NCBI RefSeq assembly: GCF_000190315.1
Contig: NC_015151.1
Span: 310,001 to 374,000, forward strand
Source of the DNA: Vulcanisaeta moutnovskia 768-28
GTDB taxonomy: Archaea; Thermoproteota; Thermoprotei; Thermoproteales; Thermocladiaceae
DNA length: 64,000 nucleotides
Direction of reading: 5' to 3'
A program made the position numbers and the translations under genes. The notes below the pieces were generated by a model. The model saw only the letters and a program-made list of their open reading frames with translations. It was not told where the DNA came from and did not search any database. The stretch's first letter is position 1. Each line of letters starts with the position of its first letter. Positions 1-64,000 of the stretch are shown one piece after another.

Positions 1-100
1 CAACACTAAGATCACTATAATTAATGTTTTTATGTTGGGCACTCGTGAATAATAATGTGGGGTAAAATAAAAGTTAATTTATCGTAATTCGGAGATAGGC

Positions 101-110
101 TTTTATAATT
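101..110 (+). promoter_or_regulatory. TATA box of cbf5
   Basis: A TTTTATAATT element is centred about 26 nt before the TTG at 131. That is the spacing of an archaeal TATA box to its transcription start, so cbf5 is probably transcribed without a leader and begins at the TTG. No Shine-Dalgarno sequence precedes it. Confidence 0.55.
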
Positions 111-130
111 TCATAACATTCGTAATATGA

Positions 131-1183
131 TTGAGCGTGTCATTACCGAGCTATTGTAATGAAACGGAGGTTCTCGTTAGGATAGCTAATGAGCAAACAA
201 ACCCAGAGTGGGGCGTACCGCCAGAGAAGAGGCCCATGGATCTTTACCTCAAGTATGGTTTTGTGGTTATTGATAAGCCGAGGGGACCAACAAGCCATGA
301 GGTTGCTGCTTGGATTAAAAAGATGCTTAATCTTGATAGGGCAGGTCATTCTGGTACGCTTGATCCAGGGGTTTCTGGAGTATTACCTATAGCGCTTGGA
401 GAGTCTACGAAGGCTATGCCTGCAATTAATACGTTGGATAAGGAGTACGTAATGGTTATGAAGATGCATGGGGATGTTAATGATGAGAAGTTGAGGGCTG
501 TACTTAGGGAGTTCACCGGCGCCATTTATCAAAGGCCGCCATTGAGGAGTGCGGTTAAGAGACAGTTGAGGGTTAAGCATGTTTATGAGCTTGAGCTTCT
601 CGAGAGGGATGGTAAGTACGCATTAATAAGGATGAATGTGGAATCAGGGACATACGCAAGGAAGCTTGCTTATGATATTGGTGAGGTTCTTGGAGTTGGC
701 GCAAACATGAGGGAGCTCAGAAGAATTAGGGTTGGTTGCTTCACTGAGAAGGAGACAATTACACTGCAGGATCTTAAGGATGCATACACGCTCTATAGGG
801 ATTATGGCATTGAGGATCTCCTGAGAACTTATGTAAAACCTGTTGAGTACATGGTTAGGCATTTACCCAAGGTCTGGATCAGGGACTCCGCAGTCGATGC
901 GGTTTGTCATGGAGCCGCATTGGCTGTTCCTGGCATTGTTAAGTTAACGAATAATATAAAGAGGAAATCATTAACGGCAATCATGACTTTAAAGAATGAA
1001 CTAGTGGCTCTAGGCTATGCGGAAATGACAAGCGATGAAATAATGAATGCCCAGCGCGGTATTGCAATTAAGACTACCAGAGTAATTATGAAAAAAGGCA
1101 CGTATCCATCAATGTGGAAGAAAAAGAAAGCAGAGGGTAAGGTTGAGGAGAAGCAGCAAGACAATACCAAGGGGAAGGAGTAG
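131..1183 (+). CDS. cbf5: tRNA/rRNA pseudouridine synthase Cbf5 (dyskerin homologue)
   Basis: Catalytic subunit of the archaeal H/ACA ribonucleoprotein, which converts uridine to pseudouridine in rRNA (guided) and U55 of tRNA. The N-terminal part keeps the archaeal pattern NPEWGVPPEKRP. The TruB-type catalytic core GTLDPGVSGVLP places the nucleophilic aspartate at about residue 78, and IDKPRGPTSHEV lies just before it. The C-terminal third (about 250-325, with HLPKVWIRDSAV and HGAALAVPG) is the PUA domain that binds the ACA end of guide RNAs. The tail is rich in Lys and Glu. The length of 350 aa is normal. The TTG start is chosen because a TATA box sits 26 nt upstream and the N-terminus aligns with other archaeal Cbf5 proteins as I recall them. 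A box C/D guide RNA gene follows directly, grouping two RNA-modification functions. Confidence 0.95.
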   Translation: MSVSLPSYCNETEVLVRIANEQTNPEWGVPPEKRPMDLYLKYGFVVIDKPRGPTSHEVAAWIKKMLNLDRAGHSGTLDPGVSGVLPIALGESTKAMPAINTLDKEYVMVMKMHGDVNDEKLRAVLREFTGAIYQRPPLRSAVKRQLRVKHVYELELLERDGKYALIRMNVESGTYARKLAYDIGEVLGVGANMRELRRIRVGCFTEKETITLQDLKDAYTLYRDYGIEDLLRTYVKPVEYMVRHLPKVWIRDSAVDAVCHGAALAVPGIVKLTNNIKRKSLTAIMTLKNELVALGYAEMTSDEIMNAQRGIAIKTTRVIMKKGTYPSMWKKKKAEGKVEEKQQDNTKGKE

Positions 1184-1199
1184 TAATAGCTTTATTACT
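1182..1199 (+). terminator. Short hairpin after cbf5
   Basis: Seven-base arms AGTAATA and TATTACT are separated by four bases and overlap the cbf5 stop codon. It may mark the end of the cbf5 transcript or separate it from the guide RNA. The stem is all A/T except one pair, so it is weak. Confidence 0.25.
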
Positions 1200-1219
1200 T
1201 CAATTATAATCAAGATGTT

Positions 1220-1273
1220 GATTGATGAAAATCAGGAATCGCTGATCGATGAGGAACAGCGGATCACCTGATT
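1220..1273 (+). ncRNA. Box C/D guide sRNA (2'-O-methylation guide)
   Basis: The full set of archaeal C/D sRNA boxes is present within 50 nt: C box TTGATGA at 1222-1228, D' box CTGA at 1242-1245, C'-like TCGATGA at 1246-1252, and D box CTGA at 1268-1271. The guide before D' is 13 nt (1229-1241) and the guide before D is 15 nt (1253-1267). The complement of the D guide is GTGATCCGCTGTTCC. From memory this closely resembles a conserved stretch of domain V of 23S rRNA (GUGAUCCGGUGGUUC in E. coli), so that is the probable target. By the box +5 rule the modified base would be the U in GUGAU. The D' target is not recognised. The zero-length spacer between D' and C' is unusual. Confidence 0.7.
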
Positions 1274-1336
1274 TTCTTTCCCTCTAAAGTCTGCAATTTA
1301 AATTGGAGTACATAGAGTTAGGAATTAGGCGATTAA

Positions 1337-2494
1337 GTGATTAATGAAATGGAGATCTTCCTGGATGAATGCCCAGCATCCCCACTTAGCCACATACTGG
1401 CTCTGCGAGGTAGTGTTGAGGACAATAACGAACTTCCATACCTAAGCATGAACTTCATTAATGACGTAACTATTTACCTAACCCATGCATGCAACCTAGA
1501 ATGTAGACACTGCTACTTATTAGCGGGTAAGCCATTAAGTAATGAATTAAGTATCGATGATTGGTTACTCATACTTGATAAATTAAGGGATCTTGGGGCT
1601 AAGTATGTCTACCTATTGGGTGGTGAACCAATGCTATTAATCAGAAGGGGCTTATTGAAAATAATAAGTCATGCGAAGGACCTTGGTCTTTACATATCGA
1701 TGAGTACTAATGGTACGTTAGTTAATAGAGAAAGTGCACTTCAACTTAAGAGGGCTGGGCTTGACCAGGTTCAGGTGAGTCTCGATGGCCCAAATCCAGC
1801 AGTCAATGATGTTATTAGGGGCATTGGCAGTTTCGATAAGGCTGTTAGGGCTGTTAATGTGTTTAGGGAGGTTGGTATTGCTGTGTCGCTGTCGTATACG
1901 GTAATACCTGACAATGCTTATTACGTTGTGGATATGGTTAGGTTAACGGAAAAATTGGGTGCCCCAGTGCTCACCTTCATACGTGTTCAGGAGTTTGGTA
2001 GGGCTCGTGAAAACGGCCTATCGATTAGTAATGAGTTGGCAAGGATGGTTATTAATGACATAATGCGCACTAAGACCAGGGTTAAGCTTGTCCTGAATGG
2101 CTTTAGGTTTAGCCTCAGTGATCTATACAATGCGTATAAGAGGTCCAAGGAGAAACTTAATGCCCTTAGGATTATTAATTACACAACATGCCCCGCGGGC
2201 AGAAGCAGATTCGTAATAGACTCGGACGGTAGTATCTATGGGTGTGAATTGACCATGAATAAGGAGTTCTATGAGGGCAATGCGCTTAGGGATGATCTTA
2301 AGGTTATCTGGAGGAATGGTTTTAGATCGTTTAGGAATAGGAACTATGTGGGTATAAAGCCATGCAGTACCTGCCCAATGGTTAACCTATGCAATGCTGG
2401 TTGCCCTGCCAGAGCGTTTGCGGCATTTAGCTCTGTGGATTCGCCTGATCCTTATTGCCCAATTGTTGGGAGATTGATTAATAAATCCAGGTAA
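1337..2494 (+). CDS. Radical SAM/SPASM-domain protein
   Basis: The radical SAM core starts at about residue 45, with the cluster motif CNLECRHC (Cys 52, 56, 59) binding the 4Fe-4S cluster that cleaves S-adenosylmethionine. GGEPML follows about 40 residues later. The C-terminus is a SPASM-type auxiliary cluster domain: a single CPAG cysteine, YGCEL, then CSTCPMVNLCNAGC and a final YCPIV. SPASM enzymes often modify peptides or make cofactors, but the substrate cannot be read from the sequence. The GTG at 1337 is in frame, with an ATG alternative at 1349. A TATA-like TTTAAA lies at 1297-1302. A GNAT gene follows 22 nt downstream, suggesting a two-gene operon. Confidence 0.85.
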   Translation: MINEMEIFLDECPASPLSHILALRGSVEDNNELPYLSMNFINDVTIYLTHACNLECRHCYLLAGKPLSNELSIDDWLLILDKLRDLGAKYVYLLGGEPMLLIRRGLLKIISHAKDLGLYISMSTNGTLVNRESALQLKRAGLDQVQVSLDGPNPAVNDVIRGIGSFDKAVRAVNVFREVGIAVSLSYTVIPDNAYYVVDMVRLTEKLGAPVLTFIRVQEFGRARENGLSISNELARMVINDIMRTKTRVKLVLNGFRFSLSDLYNAYKRSKEKLNALRIINYTTCPAGRSRFVIDSDGSIYGCELTMNKEFYEGNALRDDLKVIWRNGFRSFRNRNYVGIKPCSTCPMVNLCNAGCPARAFAAFSSVDSPDPYCPIVGRLINKSR

Positions 2495-2516
2495 TGATTA
2501 TTCCCTGCCTGGTGTA

Positions 2517-3323
2517 ATGATTATTGATGTATTTAAGGAGTTGAATAGGAACATCCTTAGCCTGATCAGGAGGGCTTATTTAATGGACCCTGTCAGGTAT
2601 GTATACCTGTACTACGACATTGTTTACTACCCAGAGTTCACGGAGGCTTACCTAAACGTGGTTAATAATGACATAGTTGGTTACCTATTGATATTCAGGG
2701 GATTACCATACACGGCAATTCACATAATCGGTAATGCATCCCTTAACGCTCTTGATGAGATTCCACTAAACAACCGCCTAGTGATTCATGCGGAAACCGA
2801 ACCTAAGTACGTGAATCATTTAATCAATAAGCTATCCAGCAAAGGCACGATATCACTATCCAGAGACTTAACAATGATTTGTTGGAGTAATTCCTTTAGG
2901 GAATTTATTATTAACGATGATGCTGTTGTTATTCGCAGATTATCGATTAATGATATTAATGAATTCCTTAGGGTAAAGAGTATACAGGGAACGCGGATAA
3001 GTGAGGCTGAGGCGTTAATTAGGTTATCATCGCCTCATTGGCATTATTATGGATTATTCATGAACAGTGAATTGGTGGCCATTGCAGGTACGTACTTGAA
3101 GCTACCGGAGGTTTGGGTCGTGGGTGATGTATTCACAATCCCTAATTACAGGAATAGAGGATTCGCAAAGGCGGTAGTCTCTGTAATAACTAAGGATGCA
3201 ATTAATAGTAGTGCCGTGGCGATGCTTCACGTTGATGAATATAACACACCAGCAATTAGGGTCTACAAAAGGCTTGGTTACATTGCGGTTCAAGGGATGA
3301 TATTGTTGAATTATAATCCTTGA
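2517..3323 (+). CDS. GNAT-family N-acetyltransferase
   Basis: The C-terminal half (about residues 135-260) is a GNAT fold. Beta strands lead into VVGDVFTIPNYRNRGFAKAVV, where RNRGFA is the acetyl-CoA pyrophosphate-binding loop. It ends with DEYNTPAIRVYKRLGY, the usual last GNAT motif. The first 130 residues look like a degenerate first GNAT or substrate domain, as in two-domain family members. Its position 22 nt after the radical SAM gene suggests both act on the same molecule, perhaps a peptide or amino sugar, but that is inference. It ends 1 nt from the convergent kinase gene. Confidence 0.8.
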   Translation: MIIDVFKELNRNILSLIRRAYLMDPVRYVYLYYDIVYYPEFTEAYLNVVNNDIVGYLLIFRGLPYTAIHIIGNASLNALDEIPLNNRLVIHAETEPKYVNHLINKLSSKGTISLSRDLTMICWSNSFREFIINDDAVVIRRLSINDINEFLRVKSIQGTRISEAEALIRLSSPHWHYYGLFMNSELVAIAGTYLKLPEVWVVGDVFTIPNYRNRGFAKAVVSVITKDAINSSAVAMLHVDEYNTPAIRVYKRLGYIAVQGMILLNYNP

Positions 3324-3324
3324 A

Positions 3325-4866
3325 TTATAATTTATTGATTGATTTCATTAATTCCTTATTATTTTTATAATATTTCATGAATATTAAGTATTTTTCGTCA
3401 TATAACTTTCTTAGATCTTTACTTGGCTCATATACCTGATCAATTTTTCTTGTGCTCTTTATATCATTAAGATTAACTGTGCCTAAGCCATAGGCCGCTA
3501 ACATAGCTGCTCCTTTTGCTGTTATATACCTTGGATTCTTTACAGTGATCACTTTAATATTCAATATATCTATTATTTGCGGCCATATTTTTGATTGGGC
3601 ACCTCCGCCGCCCATTATTACGTAATCAACATTATGATTTATGAACCTTAAATAAGACTGAAATGCCCACTTAATATTTAATGCTACGCCTTCCATCACA
3701 GCCCTCACAATATCGCCCCTTGAATTATATATACCTAGATTGAAAAATCCACCTCTAAGGTATGGATCTTCAACAGGAGCCCTTTCCCCAAGTAGCCAGG
3801 GTAAGAATAGCAATCCATTTGACCCCTGCACCGATTCTAAACAAAGCCTATCGATCTCGTCGTAATCCTTAATGGAGAGTGTTTTCATGGTGTAATCAAG
3901 GCAGCTCCCCGCATTTTCCTGTTCAACCGGTACATAGTACTTACCAGGGAGTGCCGAGGGTAGCGATGCAATATTATGGAATATATCTGTTTTCTTAAAT
4001 GGTACGTGCGTTGTTATCCACGATGATGTTCCAATGTATAGGTGCGTTTCGTAATAATCAACAGCACCAACGCCTATTGGTGAGCATGGTAGATCACCAC
4101 AACCAGCAATAACCCTAATGTGACTCGGTAATCCTATTTCCTCAGTCACCTTAGGGTCTATTGAACCAACAATAGTAGTTGGTGAAACTAGATCAGGCAA
4201 TTTATCTCTGGGTATACCAACAAGTCTTAATAACGGTTCATAATAAACCACATTATTTGGGTTCCTATTATCAGTAACCCACAATAAGACTGATGTGTCC
4301 CAAGATGCTGCAATCTTACCTGTTAATTTCATTACTATGAAATGAATTGCGTCAAGAAACTTATGCGTCTTATTGAATATGTCAGGCATGTTATTCTTTA
4401 TGTAGAGAATATGAGCTATGGAATCCTTACCTGACCTTGTCGGTGCTCCACCAGTTATGCGTATCCACATCCATAGTTTATCTATACGGTATCCAGATAT
4501 TGATGGAAAGCCCCCAATCAGTTTCTTTATTTCGTCCTTACCCCTTGTATCCATCCATATGATGGCTTTGTACAATGGATTTCCATCCTTATCAATTGGT
4601 ATTGTATCTGACCACTGTCCAGTAACGCCAATAGCCATTATTTTATTAACATCAATTTTCGTATTAGTAACAACATCTCTTAGGGAGTCCTTAACAGCGC
4701 CCCACCATGCTAATGGATCTTGCTCTACCTTTCCATCTTTACCAAGAATTAATGGATAATACCTAGTGGATGATGCTATTAATGTTCCATCCCTACTAAA
4801 TAAAGCGACTTTGCATGAAGATGTACCGAGGTCAATACCAATATAGTATTCACTTAATGAAGCCAT
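3325..4866 (-). CDS. FGGY-family carbohydrate kinase (xylulokinase-like)
   Basis: ATP-dependent kinase of sugars or polyols. The N-terminus YIGIDLGTSSCKVALFSRDG is the phosphate-1 loop of the actin/hexokinase fold. ATGQWSDTIPID-type and WMDTRG segments are typical of XylB-like members. A C-terminal GGGGAQSKIWPQIIDIL motif corresponds to the FGGY adenosine site. Length (about 513 aa) is standard. The ATG at 4866 is preferred because the upstream lyase stops at 4869, giving a 2-nt gap. A GTG at 4878 would add four residues. Co-transcription with the PLP lyase suggests that kinase and lyase act in sequence, the kinase making a phosphorylated substrate. The exact sugar or amino polyol is unknown. 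Confidence 0.85.
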   Translation of the reverse strand: MASLSEYYIGIDLGTSSCKVALFSRDGTLIASSTRYYPLILGKDGKVEQDPLAWWGAVKDSLRDVVTNTKIDVNKIMAIGVTGQWSDTIPIDKDGNPLYKAIIWMDTRGKDEIKKLIGGFPSISGYRIDKLWMWIRITGGAPTRSGKDSIAHILYIKNNMPDIFNKTHKFLDAIHFIVMKLTGKIAASWDTSVLLWVTDNRNPNNVVYYEPLLRLVGIPRDKLPDLVSPTTIVGSIDPKVTEEIGLPSHIRVIAGCGDLPCSPIGVGAVDYYETHLYIGTSSWITTHVPFKKTDIFHNIASLPSALPGKYYVPVEQENAGSCLDYTMKTLSIKDYDEIDRLCLESVQGSNGLLFLPWLLGERAPVEDPYLRGGFFNLGIYNSRGDIVRAVMEGVALNIKWAFQSYLRFINHNVDYVIMGGGGAQSKIWPQIIDILNIKVITVKNPRYITAKGAAMLAAYGLGTVNLNDIKSTRKIDQVYEPSKDLRKLYDEKYLIFMKYYKNNKELMKSINKL

Positions 4867-4868
4867 AG

Positions 4869-6305
4869 TTATTCCCACGGATTATACAGCCAATCAATTA
4901 CGTACTTTAAAATAAGGTCTAGCTGGTCCTTAGGCAGAAACGCTGTTGCTCCATAGATGGGCGCCATGCCAGTTGTAGGTTGGCCCTTCTCTATGGCGTC
5001 CTTTATTGATTCACGTAAATCATTTATGAAGCTCTCTTTAACACCTGGTAAAGTGTGCCTATACGTGAGTGCTATATGGAATCCTGGTGGATTTATTAAA
5101 CCTATTAAGTGCCATCCTCTCTGTGCCATGTAATCCATTATGACGTAGGGATTTATGGAATCTGAGGATATGGCAATTATCCACAGTGGGTCACCAAGTA
5201 TCTTCAATTCACTTATTTTCTTAATCTCATTAATTATGTATTTACCGGTCTCAAGTATCTCCTTTGTTATTTTCATATAACCCTCCTCACCGAGATGGAG
5301 CATTACAGCCCATGTGGCGGCTATGGTAAAGCCAGGCTTACTACCCAGTGTTGTTGGTGTGAAGTAAATACCCCCAGTCCAGTCACCAATGGCATATACC
5401 TGATAACTAAATAACTCTGGGTCTCTATAAAGTATTACCGAGGAACCTTTAGGAGCATATCCGTATTTATGAGTATCTAAGTTAATCGAGGTCACCCCCT
5501 CTACGTCAAAGTCGAATTGTGGTATATCATAACCCAATTTTCGTGCGAATGGTAATATGAACCCTCCCAATGCAGCATCAACATGCATACTGATCCCATG
5601 ATCCATGGCTACCTCAGCCAACTCCTTAATGGGGTCTATAGTTCCATATGGAAAATTCGGCGCAGAACCTATGATTGCTATTGTGTTTTTCGTAATGGTG
5701 TTCTTAACCTTCTCCACATCAACCCTAAATTTATCATCAAGATCTACGATCTTCACCCTTATGTTAAAGTACTCGGCAGCCTTAAGGAAGGCTGCATGCG
5801 CAGATTTAGGAATAATTATTTCAGGCTCTATGATACCCTTCTTATGCCTATAGTAATCCCTATAGGTCTTCATTGCTAATAAAATGCTTTCAGTACCGCC
5901 CACAGTTATTGAACCTCTCACATTGCCGTCTCCATGAAGCATATTAGCGCACATGGCTACAACCTCACTCTCCAATTTAACTAAGCTTGGCCAAACGTCA
6001 GGATGCAATGGATTGGCAAGTGGATATATTGAAAAGACCTCCTCATATAAAGACACTAAATCATCACTCCCATTATAGACAGCACCCGATACTTTACCGT
6101 TTTTCCATGATTTATCTTCCTCAGATGCCATTTTTCTCAAAATAGAAAGTAATTCATCCCTACTAACTCCTTTGGATGGTAACGACCTAAATTCAGGAAA
6201 AGCCCCCTTATAGGGCTTGAATAATTTTCCTAACCCAGCCATAAGATTAGATATATCGGATAATGCCATTACTCTGAAATCTATTAATTTATTTAAAAAT
6301 ATCAT
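4869..6305 (-). CDS. Sphingosine-1-phosphate-lyase-like PLP-dependent lyase
   Basis: Group II PLP enzyme that resembles eukaryotic sphingosine-1-phosphate lyase more than the glutamate or tyrosine decarboxylases. Shared landmarks, by recall of the human enzyme, are SGAVYNG (73-79), ANPLHPDVWPSLVKLE (about 97-112), SITVGGTESI (132-141), KSAHAAFLKAAEYF, HVDAALGGF (241-249), THKYGYAPKGSS with the PLP lysine at about 280, and a C-terminal TTGMAPIYG. Family members cleave a phosphorylated long-chain or polyol amine between C2 and C3, giving phosphoethanolamine and an aldehyde. Archaea have no known sphingolipids, so the substrate is probably different. Two starts are possible (6305 and ATG at 6269). 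A TTTAAATA about 26 nt before 6305 favours the longer form. Confidence 0.85.
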   Translation of the reverse strand: MIFLNKLIDFRVMALSDISNLMAGLGKLFKPYKGAFPEFRSLPSKGVSRDELLSILRKMASEEDKSWKNGKVSGAVYNGSDDLVSLYEEVFSIYPLANPLHPDVWPSLVKLESEVVAMCANMLHGDGNVRGSITVGGTESILLAMKTYRDYYRHKKGIIEPEIIIPKSAHAAFLKAAEYFNIRVKIVDLDDKFRVDVEKVKNTITKNTIAIIGSAPNFPYGTIDPIKELAEVAMDHGISMHVDAALGGFILPFARKLGYDIPQFDFDVEGVTSINLDTHKYGYAPKGSSVILYRDPELFSYQVYAIGDWTGGIYFTPTTLGSKPGFTIAATWAVMLHLGEEGYMKITKEILETGKYIINEIKKISELKILGDPLWIIAISSDSINPYVIMDYMAQRGWHLIGLINPPGFHIALTYRHTLPGVKESFINDLRESIKDAIEKGQPTTGMAPIYGATAFLPKDQLDLILKYVIDWLYNPWE

Positions 6306-6597
6306 GAATATATAAAATATAATACTTTATTTAAACCAATAATTTCGAGAACAGATATTTTTCCCTTGTAACATTACGCGTAATTACAATACTTCCTCTT
6401 TTTAAATGAATGCAATAATCCTCCGTCTCTTATTAATAATATATCACGATATTGAATCTATATTATGAGATGTATTCATTTAAGTTTGTAAAGGAATTAA
6501 TGAAATAGAATTCTTAAAATTATTGATATCCATGTTATATAAATATTTTATTTATAATAAGCATTTAAAAGAACTAAGTAAATATTATTATTTTTAT
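6306..6597. promoter_or_regulatory. Divergent AT-rich control region with palindromes
   Basis: This gap between the lyase/kinase operon (minus) and the MFS transporter (plus) has no convincing gene. It holds a perfect 12-bp palindrome ATTACGCGTAAT at 6373-6384 and a 13-bp inverted repeat (TTAAATGAATGCA at 6402-6414 and TGTATTCATTTAA at 6471-6483, one mismatch) whose arms are 56 nt apart. TTTAAATA at about 6325-6335 is the likely TATA box for the lyase. The arrangement suits an operator controlling both directions. The spacing is long for one dimer but possible for looping. Confidence 0.45.
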
Positions 6598-7853
6598 ATG
6601 AATATGATATATGAAAACCGCTGGAGGTGGGTCGTACTCTCTGGTTATACTCTTATTGCTATGTCATCTCAGATTATATGGCTAAACTTTGCGGGTATTG
6701 CTGTGCCACAAATGGTATCTTTATTTCATACGAACTTAACAATGATAGGATTAATGGCTGCTATATGGCCATTAATATTCATTCCTCTTTCAATACCTGC
6801 AGGCTTCATAGTTGATAAATATGGGTTTAAGCTTGCAGTATCGATAGGCGGTGCATTACTCGCGTTGTTCTCCTGGTTGAGGCTATTTGCCAGCACTAAC
6901 TTCTACTTACTACTTCTATTTCAAAGCTTAGCTGGTACAAGTCAACCCTTTATATACAATGGCATAACTAAACTTGCTAATAATTGGTTTCCTGAGAATG
7001 AACAAACATTAGCAAATGGTATTGGCACAATGGGGCAAATAATCGGTATGGTATTAGCATTAGTAATAACGCCCATAATGGTTCCTGAACCCTCATTTCA
7101 CGACTTAATTCTAAACATAATTACATTCTCATTAATAGTCACTATATCCTTACTTTTCTTTTCTTTATCACTACGGCGCGCGAGTCACCAGTTAAGGGAA
7201 GAACTCGTGAGATCGTCTCGCAGCAGAGCTTCAGTGCTCAAATAAGGACTATTATTAGGCAGCGAAACATCATAATACTAATGATACTATTCTTAATAGG
7301 AGTTGGCGTATTTAGTGCCCTGGCTCAATGGAATGAATCAATACTATACTCTAGAGGTATAGCAACTCTCTACGGAGACCTTGCTGGAATATCAATGCTC
7401 ATAAGCGGGATAATTGGAATGGTGGTGATACCATTCATTTCCGATAAGTATCATATGAGGAAGGGGATAATACTAATTAATCTATCATTATTAGTTTTGT
7501 TATTTGCCCTATTTTCGTTGAGAACCATATATATTATTTACTTGGTTATTTCAATAGGAGTTGGTTTTCTATTGTTATCGCTAGCGCCTGTTGGTCTTCA
7601 ATTATCCCTCGAGACAGTAGGTGGTGAATCAGCAGGTATAGCGGCTAGCTTATTATGGCTAGCATCACAAGTCGGGGCATTCGCCATAATTATAGTAATG
7701 AGCGATTTATATTACTACTCAATTACATTAGGCAAGGCACTAAAGCTATATTACCTTATTTACGATCCCTGGTTCATACCAATAATATTCATAGTAACAC
7801 TAGGCATTATTTCATTAATATTTAGTGCATTTCTAATTGAGCCTAAAAAATAA
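6598..7853 (+). pseudogene. MFS transporter split by a frameshift
   Basis: A 12-helix major facilitator transporter is encoded in two frames. The first part (start ATG 6598 or 6604; a TTG at 6523 is also in frame) contains the MFS loop motif VDKYGFKLAVS and about six helices and runs to a stop at 7245. The second part, in another frame, is open across the overlap and carries SDKYHMRKG and the remaining helices to 7853. Removing one GC from GCGCGCG near 7176-7182 restores one continuous reading frame through RRESPVKGRTREIVSQQ. The cause may be a real mutation, slippage-based switching or a sequence error. The gene faces the lyase/kinase operon and could import its substrate. Confidence 0.7.
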
Positions 7854-7976
7854 CCATTTAATTTTTACATAATCGAGTACTTATTCAATATTAAATCTCG
7901 CGATATTAATTCATCATCGCATAAATATTTACCAATTGAAATGAAAACGACACGAACCATAAACAATTCAGCCCCT

Positions 7977-8064
7977 TGGTGCGGGGGGTGGGATTTGAAC
8001 CCACGCAGGCCTTCGCCAACGGGACCTCAACCCGTCCCCTTTGACCTGGCTCGGGCACCCCCGC
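7977..8064 (-). tRNA. tRNA-Leu(GAG)
   Basis: Read on the minus strand, a GCGGGGG/CCCCCGC acceptor stem, D arm, anticodon stem ACGGG/CCCGT with loop TTGAGGT (anticodon GAG), a long class II variable arm and a GTGGG-TTCAAAT-CCCAC T arm fold as a complete tRNA. The discriminator is A, as usual for leucine. CCA is encoded (7977-7979). No intron is seen. A TTAAAA-type TATA element lies about 25 nt upstream, near 8086-8092. Confidence 0.95.
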
Positions 8065-8191
8065 CGATCTATATCTTGCGGTTTTGGTTTTAAGTGTTTT
8101 TCTGTGGTTTATGCCATAGTTGTGGTTTTTGTCGTGATTATGTATTTGTAAAAGGAGAAAGTGTTATTAATGCATTTTCGATAACGGCTTC

Positions 8192-9076
8192 GTGTCTGCA
8201 GTTCTTTTTGATAATGTTACTAAGAGGTTTGGGCGTATTGTGGCTGTTGAGGATGTTTACCTCGAGGTTCCTGAGGGTAAGATAGTGGTTCTCGTTGGTC
8301 CTAATGGCGCAGGTAAGACTACACTTCTTAGGCTTGCTGCTGGTATATTGGTTCCTGACAGTGGGCGGATCCTTATTTATGGCTATGGGTCAACCGATGT
8401 TAGGGCTAAGAGGAGGATTGGGTTTATGACCCCCATGGACCGTGGTGTTTACTGGAGGATAACAGCCATGGATAACCTGGTGTTCTTCGGCACATTATAT
8501 GGCTTATCACTTAGGGAGGCTAGGGCAAGAGCCAAGAAATTGCTTGAGGAATTGGGACTGGGTGAGAGGATTAATGATTGGGTCGCAACATATAGTACGG
8601 GTATGATGAGGAGGCTCGAGATAGCCAGAACATTAATGCATGACCCAGACGTACTGTTGCTTGATGAGCCAACGAGCGGCATCGACATCGATGCTAAGCA
8701 TAGCATACTTAGTTTCATTAAGGGCCTTAGGGGTAGGAAAACAGTTATCCTGGCTTCTCATGATCCTCAGGAGATTGAGTTGGCCGACATGGTTATTTAC
8801 ATAAATAGGAGGATCCTCAATGAGGCTCCAGCCCTTAAGGTCGTTAAAGTTCTCGTTAAGGGTTCTGTGGATGGACTTAGTGGCTTTAATGTTGAGAGTG
8901 TTGGTGGTGATGAGTATGTAATAGTCACGACGATTGATAAGTTTAATGAATTGATGGGTAGGTTAGCAATGAGTGATGGTAGGGTTAGGGTTATGGATAT
9001 TGATGTTGAGGTGGCTGTTGCTGAGGGAAATGCAAGGAGGATGGAGAGGATCATGAGGAGGAGTGGGTGGTCATAA
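8192..9076 (+). CDS. ABC-2-type transporter ATP-binding protein
   Basis: Nucleotide-binding subunit of an ABC-2 export system. Walker A is GPNGAGKTT (about 36-44), the degenerate signature is YSTGMMRRLEIART, Walker B is VLLLDEPTSGID, and the switch histidine is in LASHD. After about residue 215 there is an accessory C-terminal domain of roughly 75 residues, common in DrrA/CcmA-like members. The GTG at 8192 is the first start after an in-frame stop. The stop TAA overlaps the ATG of the permease gene by one base, so the two are translationally coupled. The substrate is unknown: drug, lipid or polysaccharide are all possible. Confidence 0.9.
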   Translation: MSAVLFDNVTKRFGRIVAVEDVYLEVPEGKIVVLVGPNGAGKTTLLRLAAGILVPDSGRILIYGYGSTDVRAKRRIGFMTPMDRGVYWRITAMDNLVFFGTLYGLSLREARARAKKLLEELGLGERINDWVATYSTGMMRRLEIARTLMHDPDVLLLDEPTSGIDIDAKHSILSFIKGLRGRKTVILASHDPQEIELADMVIYINRRILNEAPALKVVKVLVKGSVDGLSGFNVESVGGDEYVIVTTIDKFNELMGRLAMSDGRVRVMDIDVEVAVAEGNARRMERIMRRSGWS

Positions 9077-9873
9077 TGGGTGTGATTGACAGATTATATG
9101 GTTTTATTGTGATTAGGGGCTGGAAGATGTGGATTTCGTATAAGACGCAGGTTGCATTAACAATGATTAATTGGGTTATTCCCGTATTTATCTATTTCTT
9201 CATCGGCATAACCCTTGGTTTTGGAAAATTAAGCGCTATTAAGAATTATACGGCTTTCATGGTTATCGGCACGGCATTCCAGGGCTACTTCTCCGCATCA
9301 GTTACCACATTGGCTGGTCGTATCAGAAATGAAGAGTTAATTGGAACCCTAGAATACCTAATAGCATCTCCATTGAGGCCCATGGCACTCATGATGTACA
9401 ATACTGTTTGGGGCCTAGTAATAAACTCAATTAGTGCTCTTCTAGTACTGCTAATTGGCCTTGGCCTCGGCATTACGTATAGGGCTAACTTATTGTCCTC
9501 GATAGTTTTCCTAATACTTTACCTAGCATCAATAATTGGACTTAACCTAATTGCCGGTGCCGTCGTATTGATTGTTAAGCAGGGAAACCCAATAGCCCTA
9601 TTCACCTCAGTAGCCTCGAATTTGCTTGGCGGAGTCGTATTCCCAATTTCAGTATTACCGACCTGGCTCCAGTACATAAGCTACTCGCTATCTCTAACCT
9701 GGGCATTGTCAGGACTTAGGGGTGCTATGCTCTATGGATACAGTATCCCCAAACTCCTTAATTACCTATGGCCATTGGCTGTCTTGGCAGTAATATACAT
9801 AGTGATTGGTGTTGCTCTGTCTAGTTATGCCTTCATGAAGATACTTAAAGAGGGTTCAGTACATATGTATTAA
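9076..9873 (+). CDS. ABC-2-type transporter permease
   Basis: Integral membrane subunit paired with the preceding ATPase. About six transmembrane segments are visible, the first near residues 28-48. The cytoplasmic coupling region RIRNEELIGTLEYLIASPLRP is the hallmark of ABC-2 permeases. The start is taken as the ATG at 9076, which overlaps the ATPase stop; a GTG at 9067 is also in frame. It stands as a two-gene exporter with no visible substrate clue. Confidence 0.88.
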   Translation: MGVIDRLYGFIVIRGWKMWISYKTQVALTMINWVIPVFIYFFIGITLGFGKLSAIKNYTAFMVIGTAFQGYFSASVTTLAGRIRNEELIGTLEYLIASPLRPMALMMYNTVWGLVINSISALLVLLIGLGLGITYRANLLSSIVFLILYLASIIGLNLIAGAVVLIVKQGNPIALFTSVASNLLGGVVFPISVLPTWLQYISYSLSLTWALSGLRGAMLYGYSIPKLLNYLWPLAVLAVIYIVIGVALSSYAFMKILKEGSVHMY

Positions 9874-9896
9874 GTCGCCCTTAATCCTGTGTAAGA

Positions 9897-11084
9897 TTAT
9901 ACCTGGGAAGACCTATCATCATAATGCCTAAAGAATATATAGTAAAGTATTGGATCGAGTAATGCTATGCCGCCTCCCAGGACCATTGATAATGAGAATT
10001 CTGCATAATTCATTAGTAACCCGGCAATCGTGCTGCCTAAACCATATGGGACTCTGCGTGCAAGTCCTGTGATTGATAGACCCCGGGCCCTCTCATTCTC
10101 ATCCATTAAGTCCATGGAAAGCGATTGACGTAGAGGTATTGTTATTGTGTATAGCGTGACTCTAATTACATAAAGCACGGCATCAATCATGAAGACCGGC
10201 ATTAATGCCATTACAATAAATAGGAATACGGAGATGGATCTAAGTATGGATATCGCCCTAACACGACCCATGAAGACCTCAATTCTTCTAGCCATTAGTG
10301 TGAGGATTATCGAGACAACATAGGATGCGGTATATACCTCGTTAATCTCAATCTCACTTGCATTCAGGAATAATCTGAACCATAATGGTAGTAATGGTGT
10401 AACCATACCAAGACCTAGGCTACCCAGCGATCCTGCTATTGCTATCCTCGTTATCGGCTTTGACGATCTTCTCGGAAGAATGTCGTTAATACTGAGAGAC
10501 TTAATCCTGGGCTTATCCCTACTGATTAAGACAAGCAACATTAATGATATAATACTTAATACGAGGGATATCCTGAAAAGCACTAGGTCACTAAATCCAA
10601 GGCTTAGTATTGCATATGATATTAGGGAACCCAGTAATGAAGAGAGTAGTGATATTGATGTTGTGAGGCTGAATATCCTTGTCCTCTCATTTAACTCGGT
10701 ATTGTCAGCAAGTAAAGATGTTTGTAATGGGGTAACGGGACCACCGCCAGCCCCACCACCCCCCATGCTTCCCGTTGTTGTTCCAAATACTGATGTTAAG
10801 AATAGTAATACCTTATTATTCGTTATACTGAAGATTACCATAGATATTATAAATAAACTCGACATAATAATCAATGCATCCCTCCTACCTATCATATCAC
10901 CGAGAAAACCTGAAATTAGTACCAGTATTGCTGAGGATATTGTGGCTACGAGGAAGTAAAGCCCTATAATCACGGCAGAGAATCCAATAGACTTTAAGTA
11001 CAGTGGTACTATAAATGTTAAGTATCCAAAAGCCAAGCTCCTAATCGCTCTAGACGCTATTAATAGGACAGCATTCCTACGCAT
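9897..11084 (-). CDS. MFS transporter with a glycine-rich loop
   Basis: A 395-aa, 12-helix major facilitator protein. The first cytoplasmic loop has LGDMIGRRDALI, close to the MFS A motif, and the second half has an equivalent loop. Around residues 107-115, between helices 4 and 5, is the run SMGGGGAGGGP, followed by TSLLADNTELNERTRIF, the usual charged loop of efflux members. The glycine run is unusual and would give a flexible or tightly packed turn. Substrate unknown. The gene converges on the ABC exporter with 23 nt between the stops. Confidence 0.85.
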   Translation of the reverse strand: MRRNAVLLIASRAIRSLAFGYLTFIVPLYLKSIGFSAVIIGLYFLVATISSAILVLISGFLGDMIGRRDALIIMSSLFIISMVIFSITNNKVLLFLTSVFGTTTGSMGGGGAGGGPVTPLQTSLLADNTELNERTRIFSLTTSISLLSSLLGSLISYAILSLGFSDLVLFRISLVLSIISLMLLVLISRDKPRIKSLSINDILPRRSSKPITRIAIAGSLGSLGLGMVTPLLPLWFRLFLNASEIEINEVYTASYVVSIILTLMARRIEVFMGRVRAISILRSISVFLFIVMALMPVFMIDAVLYVIRVTLYTITIPLRQSLSMDLMDENERARGLSITGLARRVPYGLGSTIAGLLMNYAEFSLSMVLGGGIALLDPILYYIFFRHYDDRSSQV

Positions 11085-11122
11085 TCAGTATTACATGTAA
11101 GTAGCACGTATTAAAGGAGTGC

Positions 11123-11881
11123 TTAATCGCATGCCGTGCACTCGCCGCCGTCAATAACAATCGTATGTCCCGTTATGAATGATGAATCATCACTAAGCAG
11201 GAAAATAACGGCCCTAGCAACATCTTCAGGACTACCTAACCTACCCATGGGTATGTAGTTAATTAATCTCCGAGCCTCGTCACTGCCTAACCAATTAACC
11301 CACCCGGTCTCAATACTTCCAAGGACCACTGCGTTCACCCTAATTCTTGGCGATAGCGATAGCGCCATGGACTTTGTGAGGGCTATTATTCCAGACTTAG
11401 CGACCAGGTAGGGTATGCCAGTAACATCACCAGTCCTTGCCGTTATTGATGAAATATTGACTATCGACCCGCCATTCACCATTAATTCAATACCAAATTT
11501 ACTACATAGGAATGTGCCCTTCAGATCAACATTAATGACCTCTTCGAAATCGCTCCAGGTTATTTCATGAAATCTCTTGTTCCAGGTAGTTGCGGAACCG
11601 TGGCCAGCATTGTTGACTATCCCGTGTAGTACTCCGTAATCTTTCTTAATTAATTCAAACATTGTTCTGACCTCATCCTCCCTGGATACATCAGCCCTAA
11701 TTATGGCCGCATCGAAGCCATTCCTCTTTAGTTCAAGCATTAATTCCTCGGCCTCCTTGGCTGAAGACCTGTAGTTTATTATCACCCTGGCTCCCTCCTC
11801 AGCGATTGCCCTGGCTATAGCCCTGCCAATGCCCCTGGAAGCACCCGTAACTAATATCACCCTATCCCTGAGCCTACCCAT
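11123..11881 (-). CDS. Short-chain dehydrogenase/reductase (FabG-like)
   Basis: NAD(P)-dependent oxidoreductase of the classical SDR family. The cofactor loop TGASRGIG starts about residue 12. NNAG follows strand 4. The catalytic triad is visible as the serine in NISSITA and the pair YLVAK, and the C-terminal GHTIVIDGG is typical of 3-oxoacyl reductases and glucose-type dehydrogenases. It ends in an unusual ECTACD tail. The ATG at 11881 puts the first strand at the usual distance from the N-terminus. An ATG at 11914 would add 11 residues and lies 11 nt after the upstream nucleotidyltransferase gene. Substrate not assignable. Confidence 0.85.
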   Translation of the reverse strand: MGRLRDRVILVTGASRGIGRAIARAIAEEGARVIINYRSSAKEAEELMLELKRNGFDAAIIRADVSREDEVRTMFELIKKDYGVLHGIVNNAGHGSATTWNKRFHEITWSDFEEVINVDLKGTFLCSKFGIELMVNGGSIVNISSITARTGDVTGIPYLVAKSGIIALTKSMALSLSPRIRVNAVVLGSIETGWVNWLGSDEARRLINYIPMGRLGSPEDVARAVIFLLSDDSSFITGHTIVIDGGECTACD

Positions 11882-11925
11882 TATTGACTTATTGACTACC
11901 TGCGGTAAAAACATTACTCTCTTTC

Positions 11926-12708
11926 TTACTTTTCCTGGTACCTTCTGTATCTCTCCTCTATTGCTCTTCTTATTTCATTCAGTTTATCAAGAACGCCCTC
12001 ACGCCAAGCCCTATCAACCAGGTAATTCCAATCTATACTGCCCCACTGGGCAGCCAGAACCGCCGCAGCTCTCTCGCAATCGGCATCTGAGGACCAATAA
12101 ACACAAGCGTTTAGGCTAGTTACTGCATTGTCCTCCGGTGACTCAATATAAACATGCCCATTATCTACTCTCAATACTTTGACCCTACCCACGTAGGTCA
12201 CGCCGACTATGTCCAGGGCTAATACACCAAAGTAATCACTAACCCACACCCTACCCTCCCTCCTCGCGTTTATGTGATTCAACTCCTCATAAAGTATGCC
12301 CATGGCTCTCTCCGAATCCCTAGAATCAATAATTACGTCGACATCCCCAGTCCTATAAACGCCACCACTATAGAGCTCCGTGGCGAAACCACCAACAATG
12401 ATGATCCTACCCGCACCCTCAGACTCAAGCCTACTATTAACCCTCGCCAAAAAGTTCAATAATGAACTTCCCTGCCCACCATCAACCCTAATACTCATTA
12501 ATGAACAATTATCATTAACACAATTAATGAGGTAACGGGTGAATAATGACCAATCATTAATAATTAAATAATCATTAGCGATTTGCACGCTCCTCCTTGA
12601 CATAATGGCGCGTGACAAGTCAATTATCATTTCAAGTCTCTCTCTGGCTCGGTCTGGAGGCAGCCTACGTGCGCCTCTCCTGTTAAATATTGACCTGATA
12701 CTACGCAT
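11926..12708 (-). CDS. Nucleotidyltransferase-fold protein
   Basis: The central part reads IIIVGGFATELYSGGVYRTGDVDVIID, the GG...D.D signature of the pol-beta/MNT nucleotidyltransferase superfamily. It is followed by a short helical segment and strands carrying LALDIVGV, whose Asp could be the third metal ligand. An N-terminal helical region of about 85 residues is Arg-rich, and the C-terminus is helical and highly charged. It could be the toxin-like half of an MNT/HEPN pair or an independent enzyme; no HEPN partner is next to it. It lies 11 nt upstream of the longer possible SDR start, so the two are probably co-transcribed. Confidence 0.6.
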   Translation of the reverse strand: MRSIRSIFNRRGARRLPPDRARERLEMIIDLSRAIMSRRSVQIANDYLIINDWSLFTRYLINCVNDNCSLMSIRVDGGQGSSLLNFLARVNSRLESEGAGRIIIVGGFATELYSGGVYRTGDVDVIIDSRDSERAMGILYEELNHINARREGRVWVSDYFGVLALDIVGVTYVGRVKVLRVDNGHVYIESPEDNAVTSLNACVYWSSDADCERAAAVLAAQWGSIDWNYLVDRAWREGVLDKLNEIRRAIEERYRRYQEK

Positions 12709-12800
12709 TATAGTATCACTATAGTGGATTTGGGTAAGTAATAAAGCTGTGTTTCAACTGATCATGGAATTACTTATTAAGGGATTATTAATTAAGCACT

Positions 12801-13745
12801 ATGATGGACGCCGTATTATTAAGGAGAAACAAGAAGGATCCCAAGGAGGTTAGGGCTTGGCTTAGGGAAAGATTATCAAAACCTGGCATTATCATTGCCC
12901 CAGGGGCTTTCGATGCTTTCGTTGCCCTAATGATCCAACAACTTGGTTTCGAAGCTCTCTACGTCTCCGGTGCGGCCTTCAGCAGCTCCCTGGGCCTGCC
13001 CGACCTTGGTGTATTCACACTTGATGAGTTGGTTAGGTTTACTAAGTACATTATGGATGCCGTGGATATACCTATCATTGTTGATACGGACACTGGCTTT
13101 GGCGAGACACTTAATGTTGTTAGGACTGTTAGGGAGTTTGAGTCAATAGGGGCCTCTGCAATACAGATTGAGGATCAGGAATTACCCAAGAAGTGCGGCC
13201 ACTTGAGTGGTAAGCATGTGGTTCCTGCTGATGAAATGATTAAGAAAATTAGGGCGGCAGTTGAGACGAGGAGGGATGAGAACTTCTTAATCATTGCAAG
13301 GACGGATGCTCGCGGTACTTATGGACTTGATGAGGCTATTTGGAGGGCTCAGGCGTACGTCGAAGCTGGGGCGGATATAATATTTCCCGAGGCTCTCGAG
13401 AGTAAGGAGGAATTCAATAGATTCGCTAGGGAGGTTAGGGTGCCGTTGCTCGCCAATATGACCGAGTTTGGGAAGACGCCGTACATAACGGCTAAGGAGT
13501 TTGAGGAGATGGGTTATAAGATTGTTATATTCCCTGTAACGACCTTTAGGGTCGCCATGAAGGCTGTTAAGGATGCCTTAATAGAACTTAAGGAGAAGGG
13601 TACTCAGAAGGACTTGCTCAGTAGAATGATTAGTAGGCAGGAGCAGTACGAGGTTATTCATTACTGGGATTACGAGAATTGGGATAAAGAATTGAATGAA
13701 GAGGTCACCAAGAAATTCGCTGGCAAATTAAGATTGAAGCAATAA
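12801..13745 (+). CDS. Isocitrate lyase/PEP mutase family protein (2-methylisocitrate lyase-like)
   Basis: TIM-barrel lyase of the PrpB/carboxyphosphonoenolpyruvate mutase group. The pattern is APGAFDAF (early strand), YVSGAAFSSSLGLPD, VDTDTGFGETLNV with metal-binding Asp residues, IQIEDQELPKKCGHLSGK with the active-site loop KKCGH, and IARTDARGTYGLDEAI. These match 2-methylisocitrate lyase, which cleaves to pyruvate and succinate, better than oxaloacetate decarboxylase. Length (314 aa) is normal. An ATG pair opens the frame at 12801. It precedes the hydroxyacyl-CoA dehydrogenase fusion in the same direction with its own gap, and may link propionate-type or C4 metabolism. No methylcitrate synthase gene is in the window. 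Confidence 0.8.
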   Translation: MMDAVLLRRNKKDPKEVRAWLRERLSKPGIIIAPGAFDAFVALMIQQLGFEALYVSGAAFSSSLGLPDLGVFTLDELVRFTKYIMDAVDIPIIVDTDTGFGETLNVVRTVREFESIGASAIQIEDQELPKKCGHLSGKHVVPADEMIKKIRAAVETRRDENFLIIARTDARGTYGLDEAIWRAQAYVEAGADIIFPEALESKEEFNRFAREVRVPLLANMTEFGKTPYITAKEFEEMGYKIVIFPVTTFRVAMKAVKDALIELKEKGTQKDLLSRMISRQEQYEVIHYWDYENWDKELNEEVTKKFAGKLRLKQ

Positions 13746-13836
13746 ATTTCAATTTTAAATTATTATTCCCTAACGCAGTTAAAATGTTATCCCCCATGGT
13801 AATACTCATAAAGGAATTAATTCCATAAACTAATGT

Positions 13837-15828
13837 ATGTCCTCCAGCCTCAGCATTAGGAAGGTTGCAGTTCTTGGCGCAGGCACGATGGGTCATGGAA
13901 TCACTGAGGTATTCGCCATCGCTGGTTATGAGGTTAGGCTTATGGACATATCTGACGAGATACTTAGGAACGCATTAAATCGAATCAGAGACAGTCTAGA
14001 GAGATTAAGTAAAAGAGGTGAGTTGAAGGAAAGTGTTGATACGATATTATCGAGGATAACGACCACTACAAATATAGCAGCTGCCGTCGAAGGTGTTGAT
14101 TTCCTGGTTGAGGCTGTTCCTGAGAATGCCGAGCTGAAGAAGAACATATTTAGAGAAGCCGATAAGTACGCGCCGTCTCACGCAATATTCGCATCAAACA
14201 CAAGTACAATACCGATAACCGAACTTTCAGAGGCAACCTCTAGGCGTGATAAATTCATAGGGCTTCATTTCATGAACCCACCACCATTAATGAAGCTTGT
14301 GGAAATCACGAGAGGTAAATACACAAGTGATGAGACTGTAAATATCACAGTGCAACTAACCAGGTTTTTAAATAAGGAGCCTGTTGTTGTTAATAAGGAC
14401 GTACCTGGATTCATAGTTAATAGGGTCCTCTTTAGGGTTATGCTTGAGGCGTGTCGTGAGGTAATGCAGGAAGGGGTTAAAATAATTGATTTAGACGCGA
14501 TGGCCAGGAATGTACTTGGTCTACCGATGGGTCCCTTTGAATTACTTGATTACATAGGTCTTGACACAAGTCTCTTCATAGTTAAGGCCATGACTGAGAG
14601 AGGCTTTAGGGCTCATCCATGCCCATTACTTGAGGACTTAGTAAATAAGGGTAAACTTGGTGTTAAGTCCGGTGAAGGTTTCTATAAGTATCCGGGTCCT
14701 GGTCAGTATGTCAAGCCTAAAGTACTTCCTGATCAAGGGCTTGATTTGGATCCCGTTAAATTAATGGCGCCAGCAATTAACGAGTTAGCCTGGTTGGTTA
14801 GGGAGGGCGTAGCTAGTGTTGAGGATATTGATAAGAGTGTGAGGCTTGGGTTGAATTATCCATGGGGCTTAAGCGATCTCGCTGATGAAATAGGTATTGA
14901 TAATGTGGTTAGTGCCCTTCAGCATCTCAAGAACGTTAGTAATTGGGATGAGTATGAGCCAGACCCATTACTTACGGAATACGTTAAGTCAGGTAAATTA
15001 GGTAGGAAGAGTGGTGCTGGATTTAGGAACTATCCCGAGGTTGAGGTGAGAAAGTACGATGAGATACTACTAAGGATAGATCCGCCAGCCGCCTGGATCG
15101 TTTTTAATAAACCCGATAAGCTGAATGTATTAACACCTAGGATGGCCGATGAAATAGTAAATGCCCTAAGAGCCGTTGAGGATGATTCAAGGGTTAAGGT
15201 AGTAGTAATCACTGGTAACGGCCGAGCCTTCTGTGCTGGTGCTGACATCAATCAGTTCCAAAATTCATCGCCAATACAGATGTTTAAAGCCATGAGACAT
15301 TATCACTCAATGACCCTAGAAGTTGAGTATTACACGAAACCCGTGATTGCGGCCATAAACGGTTATGCCCTTGGTGGCGGTTTAGAAATAGCTATGGCCT
15401 GCGACATTAGGATAGCCTCCGAGGATGCGTTGGTTGGGCAACCTGAGATTAACCTAGGCATAATACCAGGTGCCGGCGGTACACAGAGACTGACGCGCTT
15501 AACGAACCTAGGAGTAAGTAAGGAACTAATACTAACGGGTAAACAAGTAAGTGCTAGGAAAGCTCTTGAATACGGCATAGTTAATAAGGTTACGCCTAAC
15601 CATGCGCTTGAGTTTGAGGTTAGGAGGTGGATTAAGGAATTGGCTTCTAAACCACCATTGACGCTCATGCTTGCCAAATATGCCGTAAACTACGGCTTTG
15701 AATCACCAATATGGAGCTCGCTAAACAATGAGGCAGCATTATTCGGTGTGGCAATATCGACGAAAGACTCACAGGAAGGTGTAAGGGCGTTCCTGGAAAA
15801 GAGGAAGCCTAAGTTTGTAGGTGAATAA
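13837..15828 (+). CDS. 3-hydroxyacyl-CoA dehydrogenase/enoyl-CoA hydratase fusion
   Basis: Bifunctional enzyme of 663 aa. The N-terminal dehydrogenase has the Rossmann motif VLGAGTMGHGI, the EAVPEN turn, NTSTIPIT, the catalytic FMNPPPLMKLVE region and two C-terminal dimerisation repeats (to about 390). The C-terminal crotonase domain (about 405-660) has the oxyanion-hole AFCAGADINQF, GGGLEIAMACD with the first catalytic Glu, and QPEINLGIIPGAGGTQR with the second. In Crenarchaeota such fusions act as crotonyl-CoA hydratase/(S)-3-hydroxybutyryl-CoA dehydrogenase in 4-hydroxybutyrate cycles, and equally in beta-oxidation. Assigning it to autotrophy here is inference. Both active sites look intact. 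Confidence 0.93.
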   Translation: MSSSLSIRKVAVLGAGTMGHGITEVFAIAGYEVRLMDISDEILRNALNRIRDSLERLSKRGELKESVDTILSRITTTTNIAAAVEGVDFLVEAVPENAELKKNIFREADKYAPSHAIFASNTSTIPITELSEATSRRDKFIGLHFMNPPPLMKLVEITRGKYTSDETVNITVQLTRFLNKEPVVVNKDVPGFIVNRVLFRVMLEACREVMQEGVKIIDLDAMARNVLGLPMGPFELLDYIGLDTSLFIVKAMTERGFRAHPCPLLEDLVNKGKLGVKSGEGFYKYPGPGQYVKPKVLPDQGLDLDPVKLMAPAINELAWLVREGVASVEDIDKSVRLGLNYPWGLSDLADEIGIDNVVSALQHLKNVSNWDEYEPDPLLTEYVKSGKLGRKSGAGFRNYPEVEVRKYDEILLRIDPPAAWIVFNKPDKLNVLTPRMADEIVNALRAVEDDSRVKVVVITGNGRAFCAGADINQFQNSSPIQMFKAMRHYHSMTLEVEYYTKPVIAAINGYALGGGLEIAMACDIRIASEDALVGQPEINLGIIPGAGGTQRLTRLTNLGVSKELILTGKQVSARKALEYGIVNKVTPNHALEFEVRRWIKELASKPPLTLMLAKYAVNYGFESPIWSSLNNEAALFGVAISTKDSQEGVRAFLEKRKPKFVGE

Positions 15829-15847
15829 CCATTAATTTAATTAGAGA

Positions 15848-16651
15848 TCACGGCTTAAAACCTGTGAATTTTCTCTCGCTAATAATTTCAATTAATACTA
15901 AAATCAGTATTGATATCATTAACGAAGCTGACGCATAACCTAATGCCATGGGCAGCCCATAAACCTCGTAGGAATACCAAATCAATATTGGCACTGGGTA
16001 CACATAATTAAAGAATGGTGGGTTGACTATGTAGTAAGCTAATATGACAATAGAACCAAACTCACTTATGGCCCTGCCCCAAGTCATCAGGAATGATGAT
16101 ACGAGCTCCCTGAATGTCATGGGAACCACGACATGGGCAAAGACACCCCATTGACTAAGTCCTAGGGTCAAGCCGGCGTATTCATAGGTTGGGTCCAACT
16201 CATCAAATACCTGTTTCATGGCACCGACGGCTATTGGTGCGGAAACCACGAAGTATGCAGCTACGAGGCCCCATATTGTATCTACGAGAGGTAACTTACG
16301 TATTATAGGTATTGGCGATATTGGTGAAACCAGTATTAGGATTGACAAACCAACTATTGTGTGCGGTATTGTTAATGGACTTAGCAATACCCCACTGACT
16401 ACGCTATCTATTGGCCTTGGTATTAACCTTCTGGATATGGCATAGGCAACAGGCGCCCCCAGGAGTAGATCTAGTGCTGCGGCTATAAATGCGCCGAGCA
16501 ATGTTACTACAACGCTCTCGATGAATAGACCGCTCATTAATGCCTTTAATAGGTATCCATAACCCTCATAGAGAAGGACTACAATAGGTAATAGCAGCAT
16601 AAGTGATATTAGAATTATGAAAGGCATAAACATATGCCTTGTGCTATCCAA
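15848..16651 (-). CDS. wtpB: Tungstate/molybdate ABC transporter permease
   Basis: A 267-aa inner-membrane permease with about six helices and the binding-protein-dependent transport EAA loop, visible as YEYAGLTLGLSQWGVFAHVVVP. It is 12 nt downstream of a WtpA-like binding protein gene, which sets the substrate as an oxyanion. The end, SERKFTGFKP, is short and cytoplasmic. The ATPase expected to complete the transporter (WtpC/ModC) is not adjacent and must be elsewhere. Confidence 0.8.
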   Translation of the reverse strand: MDSTRHMFMPFIILISLMLLLPIVVLLYEGYGYLLKALMSGLFIESVVVTLLGAFIAAALDLLLGAPVAYAISRRLIPRPIDSVVSGVLLSPLTIPHTIVGLSILILVSPISPIPIIRKLPLVDTIWGLVAAYFVVSAPIAVGAMKQVFDELDPTYEYAGLTLGLSQWGVFAHVVVPMTFRELVSSFLMTWGRAISEFGSIVILAYYIVNPPFFNYVYPVPILIWYSYEVYGLPMALGYASASLMISILILVLIEIISERKFTGFKP

Positions 16652-16663
16652 TAATAATCACCA

Positions 16664-17770
16664 TTAGCCACCATATGCCAATAACGAAGAATTCGCAAAG
16701 GCCCTAATTAATGGTGGTGCATTGCTTAAGTTGCCATAAAATAATGCTGGTGTTAACGGTTGTATGCCAAGGCTTTCCATGAGCTCATGACCACTCGGCG
16801 ATATTAGGTAAAGTATCACTTCTACTGCCAATTCCTTATCAGGTGCCTGGTTAGGTATTGTCACAGCTAATTGAATGGGCGTTCCCCTAGCAACAATATT
16901 AGAACCTCCAACCACAATCGTAACACTGGCTTTGCTATAAAAGCTTGAGTATTGTGGCGAACCGAGATTGACCTGTGGTGGTAATGGAAAATACGGTATA
17001 TTAACGCTCACGGCAGATGATTTGTAAATAGCTATGTCAAACCAAACCTTACCTGACTCAACAGGGCCGAATAACTCACTGCCTGCGAGAACCTCGTATA
17101 CATTACCCGTGGAATTTGCCTGATTAAACAGATTAACGTAGTAATCCTTACCCAAGCCCCAATATATTCCAGTGAGTTGTAGAACCATGAGCGCCCTATA
17201 CCCCTCAGGATCAGTGTTTGGGTTGGACATCCCTATGGCGTAGGCTCCGTATTCATGAGCCATGTTAAAGGTTTCATTTGAGAATATTAGGTTTAGGAAT
17301 TCCCTGGTTATTACCATAGCCTCTGCATAATTCCCGGACCTTAACGCTGACCACTCAGCATTGGTTAGGTTATTAACCACATTTAATAATGGCTTAGGTA
17401 AGTTGGGTGAGTACGCTATTACCATTTGATCACCTGCTATGGCTATGTACCAACTAGTTATGTTGCTTGGATATAATAGGGAGGTTAGTATGTATGGATC
17501 TATACTTGCATATATTGAATAGCCGCTTGGATTTAGGATTACCTGACGGGCAGCCTGTACAGAACCCATCCCGGTCACCACGGTATTTATGCCCAACTTC
17601 TCACCAGCATCTCGAAACAACGATGCATATAGAGACGCCGTTATTACACTTAGGGTTTGGCTCGTTTTCATGGTATGTGCTGGGTGCGTTACTGTTGGTA
17701 TTGAGTATCCCAAGGTTAGCCCTATAATTAACGATATCAGTATTGAGCCGACGATACTTAACCTCATCAA
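16664..17770 (-). CDS. wtpA: Tungstate/molybdate-binding lipoprotein or anchored protein (WtpA-like)
   Basis: Extracellular oxyanion-binding subunit. An N-terminal hydrophobic segment (about 6-24) acts as signal or anchor. The mature part begins with strand LSVITASLYASLFRDAG and the ...GMGSVQAARQV, FGPVESGKVWFD and YKSSAVSVNIPYFPLPPQVNLG segments that are typical of the WtpA/ModA family. The C-terminus GYQPLTPA-type helix (IQPLTPALFYG) is also characteristic. There is no lipobox cysteine, so a transmembrane anchor is more likely. Tungsten or molybdenum uptake fits a metabolism with pterin-dependent oxidoreductases; no such enzyme is in this window. Confidence 0.75.
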   Translation of the reverse strand: MMRLSIVGSILISLIIGLTLGYSIPTVTHPAHTMKTSQTLSVITASLYASLFRDAGEKLGINTVVTGMGSVQAARQVILNPSGYSIYASIDPYILTSLLYPSNITSWYIAIAGDQMVIAYSPNLPKPLLNVVNNLTNAEWSALRSGNYAEAMVITREFLNLIFSNETFNMAHEYGAYAIGMSNPNTDPEGYRALMVLQLTGIYWGLGKDYYVNLFNQANSTGNVYEVLAGSELFGPVESGKVWFDIAIYKSSAVSVNIPYFPLPPQVNLGSPQYSSFYSKASVTIVVGGSNIVARGTPIQLAVTIPNQAPDKELAVEVILYLISPSGHELMESLGIQPLTPALFYGNLSNAPPLIRAFANSSLLAYGG

Positions 17771-17877
17771 CTGACCCTTTAACTAATACGTCTATTTAAG
17801 TCTCTCGATGCATCTATTTAAGCCGTGAATAGTTCATTAAGTAATTTAAATTCTAAAATTTCTATGTTAGTGCCTAA

Positions 17878-18570
17878 ATGGTAAGGACTAATTTTGATTC
17901 ACGTAAGTCCATATTTCTTAAGCGATTGATGGAGGAGGGAGCCCAGAATAGAGTTGACTTTGACATATACGACTTTTTACTCACGTTCAATAAGTCCTTA
18001 AATGACTTTTACACGACAAGTAGTTGCAGCGGTAGGATTGCCCTGGCTAAGGCTCCACGACTTAGCTACTCAAAGGGTTCTGGGTTATTTAAGTTCGTTG
18101 TTAAGTGGCATAGGCCTGTCACGTATGGCGAGGTTATGAATGTACTTAGTAATATTGATTCTGGCGATGTTTGGTTCTTGGTTAGGGCGCCAATAATCCA
18201 CTTCGTGGCTAGGGATGTTCATGGGGCATTGACGATACTTAGGATGGCTAGGGAGGCAGGCTTTAAACATAGTGGTATATATTCAGTGACACATGATGGT
18301 GTTGTTGTTGAAGTTCAAGGCGAGGATCGTTTTGAGGTCCCCATAATAATTAATGGTAAATTAATAGTGACTATGGATGATTTAAGGCGTATTATTGATA
18401 TTGCCAATGAAACTCTGATCTTCGGCAAGTTCAGACTGGCGCATTTGATACGATTGATAGAGGTTAGGCTTTTTGGTAAGTCTGAACTGGGTGAAATGCC
18501 TAAGGTATATTTCCAGGAGTCATATAGAGATTTTAACATTGAAAGTATAAATATTGAGAATTTGGTGTAG
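17878..18570 (+). CDS. taw3: tRNA wybutosine-synthesis methyltransferase Taw3
   Basis: Methylates an intermediate in wyosine-derivative synthesis at G37 of tRNA-Phe. The signature TTSSCSGRIALAKAP with its SSCSGR motif sits near residue 45. FKFVVKWHRP, VWFLVRAPIIHFVARD and the AGFKHSGIYSV segment follow the TYW3 family pattern. The 230-aa length is normal. A TTTAAATT TATA element around 17842-17849 puts the transcription start at or just before the ATG at 17878, so the message is probably leaderless. It is divergent from the wtpA gene. Confidence 0.88.
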   Translation: MVRTNFDSRKSIFLKRLMEEGAQNRVDFDIYDFLLTFNKSLNDFYTTSSCSGRIALAKAPRLSYSKGSGLFKFVVKWHRPVTYGEVMNVLSNIDSGDVWFLVRAPIIHFVARDVHGALTILRMAREAGFKHSGIYSVTHDGVVVEVQGEDRFEVPIIINGKLIVTMDDLRRIIDIANETLIFGKFRLAHLIRLIEVRLFGKSELGEMPKVYFQESYRDFNIESINIENLV

Positions 18571-18658
18571 TATATATTAGACGGTCGTAGTGCCTATTTT
18601 ACGGAATAAAGTTTTTAAGTGAACTCTCATTCGTCATCATGGTGAGATAATTGCAACG

Positions 18659-19432
18659 ATGAAGGAACCAATTCTTGAGGTTATTGATGTTAGCTATAGC
18701 TACAAGACTGAGAAGGGTCCTGTGCCTGTCCTTAAAGACATCAACTTTAAGGTTTATTCCCATGAGTTTGTTTCTATAGTTGCACCCACAGGTACGGGAA
18801 AGACAACATTACTTAAGATAATAGCTGGTCTAAGGAGACCTGATAGTGGTAAGGTCCTTCTCATGGGTGAGGAGATTAGGGGTCCAACACCTAAGCTTGC
18901 CATGATATTTCAGGACTTTGCGCTCTATCCCTGGTTAACAGCACTTGAGAATGTGGAATTGGCGTTATTTCACAGGAAGGATCTCAGTAAGGAGGTTAGG
19001 AGGGAAATAGCTAGGAAGTACCTTGAGCTTGTGGGTCTTGGTGGTTTTGAGGATTACTACCCAAGGGAATTGAGTGGCGGTATGAAGCAGAGGGTTGCAA
19101 TTGCTAGGGCATTAGCTGCGCAACCAGTGGTTTTGTTAATGGATGAGCCCTTCGCAAATCTTGATGCAATAACAGCTGAAGGTTTGAGGGCCGAGATTTA
19201 TAACATGGTATTTAATGAGGAATCCACGGTAAAGGCAATAGTAATGGTTAGCCATAACCTTGATGAGGTTGTGGAGTTGAGTGACAAGGTTATAATACTT
19301 GGGGGAAGACCTGCAAGCATAATGGCCGAGGTCGAGATAAAGTTGTCGAGACCTAGGAATACGAGGGATATAGAGTTTCAGGATTACTTGGATAGACTAT
19401 ACTCATTATTGTCAATAAGTCTTAAGGTTTAA
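18659..19432 (+). CDS. ABC transporter ATP-binding protein, nitrate/sulfonate/taurine type
   Basis: ATPase subunit of an importer of the SsuB/TauB/NrtD group. Walker A reads APTGTGKTT with Ala in place of the usual first Gly, the Q-loop is IFQDFALYPWLT, the signature is LSGGMKQRVAIARAL and Walker B is VVLLMDEPFANLD. The D-loop and the switch His (VSHNLDE) are intact, so it should hydrolyse ATP. A TTTTTAAG element about 45 nt upstream could be the promoter. It directly abuts the fused permease gene. No substrate-binding protein gene is adjacent, leaving the solute undefined. Confidence 0.88.
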   Translation: MKEPILEVIDVSYSYKTEKGPVPVLKDINFKVYSHEFVSIVAPTGTGKTTLLKIIAGLRRPDSGKVLLMGEEIRGPTPKLAMIFQDFALYPWLTALENVELALFHRKDLSKEVRREIARKYLELVGLGGFEDYYPRELSGGMKQRVAIARALAAQPVVLLMDEPFANLDAITAEGLRAEIYNMVFNEESTVKAIVMVSHNLDEVVELSDKVIILGGRPASIMAEVEIKLSRPRNTRDIEFQDYLDRLYSLLSISLKV

Positions 19433-21106
19433 GTGATGGCTATGGGCATTTGGTCCATAGTTTTAGTAGCGTTTCTAGCAACACTTGCGACATTTGGTAG
19501 AGTTGCCCTTACTATAATACTGAGCATAGTGCTTGGTTGGTTCTTTGGCTATGCAGCGGCAAAGAATGGACTTTTTGAGAGGATATTCCTATCAATTACC
19601 CAAACCCTTGAGGCCGTACCAGTCATCACCTTCTTCCCAATAGTCTTAATATTCTTCGTTAAGTCAATAGGTGGTTACATAGGAACTGAGTTGGCTGTTG
19701 ACTTTTTGGTTTTCACGGCAGTTGTTTGGAATATATGGGTTGGTGAGTATGAGGCCATTAAGACGGCGCCCCAGTCACTTGAGGATGCGGCTGAGATGCT
19801 TAACCTGGGCTTCTGGGGCAAGTTTAGATACTTATACATACCAGTTACAATGCCCAGGGTTGCTGGTAATGTTTTAGTAAGCTTTGCTGATGCGTTGTTC
19901 TACATAGTAGTTAGTGAGGTTGTTACCTTAGGCACAACGCAATACTCAGTCTTCGGCATAGGGGCACTAATAGCATCATGGACAAGCAGGAGTGAGTGGA
20001 CCGCAGCATTTACCGGACTTGGGGTATTGGTAGTCATGGTGACCTCAGTACTATTTGGAATACTTAGGCCATTTGTTGATTGGGCAGTTAAGTATAGTTA
20101 TGATCCATTCATGGAAGTAACAAGGACTAGAGTCAGGAGACCCATAGTTACTAGTCGCGTTAGGTCATTGGCAGCTAGAAATATGAGGTATTTAAGGAGG
20201 GTTGTGGCTGTTGAGGATGCCATAATGCCCATATTCGTTAAAGCCTCGAGCTATGCTGTCAGACATAGACTATTGTCAAGGCCTAGACCTAGAAACATAA
20301 TAACCGAGTCTGAGAGGTATATAGGCATAGGCATTGTTATTTTCGTTATTGGTTTAATAACCTACTCAATATATGAGTCTTGGAAAACGACTTGGGTTCC
20401 CATAATAAATAATCTATACGAATATGGCTTACTTTACCTTTATTATCTAGGGCTTGATTGGTTTAGGGTTATTTTGGTCACAGTTGCAGCAATATTAACA
20501 GCTATCCCTGTTAATTACCTAATGGTAACGCATAGAAGAGTTGAGTCGATTTTATTACCAGTACTTGAGGACTTAGCATCAATACCTGTATCGGCTTACT
20601 TACCATTGATTGCCATACCCTTCATAACGTATTTAGCGGTGAGTCTCGGTTCGCATATTTCGCTTGAAATACTGGTGTTCGTAGTGGCCTACCTAAGTAC
20701 TGCTTGGTACGTGATTTATAATATGTACGTGGGTATGAAGACAATACCCAGGAGTCTTTGGGATGTAGCCGAGAACCTGAGATTAAGTACCTGGCAGAAG
20801 CTTAGGAGATTGGCGATTCCAGGCGCCATGCCTGCTACAATAACGGGCTTAGCAAGTACAGCAGGTTCAACATGGGGTGGGCTTGAGGTTGCCGAGTATA
20901 TACAAGGGCTTAATGGCCAGGTCTATATGGTTCATGGATATACGGCTTTAATGGATTATTACACAGCGATAGGGAATATTGTTGGGCTTGAGGCCATGAG
21001 CCTAATACTGGGTATAAACGTGGTATTATTAAGTGTCTTTCTCTGGAGGAAGTTATTTAGATTAGCTAGGGAAAGGTATAGGCTTGAAGGCGCAATAACG
21101 CTTTGA
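19433..21106 (+). CDS. Fused double-domain ABC permease
   Basis: A 557-aa protein made of two binding-protein-dependent permease domains. Each has about six helices and an EAA-type coupling loop: EAIKTAPQSLEDAAEMLNLG (about residue 105) and VGMKTIPRSLWDVAENLRLS (about residue 435). The linker, around residues 225-280, is Arg-rich and probably cytoplasmic. One chain thus supplies both membrane halves of the importer. The GTG at 19433 follows the ATPase stop directly; an ATG at 19436 is an equally good start. Confidence 0.85.
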   Translation: MMAMGIWSIVLVAFLATLATFGRVALTIILSIVLGWFFGYAAAKNGLFERIFLSITQTLEAVPVITFFPIVLIFFVKSIGGYIGTELAVDFLVFTAVVWNIWVGEYEAIKTAPQSLEDAAEMLNLGFWGKFRYLYIPVTMPRVAGNVLVSFADALFYIVVSEVVTLGTTQYSVFGIGALIASWTSRSEWTAAFTGLGVLVVMVTSVLFGILRPFVDWAVKYSYDPFMEVTRTRVRRPIVTSRVRSLAARNMRYLRRVVAVEDAIMPIFVKASSYAVRHRLLSRPRPRNIITESERYIGIGIVIFVIGLITYSIYESWKTTWVPIINNLYEYGLLYLYYLGLDWFRVILVTVAAILTAIPVNYLMVTHRRVESILLPVLEDLASIPVSAYLPLIAIPFITYLAVSLGSHISLEILVFVVAYLSTAWYVIYNMYVGMKTIPRSLWDVAENLRLSTWQKLRRLAIPGAMPATITGLASTAGSTWGGLEVAEYIQGLNGQVYMVHGYTALMDYYTAIGNIVGLEAMSLILGINVVLLSVFLWRKLFRLARERYRLEGAITL

Positions 21107-21123
21107 TTCCATAGGTTCTCGAC

Positions 21124-21158
21124 ATTACGTAATTATTAATACGTGAGGTATTCCACGT
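21124..21158. promoter_or_regulatory. Inverted repeats upstream of the RHH-like gene
   Basis: A perfect 10-bp palindrome ATTACGTAAT (21124-21133) is followed by the inverted repeat ACGTG (21141-21145) and CACGT (21154-21158), with TTAA flanking both sides. They lie 70-100 bp before the gene for a possible ribbon-helix-helix protein and could be its operator. The TATA-like GCTTATAAG is at about 21187-21195. Confidence 0.35.
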
Positions 21159-21227
21159 TAATGATTGTAAATTGTGTGCAATAAGGCTTATAAGTATTCT
21201 AATGTATTCATGTAAATAGTCCTAATT

Positions 21228-21902
21228 ATGGCTAGGGACAATCCGGAAAAAGAGACAGAGGAGGTCTATTCAAGAACTACGATAATGGTTCCTAAAAACA
21301 TAGCCTCGGAATTATCACGGGTTGCTAAGACCAGGGGAAGGACATTATTCTATATTGCTGGCGAGGGCTTAAAATTAACAACTGAGCTTATTAGGGATGG
21401 TTTTGAACCATCAGACCTCATTTACTTTTGGAGATTATATAAAATCTTAAGCTCGATGGATGTAATACCAATGCCTATGAAGCTCATTGAGGAGGTGTGT
21501 GGTCATATAATGTCCGTTCTTATTGACTTCTCCAAGAGTGATAAGATATCGGGTGAACTTAGAGAAGGTGCAAGCAAGGCTATGAATGATCTATGGAGCA
21601 TTTATGAAAAATATGGTCATCAAGTCGGCGCCCTAGTTAGGATGGAGTTTGAAAACCTTGAGGAACTTCTCGAGGCAATTTCAAGAATTAGCAGGTTATT
21701 AGCCGTTAGGCATATTGAGGTTAAGAAACTGAGCCCAAATACCATTGAGTTAATGGCTATAGGGCCTAGTGGCACGACCGATATTGGTAACAAGGCCCTC
21801 TTATCATTTATTAGAGGTTTTGTTGCTCAATATGATTACGAGGTTGTTTCTGAGGAGGCAAAGGCTAATGTACTTAGGGTTGTTCTTCAGAAGAAGGTCT
21901 AA
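21228..21902 (+). CDS. Conserved-looking protein with a possible N-terminal ribbon-helix-helix
   Basis: I do not recognise the family. Residues 15-52 (SRTTIMVPKNIASELSRVAKTRG and the following helices) resemble a ribbon-helix-helix DNA-binding unit: a short strand, then two helices. The middle is helical with a FSKSDK turn, and the C-terminal 60 residues form alternating strands and helices (NTIELMAIGPSGTTD and onward) that could be a small ligand-binding or dimerisation domain. It is soluble, with no signal peptide. It follows the orphan ABC transporter by 120 bp and may regulate it, but that rests on position only. Confidence 0.65.
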   Translation: MARDNPEKETEEVYSRTTIMVPKNIASELSRVAKTRGRTLFYIAGEGLKLTTELIRDGFEPSDLIYFWRLYKILSSMDVIPMPMKLIEEVCGHIMSVLIDFSKSDKISGELREGASKAMNDLWSIYEKYGHQVGALVRMEFENLEELLEAISRISRLLAVRHIEVKKLSPNTIELMAIGPSGTTDIGNKALLSFIRGFVAQYDYEVVSEEAKANVLRVVLQKKV

Positions 21903-21923
21903 TTTTTGTTTTAGCTTATAATT

Positions 21924-22358
21924 TTATATTATTATCGTTGCTAAGTTCGAGATGCCCGGCCACCTTAATGCTGCTTCCATAGCTACGGGTCCATGTATCT
22001 CACTACCCTTGGGTGCGCCATTCTCGTCTGTAATAACTACGGCATTGTCCTCAAAGGCTATCCAGGTGCCATCAGGTCTCCTATATGGTCTCCTTTGCCT
22101 AATCACTATTGCTCTGAGTACTTGCTTCCTAACCTCAGGTTTGCCCTCCACAACACTAACAACAACCATATCACCCACGGAAGCTCCAGGTATTTCCCTG
22201 TGAATAGGCTTTGCTATATGCCCAATTATACCAATCACCCTAACAAGCTTAGCGCCACTATTATCCGCAACAGGAACTAGACTATTCATGAATATTCCAG
22301 GCGTCTTATGAAATCTCCAGCTAACACCTACCTGACGTGCGCCGCCTCTCTTTGCCAT
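21924..22358 (-). CDS. rpl14: Large-subunit ribosomal protein uL14
   Basis: Ribosomal protein L14, which binds 23S rRNA near helix 95 and contacts the GTPase-associated region. The family pattern [71 protein letters not shown] (quoted in parts) and the C-terminal [18 protein letters not shown] are all in place. The 144-aa length is normal for archaea. CTTAAATAAG about 26 nt before the ATG suggests a leaderless message. It stands outside the usual ribosomal operon and follows glyS in the same direction, as an isolated gene. Confidence 0.97.
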
Positions 22359-22398
22359 TGAAGTGCTAATGGAGCTTAGCTTATTTAAGCTTATCTAC

Positions 22399-24174
22399 CT
22401 ATTCCCTAATGATTAATTGAAGACCCATCGACTTAGCGATCTCGATTATCGATATCCTCCTAAAAATGGCATCAGTAATTACCTTAATTATATCGTTCAT
22501 ACTAACCCTGATTTGAGCCTTCGTATCCCTATCCCTAATAGTTACTGTACTATCGATGGGTGTCTTATCGTCTATTGTTATTGCGAACGGTACACCTACC
22601 GAGTCATACTTGGCATACCTACTGCCTATTGCTCCATCATCATCATAAACAGCCTTAACTCCAACCATCGATAATTCCCTAAATATATTCCTGCCAATAC
22701 TTACATACTCCTGTTTCTTAATTATTGGTAACACCGCAACCTTTATTGGAGCAATATCAGGCGGTAGCCTTAGTAATGGTTTTCCATTAACCTCTGTATA
22801 GGCATGTTCTAGAGTTACGTACACTATCCTATCAACACCGAAGGATGGTTCAACATCATGTGGAATAAACCTCTCAACATGAACCTTTCTCCTTTCCTCC
22901 CTAATAAACACAACATCGCTTGTTATGGTATACCCATCAATGATCACCCTACCCTTATTAGCCAGCTCATTGGCTAACCACCTTGGGTCAGCCTTACCAA
23001 TGGCCTGCATGACCTTAGGCATTTCATTACCAAAGACTTCTCTAATCCTCTGCGGATTCGGGTAGACCCTAACCTCAACAACCTCCTTCGGCGTGGTCAG
23101 TCTTCTGTCAACGCTTAAGTCATAACCACTATACCTCGCGTGCCTACCAAGGTCATAATCAGTCCTGTAAGCATGACCGCTAACCTCAACCCAACCAAAC
23201 CTCTCACTATAAACCATCTGATCAAAACTAGCCGCTGAGTAATGAGCCCTCTCCTCAGGCAACTTAGCCAGGAAGTACTGATGATCAAGCGATATACCAA
23301 GCTCATTCATGTATATTGTGGCTAGGCCCATGAAGAACGCCATCCACTCATTAGGCACAATCCCACCCTCAACAGCCTCCCTAGGCCTAAACTCCCTGGG
23401 CTCCTTAACACCAGTAACAACATCCTTCTCAGGTATTATCCTCAACTTAACATCCAGTTCATCAAGGTATGGGCACTTAGCATTTTCAGGGTCGAAGAAG
23501 AACTCAATCTCCATCTGGGTAAATTCCCTGAGTCTAATTAAGCCCTGCCTAGGTGAAATTTCATTTCTACCGACCTTACCAATTTGAGCAATACCAAGTG
23601 GTAGTTTTCTACCCATTAGATTAAATATCTTTGGAAATGACACGAACATTCCCTGGGCCGTCTCAGGTCTTATGTAGCCAATGTTATCGCTATATGGCCC
23701 TATTGTTGTCTGGAACAATAGGTTAAAGGGCTTAACGCTACTTAACTCACCACCACATACAGGGCACTTAATATCATAATCCCGAATTAACTTATCAAGC
23801 TCCTCGAGGCTTAACCCCTCAGTCTTTATTGAAATACCCCTCTTACCAAGCTCCTCCTCTATTAGGTGATCAGCCCTGAACTTACGACCACACTTAGTAC
23901 ACTCGACTATTGCGTCGGTAAAATGCTCAACATGACCGCTAGCCTCAAATACTATCTTTGGCATTACTATTGGAGTTTCTATTTCAACAATAAAGTCTTG
24001 ATACGGATAAACAAAGATTTTACGCCACTTCTCAATTATATTCCTCTTTAACTCTACACCAAGTGGTCCATAATCGTAGAATCCACCGACCTCAGCCTTA
24101 CTCCTATAAATCTCAAAGCTTGGGTAGAAAAATCCGCCCTCGCTCATTAGTTCCATGAATCTTTCGAGATTCAT
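22399..24174 (-). CDS. glyS: Glycyl-tRNA synthetase (archaeal/eukaryal alpha2 type)
   Basis: Class II aminoacyl-tRNA synthetase that charges tRNA-Gly. The chain of 591 aa carries motif 1 (GFYDYGPLGVELKRNI), a zinc-type insertion with CTKCGRKFRADHLI and CPVCGGEL, motif 2 (RPETAQGMFVSF and FRNEISPRQGLIRLREFTQMEIEFF regions), motif 3 (EPSFGVDRI) and a C-terminal anticodon-binding domain (about 480-591). Everything required appears present. The upstream gap contains a TATA-like ATTTAAAT element on the minus strand. Confidence 0.96.
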   Translation of the reverse strand: MNLERFMELMSEGGFFYPSFEIYRSKAEVGGFYDYGPLGVELKRNIIEKWRKIFVYPYQDFIVEIETPIVMPKIVFEASGHVEHFTDAIVECTKCGRKFRADHLIEEELGKRGISIKTEGLSLEELDKLIRDYDIKCPVCGGELSSVKPFNLLFQTTIGPYSDNIGYIRPETAQGMFVSFPKIFNLMGRKLPLGIAQIGKVGRNEISPRQGLIRLREFTQMEIEFFFDPENAKCPYLDELDVKLRIIPEKDVVTGVKEPREFRPREAVEGGIVPNEWMAFFMGLATIYMNELGISLDHQYFLAKLPEERAHYSAASFDQMVYSERFGWVEVSGHAYRTDYDLGRHARYSGYDLSVDRRLTTPKEVVEVRVYPNPQRIREVFGNEMPKVMQAIGKADPRWLANELANKGRVIIDGYTITSDVVFIREERRKVHVERFIPHDVEPSFGVDRIVYVTLEHAYTEVNGKPLLRLPPDIAPIKVAVLPIIKKQEYVSIGRNIFRELSMVGVKAVYDDDGAIGSRYAKYDSVGVPFAITIDDKTPIDSTVTIRDRDTKAQIRVSMNDIIKVITDAIFRRISIIEIAKSMGLQLIIRE

Positions 24175-24559
24175 TCAGCACGATAATTATTAGGCATATT
24201 TAAATAATTTTCATAGAATAGTCCTTCTCTATCCCTTAAGGAGTGGGGGTTTGTATAGTGTAGGTCTTATGCGTTAGCCCTGGTGTGGGTTTAATGGTTT
24301 TAGGTCATTGGTCATTACATGAAAACTCATCATCCTATTCCTCAACGGCACATTGAATTCCACCTTCTTTGCAATGTTTATTGACGAATTGATATCTCAG
24401 TAATAACGGTAATTGGAACAATAAAAATGAAGAAAAATCAAGGACAGGAACTGTGTCTACGTATATGTAGGAAGTAACGAAGAACTAAAAGGAATTAAGA
24501 GGAAAGAATGTATATTTATCTTCGAGAATTACATATCACCGCCTTTAGAGGACGAGAAT
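24175..24559. other. Gene-free gap holding an IS remnant
   Basis: This 385-bp stretch between glyS and the ureohydrolase contains the glyS promoter, the tnpB remnant listed separately and, beyond it, no convincing gene. On the plus strand 24431-24595 is open and protein-like but has no start codon and overlaps the ureohydrolase 3' end, so it is not called. A CCTTAAGG palindrome near 24236-24243 lies where the right end of an IS605-type element would be. Confidence 0.5.
24274..24396 (-). pseudogene. TnpB C-terminal remnant (IS200/IS605 family)
   Basis: The minus strand encodes DINSSINIAKKVEF, then VPLRNRMMSFHVMTND and LKPLNPHQG before a TAA at 24276-24274. The DINASINIA-type motif, with the last RuvC-like aspartate, and a short LKPLNP tail close to the stop are typical of archaeal TnpB proteins. 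Upstream of the Asp codon the frame meets a TGA at once, and no more TnpB can be read. Only the last 40 codons survive, so the element is dead. A guide-RNA (omega RNA) segment would normally overlap this end. Confidence 0.6.
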
Positions 24560-25471
24560 TTAAGTACGTATGTAATTAAGTACATCAAGGATTAATCTGA
24601 TTGTTGTGGGTAACGACATTAAACCAGGATCATTTGGTGGTGAGTACTCAACAATGTCAACGGCCTTAACCCTGGAATCACCGTAATCAAGAATAGCCTT
24701 AGTAATCCTCAAAAGCTCGCTATAACTAAGTCCAAAACCCTCTGGATTACCGACGCCAGGCATTACTGATGGATCAAGAACATCAACATCAATGCTCAGG
24801 TGGATCGAACCAGGATAACTATCAATGGCACCCCTCATGAGCAGTCTAAGTTCATGGTTATTCATGGACTTCACATCCCTAGTTGACAATAGTATGGAAT
24901 TTTCAAGTCTACTCACGAAATTCATCTCCTCCCTGTCATATGATCTAAACCCAAGGAAAACAATCAATTGAGGCTTAACCTGATTAATTAAGTGCCTCAC
25001 GAATGTTGCATGCGATAAGGATTGCCCTATCGGCCATTCCTCTCTTGAATCCAAGTGAGCATCAACATGTATGTAAATGCCATATGAACCCTGGGATTCT
25101 CTAACCGCCTTAGCAACACCAAGACTTAGTGTATGTTCACCACCTATATTGATTACCCTACCCCACGTACTAATAGCGTCCCTAACAACTAGATTAATCC
25201 TCTCCAAATTCCTGTCAATCATACCCTGCAGTAATGATAAATCACCCAAATCACAAATCTTATCAAGTGGATCTATACCCAGGTCCTCCGTAGGTGTAAA
25301 TTCAAAGTACTGACTCCAGGATCTAATGATGCTGGGTGCAAATCGTGTCCCAGGCCTAAAGCTAACGGTATCCTCCATGGGTATACCAAGTATTGGTATA
25401 CCACGGCCGCACCTAGGTGTTCCGAAAAGCGTGTATTGAGATGCAACGTAAAAATCAATGTTATTACCCAT
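24560..25471 (-). CDS. speB: Agmatinase/arginase-family ureohydrolase
   Basis: Binuclear manganese enzyme that hydrolyses a guanidino group, releasing urea. Metal ligands are visible as GGEH (first His), the HVDAHLDSRE motif (DAHxD) and SIDVDVLDPSVMPG (DxD). The PEGFGLSYSEL loop is typical of agmatinases. Agmatinase, making putrescine for polyamine synthesis, is the usual role in Crenarchaeota, but arginase or formiminoglutamase activity cannot be excluded. The ATG at 25471 overlaps the upstream stop by 8 nt; a TTG at 25489 is a weaker start. It is coupled to a NifX-like gene. Confidence 0.85.
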   Translation of the reverse strand: MGNNIDFYVASQYTLFGTPRCGRGIPILGIPMEDTVSFRPGTRFAPSIIRSWSQYFEFTPTEDLGIDPLDKICDLGDLSLLQGMIDRNLERINLVVRDAISTWGRVINIGGEHTLSLGVAKAVRESQGSYGIYIHVDAHLDSREEWPIGQSLSHATFVRHLINQVKPQLIVFLGFRSYDREEMNFVSRLENSILLSTRDVKSMNNHELRLLMRGAIDSYPGSIHLSIDVDVLDPSVMPGVGNPEGFGLSYSELLRITKAILDYGDSRVKAVDIVEYSPPNDPGLMSLPTTIRLILDVLNYIRT

Positions 25472-25874
25472 GGAAAATCGCCTCCTCAATCCTCTCCTTA
25501 ATAGCTAAAAAACTTGAATACATAACTTCCCAAATACTAACCTTATAATAATTATTATCAGGATCACTGTTAATTTTATCACCAGGTCTAACCACATAAA
25601 CGTCAACACCAGATCTCCTAAGTATTAAATATGAAGGATAACATAGTGAACCATGAGGAGCTAGTACAATTGTTGCGCCAAGCTCGACACACCTCCTAGC
25701 AACTGTTGGTCTTTTATTCGTAGAATTCAGAGCTGGATTAACCTCCTTATGAACCACAACACCATTTTTCACCAGGACTAAATAACGAGCCCTAGAAAAT
25801 AAGTTAAACGATAAATCCTCATTAACCGTAGTGCACACAATATTATGTTCTCTTTTCATTAATACCAATGACAT
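25464..25874 (-). CDS. NifX/NifB C-terminal-like protein (dinitrogenase iron-molybdenum cofactor fold)
   Basis: A 136-aa soluble protein with the layout of the NifX-like fold: an N-terminal strand and VNEDLSFNLFSRARYLVLVKNG, a KEVNPAL loop, RRCVELGATIVLAPHGSLCYPSYLILRRSGVDVYVVRPG. Such small proteins bind Fe-S clusters or metal cofactors in archaea that do not fix nitrogen. The two or three cysteines are not in a classic cluster motif. It overlaps the ureohydrolase by 8 nt and must be co-transcribed, though no functional link is obvious. Start ATG 25874, or 25859. Confidence 0.55.
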   Translation of the reverse strand: MSLVLMKREHNIVCTTVNEDLSFNLFSRARYLVLVKNGVVVHKEVNPALNSTNKRPTVARRCVELGATIVLAPHGSLCYPSYLILRRSGVDVYVVRPGDKINSDPDNNYYKVSIWEVMYSSFLAIKERIEEAIFHG

Positions 25875-25966
25875 GCCCCAACACAGCCTTTAAAAGCATT
25901 CAGAACAAGTCGTAAAGGTCTCCTCATAAAATAAGTAATACGCATGGATTACTTTACGAAAATCTA

Positions 25967-25974
25967 TTTAAATA
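25967..25974 (+). promoter_or_regulatory. TATA box preceding the inverted-repeat element
   Basis: TTTAAATA is centred 26 nt before 25997, the first paired base of the hairpin. On the other strand CATAAATAAAA (around 26118-26128) is placed similarly relative to 26100. Both strands therefore have a plausible promoter for the element. Confidence 0.4.
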
Positions 25975-25996
25975 AAACAGGCAATAACCACATAGA

Positions 25997-26100
25997 GCCT
26001 ATACCTGCCTTGCATTCACGTCATTAGTACGAGGCCCAACGACCCGGCCAAAACCGGGCCGCTGAGCCCCGTACTAATGGTGTGGATGCATGCAGGGGGC
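25997..26100. ncRNA. 104-nt imperfect inverted repeat, probable structured RNA
   Basis: Almost the whole segment folds into one long hairpin. Pairs run 25997-26000 with 26097-26100, 26004-26008 with 26092-26096, 26011-26021 with 26080-26090, and CATTAGTACG (26022-26031) with CGTACTAATG (26070-26079). The stem continues through GGC/GCC to a CCCGG/CCGGG stem closed by the six-base loop CCAAAA. The mismatches are mainly A.C and G.T, the kind that leave one strand's RNA paired. The G+C content is well above the AT-rich flanks and a TATA box is correctly placed. It has no tRNA, RNase P, SRP or H/ACA features I can identify. A small hairpin transposable element (MITE) is the main alternative. Confidence 0.5.
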
Positions 26101-26146
26101 AAATCCTTAATTATTTGTTTTATTTATGAGAATATAGAATAAAGGG

Positions 26147-26155
26147 TTTATAAAA
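26147..26155 (+). promoter_or_regulatory. TATA box of the por operon
   Basis: TTTATAAAA lies about 33 nt before the ATG at 26184. With the usual 25-27 nt spacing the transcript would begin within about 7 nt of the start codon. Confidence 0.5.
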
Positions 26156-26183
26156 GGCATCTATATCGATATTTTGACCGAAT

Positions 26184-26744
26184 ATGAGTGGTTCGGCCAT
26201 TGAAATAACGTTTTTCGGCAGGGGAGGCCAGGGTGCTGTGACTGCTGCGCAGATTATTGCCCAGGCCGCCATTAGGCGTGGCTTATTTGCAAGTTCGTTT
26301 CCTGAATACGGTGCTGAGCGTAGAGGCGCACCCGTTAGGGCTTATGTTAGGTTATCTCGAGAACCTGTTCTCGCTAGAGAACCAATTGATAAACCAGATA
26401 TTTCAGTGGTGTTTGATACGAGGTTATTGAATGTTTTTAATATACCGCAGATAACGAAGAATTATATAATTATTAATGCGTTGAGTGTTGATGATGCTAG
26501 GCAGTCCATAGGTAAGTTCAGTGGTAAGGTTGTTTATGTGAATGCATATGAGATATCCACTAAGCATCTGGGTAAACCAATAGTGAATACCACAATGCTT
26601 GGTGCATTACTTAAGGTGCTTGACCTGGTAGATATAGAGACCGTTAAGAACTTGGTCCTAGAGACGTTCGGCAAGAAGCTTGGTAAATCAAATGTGGAAG
26701 CGCTGGAAGAAGCTTATAAGGTGGCTGAGGTGATCGTACTATGA
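26184..26744 (+). CDS. porG: 2-oxoacid:ferredoxin oxidoreductase, gamma subunit
   Basis: First gene of a four-subunit pyruvate (or other 2-oxoacid):ferredoxin oxidoreductase. The N-terminus EITFFGRGGQGAVTAAQIIAQAA is the gamma-domain signature, followed by FPEYGAERRGAPVRAYVR. Length of 186 aa is standard. In the complex it helps bind coenzyme A. The next gene begins 4 nt before its stop, so translation is coupled. Whether the substrate is pyruvate, 2-oxoisovalerate or another 2-oxoacid cannot be read from this subunit. Confidence 0.93.
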   Translation: MSGSAIEITFFGRGGQGAVTAAQIIAQAAIRRGLFASSFPEYGAERRGAPVRAYVRLSREPVLAREPIDKPDISVVFDTRLLNVFNIPQITKNYIIINALSVDDARQSIGKFSGKVVYVNAYEISTKHLGKPIVNTTMLGALLKVLDLVDIETVKNLVLETFGKKLGKSNVEALEEAYKVAEVIVL

Positions 26745-27061
26745 TGAAACAACTCACATGGAAGGATTTACCAATTGGTGGCGTTATTGTTGAACCGGGT
26801 AATGCGCGTAAGAATCTTACCGGTACTTGGAGGACTGAGAGGCCGGTTATTGACCAAGACGCATGTATTAGGTGTAGGATATGCTGGATGTACTGCCCTG
26901 AACCAGCAATACTAGAGTTAAAGAAGCCGTACACTACGAAGTCAGGTAAAAAGTATGATTTGACCTATGAGATTGATTATGACCATTGTAAGGGCTGTGG
27001 GATATGCGCCCACGAATGTCCAGTAAAGGCAATAAAGATGGTTTCTGAGGTGGTTGGGTAA
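26741..27061 (+). CDS. porD: 2-oxoacid:ferredoxin oxidoreductase, delta (ferredoxin-like) subunit
   Basis: A 106-aa two-cluster ferredoxin subunit. Cluster motifs are CIRCRICWMYCPEP and CKGCGICAHECPVKA, each giving CxxCxxCxxxC plus CP, for two 4Fe-4S clusters. It passes electrons from the TPP centre in the beta subunit to soluble ferredoxin. Its start overlaps the gamma gene and its stop shares bases with the alpha start, so the operon is tightly packed. All eight cysteines are present. Confidence 0.94.
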   Translation: MMKQLTWKDLPIGGVIVEPGNARKNLTGTWRTERPVIDQDACIRCRICWMYCPEPAILELKKPYTTKSGKKYDLTYEIDYDHCKGCGICAHECPVKAIKMVSEVVG

Positions 27062-28284
27062 TGGAGATCGCCAAGACTTTGAGTATTAGGGAGGAGATTG
27101 TTAAGGAGCGTGTTGGATTAACATCCAATTACGCCGCTGCCTACGCGGTTAAGGCTGTTGATGTTGATGTTATTGCAGCATATCCAATAACGCCACAAAC
27201 AACGATAATAGAGAAGTTGGCTGAGTTGGTGGCTAATGGCGAAATAGACGCTGAATATATACCAGTGGAGTCTGAGCACAGTGCTCTTTCAGCGGTGGTA
27301 GGTGCGGCAGCGGCTGGTGCGAGGGTGTTCACGGCGACGTCAGCTCAAGGTCTTGAATTCATGCATGAGGTTCTTCATATAGCTTCTGGCCTTAGGCTTC
27401 CAATAGTCATGGCTGTTCCAGGTAGGGCATTATCAGCGCCAATAAGTATCCATGGTGATTACCAGGATATAATGAATGCTAAAGATTCAGGCTGGATAAT
27501 GTTAATAGCCTCCACCGCACAGGAGGTTTATGATTCAATAATAATGGCCTATAGAATAGCAGAGGATAATAGAGTCCTAGTGCCAGTTATGGTGTCCTAT
27601 GATGGATTTCTAATGAGCCACACGACAGAGCCCGTGGAGCTTTATCACGAGGATTACGTGAGGAAGTTCACACCGAGAAACCTAAATAGGCTAAAGCTTG
27701 ACCCTAGAAAACCAATAACTATAGGCGTTATTGCAAGCCCTGATTGGTACTACGAAATAAAGTACCAAGTAGTCAATGCACTTAAGGAATCAAGGGGAGT
27801 CATTAAGGAGATTCATGGTGAGTTTAATAAGACCTTTGGAACAAACTATGACATTGTCGAGAGATACATGCTTGATGATGCGGATTACGTATTAATAACT
27901 TATGGAGGAGCATCAAGTGGTAATGCCAAGGAGGCTGTCAGGAGGGCTAGGGAGAGAGGATTAAGGGCGGGTGTTTTAAGGATAAGGCTTTTCAGGCCGT
28001 TCCCTGTAGATGAAGTGGTGAGTTCTATTAAAGATGCTAAGATGGTGGCCGTTGTTGATAGGGCATTATCTCCAGGAAGTACGTATGAAGGCCCTGTATT
28101 TAATGATGTAGTTACAGCACTTTATAGTAAGGGTATTGAGAAACCCGTGATCTCCGTGGTGCATGGCATTTCTCAAAGGACTATGCTGGCTGATGATTTC
28201 TATAACCTTTATAAAACGCTTGATGAGTATGCGAGGACTGGTGAATATCCGAGGAAGACAATATTCCTGGGGTTGAGGGGGTGA
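27061..28284 (+). CDS. porA: 2-oxoacid:ferredoxin oxidoreductase, alpha subunit
   Basis: The 407-aa subunit with the pyrimidine-binding TPP domain and domain II. YPITPQTTIIEKLAEL and VESEHSALSAVVGAAAAGARVFTATSAQGLEFMHE carry the catalytic glutamate of the TPP ylide site. The region after about 260 (DADYVLITYGGASSGNAKEAVRRARERG and LRLFRPFP) is the transketolase C-terminal-like domain. Family members act on pyruvate, isovalerate or glyoxylate-like acids. The gamma-delta-alpha-beta order is that of the POR/VOR type. It overlaps porB by 4 nt. Confidence 0.94.
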   Translation: MEIAKTLSIREEIVKERVGLTSNYAAAYAVKAVDVDVIAAYPITPQTTIIEKLAELVANGEIDAEYIPVESEHSALSAVVGAAAAGARVFTATSAQGLEFMHEVLHIASGLRLPIVMAVPGRALSAPISIHGDYQDIMNAKDSGWIMLIASTAQEVYDSIIMAYRIAEDNRVLVPVMVSYDGFLMSHTTEPVELYHEDYVRKFTPRNLNRLKLDPRKPITIGVIASPDWYYEIKYQVVNALKESRGVIKEIHGEFNKTFGTNYDIVERYMLDDADYVLITYGGASSGNAKEAVRRARERGLRAGVLRIRLFRPFPVDEVVSSIKDAKMVAVVDRALSPGSTYEGPVFNDVVTALYSKGIEKPVISVVHGISQRTMLADDFYNLYKTLDEYARTGEYPRKTIFLGLRG

Positions 28285-29237
28285 TGGAGATGAAGGTGTA
28301 TTTCAGAACAATAAAGGATTTACCTGAGGATGAGTATTTTGGACCTGGACAACTAACCTGTGCTGGATGTGGCCCATCAATTGCAGTTAGGTGGTTGCTT
28401 AAGGCGGCGGGTTCTGATGTAATAGTTGTTAATGCAACAGGTTGTATAGAGGTGACTACAACATCGTACCCATACACTGCGTGGAGTGTACCATATCTGC
28501 ATGTTGCGTTTGAGAACTCCGCGGCTGCTGCATCAGGTGTAGAAGCTGCTCTTAAGGCGCTTAGAAGGAAGGGTATACTGGATACTAAGGCTAAGGTCAT
28601 GGTTATTGCCGGTGATGGTGGTACTTATGATATTGGCTTACAAGCCCTTAGTGGTATGCTTGAGCGTGGTCATGGCATACTCTATGTACTCTATGATAAT
28701 GAGGCATACATGAACACGGGAATACAAAGAAGCGGAGGAACACCGCACTTCGCCTGGACAACAACATCGCCAGTGGGTAGTAAGTTTAAGGGTAAGGTCC
28801 AGAGGAAGAAGGACATAATGAGCATAGTCATTGGGCACCACATACCATACGCTGCCACAGCCAACATAGCCTACCCAATTGACTTAGCTAATAAGGTAAA
28901 GACGGCATTTGACTACATTGATGAGGGCCCTGCCTTCATACACGTAATAGCACCATGCCCACCAGGCTGGCGCTACCCAGAGGAGATGACCGTGGAAATA
29001 GCCAGGCTAGCTACAGAGACAGGCTACTTCCCACTATATGAATGGGATCACGGCAGAATAAGATTCAACCCACCAAGCAATACGCACCTCGACAAATCAA
29101 GAAGGAAGCCAATAATTGAGTACTTGAAAAGACAGGGCAGGTTCGTGCACTTAACGGAGGAAGATATTAAGGAGATTGAGAAGGAAATCGACGAGTACTG
29201 GGACTACCTAGCAAGGCTAGCCAAGGCCTTCGGTTAA
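28281..29237 (+). CDS. porB: 2-oxoacid:ferredoxin oxidoreductase, beta subunit
   Basis: The 318-aa TPP-pyrophosphate-binding subunit. The TPP motif is GDGGTYDIGLQALSGMLERG, followed by YDNEAYMNTGIQRSGGTP, which binds Mg and TPP. The proximal cluster cysteines are in CAGCGPSIA, with further Cys in TGCIEV and APCPPGW. It ends 4 nt before the ASCH protein gene. With the three upstream genes it makes acyl-CoA, CO2 and reduced ferredoxin, and runs in reverse during CO2 fixation. Confidence 0.95.
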   Translation: MMEMKVYFRTIKDLPEDEYFGPGQLTCAGCGPSIAVRWLLKAAGSDVIVVNATGCIEVTTTSYPYTAWSVPYLHVAFENSAAAASGVEAALKALRRKGILDTKAKVMVIAGDGGTYDIGLQALSGMLERGHGILYVLYDNEAYMNTGIQRSGGTPHFAWTTTSPVGSKFKGKVQRKKDIMSIVIGHHIPYAATANIAYPIDLANKVKTAFDYIDEGPAFIHVIAPCPPGWRYPEEMTVEIARLATETGYFPLYEWDHGRIRFNPPSNTHLDKSRRKPIIEYLKRQGRFVHLTEEDIKEIEKEIDEYWDYLARLAKAFG

Positions 29238-29241
29238 AATC

Positions 29242-29601
29242 ATGAATTGCATCCTAATGTCCTTAAAACCACAATTCGCAGATGAAGTCCTAACCGGCCA
29301 GAAGAAGTGCGAGGTAAAGATTTTCATGGGAACGATAAGTAAGGGTAGTATAGTCCTTGTCTACTACTCAAGCCCTGTCAGGTTAGTCAGGGGATACTTC
29401 ATAGCCGGCGACTCAATTATAGTAAGACCAAGCGAGTTAATGAGCATATTAAGCGATAGATGCAGGGACATGCCAAGGAACAACATGAATTACGTAATTA
29501 CGAAATACCTAAGATCAAAGAAAAGAATACTAATACTCGACATAACAAACCCAACAATACTCCCAAAGGCAATAACAATAACAATAACACAACTAAATTA
29601 A
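29242..29601 (+). CDS. ASCH/PUA-like domain protein
   Basis: A 119-aa protein whose N-terminus CILMSLKPQFADEVLTGQKKCEVK is the start of an ASCH domain, the PUA-like beta-barrel fold that binds RNA or nucleotides. KGSIVLVYYSSPVRLVRGYF forms the next strands. The last 30 residues are hydrophobic and Thr-rich. It follows porB by 4 nt, so it may be co-expressed, though a direct role in the oxidoreductase seems unlikely. Confidence 0.7.
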   Translation: MNCILMSLKPQFADEVLTGQKKCEVKIFMGTISKGSIVLVYYSSPVRLVRGYFIAGDSIIVRPSELMSILSDRCRDMPRNNMNYVITKYLRSKKRILILDITNPTILPKAITITITQLN

Positions 29602-29701
29602 CTGAACATAAAAATACCAAGAAGTTACGTCAAAATAAACGACAAAACTTGCCAAGAAATAACAGCAAAAGCTTTAAATCGAAAACACAATAAACAAAAA
29701 C

Positions 29702-29801
29702 GCCGGGGTGGCCGAGCTAGGTCCAAGGCGCGGGACTCGAGAATAACGGGCCATCCCGTCCCCGCAAGGGGGCCCGGGTTCAAATCCCGGCCCCGGCACC
29801 A
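29702..29801 (+). tRNA. tRNA-Ser(CGA) with an 11-nt intron
   Basis: Acceptor GCCGGGG/CCCCGGC, a long variable arm (CCCC-GCAA-GGGG) and a CCGGG-TTCAAAT-CCCGG T arm define a class II tRNA. The anticodon stem CGGGA/TCCCG encloses CTCGAG plus an insertion. Removing AATAACGGGCC (29742-29752) after position 37 gives the loop CTCGAGA with anticodon CGA (serine). In the precursor CTCG can pair with CGGG of the intron, leaving AGA and CCA as three-base bulges, the bulge-helix-bulge recognised by tRNA endonuclease. The discriminator base is A and CCA is encoded. A is unexpected for serine tRNAs, which usually have G. Confidence 0.88.
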
Positions 29802-29812
29802 AAATCGTTCAA

Positions 29813-29824
29813 TTTCTCTTTTTC
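29813..29824 (+). terminator. T-rich terminator after tRNA-Ser
   Basis: TTTCTCTTTTTC begins 12 nt after the tRNA 3' end. Pyrimidine- and T-rich tracts of this kind are archaeal transcription terminators. Confidence 0.45.
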
Positions 29825-30040
29825 GTGCCTTCTTTTGTGGATTTTTATTTTCTATGTGTTGTCGTGTATTTGATTCGCGGTTTTGGAGCTGAGGTATTGA
29901 TCATTGGGTGATGTGCTATGTCAATGTAAATTAGTAAGCTGATAATTAACTGCCCAGGTATGCAGGAGGATTTTCAACTCCACCCGACCCACTTTTTATG
30001 AACACCCGAAGTAAAAAAAAGCCCGCTGTATAGGATATGG

Positions 30041-31714
30041 GTGGTGGGTATGGGCTTGGGTAACCGTAAATGGGTACTAATAATAGTACTGATCATTATT
30101 GGTGTTTACATTTCACTACTTATCTACACTCACATTGGCCGTACCGTCCTCAGATTCTCAGGTCCTGGCTATGTGGTTACATACGTCAGGTATTCCGAGC
30201 TTCCCTGGCCTTTGAATGTCCTAACCTTCGATCAACCCAATACTTACCCATTGATTAATATAGTGATTAAGGGTGCACCCAAGCCGTACCTCAATGTCAA
30301 TGCCAGGTTCTTCATATACGCCACGGGACCGTCAGTTGGCGGCTTCGTGAATATTGGTCATTACCTGAGCAATTCCACAAGCTTCGTAATAAGCGTAAGC
30401 AATTACACGGCCTACGCCATCAAGCTCGATAATTATCTGAGGATGACTCCGGACATCGCTGGTCCATCCATTGTGCTCTTCATAAGTACAATAACGAACT
30501 CAAGCAATGGCCCGTCCGTGGTCACGGGGTTCGTGACGGTGCCAATAATACCCGAGCTTGCCAGGGGCTCTGTAGTTAATGTGGCGATTAATTACACGGA
30601 GATCCTAAAGACATCACTACCCATAAACGCCACCGATAACGCCAAGTTGGCGTTTAACGACCCATCAACGCAACCGCCAAACACTATATGGGCTGGTTGT
30701 GTCGTGATTAGTAGCGGCCCTTATGAGAATAAGGAGGAGTGTTGGTATTGGGAGCTCAACACGGTACTACTGACCCAAAGCAACACACCATTCCCAATAA
30801 CGGCACAAATAATACAATCACCTGAAGTGAACTATATAACGCAGAGTAATATCAATTTAGCAATAACTCTGCAACAAAACACATATACCGAGGCGGGCTT
30901 TGCCTTAACGTTGGCGATACCGACAAGTACCGGTATAAACGTTGAAACGCCTGGAATAGGTTATATGCTACAATTACCAAGTAATAGCGCATCATATACA
31001 TTACTTGCATATGGTTGCGTATTTGCGAATCCATCATTAACTACGTCCGCCTCTGAATGTACGTATGCTAATAAAAACGTTACAGTAACAGCACCAAGTA
31101 TTAGTGGTGCTGGTGCCTATGGCGTTGCCGTGATTGGTTATTTAGAGATTGCCAATTACACCGAGTATGAGTGTATTGGTCCGTTGGGTGATCCGTGCAT
31201 TGGCACGGTTGAGGCTGTGCAGTGGGCTATAATGACTTGGTTCGCAGCCTATAACAACACGAGTGTTAATGAGTTCGAGGCAGAGCCCCTTAATCCAGCA
31301 ACGATGATGAGCTATGTACAACTACTTCTTAATAATGAGGCCTTTAACACAATAACATTTCCAAGCGGCACAACATTAATTTATGTTGGTAACATTGATA
31401 CTCAGGTGGATGCAACACCATTGTTTGCCTTTGCAGGCGATATGGGCGCGATACTTGAGGCCATGGGAGTATCATTACCTCTAGAACTACAGCAATTCCT
31501 AAACTACTTAATAGTAGGCGTATCCTTTAATACGCAGACCATCAGTAATATTCAGAACACGGTATTTATACAGATGAGTTACCCGTCCAATATCAATGTA
31601 TGCACGAGCCCTATTGCCTATGAATTTAATTACCAGGTCTATGTAAGTAACCTGAGCAATTACTACCCGGCGCCTACGGTCTACGTGGACTTCAACGCAG
31701 GCCCATGCTCGTAG
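30041..31714 (+). CDS. Large membrane-anchored extracellular protein, unknown
   Basis: Not recognised as a known family. After a short basic start (residues 1-10) there is one hydrophobic segment (about 11-30) that acts as signal or membrane anchor. The remaining 520 residues are rich in Ser, Thr, Asn and aromatic residues, with many NxS/T sites for N-glycosylation, as in archaeal surface or S-layer-associated proteins. Cysteines come in nearby pairs (for example WAGCV...EECW, YGCVF...SECTY, YECIGPLGDPCIG), suggesting disulfides. The start may be GTG at 30041 or ATG at 30050. A CTTTTTATG element near 29991-29999 is a possible TATA box. It is monocistronic. Confidence 0.6.
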   Translation: MVGMGLGNRKWVLIIVLIIIGVYISLLIYTHIGRTVLRFSGPGYVVTYVRYSELPWPLNVLTFDQPNTYPLINIVIKGAPKPYLNVNARFFIYATGPSVGGFVNIGHYLSNSTSFVISVSNYTAYAIKLDNYLRMTPDIAGPSIVLFISTITNSSNGPSVVTGFVTVPIIPELARGSVVNVAINYTEILKTSLPINATDNAKLAFNDPSTQPPNTIWAGCVVISSGPYENKEECWYWELNTVLLTQSNTPFPITAQIIQSPEVNYITQSNINLAITLQQNTYTEAGFALTLAIPTSTGINVETPGIGYMLQLPSNSASYTLLAYGCVFANPSLTTSASECTYANKNVTVTAPSISGAGAYGVAVIGYLEIANYTEYECIGPLGDPCIGTVEAVQWAIMTWFAAYNNTSVNEFEAEPLNPATMMSYVQLLLNNEAFNTITFPSGTTLIYVGNIDTQVDATPLFAFAGDMGAILEAMGVSLPLELQQFLNYLIVGVSFNTQTISNIQNTVFIQMSYPSNINVCTSPIAYEFNYQVYVSNLSNYYPAPTVYVDFNAGPCS

Positions 31715-31872
31715 CCAGCCTATGCCTTCATTAAATGATGACAACCTTCCTTAAATCCTTATAATCGTGGTGTTTCATCAATAATCCCTGGTTCAAAACG
31801 CATTAGATTATATGATGGTAAAAATGCATTGTTATTGCTTCTTCGGATTAATCATCCTTTTAGGACTTGCTT

Positions 31873-32339
31873 TTATTTTAGTAATTCCTTCAGCTTTCCA
31901 ATCAACTCCATTACCGCCTCCCTGTGTGTTTCGAAGCTTTCCTTGGTCATGAAGTTGTGGTAGAAGTTTGCGTGTAAACCCTCGGCCATCCTGAAGTTGA
32001 CGAGTAACGACTTATCCTTGGTCTCCCCATATAATTTTTCAATTATTACATCATAATCCCTATGGCTATAATGCTCCCAACCACGAACCTCGGCAATGGC
32101 ATTCAACAACACCGTAACAGCGCCCCAATACTTATCACCGGCTTGACTTAGATCACCCCTCGCGTAGAGCTCCTCAGCGGCCCTAAGGTAATCCTCATGA
32201 AGCTTAAGGTAAACCTTAATCCTTCGTTGAGGATCGAGTTTCTCGGCGACTAGGTCGGCGAGAAATGCCTCGATATCCTTGTCACCGGCTAGTTCCTTTA
32301 GGATCTCTGAATTGCTGGTGATAAGATTATTGACATCAT
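31873..32339 (-). pseudogene. PaREP1-family (HEPN-like) protein with a disrupted start
   Basis: On the minus strand a continuous frame from 32343 to 31873 encodes a PaREP1-type helical protein. It includes EILKELAGDKDIEAF, RAAEELYARGDLSQAGDKYW, LLNAIAEVRGWEHYSHRDYD and RMAEGLHANFYHNF. This HEPN-like family is expanded in Thermoproteales. The conserved region begins well before any ATG, GTG or TTG in that frame; the first in-frame start (GTG at 32112) would remove half the domain. An ATG pair at 32339/32336 with a TATA box (TTAAAAATATA) 25 nt upstream is in another frame, which stops at about 32302. A one-base shift near the 5' end explains this. Initiation at a rare codon is the alternative. 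Confidence 0.65.
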
Positions 32340-32440
32340 TGACCTAGTAGACTTGTATATTTTTAAGTCCTCCTTACTTGATGGATCGTATATTCATTAA
32401 TAATTAATTTTTATAAATTTCTATATGGGTAATTTGTTGG

Positions 32441-32758
32441 GTGTTTATGTCCTGTAGTGTTTATTTGGATAGGGGTTCTTTTTCGAGTGGTGAGCCTATT
32501 TACATTACTCTCATTAACCTGGGCAATACGCCTGTTAATATTGGTTCTTGGTGTGTTGTTGACTTGAATGGTAGGGTTGTTTATTCGATTGAGCCTCCGC
32601 AAATTATCATTAATCCGAGTTCCTCATTTGTTGTTGTTTGGTTTCAGTTTGATAGTGATGGTAAGCCCGTTGGTAGGGGTAGGTATAGGATTGTTTGGCG
32701 TCCTGTAGTTGATGGTAATACCCTTGAGTGTTTTAGTGCTGTTTTTGAAATATCATGA
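32441..32758 (+). CDS. Small beta-sandwich protein, unknown
   Basis: A 105-aa protein of alternating strands, with SSGEPIYITLINLGNTPVNIGSWCVVDLNGRVVYS in the middle and RYRIVWRPVVDG near the end. The pattern resembles small immunoglobulin-like or BsuPI/DUF domains. There is no signal peptide. TTTTATAAAT at 32409-32418 is 26-28 nt before the GTG at 32441, so a leaderless message is likely; an ATG at 32447 is the other start. Its 3' end overlaps the convergent membrane-protein gene by 6 nt. Function unknown. Confidence 0.6.
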   Translation: MFMSCSVYLDRGSFSSGEPIYITLINLGNTPVNIGSWCVVDLNGRVVYSIEPPQIIINPSSSFVVVWFQFDSDGKPVGRGRYRIVWRPVVDGNTLECFSAVFEIS

Positions 32759-33319
32759 GCTTCTCATTTTCGTTAATAAGTACCTAGATATTGTTATGTA
32801 TGTGATTGCAAAGATCACTAAAGCTGTGAATGGGTCTACCAGTGGTATTGTTATTATTACCATTATGTAGTAAATAGTGAGTGATATAGCTAGAGCTATA
32901 GTTAAGAAGCTCATGATCCACTTAACCAGATTATTTAAAGCGTAATTAACCTCATTCTTATCAAAACCCCTACTACCGAATTCCTTTATGTATTTCATGT
33001 AACTCTTATATAATTGTGATGATACCAATGAGTACTCAATCATTATTACTAAGCCATTAAATAATTCAGGGTTCTGCAGTGGAATAAGTACTACGTGAAA
33101 TATGAATGGTATATATCCCTGGGATATTAATGAGATTATTAATGCCAGTATTAATGAGAACCAGGATTCAATGGCTAAATTATTTATGAGAAGACCAATT
33201 AACCCTGTCGAGAAAACTATGCCAATTATTATTAAACTAAGTAGTGGACTGCTAGGTATTATCGCTATGAAGGGTATTATAGGGAGTATTAATGATAATG
33301 TAATTAGGACTTGCCTCAC
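32753..33319 (-). CDS. Membrane protein, last gene of the MoxR cluster
   Basis: A 188-aa protein with about four or five transmembrane segments (roughly residues 5-25, 28-48, 55-85, 135-180) and a central soluble stretch KEFGSRGFDKNEVNYALNNLVKWI. No family recognised. It begins 1 nt after the DUF58 gene and is the 3'-most gene of the six-gene minus-strand cluster, so it probably belongs to the same membrane complex. Confidence 0.6.
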   Translation of the reverse strand: MRQVLITLSLILPIIPFIAIIPSSPLLSLIIIGIVFSTGLIGLLINNLAIESWFSLILALIISLISQGYIPFIFHVVLIPLQNPELFNGLVIMIEYSLVSSQLYKSYMKYIKEFGSRGFDKNEVNYALNNLVKWIMSFLTIALAISLTIYYIMVIITIPLVDPFTALVIFAITYITISRYLLTKMRSS

Positions 33320-33320
33320 C

Positions 33321-34613
33321 CTATAACCACCTGCCTAGGTATGTTGATATTTTAGCGATTAATGAGCCAATACCTTCGCAAGCAGGGTCCCAGGTAATTA
33401 CCTTAACATTCTTTGGTAATGCTAGATAAATCTTCGTCCTATTTCTAATAACCCATTGGGCACAAGGCGTTCCTTTTATTAGATTTCTCATTAATATTGT
33501 TTCAGGTACTATGTCAATTGCTAAGGCCCTTGTTGGTAATTGATTAATGGTGTCGTTAAGCCTACTAATGCTTTCCTTATTCACGTTAGTTACTATAATC
33601 AGTGCAGGATCTGTTTCCTGAATTAATCTATATAATGCTAAATCCATGGCATAACCCTTAATGGGTAATGCTCTTATTGTCATTAACTCTCTTAGTAATC
33701 TATAGTATTGGGCCATTCCAGAGCTTGGTATTACTCTTGGTCCTATTGGTATTGTCCATAAGCCAACATTATAACCATACCTAAGTAAAACCCTGCTTAA
33801 GGAAAGAACTAGCGATATTCCATATTCAAGGGGGTTTTCCTCCACGGTACCATGCCTCATCCACCAACCCACATCCAGTAATATTATAGTTGTTCTGAGT
33901 CCTTCTCTCTCGTACTCATTAACCATGAGTTTATGCCCTGGGTTCCTTGCTGTAGCCTTCCAATTAATGAATTTATAGGGATCGCCAGAAACATAGTTCC
34001 TTACGGACTTAAACTCCGTGGAATACGGCCCAAGTCTTGACGGTGGGTATCTAGGTAATCCTTGCCTCGGCTTAACTATCCCAAGTACTCTCCTAACTAT
34101 TTTGATCTTAGGTATGACTTGGACATCCCTCTCTAATTTAATTGAGCCCTTAATTGGTTCATGAATTCCAAGCATATGATAATAAGTATATTCAATACTA
34201 TCCAGTGAGTAATTGCCTCTTTTAACGGCTCTTAATGTGTATGTAAATTTTCTATTCACGTTACTGAATCCCTTAAAAACCATGTGTACATTATTACCCT
34301 TAACCAATTCGAAACCCTCTGCCATGGATGTATTAGGGATTGGTGGCGCCCTAACTATTAATAGACCAAAACCGCCATGTATAATTACATTCAATTCAAT
34401 ATTCAGCTCATCATCCACATACATTACATTCTTATCAGTACTAAGCGATAATAATATTGTTGGCTTATCGCCTAGGCTCAGGGCTATTACTATTATGATT
34501 AGTGGAAATAGAACGGAGAGCATGTATGGTTTAGATGCCGTTAATGCCGCAATTGCCGCCATTACTATTGGGAGTAATACAAGGAGTAAGGGTATTTTTG
34601 AAGTCTCTTTCAT
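33321..34613 (-). CDS. DUF58 protein (von Willebrand-like, MoxR partner)
   Basis: A 430-aa membrane-anchored protein. Two hydrophobic segments at the N-terminus (about 6-48) anchor it, then comes a beta-rich domain. The DUF58 core reads FKSVRNYVSGDPYKFINWKATARNPGHKLMVNEYEREGLRTTIILLDVG, split here into the VRxYxxGD and INWKATAR motifs. DUF58 proteins occur with MoxR AAA+ ATPases as chaperone-like pairs; the TIILLDVGWWM part resembles the MIDAS-bearing strand of a VWA domain. It follows the MoxR gene by 6 nt. Confidence 0.85.
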   Translation of the reverse strand: MKETSKIPLLLVLLPIVMAAIAALTASKPYMLSVLFPLIIIVIALSLGDKPTILLSLSTDKNVMYVDDELNIELNVIIHGGFGLLIVRAPPIPNTSMAEGFELVKGNNVHMVFKGFSNVNRKFTYTLRAVKRGNYSLDSIEYTYYHMLGIHEPIKGSIKLERDVQVIPKIKIVRRVLGIVKPRQGLPRYPPSRLGPYSTEFKSVRNYVSGDPYKFINWKATARNPGHKLMVNEYEREGLRTTIILLDVGWWMRHGTVEENPLEYGISLVLSLSRVLLRYGYNVGLWTIPIGPRVIPSSGMAQYYRLLRELMTIRALPIKGYAMDLALYRLIQETDPALIIVTNVNKESISRLNDTINQLPTRALAIDIVPETILMRNLIKGTPCAQWVIRNRTKIYLALPKNVKVITWDPACEGIGSLIAKISTYLGRWL

Positions 34614-34619
34614 TAATAA

Positions 34620-35576
34620 TCACTTAGGCACAGGAATCTTCTCAACATATTCCCTAACAATGTCCTCACCACTAACGCCTTCTAGGGAAACCTCGGGTTT
34701 AAGTACTATCCTATGGCTAAGGGCTTCAACAGCAACTCTCTTTATATCATCGGGTATTACGTAGTCCCTACCCTCAATTGCCGCAATGGCTCTACCTATG
34801 CTCATTAATGCCATTAAGCCTCTAGGACTAGGACCTGCAAGCACCCTAGGGTCTTTCCTAATCACATTAAAACTTACTATATACTTCATAACATCATCGC
34901 TAACCATAATATTATTCTCTATGAAATCCCTAATAATCAGTAATTCATCACCGCTTAATATGGTCCTTACTTGAGGTGTTGGGTCATTACTACGCCATGA
35001 AATTCTTCTCTTAAGTAGTTCAATCTCATCCCTTGGATAACCAAGCCTTATTCTTATCATGAATCTGTCCAGTTGTGCTTCTGGTAGTGGGTATGTTCCC
35101 TCGAGTTCAATAGGATTCTGTGTGGCAACTACAATAAATGGTTGTGGAAGCTTAATGGTCTCGCCCTCAATTGTTACTTGGCCCTCCTGCATAGCCTCAA
35201 GCAATGCGGACTGAACCTTAGGAGGAGCCCTATTAACCTCATCAGCAAGGACAAAATTAGCGAATATTGGTCCGAGTACTAACTCGAAGTCACCCTTGTC
35301 AGGTCTCCATGCCTTAGTACCTATTATATCACTCGGTAATAAATCAGGTGTAAATTGAATTCTGCTGAATTTAAGACCAAGAACTCTGGCAAGCATTTTT
35401 GAGAGGAAGGTCTTACCAATACCTGGGACGTCCTCAATAAGTACATGGCCATTGACGATTATTGACGCCATGATCTTTATTATAACTTCCTCATCACCGA
35501 CGAAATACCTCATTAACTCATTAATCACGGTCCTAATTCTCTCCGTGACGTAATCAATACCTACCTTACTCATCAC
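34620..35576 (-). CDS. MoxR-family AAA+ ATPase
   Basis: A 318-aa AAA+ protein. Walker A is EDVPGIGKTFLSK (about 48-60). FTPDLLPSDIIGT, Walker B VLADEVNRAPPKVQSALLEAMQEGQVTI, sensor 1 ATQNPIE and arginine-finger PEAQLDRFMIRI follow the MoxR pattern, and the lid ends with SPRGLMALMSIGRAIA and VPDDIKRVAVEALSHRI. MoxR proteins remodel or activate partner proteins; here the partners are probably the DUF58 and DUF4129 membrane proteins next to it. Start at 35576 (ATG ATG). Confidence 0.93.
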   Translation of the reverse strand: MMSKVGIDYVTERIRTVINELMRYFVGDEEVIIKIMASIIVNGHVLIEDVPGIGKTFLSKMLARVLGLKFSRIQFTPDLLPSDIIGTKAWRPDKGDFELVLGPIFANFVLADEVNRAPPKVQSALLEAMQEGQVTIEGETIKLPQPFIVVATQNPIELEGTYPLPEAQLDRFMIRIRLGYPRDEIELLKRRISWRSNDPTPQVRTILSGDELLIIRDFIENNIMVSDDVMKYIVSFNVIRKDPRVLAGPSPRGLMALMSIGRAIAAIEGRDYVIPDDIKRVAVEALSHRIVLKPEVSLEGVSGEDIVREYVEKIPVPK

Positions 35577-35608
35577 TAAACCTACTGGGTTGTAAGAGAG
35601 GAGCTAAA

Positions 35609-36679
35609 TTAAGTATTTTTGCTGCTTAATAATTCATTTAGTAATTCGTTAACGAGATCAATCCTATCCCTAATCTCCATCTCAATAATCCTCCTACTGA
35701 TTTTCCTACACGTTGCTATACTGGAATAGTTAATCAACTTGCTTAATTTATCAATAATATCCTCGTAATCTAATCCATCGTTCGTTAGTTCATGAACTAA
35801 ATAGGCAATTAATTTATCCTTCTTTCCATTGGCCACAAAGTCCTTCACTGCCTCTTCAAAAAGTGAGTATTCCGGTGATGGGACTATCTTAATTTCACGT
35901 TTGTGAACCTCATATAGTTCCTCCTCAACATTCTCTAGTACAGTTAATCCACTGATGTATAGTCTATAACCTGCGTATATTATGGCTATGGAGGCGATGA
36001 CTATAAAGACAATTAATATGTATGTATTCCATGTGGTGGGTTTTGTAATTGAAAGTAATGAATACAGTAAGCCAATACCGAAAGCCGCGAGAGCTAATGA
36101 TCGTGAATTTCCAACAATCCTTCTAACATCAATTCTAGGGCTCCTAATCATTATTACGGGGGTAAGAAGTAGATAAATAATGGATGTTGCAGCAAATGGG
36201 TAAAATAATGGTAAATACACGGCGCCGAATAAATATCCTAAGCCAAGGAATATGAAGAAGTACGATAGATATCTAAACAATAATTCTGAGTTTCTTTCCT
36301 CAACCATACGTCGTGTGGAGTACCTATTTATTATTGTACCAATTATTAATAATGCCAGGAAGTTCATCAGGTAATTAATAACTAATGAATATGCCCTATA
36401 ATCGAGAACCAGTATTGAGGTTAATCCGCCGATTAATAGGTATATAAATAACGAGGGCGCTACTAATCTTTTGAGAATATCTGCGATAAACGCATTACGA
36501 TGCTTAACAAAGTCACTAATTAGAATCGTTGTTATTAAGGCCGTTGATGGTAGTATTAATATCATAATTACATAGATACCGACAGATCTTAAAGGAAGTA
36601 ATAATAGGGTTAATGACGCTAGGATTACATACGTGATTACATACTTAATAAATGATTCATGCCGAGCTTTCACAAACAA
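35609..36679 (-). CDS. Multi-spanning membrane protein of the MoxR cluster
   Basis: A 356-aa protein with about eight hydrophobic segments in the first 240 residues and a charged cytoplasmic tail of about 115 residues (VEEELYEVHKREIKIV onward) that ends in helices. I recognise no family. Its start overlaps the end of the DUF4129-like gene by 23 nt, and the MoxR gene follows after 32 nt. The tail could be the docking site of the MoxR or DUF58 protein. Confidence 0.6.
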   Translation of the reverse strand: MFVKARHESFIKYVITYVILASLTLLLLPLRSVGIYVIMILILPSTALITTILISDFVKHRNAFIADILKRLVAPSLFIYLLIGGLTSILVLDYRAYSLVINYLMNFLALLIIGTIINRYSTRRMVEERNSELLFRYLSYFFIFLGLGYLFGAVYLPLFYPFAATSIIYLLLTPVIMIRSPRIDVRRIVGNSRSLALAAFGIGLLYSLLSITKPTTWNTYILIVFIVIASIAIIYAGYRLYISGLTVLENVEEELYEVHKREIKIVPSPEYSLFEEAVKDFVANGKKDKLIAYLVHELTNDGLDYEDIIDKLSKLINYSSIATCRKISRRIIEMEIRDRIDLVNELLNELLSSKNT

Positions 36680-37784
36680 TCACCCTGGCGTTCTTAAAGA
36701 CCCTGCTTAAAGCCCTAAGGAATTCCTCATAATCATGCCTATCAACATCCTTAAGTCCATACCTTACATCCTCAAATAACTTGATAATCCTATTAATAGA
36801 GTCATTGTCATTAGCAATGATTCCTTCATTAATTAACTGCCTAAAGGCCTCTCTAATTGTTACTGAGTTCTTAATGGCGAAATTTCCCATGTTCAATCTG
36901 ATAAACTTAATAACATCATCCCTATAATTACTGGCCCTAATGAACATCATCTCATTATTATCATTAAGCCTAACACTTAAGCCATAGCAACCTACTGAGG
37001 GCATTATTAATGAGCCATTCCTGAGAATTCCTGATCCTGACACTGTTATTACAGGGTTTTCCCTGACCGCTATAGGTAATGGTATATTAGGGCTCCAAAT
37101 TAGGGGTAGGTCCTTGGGTATTGGTAGGTCTATTATTGCGCTACCGCCCCAACCGCTCATGGTTCTCACAGTCTCACCGGGCATTAAATCAATGCTTTGC
37201 AATGAATTAATAAGTTCAGTATTACCTCTGTTGGTGTTCATCTTTAGTTTCATTGCCATGCTCTCATTAATGCCTCTTACCTGTGCATGTTCCTGGGATT
37301 CCCTCCTAATGATTGTTAGTGATCCCGTACTAATTATGATTATTGCAATGATTATCACTATTATTATTAGGATTGGTGATATCCTTAGTGGTGTTATTAC
37401 AGTGTTCGTATATTGTTGGTTACTTCCTGAGCCTCCCTGTGAGCCTAATGTGTCTTGGGCTCCGCCTGTCATTATTGGTTGTGACCTTAAATTTAACTCC
37501 AAGTATTTTGTTATATTAATTGGTATGTTTGGCATTATTATTGGTAATGGTATTAGGGGTACATATAATTCTGTACCACTAGTTCCATTAATGTGTTGAG
37601 TTATTGTTATGTTTATTGGTGGTAGTGTAATGGCAGGTTGTGGAAGATTTATGTGAATATTTAGTGAGTTAGTTCCCTGTGAGCTGCCTGATTCATTTAT
37701 CTTAATCAATGTACCTATTGAGGATGTCAATAACCATGTTATTAGTAGTCCAATGATTAATACTAAGATGGCCGATTTATTCAC
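36657..37784 (-). CDS. DUF4129-like membrane protein
   Basis: A 375-aa protein. An N-terminal helix (about 5-27), an extracellular region rich in Asn, Pro, Ile and Thr, and a second helix (about 133-156, ILIIIVIIIAIIIIS) are followed by a cytoplasmic part. The last 110 residues (SVTIREAFRQLINEGII to VDRHDYEEFLRAL) fit the DUF4129 domain, which in bacteria is fused to transglutaminases near MoxR/DUF58 pairs. The transglutaminase itself is absent. The extracellular NINITITQHI-type repeats could be glycosylated. Confidence 0.6.
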   Translation of the reverse strand: MNKSAILVLIIGLLITWLLTSSIGTLIKINESGSSQGTNSLNIHINLPQPAITLPPINITITQHINGTSGTELYVPLIPLPIIMPNIPINITKYLELNLRSQPIMTGGAQDTLGSQGGSGSNQQYTNTVITPLRISPILIIIVIIIAIIIISTGSLTIIRRESQEHAQVRGINESMAMKLKMNTNRGNTELINSLQSIDLMPGETVRTMSGWGGSAIIDLPIPKDLPLIWSPNIPLPIAVRENPVITVSGSGILRNGSLIMPSVGCYGLSVRLNDNNEMMFIRASNYRDDVIKFIRLNMGNFAIKNSVTIREAFRQLINEGIIANDNDSINRIIKLFEDVRYGLKDVDRHDYEEFLRALSRVFKNARVIVCESSA

Positions 37785-37815
37785 ATCACTTGCTTAACAT
37801 CCTTATTTAAAATAC

Positions 37816-38487
37816 TTAGTAGCTCTCTACTTTGCTCAATTCACTAAGTATTTTACCTAGGTTAAGCGTTAGTAATGCTGTACCTATACTAATAAGTAAT
37901 CCACCAATTAATGGTGTCTCTATGGTTAGAATACCGACAATACTAATTAAAGCACTAATCCTAGTTCTCGTCACATTGAAATCACCACCCAACCTATAAA
38001 GGGCTAGCATACTTAATACAGATCCAAGGACACCCAGGATTAGTGATGCGAAAATTGGTAATGGCAGGTAAAGCGAGAATACTATGAAGTATTTATTGTA
38101 GGTTAAGATAAGGGGCTCCAGCATTATTGGTTGAGGAATTAAGGCATTACCTGTAAGTTCATTAGCCATGAGATAGCCCATGTAGGCAATGTTTATGAAG
38201 TAGGAACTCGTGGTTATGACAGAACCAATAAACCCAATTAAATACCTCCTGCTGTATCGAGTCAAGTCTCTAAAACCTAATAGCCAGAATAATACTATCA
38301 ACACGTATGGTATTACCGTGGATATGAGAAGAAAGTATGAAATTATAACGGTGAATACATAAGCAGCCATAGGCGTAATCAATAATGATAAAAATAATAA
38401 TAACGTTAGAGTAATCGTATCAGCAGATATTATAAGTAATGACCAACGAATATAACCAATTCCGTGCTCCAGGAAGTCAATTGCCAT
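37816..38487 (-). CDS. Membrane protein, first gene of the MoxR cluster
   Basis: A 223-aa protein with about six transmembrane segments and only short loops. The last 20 residues (LNLGKILSELSKVESY) are cytoplasmic and amphipathic. No family recognised. It lies 31 nt upstream of the DUF4129-like gene and begins the minus-strand run of six genes. A TTTTTAAAGG element about 15-20 nt before the start could be part of the promoter. Confidence 0.6.
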   Translation of the reverse strand: MAIDFLEHGIGYIRWSLLIISADTITLTLLLFLSLLITPMAAYVFTVIISYFLLISTVIPYVLIVLFWLLGFRDLTRYSRRYLIGFIGSVITTSSYFINIAYMGYLMANELTGNALIPQPIMLEPLILTYNKYFIVFSLYLPLPIFASLILGVLGSVLSMLALYRLGGDFNVTRTRISALISIVGILTIETPLIGGLLISIGTALLTLNLGKILSELSKVESY

Positions 38488-38529
38488 CTCTCCCCAGTAT
38501 TTTTAAAGGGCGATGCATTTAAAGTATTA

Positions 38530-39345
38530 TTAAAGCTCAATAATAGAACCAACACCACCAAGTCTGGTTGCCTTGGGCAAAGCATTATATAACGCAGCAA
38601 TGCCTAAAATGCCCGTACAATGAGTCCCAACTATAACACTGGGTGATTTACCGGCTAAGTAATTAGTTACTTGCTTGATTCTTTCGTCAGGTAAGCCCAT
38701 GAAGTGTAGACCACCAATAATTGCGTAAAGCTTGTTCAATCCCGTTACCTGAAATCCATACTCCACAATGTTCTCAACTCCTGAATGTCCGCAGCCCGTA
38801 ATGGTTACTAAACCATTTTGGAGATTCATATAAAGTGCCATATCATCAAGTACTTCATCTGTAACAGCACCGGTATGACTTGGCCCCCACTTCCTCGGTA
38901 TTTCACCCGAGACCATCACTTCATTGGTTATTCTATAGGGTTCCTTAATCATTACTAAATCCACACCCTTACTCTCCAAGTATTCCCTCGTGAAGTCTAC
39001 ACTTATGTCCTCGAGTTTACCACCCTCACCAGTGGCGTAGGCCTTTGTGAATAGATTCATGTGAGCGATCATCTTTATTGGTCTAGACCTGGCGTTTAGG
39101 AATGCCTTAACGCCGCCAGTGTGGTCAATGTGTCTATGGCTAATCACTAAGTACTCAGGTTCATTAGGGTCTATGCCCAGTGCCTTCATATTATTTAGTA
39201 AGGCTGTTCCTGTAAGTCCTGTATCATATAGTATTCTATAATCATGTATATACGCTGCGAATCCCCACTCGCTCAGCAGTCTCCTGCTTAATGAGGATAA
39301 TTGTGTTGCATAATTATCCACAAGTATTGATACTTTCATAGTCAA
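38530..39345 (-). CDS. Metallo-beta-lactamase-fold hydrolase (MptB/Tflp-like)
   Basis: A 271-aa metallo-hydrolase. The metal-binding motif is ISHRHIDHTGG, with a third ligand region GCGHSGVENIV and IIGGLHFMG near the end. This layout is that of the 7,8-dihydropterin-6-methyl-4-(beta-D-ribofuranosyl)aminobenzene 5'-phosphate synthase-like group, so a pterin or phosphodiester substrate is possible. The reaction is not certain. The ATG at 39345 is followed by a second in-frame ATG two codons later. It is separate from the MoxR cluster by 42 nt and reads the same way. Confidence 0.78.
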   Translation of the reverse strand: MTMKVSILVDNYATQLSSLSRRLLSEWGFAAYIHDYRILYDTGLTGTALLNNMKALGIDPNEPEYLVISHRHIDHTGGVKAFLNARSRPIKMIAHMNLFTKAYATGEGGKLEDISVDFTREYLESKGVDLVMIKEPYRITNEVMVSGEIPRKWGPSHTGAVTDEVLDDMALYMNLQNGLVTITGCGHSGVENIVEYGFQVTGLNKLYAIIGGLHFMGLPDERIKQVTNYLAGKSPSVIVGTHCTGILGIAALYNALPKATRLGGVGSIIEL

Positions 39346-39473
39346 TTCAATAACTAACTTAGTAATTAAGTTTTATCCTATGTATTTATGCATAGTAATA
39401 TTTATTTTGCAGTTGTTTTTATATATGTTTTATATTGGGTAGATTTTTAAGTTTATGATTTGTTTTTCTTGAC

Positions 39474-41159
39474 ATGACGGTTAGTGAAGTTAAGTCCTTT
39501 TTCTATGACTTTCAATTAACAATGGATAAGATACTTGACTATGTCGTTACGGCCTTTCCCAATAATGAGATTGTTTATTGGCCTCCAGGTGGTTCTAGGG
39601 TTTTGGTTACATTTTCTCAATTTGCCGATAGGGTTCGTAGGGTTGCAGCTGCGTTAATGGACCTTGGCCTAAGGCCTGGCAAGGCATGGGAGTTGGGTAG
39701 TAAGGTTGCTGTCCTCGAGTGGAATACGCTTAGGTACCTAGATCTCTACTATGCGATCCCGAGTATAGGTGCTGCCTTATTCACAGTCAACGCTATGCTT
39801 GCACCTAAGGAGATTATATACACAATGGGTGTTGCAAAGCCTGAAGTCTTCGTAGTAAATATTGATTACTTTGAGCCATTACTAAAGCCCATTCTTGATA
39901 ATGTAAAGAGTATCAAGGCAGTAATTTACATGAGTGATAGGGGTAAGCAGCCTAGCCAGGATTATGGTGTTAGGATGATTCCTTATGAGGACTTGCTCAA
40001 GCATGAACCACTGAGGGAATTCCCTGAGATTGATGAAAGAACACCAGCAACGATGCTATTCACATCAGGAACAACAGGACCACCAAAGGGAGGATACCAC
40101 ACTCACAGAGGTCTCGTATTACACACGTTATCTACTGCATTGGCCGTAAAGAATCCACCAGTGAATGCATCACAAGATGATGTGGCTATAGTTTTAGTGC
40201 CCATGTACCATGTGCATGCATGGGGTTGGCCATGGTCAACCATGCTTAATGGCCATAAGAAGGTTGTATATCCAGGACGTTTTGACTGGGGTCACATATT
40301 AAGGCTTATTCATGAGGAGGGAATAACCTTTAGTGCCGGCGTTCCGACAATACTCTATAACATACTTAATCATCCAGATTCACCAAAATATGACCTAAGC
40401 AGGTTAAAGTTCATAGTCGGTGGTGCCGCACTTCCAGAGGGCTTATTAAAGGCTGCCCAGGCCAGGGGTATGACAGTAATTAGTGGTTACGGTTTAACCG
40501 AAACAGCCCCCGTATTAACTATAGCGTACTTAAGGCCTGATCATAAGGACCTATCTCCTGAGAAGAAGAATGAGATTTACCTGAGGACGGGCATCGTGAT
40601 CCCTCTTGTTCAGTTGCGTGTTGTTGATGAGCAGGATAGGGATGTTCCAAGGGATGGGAAGACGATTGGCGAAATTGCTGTGAGGTCTCCGTGGTTGTTT
40701 AGAGAATACATTGGTGATCCTGAGAAGACTAGGAATGCCTGGCGTAATGGCTGGTTCCACACAGGCGACGCAGCTGTCTGGTTCCCTGATAATTATGTCA
40801 AGATTGCTGATAGGCTTAAGGACGTGATTAAGAGCGGTGGGGAATGGATACCAAGCCTAAGGCTTGAGGATATAATAAGTACGCACCCAGGTGTTAATCT
40901 CGTGGCAGTTGTCGGCGTACCCCATGAGAAGTGGGGTGAGAGGCCCATAGCCATCATAGTGCCTAAGCCCAGTTATGAGAGTAGGTTGACTGAGGATGAT
41001 ATCAAGAACTACCTAATGCAGTTTGTTGAGAAAGGCGAAATACCAAAATGGTGGATACCAGACAAGGTAATATTCGTGAAGGAACTACCACTAACGAGTA
41101 CTGGTAAGGTTGATAAGAAGATACTTAGGGATCAGTATAAGGAAGTATTAAGTAGGTAA
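39474..41159 (+). CDS. Acyl-CoA synthetase (AMP-forming)
   Basis: A 561-aa adenylate-forming ligase that activates a carboxylic acid to its CoA ester via acyl-AMP. Core motifs are LFTSGTTGPPKGGYHTHRG (P-loop-like), GYGLTETAP, the hinge region WFHTGDAAVWFPDNYVKIADRLKDVIKSGGEW, split here at GDAAV and DRLKDVIKSGGEW, and the catalytic lysine TSTGKVDKK. It resembles medium or long-chain fatty acid-CoA ligases. In Thermoproteales related enzymes activate 4-hydroxybutyrate, a candidate substrate here. TTTTTAAGT about 25 nt before the ATG supports a leaderless message. Confidence 0.88.
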   Translation: MTVSEVKSFFYDFQLTMDKILDYVVTAFPNNEIVYWPPGGSRVLVTFSQFADRVRRVAAALMDLGLRPGKAWELGSKVAVLEWNTLRYLDLYYAIPSIGAALFTVNAMLAPKEIIYTMGVAKPEVFVVNIDYFEPLLKPILDNVKSIKAVIYMSDRGKQPSQDYGVRMIPYEDLLKHEPLREFPEIDERTPATMLFTSGTTGPPKGGYHTHRGLVLHTLSTALAVKNPPVNASQDDVAIVLVPMYHVHAWGWPWSTMLNGHKKVVYPGRFDWGHILRLIHEEGITFSAGVPTILYNILNHPDSPKYDLSRLKFIVGGAALPEGLLKAAQARGMTVISGYGLTETAPVLTIAYLRPDHKDLSPEKKNEIYLRTGIVIPLVQLRVVDEQDRDVPRDGKTIGEIAVRSPWLFREYIGDPEKTRNAWRNGWFHTGDAAVWFPDNYVKIADRLKDVIKSGGEWIPSLRLEDIISTHPGVNLVAVVGVPHEKWGERPIAIIVPKPSYESRLTEDDIKNYLMQFVEKGEIPKWWIPDKVIFVKELPLTSTGKVDKKILRDQYKEVLSR

Positions 41160-41192
41160 GTGCTTAAATCTTGTCATTCATTAATTTTAATA

Positions 41193-41933
41193 ATGAGAAT
41201 AGTTTCCTGGAATATTAATGGTTTAAGGAGTATAATGAGGAAGAGTTCACTCGATAAGTTACTAAGTATGGATAATTACGATATGGTCTTGCTTCAGGAA
41301 ATTCGTAGTTCTGGAGACATACCATTAACAATAATAGGCTTGGGCTATGAGGCATACCCATTTCCTGCCATAAGGAAGGGTTATGCAGGTGTTATGACGT
41401 TGACTAAGATACATCCAATCTCAGTTATTAAGGGCATTGGAATTAACGAGCTTGATTCTGAGGGTAGGATAATCACGGTGGAATTCAATGATTTTTACGT
41501 AGTTAATACTTACTTCCCAAGAGCTGGTGATGACCTTAGTCGTTTAGACTTCAAACTGTCTTTCTGCGGCGCCATTGAGAAATTCCTAGCTAACCTAAGG
41601 AGTAAAAAACCAATTATCATGTGTGGTGATTTCAATATAGCTAGGGATAAAATCGACTCCTCATTTTGGGATGAGAAACACCCTGGACTGACACTTGAGG
41701 AGAGGGCTTGGCTTAATCAATTCCTTAAGTCAGGTTATATCGACACATTTAGGGAACTTCATCCAAATGCCAAGGTCTATACATGGCATAGTTACAGGGA
41801 GAAATGGAGAGCAATGAGAATTGACTATTGCATAGTTAGTAAGGAATTAATGAGCAAGGTTAGGAAAGCTGAGATTTTAACGAATATAGAGGGTTCTGAC
41901 CACGTGCCAGTCATGATTGAGGTAAGCACTTAA
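41193..41933 (+). CDS. xth: Exodeoxyribonuclease III-family AP endonuclease
   Basis: Cuts DNA 5' of abasic sites in base-excision repair. The signature MRIVSWNINGLRS opens the protein, then LLQEIRSS with the metal-binding Glu, NTYFPRAGDD, IIMCGDFNIA with catalytic Asp and Asn, and a C-terminal MRIDYCIVSKEL and GSDHVPVMIEV that holds the catalytic His. The chosen ATG at 41193 matches the start of family members; an in-frame GTG at 41160 lies directly after the acyl-CoA synthetase stop. A uracil-DNA glycosylase gene lies 3 kb away. Confidence 0.9.
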   Translation: MRIVSWNINGLRSIMRKSSLDKLLSMDNYDMVLLQEIRSSGDIPLTIIGLGYEAYPFPAIRKGYAGVMTLTKIHPISVIKGIGINELDSEGRIITVEFNDFYVVNTYFPRAGDDLSRLDFKLSFCGAIEKFLANLRSKKPIIMCGDFNIARDKIDSSFWDEKHPGLTLEERAWLNQFLKSGYIDTFRELHPNAKVYTWHSYREKWRAMRIDYCIVSKELMSKVRKAEILTNIEGSDHVPVMIEVST

Positions 41934-42201
41934 GCAATAAACCACCACGTAACAATAACCTATACACGAAACATTCATCCTCAGATCCACTACAGTAAGC
42001 GCTGCACTTTATTTCATCATTAATTATTTCGCAATTGATTATGTGTTCGTCAACGCCGTATTTATCGATATAACGAACACCAAGTCCATAGACTAATGCA
42101 ATTAATAAATAGTCAATGGGCCTTAGCTCATTAACCTTAATTGTTATGCCGTTAACCTCAACATAATAATCAGAACCTCTCTTATAAAACCTTAAGATCA
42201 C
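41911..42201 (-). CDS. Small hypothetical protein
   Basis: A 96-aa protein I do not recognise. It starts with strands ILRFYKRGSDYYVEVNGITIKV, then a helical ELRPIDYLLIALVYGLGVRYIDKYG, and has five Cys in the C-terminal half (INCEI, KCSAYCSG, DECFV and LLKCL). The OsmC-like fold is possible from this order of elements. It overlaps the 3' end of the xth gene by 23 nt in the opposite direction. The composition and clean frame suggest it is real. Confidence 0.5.
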   Translation of the reverse strand: MILRFYKRGSDYYVEVNGITIKVNELRPIDYLLIALVYGLGVRYIDKYGVDEHIINCEIINDEIKCSAYCSGSEDECFVYRLLLRGGLLLKCLPQS

Positions 42202-42256
42202 AATGAAATTCGGAAAATTAGTTACTTTTAAAGGGAATTTTACATTACTTGTGCAA

Positions 42257-43645
42257 TTACCTTGAGGTCCAGGGCTTTAAGCCGTACAGTATGTATGCCG
42301 TGATTATTGCGCCAATTATCACCGCAATGAAGAATGCAAAGCTACTAACAGCCATCTGAAGGTTTCCGCTCAGTATGTGTCCGCTAGCGCAGCCATTAGC
42401 CATCCTAGCACCGAATAGTACTAAGTAAGCACCTATGAATGATGCTAGGGCCCTAAGTCCTGGCGTATTTCCAAACCTATTTCTCCAGATATGGGGTGTC
42501 CACGGCTTGAATGCCATGAATCTCCTCGTTATAAACACCGACGATATTAAGCCTCCTAAGAAAGTACCTAAGTCAGAAAATGGCTCCCAACCAATTTCAC
42601 TAAATGGCTTATCAACAGGTACTCCATTGACTATCTTAAGACCACCAAATAGCTGGAAGTATGGCAGACTAGCTGCGTAGTGTGGATTTAGGAAGTAAAG
42701 TATTTGTGACCATATCCATGCGTAGGTCGTTGATTCACCAAATATTTGCCTAAGCACAATCACAGCAACGGCAACCAGCGTAAAGTCAAAAGCCAGCGCA
42801 AATATTATCCTTGACGAACGAGGCTGCTGCACAGACACAGCCTCAATGACATAATCAGGTATCTTGGGATAATCCTCCTTAAACTCGCTAATCTCATCCT
42901 CAAGAGGCATAACCTCCTTGGTCTTACCCGTAAGATGCAGTACACACGCCTTACCACCCTGTCTCCTTGGCACAAACAGCCACATACTAATCATTAATAT
43001 ACCAAACACTATAGCCACTATAAGTTCGTCAACCTTCGTTGATAGACCAAAGAGGGTAGGCCACGTTATTGGTCCGAAATTAAGGGTATTCCAAAAGAAG
43101 TACCTAGCTTGCCCAAATATTAGTGACCAGGTCAAAGCACCAAGTAAACCACCAATTACTGCGTAAACAGCGTCCCTCCTACCCTGGCCAAGAGCTATCC
43201 AAATTGTCCCTGGGAAATAACCAGCAATGGCAACACCAATACCGAAGATCAAACCGCCAATTACCACTCCAGGTACAAAGAATGCCTTAATACCCCAGTG
43301 TAACACGGGAACAAACAGATTCAACGCATAAAGTAGTATTGCACCAACACCAATTACCAAACCAAAACATACCATTAAGAGTCTATCCTTTAGAGTAATA
43401 GCTCTAATTATGACATCTGGGTTAGAGAAGTCCCAAATTTCTAAAGGTATTGATAGAAGTATTCCGGCAAATATACCAACCCATAGAGGAGCCAGATATA
43501 TGTGATAAACTAACTGCATAATGACACCGCCTATTAACATTGCTAATGCGCCTAGGAGTAGTATTGATGCAACTATCCACATGGGTCTTAGGCTTGGAGT
43601 ACCCACCTGAATCTTTAGGTAATTGTTGTTACCCATATTGGTCAT
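42257..43645 (-). CDS. YeeE/YedE-family membrane transporter (sulfur-compound uptake)
   Basis: A 462-aa protein with about 12 helices that looks like two fused YeeE/YedE (DUF395) repeats. The second repeat ends with the family motif ARMANGCASGHILSGNLQMAVSS, where the cysteine is the site that contacts thiosulfate in the bacterial transporter TsuA. In the first repeat the equivalent place reads GYFPGTIWIALGQGRRDAVYAVIGG with Tyr in place of Cys. The loop between repeats (about 220-275) is cytoplasmic and charged. Thiosulfate or a related sulfur compound would fit a sulfur-respiring organism. No TusA or sulfurtransferase gene is adjacent. Confidence 0.8.
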   Translation of the reverse strand: MTNMGNNNYLKIQVGTPSLRPMWIVASILLLGALAMLIGGVIMQLVYHIYLAPLWVGIFAGILLSIPLEIWDFSNPDVIIRAITLKDRLLMVCFGLVIGVGAILLYALNLFVPVLHWGIKAFFVPGVVIGGLIFGIGVAIAGYFPGTIWIALGQGRRDAVYAVIGGLLGALTWSLIFGQARYFFWNTLNFGPITWPTLFGLSTKVDELIVAIVFGILMISMWLFVPRRQGGKACVLHLTGKTKEVMPLEDEISEFKEDYPKIPDYVIEAVSVQQPRSSRIIFALAFDFTLVAVAVIVLRQIFGESTTYAWIWSQILYFLNPHYAASLPYFQLFGGLKIVNGVPVDKPFSEIGWEPFSDLGTFLGGLISSVFITRRFMAFKPWTPHIWRNRFGNTPGLRALASFIGAYLVLFGARMANGCASGHILSGNLQMAVSSFAFFIAVIIGAIITAYILYGLKPWTSR

Positions 43646-43767
43646 AAGAGTGCTGTTTTAGCCTATATTTAAAGACTTTTTATTCAAAGATTTGACATTA
43701 ACAGTAAAGTTTCTACTTCATACTCACGATAGAAGTGTTTTAATATGCTTTTTCTACGGTTTGTTCA

Positions 43768-44223
43768 ATGCCGACTTTCAAACTCGTGCTTAGTGATCCA
43801 ATGAGTGGGAGGGCTAGGCAGTTGGAGGTTAAGGATCCTGTTGTCCAGAGGTTTGTGGGTTTGAGGATTGGTGATGAGGTTGATGGTGGGGTAATAAAGG
43901 AGGTCTTTGAGTTACCGCCTGGCTTTAAGATTAGGATTACAGGTGGTAGTGGCGTTGATGGTGCTCCAATGTTACCAAATATTGATGGTGCTGTTAAGAA
44001 GTACTTGCTAATGCGTGAGGGTGTTGGTCATCATCCTGAGAAGCGCGGTATGAGGAAGAGGAAGCTTGTTAGAGGTAACACGATAAGTGATCAAATAGTC
44101 CAGGTAAACGCGGTCCTTGTATACCCGAAGGATTGGAAAGAGGGGCCGGTCATATTATTCGGCGACAAGGAACTTCAGAAATTAAGTGGTGGCGAGCAGA
44201 AGGCTGAGGAAAAACAACAGTAA
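43768..44223 (+). CDS. rps6e: Small-subunit ribosomal protein eS6
   Basis: A 151-aa archaeal/eukaryal ribosomal protein. FKLVLSDPMSGRARQLEVKD, IGDEVDGG, GFKIRITGGSGVDGAPML, then the basic KRGMRKRKLVRGNTISDQIVQVN region are the eS6 hallmarks. The C-terminus is short and acidic, without the kinase-site tail of eukaryotes. GTTTTAATATG about 27-33 nt before the ATG supports a leaderless or short-leader message. It is divergent from the YeeE/YedE gene. Confidence 0.95.
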   Translation: MPTFKLVLSDPMSGRARQLEVKDPVVQRFVGLRIGDEVDGGVIKEVFELPPGFKIRITGGSGVDGAPMLPNIDGAVKKYLLMREGVGHHPEKRGMRKRKLVRGNTISDQIVQVNAVLVYPKDWKEGPVILFGDKELQKLSGGEQKAEEKQQ

Positions 44224-44416
44224 AAACTGCTTTAGTTTTTATTTACTAGCATTTGTTTTCTTTATTTAAGGAAAATAGAAAATAATACATTAAGGTCTAT
44301 GGCATGAATATAATTTTTATAGATGAAATAATACCTTATTATATTTGTCTTATTTATTGTTTTTGTTTTTCGTTTCTTTTTCGTTTTATTCTTATGATTC
44401 TTTCTAAAGCGATATA

Positions 44417-44424
44417 TTTATAAA
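44417..44424 (+). promoter_or_regulatory. TATA box of the Cren7-like gene
   Basis: TTTATAAA is centred 28 nt before the ATG at 44449. The 225-bp gap before it is very T-rich (long runs of T and TTTTC), with no gene seen. Confidence 0.55.
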
Positions 44425-44448
44425 CCCGCGTTACAGACTAGACAACGT

Positions 44449-44652
44449 ATGGTTAAGCTAGAGGACCTGGCAAAGAAAGAATATGAAGTAGAGTATGAGG
44501 GGAGCAAGTACAAGCTTAAGCCAACGAAGGTTTGGAAGGTGCAGCCTAAGGGTAGGAAGGGCTTCGTAATGGCGTTGTTCAGGCTTCCCACTGGTAAGGT
44601 TGTTAGGAAGGTTGTGGCTAAGGTTGATGAACAAGGAAATATAATGGCCTAA
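44449..44652 (+). CDS. cren7: Cren7-like chromatin protein
   Basis: A 67-aa basic protein. The order of elements and the core VWKVQPKGRKGFVMALFRLPTGKVVRK match Cren7, the crenarchaeal DNA-binding SH3-like fold protein (VWALAPKGRKGVKIGLF in Sulfolobus, as recalled). Cren7 binds the minor groove, bends DNA and constrains supercoils. The trailing VVAKVDEQGNIMA is longer than usual. It has its own strong TATA box and no operon partners, as expected for an abundant protein. Confidence 0.8.
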   Translation: MVKLEDLAKKEYEVEYEGSKYKLKPTKVWKVQPKGRKGFVMALFRLPTGKVVRKVVAKVDEQGNIMA

Positions 44653-44723
44653 TAATACAATAACATTACATCTGCCTCAAAAATTAAAAATCAATTATTT
44701 CCAATTTCTACGAAGGGATTCAC

Positions 44724-45368
44724 ATGGATCTTATTAAACTTAGGATAAACGTTGCAGATTACGATGAATTAGTGCAACTAATGCTGAGCTGCACTAAGTG
44801 CGACCTGCATACAACGAGAAAGAGGGTTGTCCCTGGTGAAGGACCTTTAAATGCCAGGATCATGATAATTGGTGAGGCACCGGGCGAAAAGGAGGATGAG
44901 GAGGGTAGACCATTCGTTGGTGCTGCTGGCCAGTTATTAACTAAGTTACTAAGTAACGTGGGTATTAGGAGGGAGGAGGTCTATATAACGAACATTGTTA
45001 AGTGCAGACCACCTGGTAATAGAGATCCTGAACCTAATGAGATTGAGGCATGTAAACCTTACTTAATTACTCAAATATTTATGATTAAGCCCCAAGTGAT
45101 TATTTGCCTTGGAAGACATAGTGCTAGGGAGATCCTCGTGATGGCTGGTTATCCGGAGAAATCAGTATCGAACATAAGTAGTATTAGGGGTAAGGTGTTT
45201 AATGTAAGACTTGGTGATCTGAATGTTAAGGTGCTCCCAACATATCATCCAGCTGCTGCTCTGTATAATCCAAAGCTCAGGGGTGTTATTGAGGATGATT
45301 TAAGGAAGATTAGGGCAATAATTAATAAGGACAAGGGAGGCGGTATACTTGATTATTTAGGTTCATAG
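44724..45368 (+). CDS. udg: Uracil-DNA glycosylase, family 4 (UDGa)
   Basis: Removes uracil from DNA, the first step of base excision repair, important at high temperature. Motif A is GEAPGEKEDEEGRPFVGAAGQLL and motif B is YHPAAAL. The four Cys that hold its 4Fe-4S cluster are visible: CTKC near residue 24, KCRPPGNRDP and EIEACKPYL. The length (214 aa) is typical. It ends 6 nt into the convergent glycosyltransferase gene. Confidence 0.93.
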   Translation: MDLIKLRINVADYDELVQLMLSCTKCDLHTTRKRVVPGEGPLNARIMIIGEAPGEKEDEEGRPFVGAAGQLLTKLLSNVGIRREEVYITNIVKCRPPGNRDPEPNEIEACKPYLITQIFMIKPQVIICLGRHSAREILVMAGYPEKSVSNISSIRGKVFNVRLGDLNVKVLPTYHPAAALYNPKLRGVIEDDLRKIRAIINKDKGGGILDYLGS

Positions 45369-46748
45369 GGTTCCATTAAGTATTCTCCACAGTCCTCTTA
45401 CATACCCAGCCAGGTACGGTAAGGTGATTAGTGTGTTTATCAATTCCACATGCATTATGGAGAGAATTAATGCGGAAATTACTAAGATTGTCATTAAGTA
45501 TTCTGGGAATAAATTAATGCTTTCCTTGGTCCATTTACGGGAGCCCTTTGGTGTCGGTATCCATTCAATCCTACCAATATTAAATAAACCCATTAAATTT
45601 GCAATGGCTATTTTAGGTAGGGCCATTATGAAGGCCAAGTTAGCACTATTTACTGCAAATGCATCCTTAAGGGGATTACCACCGTATTCCTTATCGAGAC
45701 TGAGTAGGGAGTATAAATACATCGATAATGACGGTACTATGATTATTAATAACGCGACAAATGCCCACAATGGTATGCTCATGCCAATAATATCCATTAT
45801 TATAAGTATTAATATTGATATTAGTTGAAGAACGTAGGCAAAGTACTGACCTAAATAAAGAGATACTGTGATGCCATGCCTTTTACGTAAAACCCGCCAA
45901 AGATATTTTCTAATAACTCTACCCACACCAAAACTCCACCTAAGTTGTTGTTTAAGAAAGCCGGTATAATTAACGGGAACCTCCACTTCAATGAATGCGT
46001 TATCAGCATACATGATCCTTAATTCATTAATAAAAAACCTCACACTAAGTTCTACGTCTTCGAGAACATCCTCAGGCCAATAACCAGTTTTCCTTAGGGC
46101 ACCAATGCTCACCAAGGAGCCACTACCAAGTACTGGTACCCAGTTAATTAAATTATCAAGAGCCTTAAAAACCCTGAAAAAGAGTAAGTAGCCAATCCAT
46201 TGACCACGTGCCAGTAGTGAATCGTTCTTATTACTGGCAATCCAATGAGGGACAACAGCGCTTGCTGAATCAACGTAACTAATAAGCTCGGTAATAGCCT
46301 CATTATTAAGTATTGAATCGACATCAAGTACCAGCATATAATCATCATCACTAAGCCCCAATCTCTTAATTACGTAATTTAATGCGCCACCCTTATATCC
46401 ACTCGGCTTTTCCCTATGAATTACCCTAAATCCATACTTACTTCCTAACGTCCTTATAATGCTTATGGTTTCATTATCATAATTATCAAGAATGTAAATT
46501 ACGTTAAGCTCCGTACGTAAGGAAGATAGCCTCTTCATTGAGAGTTCTATTAAGTCAAGTGGTTCGGATTTAACAGGGATCACTAAAAATATCCTTTTCA
46601 TGATACTTGCGTGTTCATTATTTGGTTTATTTTTGTGATTATTAGTCCTTGTCTTAATAATGATTAATTGATATATTATCGGGTAAAATGACATTATCGT
46701 TATTACGAGATACATTATTACGATTATTACCCTGTAATTAATGACCAT
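45363..46748 (-). CDS. Membrane glycosyltransferase family 2
   Basis: A 461-aa processive-type glycosyltransferase. An N-terminal helix (about 5-28), the GT-A domain starting IFLVIPVKSEP, a DxD at LVLDVDS, an EDVELSVR segment and the QQLRWSFGVGRV (QxxRW) motif identify the cellulose synthase or ceramide glucosyltransferase-like type. About four further helices fill the C-terminus. It could make a cell-surface polysaccharide or glycolipid. The acceptor is unknown. Confidence 0.85.
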   Translation of the reverse strand: MVINYRVIIVIMYLVITIMSFYPIIYQLIIIKTRTNNHKNKPNNEHASIMKRIFLVIPVKSEPLDLIELSMKRLSSLRTELNVIYILDNYDNETISIIRTLGSKYGFRVIHREKPSGYKGGALNYVIKRLGLSDDDYMLVLDVDSILNNEAITELISYVDSASAVVPHWIASNKNDSLLARGQWIGYLLFFRVFKALDNLINWVPVLGSGSLVSIGALRKTGYWPEDVLEDVELSVRFFINELRIMYADNAFIEVEVPVNYTGFLKQQLRWSFGVGRVIRKYLWRVLRKRHGITVSLYLGQYFAYVLQLISILILIIMDIIGMSIPLWAFVALLIIIVPSLSMYLYSLLSLDKEYGGNPLKDAFAVNSANLAFIMALPKIAIANLMGLFNIGRIEWIPTPKGSRKWTKESINLFPEYLMTILVISALILSIMHVELINTLITLPYLAGYVRGLWRILNGTL

Positions 46749-46799
46749 TATGCGGGCATTATAATAATAACTTAATAATTTATCCTCTTTGTTTTTATT

Positions 46800-47540
46800 T
46801 CAACTTTTTATATCACTTAGATCCAGAATGACATCTATATGTATATTCTTATCCCTTAATTTCTCAATCCATGACTTGCTCATTGAAATAAGTACAGATA
46901 CGCCTGCAAGCCTAGCCCCTGCATTATTTATTATTTCAATCAATGCACTTAATGTTCTTCCTGTCCTAACAATGTCATCAACTATCAAAACATCATCACC
47001 CCTCTCAAGTAAATGTCTCGGTAGGTATAGGGATACTCTACGTGGTGGTGAGTCAACTATGTAACTAACTTCGTAAAAATCCTCAGAGGCAATATCCTTA
47101 TATTGCTTAGCAATGGCTAACTTAGCATTTAACGCGTAGGATGCCATTACCGAGAGAGGTATTCCATCAGTTGCTGCAGTTAATACCTTATTTATTGGTA
47201 ATTCCGAGAATGTATCCTTAATTCTTCTTTGATAAAGTCTAAGGATGTGCGGATTAAATAAAACGTTATTTAAATCGACAAATCCATCCTTAACAATGAC
47301 ATTCTTCCTCAAAACCTCAGTTAAATCAAGCATTGGTTTCAGTTTTTCCTTTATTACATTTACCGTATCCAATGATGGTAATAAATCACCATTCGCATAC
47401 CTACAGAGGAGACTCTCTGGTATTTCCAGTATTTGTGATAATTCTCTATATGATAAATCATAAATAGACTTAGCAGTATTTATTAGCTCAACAGCTTCCA
47501 TCTGTTCATCAACCTTAGCAAGTCTCCTACCTAACCGCAT
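46800..47540 (-). CDS. PRTase-domain transcription regulator (GfcR/PurR-like)
   Basis: A 246-aa protein with an N-terminal helix-turn-helix (about 27-68, LSYRELSQILEIPESLLCRYANGDLLPS) fused to a type I phosphoribosyltransferase domain. The PRPP-binding loop is VLIVDDIVRTGRT, a complete catalytic-type loop. Halophilic relatives (GfcR) are regulators of sugar or purine genes. It may sense PRPP or a nucleotide. An 18-bp palindrome sits over the TATA position of its own promoter, suggesting autoregulation. Confidence 0.8.
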   Translation of the reverse strand: MRLGRRLAKVDEQMEAVELINTAKSIYDLSYRELSQILEIPESLLCRYANGDLLPSLDTVNVIKEKLKPMLDLTEVLRKNVIVKDGFVDLNNVLFNPHILRLYQRRIKDTFSELPINKVLTAATDGIPLSVMASYALNAKLAIAKQYKDIASEDFYEVSYIVDSPPRRVSLYLPRHLLERGDDVLIVDDIVRTGRTLSALIEIINNAGARLAGVSVLISMSKSWIEKLRDKNIHIDVILDLSDIKS

Positions 47541-47551
47541 TTAATTAATTA

Positions 47552-47569
47552 TTTAAACAATTGTTTAAA
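47552..47569 (-). promoter_or_regulatory. 18-bp palindromic operator over the TATA box of the PRTase regulator
   Basis: TTTAAACAATTGTTTAAA is a perfect palindrome ending 12 bp before the regulator's ATG at 47540. Its distal TTTAAA half is centred 26 nt before the start codon, which is where the TATA box of a leaderless gene should be. A regulator binding here would block TBP access. Confidence 0.6.
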
Positions 47570-47681
47570 AAGTTAATTGGTAAAACGCTCCATAGATCAT
47601 ATAGTCACGATAAAGTTAAGTATATTACTAATGGTCATGTAGTGAAAGGTTTTTATTGGAAAATAGTTATTTATTTAATGT

Positions 47682-48338
47682 ATGAGTAGTGAGGAGAGAA
47701 GGGAGGAAACGGGGGGTGAGGAGGAGATTGAGAGAGGAGGTGTATCGGCGGAGCTCGTTAAGGGTAATATTCTGAAGATTAAGTGGGTTACGGGTAAGAC
47801 ATCGGCTGCAAGACTATTTGGCAAGTACGGTAGGGAGGGTAGACCTGACTTCTTTAGGCTTCTCTTTGGAGCTATTGGTGGTAGCCTTAGGTCACAATTC
47901 CCTGAGGATAAGGCGAACGAATTATTTAATAATATTAGGAATTCCCAGGGCTTTAAGGATTCGTTGAATGAGGTCTTTGAGTCAATGAAGAGGTGGTTCT
48001 TTGATGAGGTGGTTCCTAAGTATCAGCTTGAACGTGGCGATGTTTTTGTAGTATCAACAACGCTCGAACTTAACATCAATACGGGAGAGCTTAAGTGGAA
48101 TAAGGAGTCTACCCAGGTTATTTATTGGATAAGGAGTGATAGGGTTGCTGAGAAGTGTAAGGAGCTTGGTATTACAGTAGGAGCTGGCTCTGAGGAGATT
48201 GATAGGCTGAGGAGGGAGAGAGATGAATTAGCAGGTAAGGTTAAGGAATTAACGAATGAGAATAATAGGTTAAAGGTCGAGAATGAAGAATTAAAGAGAA
48301 AGCTCGAAAGTATTAAGAAGGTAATTGGGCTGACCTAA
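47682..48338 (+). CDS. ThermoDBP-like single-stranded DNA-binding protein
   Basis: A 218-aa protein. After an acidic tail of about 20 residues, a domain of about 140 residues (LVKGNILKIKWVTGKTSAARLFGKYG to WNKESTQVIYWIRSD) is followed by a leucine-zipper coiled coil (about 168-215, heptads in DRLRRERDELAGKV and LTNENNRLKVENEELKRKL). This two-part layout matches ThermoDBP, which replaces the canonical SSB in Thermoproteales. The identification rests on recall of its architecture and partial sequence, not on an alignment. It overlaps the PEBP gene tail to tail by 4 nt. Confidence 0.68.
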   Translation: MSSEERREETGGEEEIERGGVSAELVKGNILKIKWVTGKTSAARLFGKYGREGRPDFFRLLFGAIGGSLRSQFPEDKANELFNNIRNSQGFKDSLNEVFESMKRWFFDEVVPKYQLERGDVFVVSTTLELNINTGELKWNKESTQVIYWIRSDRVAEKCKELGITVGAGSEEIDRLRRERDELAGKVKELTNENNRLKVENEELKRKLESIKKVIGLT

Positions 48339-48940
48339 CCACCATAATACCCAATTAAAACTCCATAACCAACAACATCACCCACATTAACAGACCTTAC
48401 CAAGTCAAAATCACTCTCACTCGATGGTAGTAACTCCCTGTTTAAGGCCAGGACTATTATTACGTACTCATGCGGAGGACCAGGTGGTGGACATGGCCCA
48501 CCATAACCAACCTTACCAAAATCATTAATGCCCTGGTAACCAATGCCAGGAACGTAGTATTGAGCTGGGATGCCCTGAGGCAATTCCGTTATATTGGGTG
48601 GCGCGTCATAAAGGACCCAGTGGATGAAGACACTACCAGGTGCGTTGAGATCCTCCATTATTACCATGAGGGATTTAGCATTGCTTGGTACATTACTTAT
48701 GTACAGTGGTATTGAGTAATTTAGGCCACTGCACGTGTAATTAATAGGTATTTGGGAGCCATTGCTGAATACTGAGCTCACGATTATCCTAGGCACATTC
48801 GTTGGAACCTTAACGAGGCCTATTGTTATGTAGGACTCCTCATGCCTGGTTGGTGCTATGAGTAGGACCACCATTACTATGGCTATGGCGAGAATCAACG
48901 CGGTTATTACGTACCCAATCCTCATATTCATATAAACCAT
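48335..48940 (-). CDS. PEBP-family protein (YbhB/YbcL-like)
   Basis: A 201-aa protein with one N-terminal helix (about 8-28) as signal or anchor, followed by a phosphatidylethanolamine-binding-protein fold. The signature pieces are SQIPINYTCSG, VIMEDLNAPGSVFIHWVLYDAP, and GYGGPCPPPGPPHEYVIIVLAL, the ligand pocket and CR2 motif. The role of archaeal members is uncertain; protease inhibition and lipid binding have been proposed for the family. It faces out of the cell. Confidence 0.87.
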   Translation of the reverse strand: MVYMNMRIGYVITALILAIAIVMVVLLIAPTRHEESYITIGLVKVPTNVPRIIVSSVFSNGSQIPINYTCSGLNYSIPLYISNVPSNAKSLMVIMEDLNAPGSVFIHWVLYDAPPNITELPQGIPAQYYVPGIGYQGINDFGKVGYGGPCPPPGPPHEYVIIVLALNRELLPSSESDFDLVRSVNVGDVVGYGVLIGYYGG

Positions 48941-48982
48941 GCTTAAAAATGCTTAATAGGTTTTGTTGCTTCGTAGTGGTGC

Positions 48983-50641
48983 ATGCCTGTAATTACGTTT
49001 AAGCGAAGTGACCTGGAGGATTTACTGGGCAAGTACTTTAGTGGTGATGAGGAGCTTATTGCGGCGTTGAATAGGCTTAAGGGTGAGGTTGAGGGAGTCT
49101 CCGGCGATGATGTGACGTTTGAGGTTACCCATGATAGGCCCGACCTATTTTCTGTGGAGGGCATTGCAAGGGCATTAAAAGGTTTGTTTAAGGTTGAGGT
49201 TGGGCTTCCTAAGTTTAATATTGTTAATAATGGCTTTAAGCTCATCGCTGAGGAGGTTCCTAATAGGCCGTACATAATGATGGGTATTGTACGTGATTTA
49301 AGACTCAGTGATGAGGCCATTAAGCAGATGATCCAGCTTCAGGAGAAGCTTCATGCAACCTATGGTAGGGATAGGAGGAAGATGGCCATTGGGTTTTATG
49401 ACGCTGATAAGATTAAGCAGCCACTCACGTATAGGCTTGAGAGACTTGATGCAATTAAGTATAGGCCATTGGATAGTGATAGGGAGATGAGTGGTTCTGA
49501 GGTTGTTGAGAGTACCGAGAAGGGTAGGTTATACGGTAAGTACGCAGTTTATGATGGTAAGGCGCCAATACTAATTGATTCCGAGGGTAAGATACTCGTG
49601 ATAATACCCGTACTTGGTAGTGAGGATTTTAAGGTTACGGAGAGGACTAGGAACGTGTTAATAGACGTTACTGCCACGGACTTAAAGCTTGCTAAGTCAA
49701 TACTCGCCGTTTTAGTCTATAACTTGCTTGAGAGGAGTTCATCAAAGACCGTTGAGATTGTTAATGTAAATGCGCCATGGGGTAATCTAGAATCTCCCAT
49801 GCTTAATCCTATCGAATTTAAGTTATCTATTAATTTCGTAAATGAGTACTTAGGCCTTAACCTAAGTAAGGATGATATAGTGAATTACTTATTGGCATCT
49901 AGGCATGACGTTATTGATTACGGGGAGGAATTAATCGTTAAGATTGCTCCATATAGATTTAACGTACTTCACTCTGTTGATCTTGTTGAGGATATTGCCG
50001 TGGCCTATGGTTATGAAAATATACCAAGAGAATTACCTTCACAACCTATTAGGGGTGCAAGGGATGGGTTAAGTGTTTTTACTGACTTTGTAAGGGATTT
50101 AATGATTGGTCTTGGCTTTCAAGAGGTTCTTAATTACATGATGAGTAATAAGGATGTCATGATTAGGAGGACAATGAATCAAAGAGAACTTGTTGAAGTT
50201 GAAAATCCCAAGTCTGAACTTTACACGGTTATTAGGGACCACATATGGCCTCAATTAATGGAAGTTGCAGCAAGAAATAAAGCCCTTATTGAGGGTATAC
50301 TCAAAATATTTGAGGTTGGTTATGTCATATCGCCAAGTCAGAATAGTGAGGTTGGGGTTAAGGAGGACCTGGTACTTAGCTATCTCATTAGCGGTCCGGA
50401 GATAACGCTTACAGATGGACTCTCCGTGCTTAAGTCATTAATGGCAAGTCAAGGCATTAATTATCTGCCTAAACCATGTGAGAATCCATCTGGTTTAATT
50501 GAAAGAACGGCCTGCATTTATGTTGATGATAAAAATATTGGTTTTATAATGGAGTTAAGGCCTGATGTAATAGTATCATTTGGTCTTGAGTATCCAGTTG
50601 TTGTAAGTGAAATTAGACTTAGTGAAATTATGGGATTGTGA
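48983..50641 (+). CDS. pheT: Phenylalanyl-tRNA synthetase, beta subunit
   Basis: A 552-aa archaeal PheRS beta chain. It begins PVITFKRSDLEDLLG, has the B3/B4 editing region (VRDLRLSDEAIKQMIQLQEKLHATYGRDRRKMAIG) and a B5 and a catalytic-like domain (DLVEDIAVAYGYENIPRELPSQ, ENPKSELYTVIRDHIWPQLMEVAARNK) in the second half. With the alpha chain it forms the (alpha-beta)2 enzyme. The alpha gene (pheS) lies 6-8 kb away on the other strand, so the subunits are not in one operon. The 42-nt gap before pheT is the intergenic region with the divergent PEBP gene. Confidence 0.95.
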   Translation: MPVITFKRSDLEDLLGKYFSGDEELIAALNRLKGEVEGVSGDDVTFEVTHDRPDLFSVEGIARALKGLFKVEVGLPKFNIVNNGFKLIAEEVPNRPYIMMGIVRDLRLSDEAIKQMIQLQEKLHATYGRDRRKMAIGFYDADKIKQPLTYRLERLDAIKYRPLDSDREMSGSEVVESTEKGRLYGKYAVYDGKAPILIDSEGKILVIIPVLGSEDFKVTERTRNVLIDVTATDLKLAKSILAVLVYNLLERSSSKTVEIVNVNAPWGNLESPMLNPIEFKLSINFVNEYLGLNLSKDDIVNYLLASRHDVIDYGEELIVKIAPYRFNVLHSVDLVEDIAVAYGYENIPRELPSQPIRGARDGLSVFTDFVRDLMIGLGFQEVLNYMMSNKDVMIRRTMNQRELVEVENPKSELYTVIRDHIWPQLMEVAARNKALIEGILKIFEVGYVISPSQNSEVGVKEDLVLSYLISGPEITLTDGLSVLKSLMASQGINYLPKPCENPSGLIERTACIYVDDKNIGFIMELRPDVIVSFGLEYPVVVSEIRLSEIMGL

Positions 50642-50687
50642 TAGGGAATATTAAAATAATAATGACTTCCGGTATTATTGGGTTAGT

Positions 50688-51515
50688 ATGTATGGTATCG
50701 TATTTAGTAAGGTTGATGTAGTGTCTAGGGGAGTGTTCGAGCTCTTCAGCAAAAATGGGTATCTCAGGTATAGAATGAGTATGGGTGATTATGAAATTTA
50801 TGATCTAAGGGGAAACCTTGCATTTTATGCGTTAAGTAAGGATATTGTTTACCTAGATGATCTTGAGGAATTACTTTCAAAAATTCCTGAAAAGCTTCAG
50901 GAATTGATCTTCGTTAGTCGACATGAAATGAGGAACCCAAGGCCAATGTTTACATCCCACGTTACGGGTAATTGGGGCGCTGCTGAGCTAGGTGGAAGAC
51001 CAAACACATTATCTCTTGCTAATCCACATACTATTACGGCGTTTTATAGGGAGCTATGTAGGGTTAGGTCTGACTATGGTCTTAATAACTTTGAGTGCCA
51101 CGTCGAGGCTACGCATCATGGACCAACAATAGAGTCAATACCGGTAACATTCGTAGAGCAGGGTAGCAGTGAGAAGGAATGGTCCATAAGTAGGGGTTGG
51201 GAATTACTTTATTATGTTGTTAATGAGTTCCTTGAAGGTAGGTTAATTAGTAATAATGAGCCTGCAATATCAATAGGTGATCTTCATTACTTAACGATAG
51301 ATAATAGATTGATTAATGGAGAGGCTGATATTGGTCATGCAATACCGAAGTACATAACGCCAATAACTAGGGAGATGATTATCAAGGCTGTGAATATGAT
51401 GACCCATAGACCAGTTAAGGCTTATATTAATTGGAAGGCGATTGACAGTGAAGCAAGGAGACTTGCTACTCAAGTTCTTAATGAACTTAATGTGAGGGTA
51501 ATTAAGAGGATGTAG
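50688..51515 (+). CDS. dtdA: D-aminoacyl-tRNA deacylase (DTD2)
   Basis: A 275-aa archaeal deacylase that removes D-amino acids (and in plants aldehyde adducts) from tRNA. FVSRHEMRNPRPMFTSHVTGNWG, NPHTITAFYRELCR and HVEATHHGPTIESIPVTFVEQGSSEKEW are the family's conserved segments, including the GPTIE active-site motif. It follows pheT by 46 nt in the same direction, a sensible grouping of charging and proofreading. Confidence 0.93.
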   Translation: MYGIVFSKVDVVSRGVFELFSKNGYLRYRMSMGDYEIYDLRGNLAFYALSKDIVYLDDLEELLSKIPEKLQELIFVSRHEMRNPRPMFTSHVTGNWGAAELGGRPNTLSLANPHTITAFYRELCRVRSDYGLNNFECHVEATHHGPTIESIPVTFVEQGSSEKEWSISRGWELLYYVVNEFLEGRLISNNEPAISIGDLHYLTIDNRLINGEADIGHAIPKYITPITREMIIKAVNMMTHRPVKAYINWKAIDSEARRLATQVLNELNVRVIKRM

Positions 51516-51546
51516 GGATCATGCATAGTTTTAAATGATGATATTT

Positions 51547-52128
51547 ATGTCGAAGGGAATCTACGTAGGTATTGATCTTGCACTACCTAATAGGAGGAGG
51601 ACCGGATTTGGATCATTAAATATTAATGAGCATACTTACTACGTAAGTACATTATCCACTGAGGAGGAAATAATAAACTCAGTACTACAGCAGGACTCAT
51701 CATTAGTGTGTATTGATGCACCACTTGGGTTCCCCAAATATGGTATTAATAGGTTGATTGAGATAAAGGCTAGGAGGCTTGGTCTTAGGCTTATTCCACC
51801 ATTACTAGGTCCAATGAGGCAATTAACGATGTATGGTATAGAAATATCAGGTAAATTAACGCAGTTAGGCATTAGGGTTCTTGAGGTTCACCCATCATCG
51901 ACACTTAAAGTACTTGGGATGAGTAGGCAGGACTTTATTAACTTCATTACCTTAAGACTGCGAGGTCCTTTAATAAGGAATGAGCATGAGGTCGACGCAT
52001 TAGTATCGGCATTTACCTGTCTATTGCATGACCATGGATGTACCGAGGAATTACTTGGTTACGAAGGCGAAGGTTCATTAATAATTCCTCGTAATAACTG
52101 TATACTGTGGGTGATTGCACATGGGTGA
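51547..52128 (+). CDS. DUF429 predicted nuclease (RNase H-like)
   Basis: A roughly 194-aa protein. The pattern IYVGIDLALPNRRRTGFGSL, CIDAPLGFPKY, GLRLIPPLLGPMRQLTMYGIE, VHPSSTLKVLG and the C-terminal EHEVDALVSAFTCLLH fits DUF429, an RNase H-like fold with acidic active-site residues (the Asp in GIDLA, IDAP and the EVDA site). Biological role unknown. In-frame ATGs at 51535 and 51538 precede; the ATG at 51547 puts the first strand near the N-terminus. It follows dtdA by 31 nt. Confidence 0.8.
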   Translation: MSKGIYVGIDLALPNRRRTGFGSLNINEHTYYVSTLSTEEEIINSVLQQDSSLVCIDAPLGFPKYGINRLIEIKARRLGLRLIPPLLGPMRQLTMYGIEISGKLTQLGIRVLEVHPSSTLKVLGMSRQDFINFITLRLRGPLIRNEHEVDALVSAFTCLLHDHGCTEELLGYEGEGSLIIPRNNCILWVIAHG

Positions 52129-52663
52129 TTTATTTAATGAATTAATCAATGAATACAGGGATATTATAATTGATGTATTTCAATTGGGAATTAATTGCTA
52201 TGGTGATAATTGTATTATTAGGGTTACTGATTGGGATTATATTAGGGAGCTTAAATGTCGCGTATACGGCCTAATGGTAGATCCAGAACAAGTTAATGAA
52301 TTATTGAGGCATCCATCTATGATTAAGTTATTGCTAAAATCAGGAGTTAATAGGTTCATTGTATATCCATGTATTACCCAAGACAAAATATCATTGTTAA
52401 ATAGGCTTGGATTTACCATAATGAATTATTTAGTGAATGATGATTGTACATTAACTAAGGAAGTTGTTATACACCTTGATACATACAAAATAATCAATTT
52501 GGTCAATAAAGGAATTATTGTTTATGTTCATCTATACTATCCATATATTAAAGGAAAAAAGGATACTACATACGATATCAATTCTATGTTTGATGCTGCC
52601 CTTGAGTATCTAAGAAGATCAGGGGTTAAGATACGTCTGATTCTTGACGTGAACGGCCACTAA
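52121..52663 (+). CDS. Hypothetical protein
   Basis: A protein of about 180 aa with no recognised domain. It alternates helices and strands: NELINEYRDIIIDVF, ..., KSGVNRFIVYPCITQDKISLLNRLGF, a VVIHLDTYKIINLVNKG stretch, HLYYPYIKGKKDTTYDINSMFDAALEYLRRSG. An alpha/beta PIN-like or NTPase-like fold is possible but no catalytic motif can be identified. Start ATG 52121 overlaps the DUF429 stop by 8 nt (TTG 52115 is an upstream alternative), so the two are probably co-translated. Its 3' end overlaps the convergent zinc ribbon gene by 38 nt. Confidence 0.6.
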   Translation: MGDLFNELINEYRDIIIDVFQLGINCYGDNCIIRVTDWDYIRELKCRVYGLMVDPEQVNELLRHPSMIKLLLKSGVNRFIVYPCITQDKISLLNRLGFTIMNYLVNDDCTLTKEVVIHLDTYKIINLVNKGIIVYVHLYYPYIKGKKDTTYDINSMFDAALEYLRRSGVKIRLILDVNGH

Positions 52664-52889
52664 CTCTCACGTAGAGCTCTTTTATTAGCTCGGCCCATTT
52701 TAAACGAATGTAGTTGCCTTCGTACTCAATGTAATTCCTATAAATATGCTTTTTGGTCATTCTCGTATATATTTTACAATGTGAGCATCCAAGAATAACA
52801 TATGTAGAGTTTTCAATTAGCTGAAGATTAGAGCCGCAAATTGGGCATTTCAAGCTCAATTCCAGCTTTGACGTCTCTTCCGACACCAT
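52626..52889 (-). CDS. Small zinc-ribbon protein
   Basis: An 87-aa protein with CPICGSN and CSHCKIY, a four-Cys zinc ribbon of about 20 residues (about 15-38), then a basic region MTKKHIYRNYIEYEGNYIRLKWAELI. Such proteins often bind nucleic acid or act as small subunits. A TTAAATAT element about 26 nt before the ATG (52889) suggests a leaderless gene. The 38-nt tail-to-tail overlap with the hypothetical protein gene is notable but common in compact archaeal genomes. Confidence 0.6.
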   Translation of the reverse strand: MVSEETSKLELSLKCPICGSNLQLIENSTYVILGCSHCKIYTRMTKKHIYRNYIEYEGNYIRLKWAELIKELYVRVSGRSRQESDVS

Positions 52890-53302
52890 TGTTTAGGTAT
52901 TGAAACTAGCAGGATATTTAATTAACATTTAAAATGTTGACGTTATTTAAAAACCGTACCGTATATTAAGTTCGTTAACGGTATCAATGATAAGTTTCTA
53001 TTGTATCTACGATTTTAGGGAAATGGTTTCAACCATTTTACCAGATTATCACTGAGACCTTTTAAGCGGTAATACGATATTTTGCTCCCTTGCTAATTAT
53101 AAGATGTTAGCGTTATAGTTCTGTTAAGTATTTATAATTAACAGGTAAGCAAACTTGTATTATTGAAGCATTAGGATATTATTATCTAAGTAATTAATTA
53201 ACTGAGCATATCGTTGGGGCATTTTAATTTAGTATTGATACTGATATTAGCGTTATTTTACAGGTTCACTGTAAATAAATCATGCATAATAACTAATTAT
53301 CA
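52890..53302. other. 413-bp divergent gap with three copies of a 15-bp motif
   Basis: No gene was found. The motif ATGTTAGCGTTAT recurs imperfectly at 52934-52948, 53104-53118 and 53244-53258, in one orientation. The odd-length palindrome AACATTTAAAATGTT lies at 52924-52938, and a hairpin AAATGGTTTCAACCATTT at 53021-53038. TATA-like sequences near both ends serve the divergent zinc ribbon and wHTH-like genes. An ATGATAA...CTGA pair at 52987-53055 looks superficially like C/D boxes but lacks D' and C'. Confidence 0.45.
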
Positions 53303-54079
53303 ATGCTTAATATACAGAGAAGCATACCAATACCTAGGATAGGCCTTGAGAAGCTCGTAAATTATATACTAACGATTGGTGAGAATCCTGGAATTAATTG
53401 TGCAGCTATTAAGGATAAGGGTTTGGACATTGGTAAGGGAAGGGGTGATATAACTAGGTTTTTCCAGAGGATTGGGATAATAGAGGTTTATGGAAATTGT
53501 AACATTAAGCTTACTAATATTGGTAATGTAGTGTATAGGGCATTAAACGAAGATTTAACGTTAGCAAAAATGCTGCTTCATCTAATACTATATAGAGAGT
53601 TACCTCATTACAGGTTATTAATTGACTTAATAAGCGATAATAGGTCTATAAGTGTTTCTGAGCTTCATGAATTAATAAATCAAAAAATGAGGGAGTTATC
53701 ACCAACTGCCTGGCTTAATGAAGTTGCCTTTAAGGCGATAATCGGTCTTGCAACCGATCTTGAGGTAGTGAATGTAGAGAATGGTAGAATTGGTATAAAA
53801 TATACGGCATCCGTAAGCGAGTGCATAAAGGGGTCAATGGTAACCTTAAACACACAAAAAATCCTTAGACTGGATAACCTAAATGACTGTCTTAAGCGAT
53901 TGCTTAGGAATATTGACATAAAGCCGTTACTAATTAACAATTTAGATAGTTGTGTTGAGCCGATAGTAGCTCCAGGACTCGCAGGTCCTAAATCAACGTA
54001 TTTCAAAATAATTAACGAAGACTGTGTAATCAAGCAGATTATTAATACCATTTTAAGTATGCCAATAATAGATAGATAA
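53303..54079 (+). CDS. Hypothetical winged-helix-like protein
   Basis: A 258-aa protein of unknown family. Residues about 12-80 (LEKLVNYILTIGENPGINCAAIKDKGLDIG, DITRFFQRIGII) look like a winged helix domain with the HTH in INCAAIKDKGL. A second helical segment SVSELHELINQKMRELSP follows. The remainder is mixed. A TGTAAATAAAT element near 53268-53278 is about 30 nt before the ATG, consistent with a leaderless message. It faces the zinc ribbon gene across the repeat-bearing gap and could bind those repeats. It abuts the DUF35 gene (convergent). Confidence 0.55.
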   Translation: MLNIQRSIPIPRIGLEKLVNYILTIGENPGINCAAIKDKGLDIGKGRGDITRFFQRIGIIEVYGNCNIKLTNIGNVVYRALNEDLTLAKMLLHLILYRELPHYRLLIDLISDNRSISVSELHELINQKMRELSPTAWLNEVAFKAIIGLATDLEVVNVENGRIGIKYTASVSECIKGSMVTLNTQKILRLDNLNDCLKRLLRNIDIKPLLINNLDSCVEPIVAPGLAGPKSTYFKIINEDCVIKQIINTILSMPIIDR

Positions 54080-54562
54080 TCAGCATTGTTTGTTTTTTAG
54101 TTGGAATGTTATTATGTACTTATTGTGTTTCTCGATGTACGTTGTGCTGAGTATTACCTCATCACCGATTTTAACGCACCTCTCATCCTTAACATTGATG
54201 AGCCAGCCCATGACCCTAACATTGCCAACCCTTGCAATCGCGATTATGTACGGCTCAAACTCCTCATAGCCCTGGGGTCTCGAGTAAACCCTGGTAAAGG
54301 TCTCGAGGATGCCCTCCCCAGGTAATTCAATCCACTCAACATCGCTTGAACCACAATATGGACAGTCAGCCTGCGGTGGGTAATAAACCGCGCCGCAAGA
54401 CCTGCACCTAGTTGCGTAGATCTTACCTTCCTTAAGACCATCCCAATACTTAACGGTCTTACTAATGGGTATCTTATGCCTATAGACTATTGGTACTGAG
54501 TCTATGGTAGGTCCCTCAGCCTTAACGGTCTTCCTGCTAGTTTTCTTCTCTGCCATGTCCAT
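54080..54562 (-). CDS. DUF35 OB-fold/zinc-ribbon protein (thiolase partner)
   Basis: A 160-aa protein with a zinc ribbon CRSCGAVYYPPQADCPYCG (about 53-71) and a C-terminal OB fold (about 75-155, LPGEGILETFTRVYSRPQGYEEFEPYIIAIARVG). DUF35 proteins bind acyl-CoA and bridge thiolase and HMG-CoA synthase in archaea. It sits next to a thiolase gene (overlap of 1 nt), the conserved arrangement. The HMG-CoA synthase of the mevalonate route is not in the window. Confidence 0.9.
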   Translation of the reverse strand: MDMAEKKTSRKTVKAEGPTIDSVPIVYRHKIPISKTVKYWDGLKEGKIYATRCRSCGAVYYPPQADCPYCGSSDVEWIELPGEGILETFTRVYSRPQGYEEFEPYIIAIARVGNVRVMGWLINVKDERCVKIGDEVILSTTYIEKHNKYIITFQLKNKQC

Positions 54563-55725
54563 TACCTCCTCAGTATTGTCACATAGCCATAATGACCAGT
54601 ACCACCAATATTATGGGCAAGGGCGATGTACCTCTTCAAAGGCGCCTGCCTACCACGTTCCCTCTCTTCCCTCAGCTGCTTAACCAGCTCATAAATCATA
54701 GCCAAACCAGTGGCACCAAGGGGATGACCCTTACCCAGGAGTCCACCGCTCAGGTTAACAGCGACCTTACCACCAATGTCGCTCTGCTCCTCCTCAATGA
54801 ATTTACCTCCCTTACCCTTTTCCACGAAGCCTAAGTCCTCGTATGCCATTATCTCGGCTATTGTGAAGCAATCATGTACCTCGGCAACCTCCACATCCCT
54901 TGGTTCGATACCTGCCTTCTTATAAGCCATCTGGGCGGCTATTTTTGTGGCCTTTAGGCTCACGTAGTCCTCACGCCTAGTTATGTTTGACGTATCGGAT
55001 GCATAACCAATTGCCTCAATCCAAACTGGAATATCAATGTGTAGTTTCTTAATCGCATCCTCACTGGCTACTATTGCCGCTGCGGCACCATCCGTTATTG
55101 CGGAACAATCGTAAAGCTTTAGAGGCCACGCAACAGGTCTTGACTTGAGGACATCCTCCACAGTTACCTCAAACTGAAACTGAGCCTTTGGGTTCCTAGC
55201 CGCGTACTTTTGGTTCTTAACCCTAACCAAGGCTAACTGTTCCTCTGTTGTTCCGAAATTAGCCATATGGGCTGTAGCATATAGGGCGTAATACGCCGGA
55301 AATGTCGTACCGTAGAAATGGTACTCCCAAAGATAATTACCACCTCTACCACCAACAGCCAGTGATGTTGCTGTGTCGACCTCATTCATCTTCTCCACAC
55401 CAATGGCCAGGGCTATGTTCACGAAGCCCGAGGCAACCATGTTATAGGCCACGGCTAACGCCGCACTACCAGTGGCACAGGCAGCCTCAACTCTCAATGG
55501 GCCCTTCTCACTGAAGCCACTATATTCATTGACTGGGACTGCTGGGTATAGCTCATACGTCCTAGTGCCTGCACTGCCAACAATCGATATATCAATATCC
55601 CTCTGTGTTAAGCCAGCATCCTCAAGGGCCTCCCCAACGGCCTCCCAAGCAAGCTCCTGAATCGTCACATCACCTCTAACACCAAAAACAGACTGACCAA
55701 CACCAATAATGCCGACTCTACGCAC
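54562..55725 (-). CDS. Thiolase (acetyl-CoA acetyltransferase-like)
   Basis: A 387-aa thiolase of the archaeal SCP-x-like group that condenses or cleaves acyl-CoAs. The nucleophilic Cys is in VEAACATGSAAL (residue 83). EVHDCFTIAEIMAYEDLG contains the catalytic His and the second Cys-like region, and NLSGGLLGKGHPLGATG contains the final His loop. With the DUF35 partner it likely supplies acetoacetyl-CoA for mevalonate synthesis or completes beta-oxidation. Both roles are possible. The sequence is intact. Confidence 0.92.
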   Translation of the reverse strand: MRRVGIIGVGQSVFGVRGDVTIQELAWEAVGEALEDAGLTQRDIDISIVGSAGTRTYELYPAVPVNEYSGFSEKGPLRVEAACATGSAALAVAYNMVASGFVNIALAIGVEKMNEVDTATSLAVGGRGGNYLWEYHFYGTTFPAYYALYATAHMANFGTTEEQLALVRVKNQKYAARNPKAQFQFEVTVEDVLKSRPVAWPLKLYDCSAITDGAAAAIVASEDAIKKLHIDIPVWIEAIGYASDTSNITRREDYVSLKATKIAAQMAYKKAGIEPRDVEVAEVHDCFTIAEIMAYEDLGFVEKGKGGKFIEEEQSDIGGKVAVNLSGGLLGKGHPLGATGLAMIYELVKQLREERERGRQAPLKRYIALAHNIGGTGHYGYVTILRR

Positions 55726-55849
55726 GATATGTTTCGTAGTAAGGATCTAATAAGATTGTCCTCTGGGTATAGTATTTATTGTTATAGATATTATATAATA
55801 TCGCCTCTTTTTATTCATTTATTATTTATTATCATATTACGAGCTATGA

Positions 55850-55966
55850 ATGATGGAGTTTCCATTCACAGAAATGATAGATAATCCATGGATAAAGATA
55901 CTTAGTAGGTATCCTACTCAGAAAGATCGTGAGGTTCTTAGAAAGATCGACTTTGTTCAATTATGA
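55850..55966 (+). CDS. Small 38-codon ORF, doubtful
   Basis: The frame starts with two ATGs and encodes EFPFTEMIDNPWIKILSRYP followed by TQKDREVLRKIDFVQL. It ends exactly before the 3' end of the convergent presenilin-like gene. The amino acid composition is protein-like (mixed hydrophobic and charged) and AT-rich TATA-like DNA lies upstream, but there is no family match or conservation evidence. It may also be a leftover of a longer gene. Confidence 0.25.
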   Translation: MMEFPFTEMIDNPWIKILSRYPTQKDREVLRKIDFVQL

Positions 55967-56872
55967 TTATATTGTGATTGTTATTAGGTATAAAAGTGGA
56001 ATTGAACCAAGTAGTATTGGTATCGGTAAGGCAGGTGCGTATTTCTTTATCGGCAGTATGTATTTAAACGTTATAAATAGGCCCACAAGGATTCCTATCA
56101 ATGAAGTTAATGAAGCCAATGCGCTTTGTATGAATGTAAAGTCATGAGTAATGTATTGAAGCATTGTTAATGAAACCAGTGTTGCATACAGCACCAGGTC
56201 ACCAACGCCAATGCCTATACCATCCATGTCTAGAATTAACCCTCTAAGTATTGGATACTTACCCTCGCCATATTTGGAAAGTTCAGTTACTAATCTACCG
56301 AGTAATCCCCTATACACCATTATTATGTCATAGAGCGGTAGCGCAACTAATAGGATTGCCAATGTCCAGGCAGGTAAAGCAATAGTGAATATCACACCTG
56401 CCATTGAACTATATGCGCTTATTGCCAGGGCTCTAACTATGGTGTTCTTAGCCTTAATTGCGGCGTACATTATTAATGCGCTAATTATGATGGCTATTAT
56501 GAATATTGATAATGGGTAATTGATTAATGGGGTTGCCTCGTATCCATATACATAGGTCATTGTGTAGAATAGTACGGAGCTCACTATAACGATTGCCAAT
56601 AATACGTTTTTCAAGGTCTCAAATGTCCTTATAAGTCCTCGCCTTATCAATCGATATATTATGTACGTAGCTATTATCATAATTATTATTATCACGGCCA
56701 CATTGTATAAACCAGCGCTTGAAGTATTTACGGATTGAAATGGTGGGCCCGCAGGTACTTGCGTCTCGCCAATATTTATTAGGCTTAATATGAGAATTAC
56801 AGCTATTATTGGCGACGTTAATGGTAATAACAAATGAGACATCTTAATAATGCGTTCCTCACTCTTTGGCAC
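55967..56872 (-). CDS. Presenilin/signal-peptide-peptidase-like aspartyl protease
   Basis: A 301-aa protein with about nine transmembrane segments and the three diagnostic motifs of GxGD intramembrane proteases in the right order: YD in LPLYDIIMVY (Asp 182), GVGD at 222-225 and PAL at 280-282. The catalytic aspartates lie in the predicted membrane segments. Archaeal presenilin homologues (PSH) cleave single-pass membrane proteins within the membrane. The N-terminal half is another membrane domain. Substrates are unknown. It converges with the small doubtful ORF and is upstream of nothing on its strand except the gap to the thiolase gene. Confidence 0.85.
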   Translation of the reverse strand: MPKSEERIIKMSHLLLPLTSPIIAVILILSLINIGETQVPAGPPFQSVNTSSAGLYNVAVIIIIMIIATYIIYRLIRRGLIRTFETLKNVLLAIVIVSSVLFYTMTYVYGYEATPLINYPLSIFIIAIIISALIMYAAIKAKNTIVRALAISAYSSMAGVIFTIALPAWTLAILLVALPLYDIIMVYRGLLGRLVTELSKYGEGKYPILRGLILDMDGIGIGVGDLVLYATLVSLTMLQYITHDFTFIQSALASLTSLIGILVGLFITFKYILPIKKYAPALPIPILLGSIPLLYLITITI

Positions 56873-56912
56873 ACATCATGGTTAAAGTATTGATTTATAA
56901 CCTTAACTAACT

Positions 56913-58487
56913 TCAGTATTTGGATAAATTGTTGATGAACCTTAAGAAGTTAGACCAGTATGCCTTGGTCATGTTTATATCCCTAGAGAATAGGTCCCTA
57001 ATATCCTCAATATTCATGAGTATCATGGCAATCCTATCAAGACCCATACCGAATGCCAAAACCCTGCTTTTCCTGAGTCCAAGGGGCATTATTACCTCAG
57101 GTCTAAACATTCCTGAGCCAACGAATTCAATCCAACCAAGCTTTTCATGAAATGCATAACCCTCTGCAGACGGGCTTGTGAATGGGAAGTAGGCTGGTTT
57201 AAACATGACCTTTTTCAAACCCATACCCTTAGCCAATGCCTCAAGAATTCCCAGCAGGTGCTTAAAGCTTAGTTTCTCTCCAACAACAATTCCATCTGCC
57301 TGGTGAAACTCCATGGAATGCTTCGGGTCAAGGATCTCGGGTCTAAACACCCTATCAATGGTGAATACCCTGTACTCGCCATCACCACGCTTATAGAGTG
57401 TCCTTACAGAGACAGACGTTGTTTGTGTTCTTAATACCAGTCTGACAGCCCTACTTGGGTCCCACTTATAGCCCCAGCCTCTTGAACCTGTTATCCAGCC
57501 ATTCTCATGAGTATGCGCAACCCTACTTATCAATTCATTATCAAGCAACTTACCAGTACTTGGGTACTTAAGGAAGTAGGTGTCATGTATTTCCCTAGCA
57601 GGGTGATCCTGTGCCTGGAATAGAGCATCAAAGTTCCAGAACTCAAGTTCTATATGTGGTCCGTAAACCTCCTCAAAGCCCAGTGATACGAAGACCTCCT
57701 TCACGAATTTAATGAATTCGGAGAAAAAGTGTTTAGTTACTATGGGTGCTTGTGGTGGTGGTATTGATAGATCAAACCTTTTAATTATCATATTCCTCCA
57801 ATTACCGCTCGTTATTAGTTCGGGTGTTAATGCAGTGACGACAACACCAACCTTTATTAATTCTCTATCCATTAGTTCACGTGCACTATTTGTGATCATT
57901 AACTCGATAATACTCCTCTCCCTAATCCTAACGATACCTCTCTTAAGGAATTCCTGGACAATAGGCTTAATGACGTCTGGTACCTCATCCTCAAAAACAC
58001 CATTCTTTATTTGAGTTAATAAGTCCTGCCTATTATTCACAATGTTGATCTTGTCCTCGGCAATTGCCTCAATAATACCCCTATTAATCCTAATAATACC
58101 TAGCCTACTTAATGTGGATAATGCATAATTAACCTCATTAGGCATTAATAAAATGCCATACTCTCTCGCGATATTAGGTACTTCATTAATACCTGGTTTA
58201 CAACCACAATTTAATAGCACCTTTACTAACCTAACTTCAGGAAGTCCAACTTCAAGATACCTTTTACCCTCTTCTGTTAATTCAATGATTCTTTTTATTG
58301 CCTTACTAACATGTATTAAGCCTAGGTTCTCTAGCTCTGCAATACTTCTCATGAGGGAATTCGCGTCCGTGCCAAGCTTGGATGCGACCTCATCAATTCT
58401 TACCGGTATATTGCTGTCCTTTAATGATTTTAATATATCAAATTCCTGCTGTGGTAGTATTATCTCCTTATTCTTGTCATTGTTCAT
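56913..58487 (-). CDS. pheS: Phenylalanyl-tRNA synthetase, alpha subunit
   Basis: A 524-aa archaeal alpha chain. The first 200 residues contain two or three winged-helix-like DNA- or tRNA-binding modules (PQQEFDILKSLKDSNIPVRIDEVASKLG and similar), the usual extension of the archaeal/eukaryal form. The catalytic class II core has motif 2 (RTLYKRGDGEYRVFTIDRVFRPE, TSVS) and motif 3 (GMGLDRIAMI). The HPLSM loop equivalent is present as DHPAREIHDTYF. Active-site residues look complete. Confidence 0.95.
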   Translation of the reverse strand: MNNDKNKEIILPQQEFDILKSLKDSNIPVRIDEVASKLGTDANSLMRSIAELENLGLIHVSKAIKRIIELTEEGKRYLEVGLPEVRLVKVLLNCGCKPGINEVPNIAREYGILLMPNEVNYALSTLSRLGIIRINRGIIEAIAEDKINIVNNRQDLLTQIKNGVFEDEVPDVIKPIVQEFLKRGIVRIRERSIIELMITNSARELMDRELIKVGVVVTALTPELITSGNWRNMIIKRFDLSIPPPQAPIVTKHFFSEFIKFVKEVFVSLGFEEVYGPHIELEFWNFDALFQAQDHPAREIHDTYFLKYPSTGKLLDNELISRVAHTHENGWITGSRGWGYKWDPSRAVRLVLRTQTTSVSVRTLYKRGDGEYRVFTIDRVFRPEILDPKHSMEFHQADGIVVGEKLSFKHLLGILEALAKGMGLKKVMFKPAYFPFTSPSAEGYAFHEKLGWIEFVGSGMFRPEVIMPLGLRKSRVLAFGMGLDRIAMILMNIEDIRDLFSRDINMTKAYWSNFLRFINNLSKY

Positions 58488-58616
58488 TCGTATACATTAA
58501 TCAATCATTCCTCATGTCTTATAAGGATTACTCAGGGTGTTACATTGGGTCCTAGGATAAATATATAGCATACATAATGGATAATGCTAAAAAATACATA
58601 GTGGAGATTTCTCGTG

Positions 58617-59411
58617 ATGGAAGTATTAGTTCTCGTAAAGCTGGCTCTTGATACGGGACAACTGAGAATTAGCGAGACAAAGATAGATACAGAATCTACG
58701 CCGCTAAAGATAAGCGATATTGATAGAAATGCTGTTGAGGAGGCTGTTAGGATTAAGGAAAAGGCGGGTGGTAGAGTCCGTGTAATTACTGTACTTAAGT
58801 ATGGTCCATTAACAAGGAGACAACAGGAGGCTGAGAGCTTACTTAGGGAGGCATTGGCCATGGGTGCTGATGAGGCATATTTAATAGTCGATAATGCCCT
58901 AATTAATAGTGATCAATTATTGACGGCTAAGGCCATTGCCGCCACAGTAAGGAGGTTGGGTAATTATGACTTAATAATCGCAGGTGAGGCTACAATAGAT
59001 GGATATACAAGCCAGGTTGGTCCTAGGGTAGCCGCTGAATTAGGAATTCCCGTCATTTCCTTCGTTAGAGAACTAAAGGTTGAGGGTAATAAGGTAATTG
59101 CTAAGCGCGACCTTGAGGAGGCTGTACAGACAGTGGAGGCTCAATTACCTGTACTGGTCACTGTTACTAGGGAGATAAATGTTCCAAGAATACCACCATT
59201 ACTTCAGATAAGGGCCGCAATGAAGAAGCCCATAAATAGATTGAGCCTTACTGATCTCGGTATTTCCATTAAATCATTGGTTGAGGTGAAGAATATAGTG
59301 CCAATACAGGTTAAGAGGAAGGGCGTGATAATTAAGGATGGTACCGTTGATGAAAAGGTGGATAAATTGATACAAGAATTAATTCAAGATGGTATAATAA
59401 CTCCGAGGTGA
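58617..59411 (+). CDS. etfB: Electron transfer flavoprotein, beta subunit
   Basis: A 264-aa EtfB (FixA-like). It opens EVLVLVKLALDTGQLRI, with the KxVD-type start replaced by KLALD, then NAVEEAVRIKEKAGGRVRVITV, AMGADEAYLIVD and DLIIAGEATIDGYTSQVGPRVAAELGIPVISFV, the AMP- or FAD-binding loop. It accepts electrons from acyl-CoA dehydrogenases or other donors. ATG 58617 is preferred (GTG 58614 also in frame). Its stop overlaps the etfA start. Confidence 0.93.
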   Translation: MEVLVLVKLALDTGQLRISETKIDTESTPLKISDIDRNAVEEAVRIKEKAGGRVRVITVLKYGPLTRRQQEAESLLREALAMGADEAYLIVDNALINSDQLLTAKAIAATVRRLGNYDLIIAGEATIDGYTSQVGPRVAAELGIPVISFVRELKVEGNKVIAKRDLEEAVQTVEAQLPVLVTVTREINVPRIPPLLQIRAAMKKPINRLSLTDLGISIKSLVEVKNIVPIQVKRKGVIIKDGTVDEKVDKLIQELIQDGIITPR

Positions 59412-60334
59412 TGGGTGTGGCGAAGGTTCTTGTAATAGGTTCAATTAATGATGCAGGACTAATAGGGCTGGTACAGAAGGTAGATAATCCTGAAGTACAT
59501 TATTTAATGCTTGGAACTGGTGATGCATCTCAACTGGGCAGGTATGGTGTTGCTAAGGTTTACTTGTTAACCACGCAGGTTGATGAATTATCATTTTCCG
59601 AGACGCTAATAGATCTGATAAAGTCTAATGATTACTCAGTGATTATAGGTCCAGCGAGTAAGTTCCTTAAGACGGTAATGCCCATTGTTGCGCAGAAACT
59701 ATTGGCTCCATTGATCGTGGATGTTATTGATCTAAAGCAGAGTGGTACCGTATTCGAAATAACGTATAATGGTATAGGAAATAGGGCTCAAGTAACTGTT
59801 AAGGTGTCTGATAGGATATTTCTAATGGCTCCGTCAGCACGCTTTAAACCCAATGAGAAGGCAACTACGGTAACTACCGAGACTTTACAACCTAAGACTG
59901 TTACGGGCATTAAGGTTGTTTCTACTGAGGAGAAGCCTAAGGGTAAGGTTAGGATTGAGGATGCTGAGTTAATTGTTTCTGTGGGTAGGGGCTTTAAGAA
60001 GCAGGAGGATCTTAAGCTCGCCTTTGAGTTGGCTGAGGTTCTTGGGGCCGAGATTGGTTGTTCAAGGCCAATAGCCGCGGATTTGAAGTGGCTCAGTGAG
60101 GATCACTGGGTCGGGCTAAGCGGTCACAAGGTCAGACCAAAACTATACATGGCAATAGGCATAAGCGGACAGCCACAACACCTTGCCGGAATGATGGAGG
60201 CAAAGACAGTGGTGGTAATAAACAACGACCCAAACGCACCATTCCTCAAAAACTGCGACTACGGCGTTGTTGAGGATCTATATAAATTCGTTCCAGCACT
60301 AACAAAGAAGCTCCGTGAATTGCTTAAAAAATAA
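59411..60334 (+). CDS. etfA: Electron transfer flavoprotein, alpha subunit
   Basis: A 307-aa EtfA (FixB-like). The C-terminal FAD-binding domain (about 185-305) contains LIVSVGRGFKKQEDLKLAFELAEVLGAEIGCSRPIAAD, LSGHKVRPKLYMAIGISGQPQHLAGM and VVINNDPNAPFLKNCDYGVVEDLYKFVP, all normal. The overlap TGATG with etfB indicates coupling. With the next gene it forms an ETF-to-quinone module. No acyl-CoA dehydrogenase gene was found next to it. Confidence 0.95.
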   Translation: MGVAKVLVIGSINDAGLIGLVQKVDNPEVHYLMLGTGDASQLGRYGVAKVYLLTTQVDELSFSETLIDLIKSNDYSVIIGPASKFLKTVMPIVAQKLLAPLIVDVIDLKQSGTVFEITYNGIGNRAQVTVKVSDRIFLMAPSARFKPNEKATTVTTETLQPKTVTGIKVVSTEEKPKGKVRIEDAELIVSVGRGFKKQEDLKLAFELAEVLGAEIGCSRPIAADLKWLSEDHWVGLSGHKVRPKLYMAIGISGQPQHLAGMMEAKTVVVINNDPNAPFLKNCDYGVVEDLYKFVPALTKKLRELLKK

Positions 60335-60497
60335 AGTTAATGAAATAATTGTTTTTAATTTGATTTATTATTAATTTTTCTGATTATATTTATCTATTTT
60401 TAATAAGAAAATTTATAATTATTTATTTTAATTAAAACTATAGATATATAAAATAAAATATGATAATGCTTTAAAATATCGTGTCTTGCTTGTTTCG

Positions 60498-62528
60498 ATG
60501 GATTACACTCAATTATGCTATGCAGAGTATTTTGGTTTACCTAAAGAGTTATCTATGATTATTGTGTATAGTTTAGCATCATTAACGGTTATACTATTCT
60601 TTTACTTTCTTAAGCTTAGGTTAAATAGGTATGGTATTGGCCTTTGGGAATTCATATTAATATTGCTTAAGGGTTATAGGGCATGGTTACCATTTCTCTG
60701 GGATATTGCAACTCATAGGCGTTTCACTAAATATGAGAGTATTGGTGCCGTAGCTCACCTAATGATTCTCTATGCTTTACTATTATCGTTGATAGGCACA
60801 TTGATTGTTGCTGCTAATCAGTACATAGGCATAGTCACTGGTAAGGAGGTATTTTGCGGTTACTTCTTTCTGGGTTATAGTTTAGTCATGGATATTACTG
60901 CATGGGTTCTCTTCATAGGTTCTGCCCTGGGGATTTACAGGGTTCTTGGTAGGAAAGAACTATACACGAGAAACGAGTATTACACAAACTTACTGTTCCT
61001 TGTAGGATTCATGTACTTAGCCGTGAGTGGCGCCATAATTGAGAGCTATAGATTTATGCACATGGACCTCTGGCGTTATTGGATGTTCATGCCAAATGCT
61101 TTACTATTATCCTCAATAAGTTCATCAAGTGTTCTATACATGGTGATTTACTACACGCATTTTCCGCTGGCGTTCATATTAATAGCTATATTACCACTCA
61201 CGGCAATCTTCCACTCATTGCTTGGGCTCTACAATTACATAATTAATTATAAGAGACCTCTTGGTGAATTAAGCAAGCCGTTTGATTTAAAGGAATTAAC
61301 TGCTGAATCAGCAACTGAACTAAAGGTAGGCTTCTCAAATGTAACGGAGATCCCAAAGTTAAATAAGGCAGAAGCAATAGCATGCACAGATTGCTTCAGA
61401 TGTCAGGATGCGTGCCCAGCATATGCTGCGGGTAGACCCCTCTCACCTATGATGATAATAACGAAGATAAAGCATGGGCTTTATAATAATGATGACAAGT
61501 TAATAGATGGTTCTATTGCAGATGATGAGTTATGGGCATGCACAACATGTGGTGCATGCATGAATACATGCCCCGTTTACATAAGGCATGTTGATTACAT
61601 AATCGATATGAGGAGATACCTAGTCATGATTAACATGAGGATCGATCAAAAGAAATCAAGTCTATTGCTTAATCTATCCCAGTACAACAATTCAATGGGT
61701 ATGTCTAACTATGGCAGACATGATTGGCTAAAGGAATTAGGTGTTAAGACCATCCAGGAAAATCCAGGTTTTGAGTACTTACTATGGGTTGGTTGTATGG
61801 GTAGCTTTGACAATAGAACGAGGGATATAATAAAGTCTTTGATTGAAATCCTAAGGGAGGCCAATCTCCTGGATAAAATAGCTATACTAGGTGATGAGGA
61901 GACCTGTTGTGGTGATCCAGCAAGGAGGCTTGGTGAGGAGAGTAGGTTCCAGGAACTTGCACTTAATAATATTGAATTATTCAGGAAGTATAACGTGAGG
62001 AACATAATAACTATTTGCCCGCATGGATATAATACCTTCAAGAATGAATATCCGAAGATAGACTCATGGATGAGAAATATAAAGGTAATGCACCACTCAG
62101 AGTTCCTGGAGCAATTAATTAATGAAGGTAAGATAAGGATGAATAAGAATAATATCGTCTTCACGATACATGACCCATGCTATTTGGCCAGACATAATGG
62201 TGTTGTTAATCCCCAGAGAAATATTGTTAAGAAACTTGGTGAACTGAGAGAGACGAAGTACCACGGTACACAAACCTTCTGCTGCGGAGCTGGTGGCGCT
62301 AATTACTGGTATGATGTACCTGAGAAGAAGAGAATTAGCCATATAAGGCTTGAGCAGTTAATGGAGACGAATGCCCAAACGATAGTCACACTATGCCCAT
62401 TCTGCAATGCAATGCTCACTGATGCAGCAAGGATTAAGGGTGTTGAAGATAAGGTGAAGATACTAGATATAGCGGAAATTGTTAAGTCATCAATCATTAA
62501 GCCGCAGGAGGTTAAAGTTAGTGATTAA
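60498..62528 (+). CDS. EtfAB-linked membrane Fe-S oxidoreductase (HdrD/GlcF-like, NarI-like membrane part)
   Basis: A 676-aa protein. The N-terminal part (about 15-250) has six helices with histidines in AHLMILY and YTHFPLAF that could hold heme b. Two 4Fe-4S motifs follow, CTDCFRCQDAC (296-306) and CTTCGACMNTC (348-358). The C-terminal half has two cysteine-rich CCG domains (CC at 470-471, CCGAGG at 595-596), as in heterodisulfide reductase D. It probably takes electrons from EtfAB and reduces the quinone pool. ATG 60498 fits a TTTAAAATA element 26 nt upstream; a TTG at 60486 adds four residues. Confidence 0.88.
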   Translation: MDYTQLCYAEYFGLPKELSMIIVYSLASLTVILFFYFLKLRLNRYGIGLWEFILILLKGYRAWLPFLWDIATHRRFTKYESIGAVAHLMILYALLLSLIGTLIVAANQYIGIVTGKEVFCGYFFLGYSLVMDITAWVLFIGSALGIYRVLGRKELYTRNEYYTNLLFLVGFMYLAVSGAIIESYRFMHMDLWRYWMFMPNALLLSSISSSSVLYMVIYYTHFPLAFILIAILPLTAIFHSLLGLYNYIINYKRPLGELSKPFDLKELTAESATELKVGFSNVTEIPKLNKAEAIACTDCFRCQDACPAYAAGRPLSPMMIITKIKHGLYNNDDKLIDGSIADDELWACTTCGACMNTCPVYIRHVDYIIDMRRYLVMINMRIDQKKSSLLLNLSQYNNSMGMSNYGRHDWLKELGVKTIQENPGFEYLLWVGCMGSFDNRTRDIIKSLIEILREANLLDKIAILGDEETCCGDPARRLGEESRFQELALNNIELFRKYNVRNIITICPHGYNTFKNEYPKIDSWMRNIKVMHHSEFLEQLINEGKIRMNKNNIVFTIHDPCYLARHNGVVNPQRNIVKKLGELRETKYHGTQTFCCGAGGANYWYDVPEKKRISHIRLEQLMETNAQTIVTLCPFCNAMLTDAARIKGVEDKVKILDIAEIVKSSIIKPQEVKVSD

Positions 62529-62568
62529 ATGTAAAAATTAATTATTACCCCTTGGTTCTTGGTTTTTA

Positions 62569-63240
62569 GTGAATCGTAGATTAATTGCTATTGGTGCGGA
62601 GGCAGTGCTTTATTTAGAGGATTGGCTAGGATTAATTGTCCTTGTTAAGGAGAGAGTACCAAAGGGTTATAGGAGGGCTGAGTTTGATAATTATATTCGC
62701 AAGCTAAGGACTATTAATGAGGCCAGAGCTATGATAAGGGCTAGGGAGTTAGGTATACCTGTGCCTAGGATTTATGACGTTGACCCAGTCAACATGAGGA
62801 TTAGGATGGAGTACCTTAACGGAATACCACTGGTTAGGTTATTAATGAATAATAGTGAAGATATTAATGACATTATTATCAACTACATAAGGACCATGGG
62901 TAATCACATAGGTATACTACATAGGAATGGTATAGTACATGGAGACCCAACGCCTGCCAATGTATTAATTGTTGGGGATAAGCTATACCTAATAGACTTT
63001 GGCTTATCAGAAATGCTTGGCAGGATGCCCATGACGCAAGACATAAGGATGTTGTATAAGTTAGCCCTCGATCTTAACGTAACTCTAAGATCCTTTGAGG
63101 CGTTACGTAAGGATCAAAGTCAGTTCCTGTTCATGGAGTTCCTTAATGGCTATAAAGATGCCATGGGACTTGAATTAGCAGGGAAGGTTCAAGCAATTAT
63201 TAGTAAGATACGGAAGATGGTTAGATACGCCGTTAGATGA
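62569..63240 (+). CDS. bud32: Kae1-associated kinase Bud32
   Basis: A 223-aa atypical kinase/ATPase of the KEOPS complex, which makes t6A37 in tRNA. The lysine of KERVPKGYRRAEFDNYIRKLRTINEARAM, the catalytic loop HRNGIVHGDPTPANVLI and the YLIDFGLSE metal site follow the Bud32 pattern. Stand-alone, not fused to Kae1. GTG at 62569 is the first start. It lies 40 nt after the Fe-S gene and 58 nt before rps15. Confidence 0.92.
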   Translation: MNRRLIAIGAEAVLYLEDWLGLIVLVKERVPKGYRRAEFDNYIRKLRTINEARAMIRARELGIPVPRIYDVDPVNMRIRMEYLNGIPLVRLLMNNSEDINDIIINYIRTMGNHIGILHRNGIVHGDPTPANVLIVGDKLYLIDFGLSEMLGRMPMTQDIRMLYKLALDLNVTLRSFEALRKDQSQFLFMEFLNGYKDAMGLELAGKVQAIISKIRKMVRYAVR

Positions 63241-63298
63241 ATTACATCGATTACTCACGAATAAATAAATTTTAAAACTTCTCTAAATACCGTTAGGC

Positions 63299-63751
63299 GT
63301 GCCTCACCGTAGTAGGCATAAGCGAGGTAGGAGTGCAAGTACAAGGCCTGTGTCTAAGGTAACGCCTTCATGGGTTTCATACACGCAGGAGGAGGTTGAG
63401 CAGTTGGTAATTGAGCTGGCCAAGAGGGGTTTCTCGCCATCAATGATTGGAATAATACTTAGGGATCAATATGGAATACCACTTATTAAGCCAATACTTG
63501 GTAAGAGCATTACTGAGGTTCTCCAGGGACATGGATTAGCTCCGCAAATACCTGAGGACCTAATGAACCTCATCAGGATGGCCGTGAAGATTAGGAAGCA
63601 CCTTGAGGAACATCCAAAGGACTTAAGCGCTAGAAGGGGCTTGAATCTTGTTGAGTCTAAAATACATAGGTTGATTAAGTACTATAAACGTGTTGGTAAA
63701 TTGCCACAAGACTTCACATACACGCCTGAGGCCTTCTCAATGCTTGCATAG
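63299..63751 (+). CDS. rps15: Small-subunit ribosomal protein uS15
   Basis: A 150-aa archaeal/eukaryal S15. The basic N-terminal [15 protein letters not shown] tail precedes [39 protein letters not shown] and GRSRK-like later segments ([33 protein letters not shown]). The start is GTG at 63299. The unusually short gap to a TTTTAAAAC element (about 63270) fits a leaderless message. Confidence 0.95.
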
Positions 63752-63757
63752 TGAGGT

Positions 63758-63997
63758 TTAATCCAGTGGTATTACCTCAGCCAGTATGTAATTCTCATTA
63801 TTACACCTAACTCGCCCGGTCTCTTTCACGATCCTTACCTTAGTGCCCTCCTTAAGTACTTCCTCATTGGGTAGGTATTTCCTGGCGTCATTACATGTAA
63901 TTAATGACTTTACGTATGTAATCACAACACCCTCAATAAATAACTTAGTTGGTATGGGTATTACTATTGGAAGCTCCTCAGCGATTATCGGTACCAT
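63758..63997 (-). CDS. Hypothetical small protein, possibly cut by the window edge
   Basis: A 79-aa beta-rich protein (IAEELPIVIPIPTKLFIEGVVITYVKS, GTKVRIVKETGRVRCNN, ILAEVIPLD) that resembles a short OB or PUA-like barrel. The ATG is at 63997, but the frame remains open to the window edge, so a longer protein is possible. Unknown function. It is convergent with rps15. Confidence 0.45.
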   Translation of the reverse strand: MVPIIAEELPIVIPIPTKLFIEGVVITYVKSLITCNDARKYLPNEEVLKEGTKVRIVKETGRVRCNNENYILAEVIPLD

Positions 63998-64000
63998 GTC

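What the first reader, a model, noticed from the sequence alone, without database searches (positions are those of the whole stretch)
25997..26100. A 104-nt GC-rich inverted repeat with TATA boxes at the expected distance on both sides
The whole element folds into one hairpin (10-bp perfect core at 26022-26031/26070-26079, CCCGG/CCGGG near the tip, loop CCAAAA). TATA boxes lie about 26 nt from each end. Its mismatches are A.C or G.T, so each strand's RNA has a different set of G.U pairs. It stands alone between two operons and matches no ncRNA class that I know. It could be a new structured RNA, a bidirectional pair of RNAs, or a MITE.
Basis: partly seen in the sequence, partly recalled or inferred. 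Interest (0 to 1): 0.72.

Follow-up and report, generated by a model that had tools for sequence, protein, structure and literature searches.

The report
Archaeal hairpin RNA with antisense partner
The hairpin is a previously undescribed small RNA gene of the heat-loving archaeon Vulcanisaeta and its close relatives, and a second small RNA encoded elsewhere in the genome has co-evolved to pair with it, which suggests an RNA that is itself controlled by another RNA.

Summary
The inverted repeat is real (RNA fold z = -7.6) and is a conserved non-coding RNA gene, not a MITE. It is read on the + strand (about 25995-26104, identical unit 25997-26113) from a conserved BRE/TATA at 25952-25972. An identical copy lies 1.08 Mb away. 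Copies occur in 18 of 25 genomes of the family (9 of 9 high-quality ones), none found outside it, with compensatory changes and wobble pairs (37 G.U against 1 A.C in the basal helix) that name the + strand. Rfam has no match.

The unexpected part lies outside the window. A second locus (genome 932 kb) encodes a ~55-65-nt RNA ('C') with its own conserved TATA: a 20-24-nt 5' tail, then a GC hairpin. The tail is antisense to the hairpin RNA's 3' arm and co-varies with it between distant loci. Of 40,320 re-pairings of eight species the true one is uniquely best. I predicted C in one genome from its hairpin RNA alone and found it at the syntenic site; a held-out genome had C adjacent. Predicted complexes are 5-25 kcal/mol more stable than the separate RNAs.

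Best reading: a two-RNA switch in which C invades the hairpin's base. Targets and expression are unknown.

The parts
25952..25972 (+). Promoter of the hairpin RNA: BRE/TATA block CTTTACGAAAATCTATTTAAA, TATA at 25965-25972, about 27 nt before the RNA start
   Evidence: Same block (CTTTACRAAAATCTATTTWAA) upstream of the por-side copies in g1 genomes and upstream of the copy in G011, and a related block (CTTTACAGAAYCTAATTAAA) in g4, although the surrounding genes differ
25995..26104 (+). Hairpin RNA, copy A (best CM match 25995-26104). The stretch identical with copy B is 25997-26113, probably the transcript with its T-rich 3' end
   Evidence: R1 match 101.5 bits, E 5.5e-26 (the window sequence is in the model); 117-nt 100% identity with G000:C1:1414817-1414933; compensatory pairs
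25997..26025 (+). 5' arm of the basal helix; it pairs in cis with the 3' arm and would be displaced by RNA C
   Evidence: Folds; alignment A2
26001..26003 (+). 3-nt bulge A-N-A (AUA here) between C-G pairs; both A's are invariant in all aligned copies
   Evidence: Invariant columns A7 and A9 in A2, A4 and A5
26026..26078 (+). Apical hairpin, fast-evolving in sequence and length (RNAs of 84-112 nt), kept by compensatory changes; replaced in g2/g4 by a GAAA.../...AAGUA internal loop plus a short hairpin
26079..26101 (+). 3' arm GGUGUGGAUGCAUGCAGGGGGCA: pairs with the 5' arm in cis and with the 5' tail of RNA C in trans
   Evidence: C tail at G000:C1:932176-932198 (- strand) is its reverse complement with one G.U
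26118..26128 (-).
   Evidence: Absent at copy B and not at a conserved distance in orthologues
26147..26157 (+). Separate TATA box of the downstream POR operon (first gene starts at 26184); argues that the hairpin is not the operon's leader
   Evidence: GGGTTTATAAAAG conserved in locus-A orthologues; POR family match PF01558

Best explanation
The element is a single-hairpin non-coding RNA (here 'H'), made from the + strand by its own promoter and kept in two identical copies in this genome. It works as one half of a two-RNA system. A second, trans-encoded small RNA ('C', about 55-65 nt: a 5' tail GCCCCYUGCAUGCAYCCACRCC plus a GC-rich hairpin) is antisense to the 3' arm of H. C starts on the G5/C5 end, invades the basal helix, displaces the 5' arm with its A-N-A bulge, and forms a 20-25-bp duplex flanked by the hairpins of C and H (a three-way junction). 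Shown here by comparison: the two RNA genes, their structures, the strand of each, and selection for C:H pairing. Inferred: that C antagonises H by destroying the conserved basal helix. Unknown: what H does (protein binding at the A-N-A bulge, or targets bound by a freed arm).
For: Structure: 96% of cells pair against 30-43% in slid controls; 19 cells changed on both sides, shuffle mean 7.2, 0 of 500 reach it; same trend on the divergent set. Strand of H: conserved BRE/TATA at two unrelated flanks, and G.U 37 against A.C 1 in the basal helix. C: a conserved TATA block (ACCAATACTAATAAATTAA in g1) about 30 nt upstream, a hairpin of changing sequence but kept pairing, a U-run after it in most g2/g4 genomes. 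Pairing: the trans duplex is -44.4 to -57.9 kcal/mol; the true species pairing is the single best of 40,320 permutations of eight species. Predictions met: C in G011, searched with G011's own H arm, found at 1 mismatch (G.U-compatible) and at the syntenic site beside the metallophosphoesterase gene; G020, found only by model R2, has C about 150 nt upstream with 20 nt of perfect antisense. In G017/G020 the arm changed to GCGGAGCUACAUGGGGG and C changed with it, while the cis pairing got worse. Complex more stable than the separate RNAs in 16 of 16 genomes, by 4.7-24.9 kcal/mol at 37 C and 6.8-19.3 at 80 C.
Against: No transcript data were available, so both RNAs rest on comparison only. Most g1 C loci were found through similarity to the 3' arm, so their complementarity is partly by construction; the independent cases are G011 (synteny), G014, G017, G020 and G021. 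Related species are not independent, so 1 of 40,320 is not a strict p-value. The hairpin of H is itself very stable, and energies at 80 C are extrapolated. Antagonism is not distinguished from an obligate complex. In g1, C has no clear U-run after its hairpin. The apical helix of H keeps two A.C mismatches on the + strand.
Confidence: 0.72

Rival explanations
1. H and C are two halves of one working ribonucleoprotein (an obligate duplex, as U4/U6 or a guide-tracr pair are), not a regulator and its antagonist.
For: In g2 and g4 the two genes sit in tandem on one strand 100-160 nt apart. Complementarity is long, near-perfect and kept even where the cis hairpin decays (G017).
Against: H alone has a strongly conserved cis helix with an invariant A-N-A bulge that the duplex destroys. 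H has two or three copies in most g1 genomes and C has one.
Confidence: 0.25
2. C is only the 3' end or terminator of a protein gene, and its likeness to the H arm is a leftover of duplication or gene conversion, without RNA pairing.
For: In g1 the C hairpin abuts the stop codon of the metallophosphoesterase gene, so it may also serve as that gene's terminator.
Against: In g2 and g4 C lies in another place, beside H, with its own TATA and mostly a U-run. The likeness stops at the 20-24 nt that pair, too short for plausible conversion, and differences between C and H are mostly G.U-compatible.
Confidence: 0.08
3. The motif is a double-stranded DNA site (for instance for an origin-binding or regulatory protein), inverted at H and single at C.
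For: The arm contains the DNA palindrome TGCATGCA, and there are only 2-4 sites per genome.
Against: The sequence changes beyond recognition in G011 and G017/G020 while complementarity is kept. Basal-helix changes follow RNA wobble rules on one strand. The apical helix co-varies.
Confidence: 0.05
4. A MITE or other mobile inverted repeat.
For: Two identical copies in one genome; three in G008.
Against: Positions are conserved in g1 (upstream of the POR operon, upstream of a phosphoribosyltransferase gene). Copies are mostly 96-100% alike within genomes but 78-95% between species at the same locus, which is concerted evolution, not transposition. No viral, phage or plasmid match.
Confidence: 0.02

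Closest known systems
CJnc190 / CJnc180 of Campylobacter jejuni (sRNA and its RNA antagonist; PMC8687705)
   Same: A small RNA with a long intramolecular duplex, and a second small RNA that is antisense to it and antagonises it
   Different: There the antagonist is cis-encoded on the opposite strand and RNase III processes both; here C is trans-encoded, over 480 kb away in this genome, in archaea, and the function is not tested
Bacterial anti-sRNAs / RNA sponges acting on sRNAs
   Same: A base-pairing RNA whose target is another small RNA
   Different: Sponges mostly use short seeds (general knowledge); here 20-25 continuous pairs cover the whole arm of a hairpin. No sequence relation known
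RNAI/RNAII and CopA/CopT plasmid antisense pairs (from general knowledge)
   Same: Structured target RNA remodelled by a small antisense hairpin RNA
   Different: Those are cis-encoded plasmid copy controls; H has no conserved reading frame that I could see and no plasmid match
Archaeal intergenic sRNAs such as Methanosarcina sRNA154 (PMC5867862)
   Same: Conserved, structured, trans-encoded archaeal small RNA of similar size
   Different: sRNA154 pairs with mRNAs; the only detected partner of H is another small RNA. No sequence or structure comparison made
Crenarchaeal H/ACA-like guide RNAs (PMC4652768)
   Same: Single-hairpin RNAs of Thermoproteales
   Different: No pseudouridylation pocket: the base is a continuous helix with one 3-nt bulge; no Rfam match

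Membership tests
Any curated RNA family (Rfam 15) | Match at or above the family's gathering score | tested here: not met
   Only two tRNAs in the window; at low threshold only mir-8515 (25 bits, cut-off 100) and sX6 (12.2, cut-off 40), i.e. generic long hairpins; no match for homologues in L086, L149, L158
sRNA / RNA-antagonist pair (as CJnc190/CJnc180) | Two separate RNA genes with long complementarity | tested here: met
   (genes inferred by comparison, not by transcripts)
sRNA / RNA-antagonist pair (as CJnc190/CJnc180) | Complementarity is under selection (co-variation between the two loci) | tested here: met
   Unique best permutation of 40,320; G001, G011, G017/G020, G021 changes followed by C; phylogenetic dependence not removed
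sRNA / RNA-antagonist pair (as CJnc190/CJnc180) | Both RNAs expressed; antagonist lowers activity of the sRNA; mRNA target known | not testable with these tools
   No transcript data or genetics; apart from two likely chance sites, only H and C match the arm at up to 2 mismatches
MITE | Many dispersed near-identical copies at variable positions | tested here: not met
   1-3 copies per genome at conserved loci
H/ACA(-like) guide RNA | Internal pseudouridylation pocket with two guide strands, k-turn, 3' ACA box | tested here: not met
   Consensus fold is a continuous helix with a 3-nt one-sided bulge; no Rfam H/ACA match
cis-regulatory leader of the POR operon | Hairpin lies in the operon's 5' UTR and stays with that gene | tested here: not met
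   POR has its own TATA downstream of the hairpin; identical copy B precedes an unrelated gene; in g2 the hairpin is convergent with a pyrophosphatase gene

The most novel reading that the evidence does not exclude
A dedicated two-RNA switch of an archaeal family in which the only conserved base-pairing partner of a structured RNA is a second, trans-encoded RNA, with the two genes co-evolving across separated loci by strand-exchange complementarity; the hairpin's other activity would be a new regulatory or RNP function.
Probability: 0.55. Interest if true: 0.85.

Novelty: new variant of a known kind. Interest (0 to 1): 0.74.

Why it matters
Few archaeal small RNAs have a known partner, and I found no description of this family in Rfam or in the papers searched. 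Here the partner is given by co-variation alone: a hairpin RNA and a separate antisense RNA that track each other over three genera, even where the sequence changes completely. That makes a concrete test possible (probe one with the other) of RNA-on-RNA control in hyperthermophiles, where, from general knowledge, RNase III- and Hfq-based sRNA systems are not established. It also shows two unlinked RNA genes kept nearly identical within a genome (concerted evolution).

Tried and rejected
MITE or mobile repeat: rejected by copy number, fixed positions, and no viral, phage or plasmid match. Bidirectional transcription at this locus: no conserved - strand promoter. Leader of the POR operon: own TATA for POR; copy B in front of a different gene. 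Known ncRNA: no Rfam family. Homologues outside the family: none with R1 in 81 class genomes or with R2 in 45 order genomes; stricter filters were used there, so distant relatives could be missed. Other near-matches of the arm (G007:810369, G001 C132:6226, G011:292091) were read as chance and not followed further. Literature: no Vulcanisaeta/Caldivirga small-RNA study in the held library; the Pyrobaculum small-RNA paper (doi 10.3389/fmicb.2012.00231) is not held under that id.

Full report
1. The observation. The inverted repeat is present as described (arms 26011-26047/26054-26090, loop CCAAAA) and folds far better than shuffled sequence (-65.2 kcal/mol on +, z -7.6; -75.0 on -, z -9.9). The helix continues below the reported core to 25997-26000/26097-26100, with an AUA bulge at 26001-26003 and a small CU/U mismatch at 26009-26010.

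2. Copies. The window lies at 310001-374000 of a 2,298,983-base chromosome. A second copy, 100% identical over 117 nt (window 25997-26113), lies at 1414817-1414933, with unrelated flanks. The genus relatives (Vulcanisaeta, named by matching contig lengths to titled records: JCM 16159, JCM 14467, V. distributa JCM 11216, UBA163 and others; G007's length is that published for V. distributa IC-017T, PMC3035369) carry one to three copies. Locus A lies upstream of the POR operon, locus B upstream of a phosphoribosyltransferase gene. Within a genome the copies are 96-100% alike (89% in G010); between species at the same locus they are 78-95% alike, apart from the closely related pair G002/G003. So the two unlinked genes evolve in concert. 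The stretch kept identical in G000 begins where the RNA should begin and ends in the T-rich 3' flank, which fits a transcription unit.

3. It is an RNA. Over 12 aligned copies 96% of paired cells keep a standard pair (30-43% when the partner is slid by one to three columns), with 19 both-side changes against 7.2 expected from shuffles; a more divergent set shows the same trend. The basal helix varies through G.U on the + strand (37 cells) and almost never through A.C (1 cell), which is the reverse of what a - strand RNA would show. The apical helix keeps two A.C mismatches on the + strand, so it does not share that polarity. The + strand has a BRE/TATA block conserved at locus A, in G011 and, in related form, in g4, and a different good TATA at locus B, each about 27-31 nt before GAGCC. 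Rfam has no matching family.

4. Distribution. Covariance model R1 finds the RNA in 17 of 25 genomes of the family, 9 of 9 that are at least 90% complete, and in no other of 81 class genomes. Model R2 adds G020 (18 of 25) and still finds nothing in the sister families. Genera g2 and g4 (probably Caldivirga and Thermocladium; G012 has the size I remember for C. maquilingensis) have shorter apical parts with a GAAA.../...AAGUA internal loop, which looks like a loop-E module (my reading, not tested). The invariant core in all is GCCYANACC...GGGGG.

5. The partner. The 3' arm sequence also occurs once more per genome, next to a GC-rich hairpin. In g1 this lies at the 3' end of a metallophosphoesterase gene (G000: 932176-932198). 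Read on the opposite strand it is a small RNA gene, C: a conserved block ACCAATACTAATAAATTAA, then about 20-25 nt, then GCCCCYUGCAUGCAYCCACRCC, then a hairpin whose sequence changes between species but whose pairing is kept. In g2 and g4 C lies 100-160 nt upstream of H on the same strand, with its own TATA and usually a U-run after its hairpin. The 5' tail of C is antisense to the 3' arm of H.

6. Co-variation between loci. The tail of C follows the arm of H: GGC/GGU in the g1 species, GAAUGC in G001, GUGUGC in G021, and in G017/G020 the quite different GCGGAGCUACAUGGGGG. For eight species the true pairing has the lowest summed duplex energy of all 40,320 permutations; this ignores relatedness. 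Two checks were made as predictions. From the H arm of G011 alone I searched seven genomes; G011 gave H itself, one further site with a single G.U-compatible mismatch, and one site with three mismatches that I read as chance. The second is at the syntenic place beside the metallophosphoesterase gene, with the conserved promoter block and a hairpin. G020, not used in either model, has C about 150 nt upstream of H with 20 nt of perfect antisense. Caveat: most g1 C loci were collected by likeness to the arm, so only the syntenic and adjacent cases are independent evidence.

7. How it may work. The C:H duplex (-44 to -58 kcal/mol, 20-25 pairs) is stronger than the cis 5' arm:3' arm duplex (-30 to -49) in every genome, and the predicted complex gains 4.7-24.9 kcal/mol at 37 C and 6.8-19.3 at 80 C over the separate RNAs. 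In the predicted complex of G000 and G011 the C hairpin and the apical hairpin of H flank the duplex and the 5' arm is expelled. I therefore propose a strand-exchange switch, with C most likely an antagonist of H because it destroys the invariant A-N-A-bulged base. Shown: both gene families, structures, strands, and selection on pairing, all by comparison. Inferred: invasion and antagonism. Unknown: the activity of H and the conditions of expression. An obligate H:C complex is the main rival.

8. Comparison with what is known. It works like sRNA/antagonist pairs such as CJnc190/CJnc180 (PMC8687705), but is trans-encoded, archaeal and not known to be related in sequence. I found no description of it in the library searched; the library is incomplete and the Pyrobaculum small-RNA study could not be read.

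Noticed in passing
window 29702-29801 (+): tRNA gene that ARAGORN calls with a four-base anticodon (cgag) and no assignment, and Rfam calls tRNA over 97 nt: possibly a tRNA gene with an unusual intron.
   Followed up: no
L047 (G005 C12, 5017-5128) and L048 (G005 C41, contig end): In this metagenome assembly the hairpin RNA joins a locus-B upstream flank to a locus-A downstream flank, and another contig ends inside locus A: either assembly collapse at identical copies or real recombination between them.
   Followed up: partly
L053 (G008 C11, 6000-6099): A third copy of the hairpin RNA in G008 at a site that I saw in no other genome.
   Followed up: no
L040 (G010 second copy, 6025-6133): Copy B of G010 has drifted (11 differences from copy A, two broken basal pairs), possibly a decaying copy that has escaped homogenisation.
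   Followed up: no
g2/g4 copies, e.g. L086 1501-1584: Conserved internal loop GAAA / AAGUA above the basal helix looks like a loop-E (sarcin-ricin) module, absent in Vulcanisaeta copies, where a plain helix stands instead.
   Followed up: no
window 25464-25874 (-): 136-aa protein upstream of the arginase-family gene without any Pfam match.
   Followed up: no
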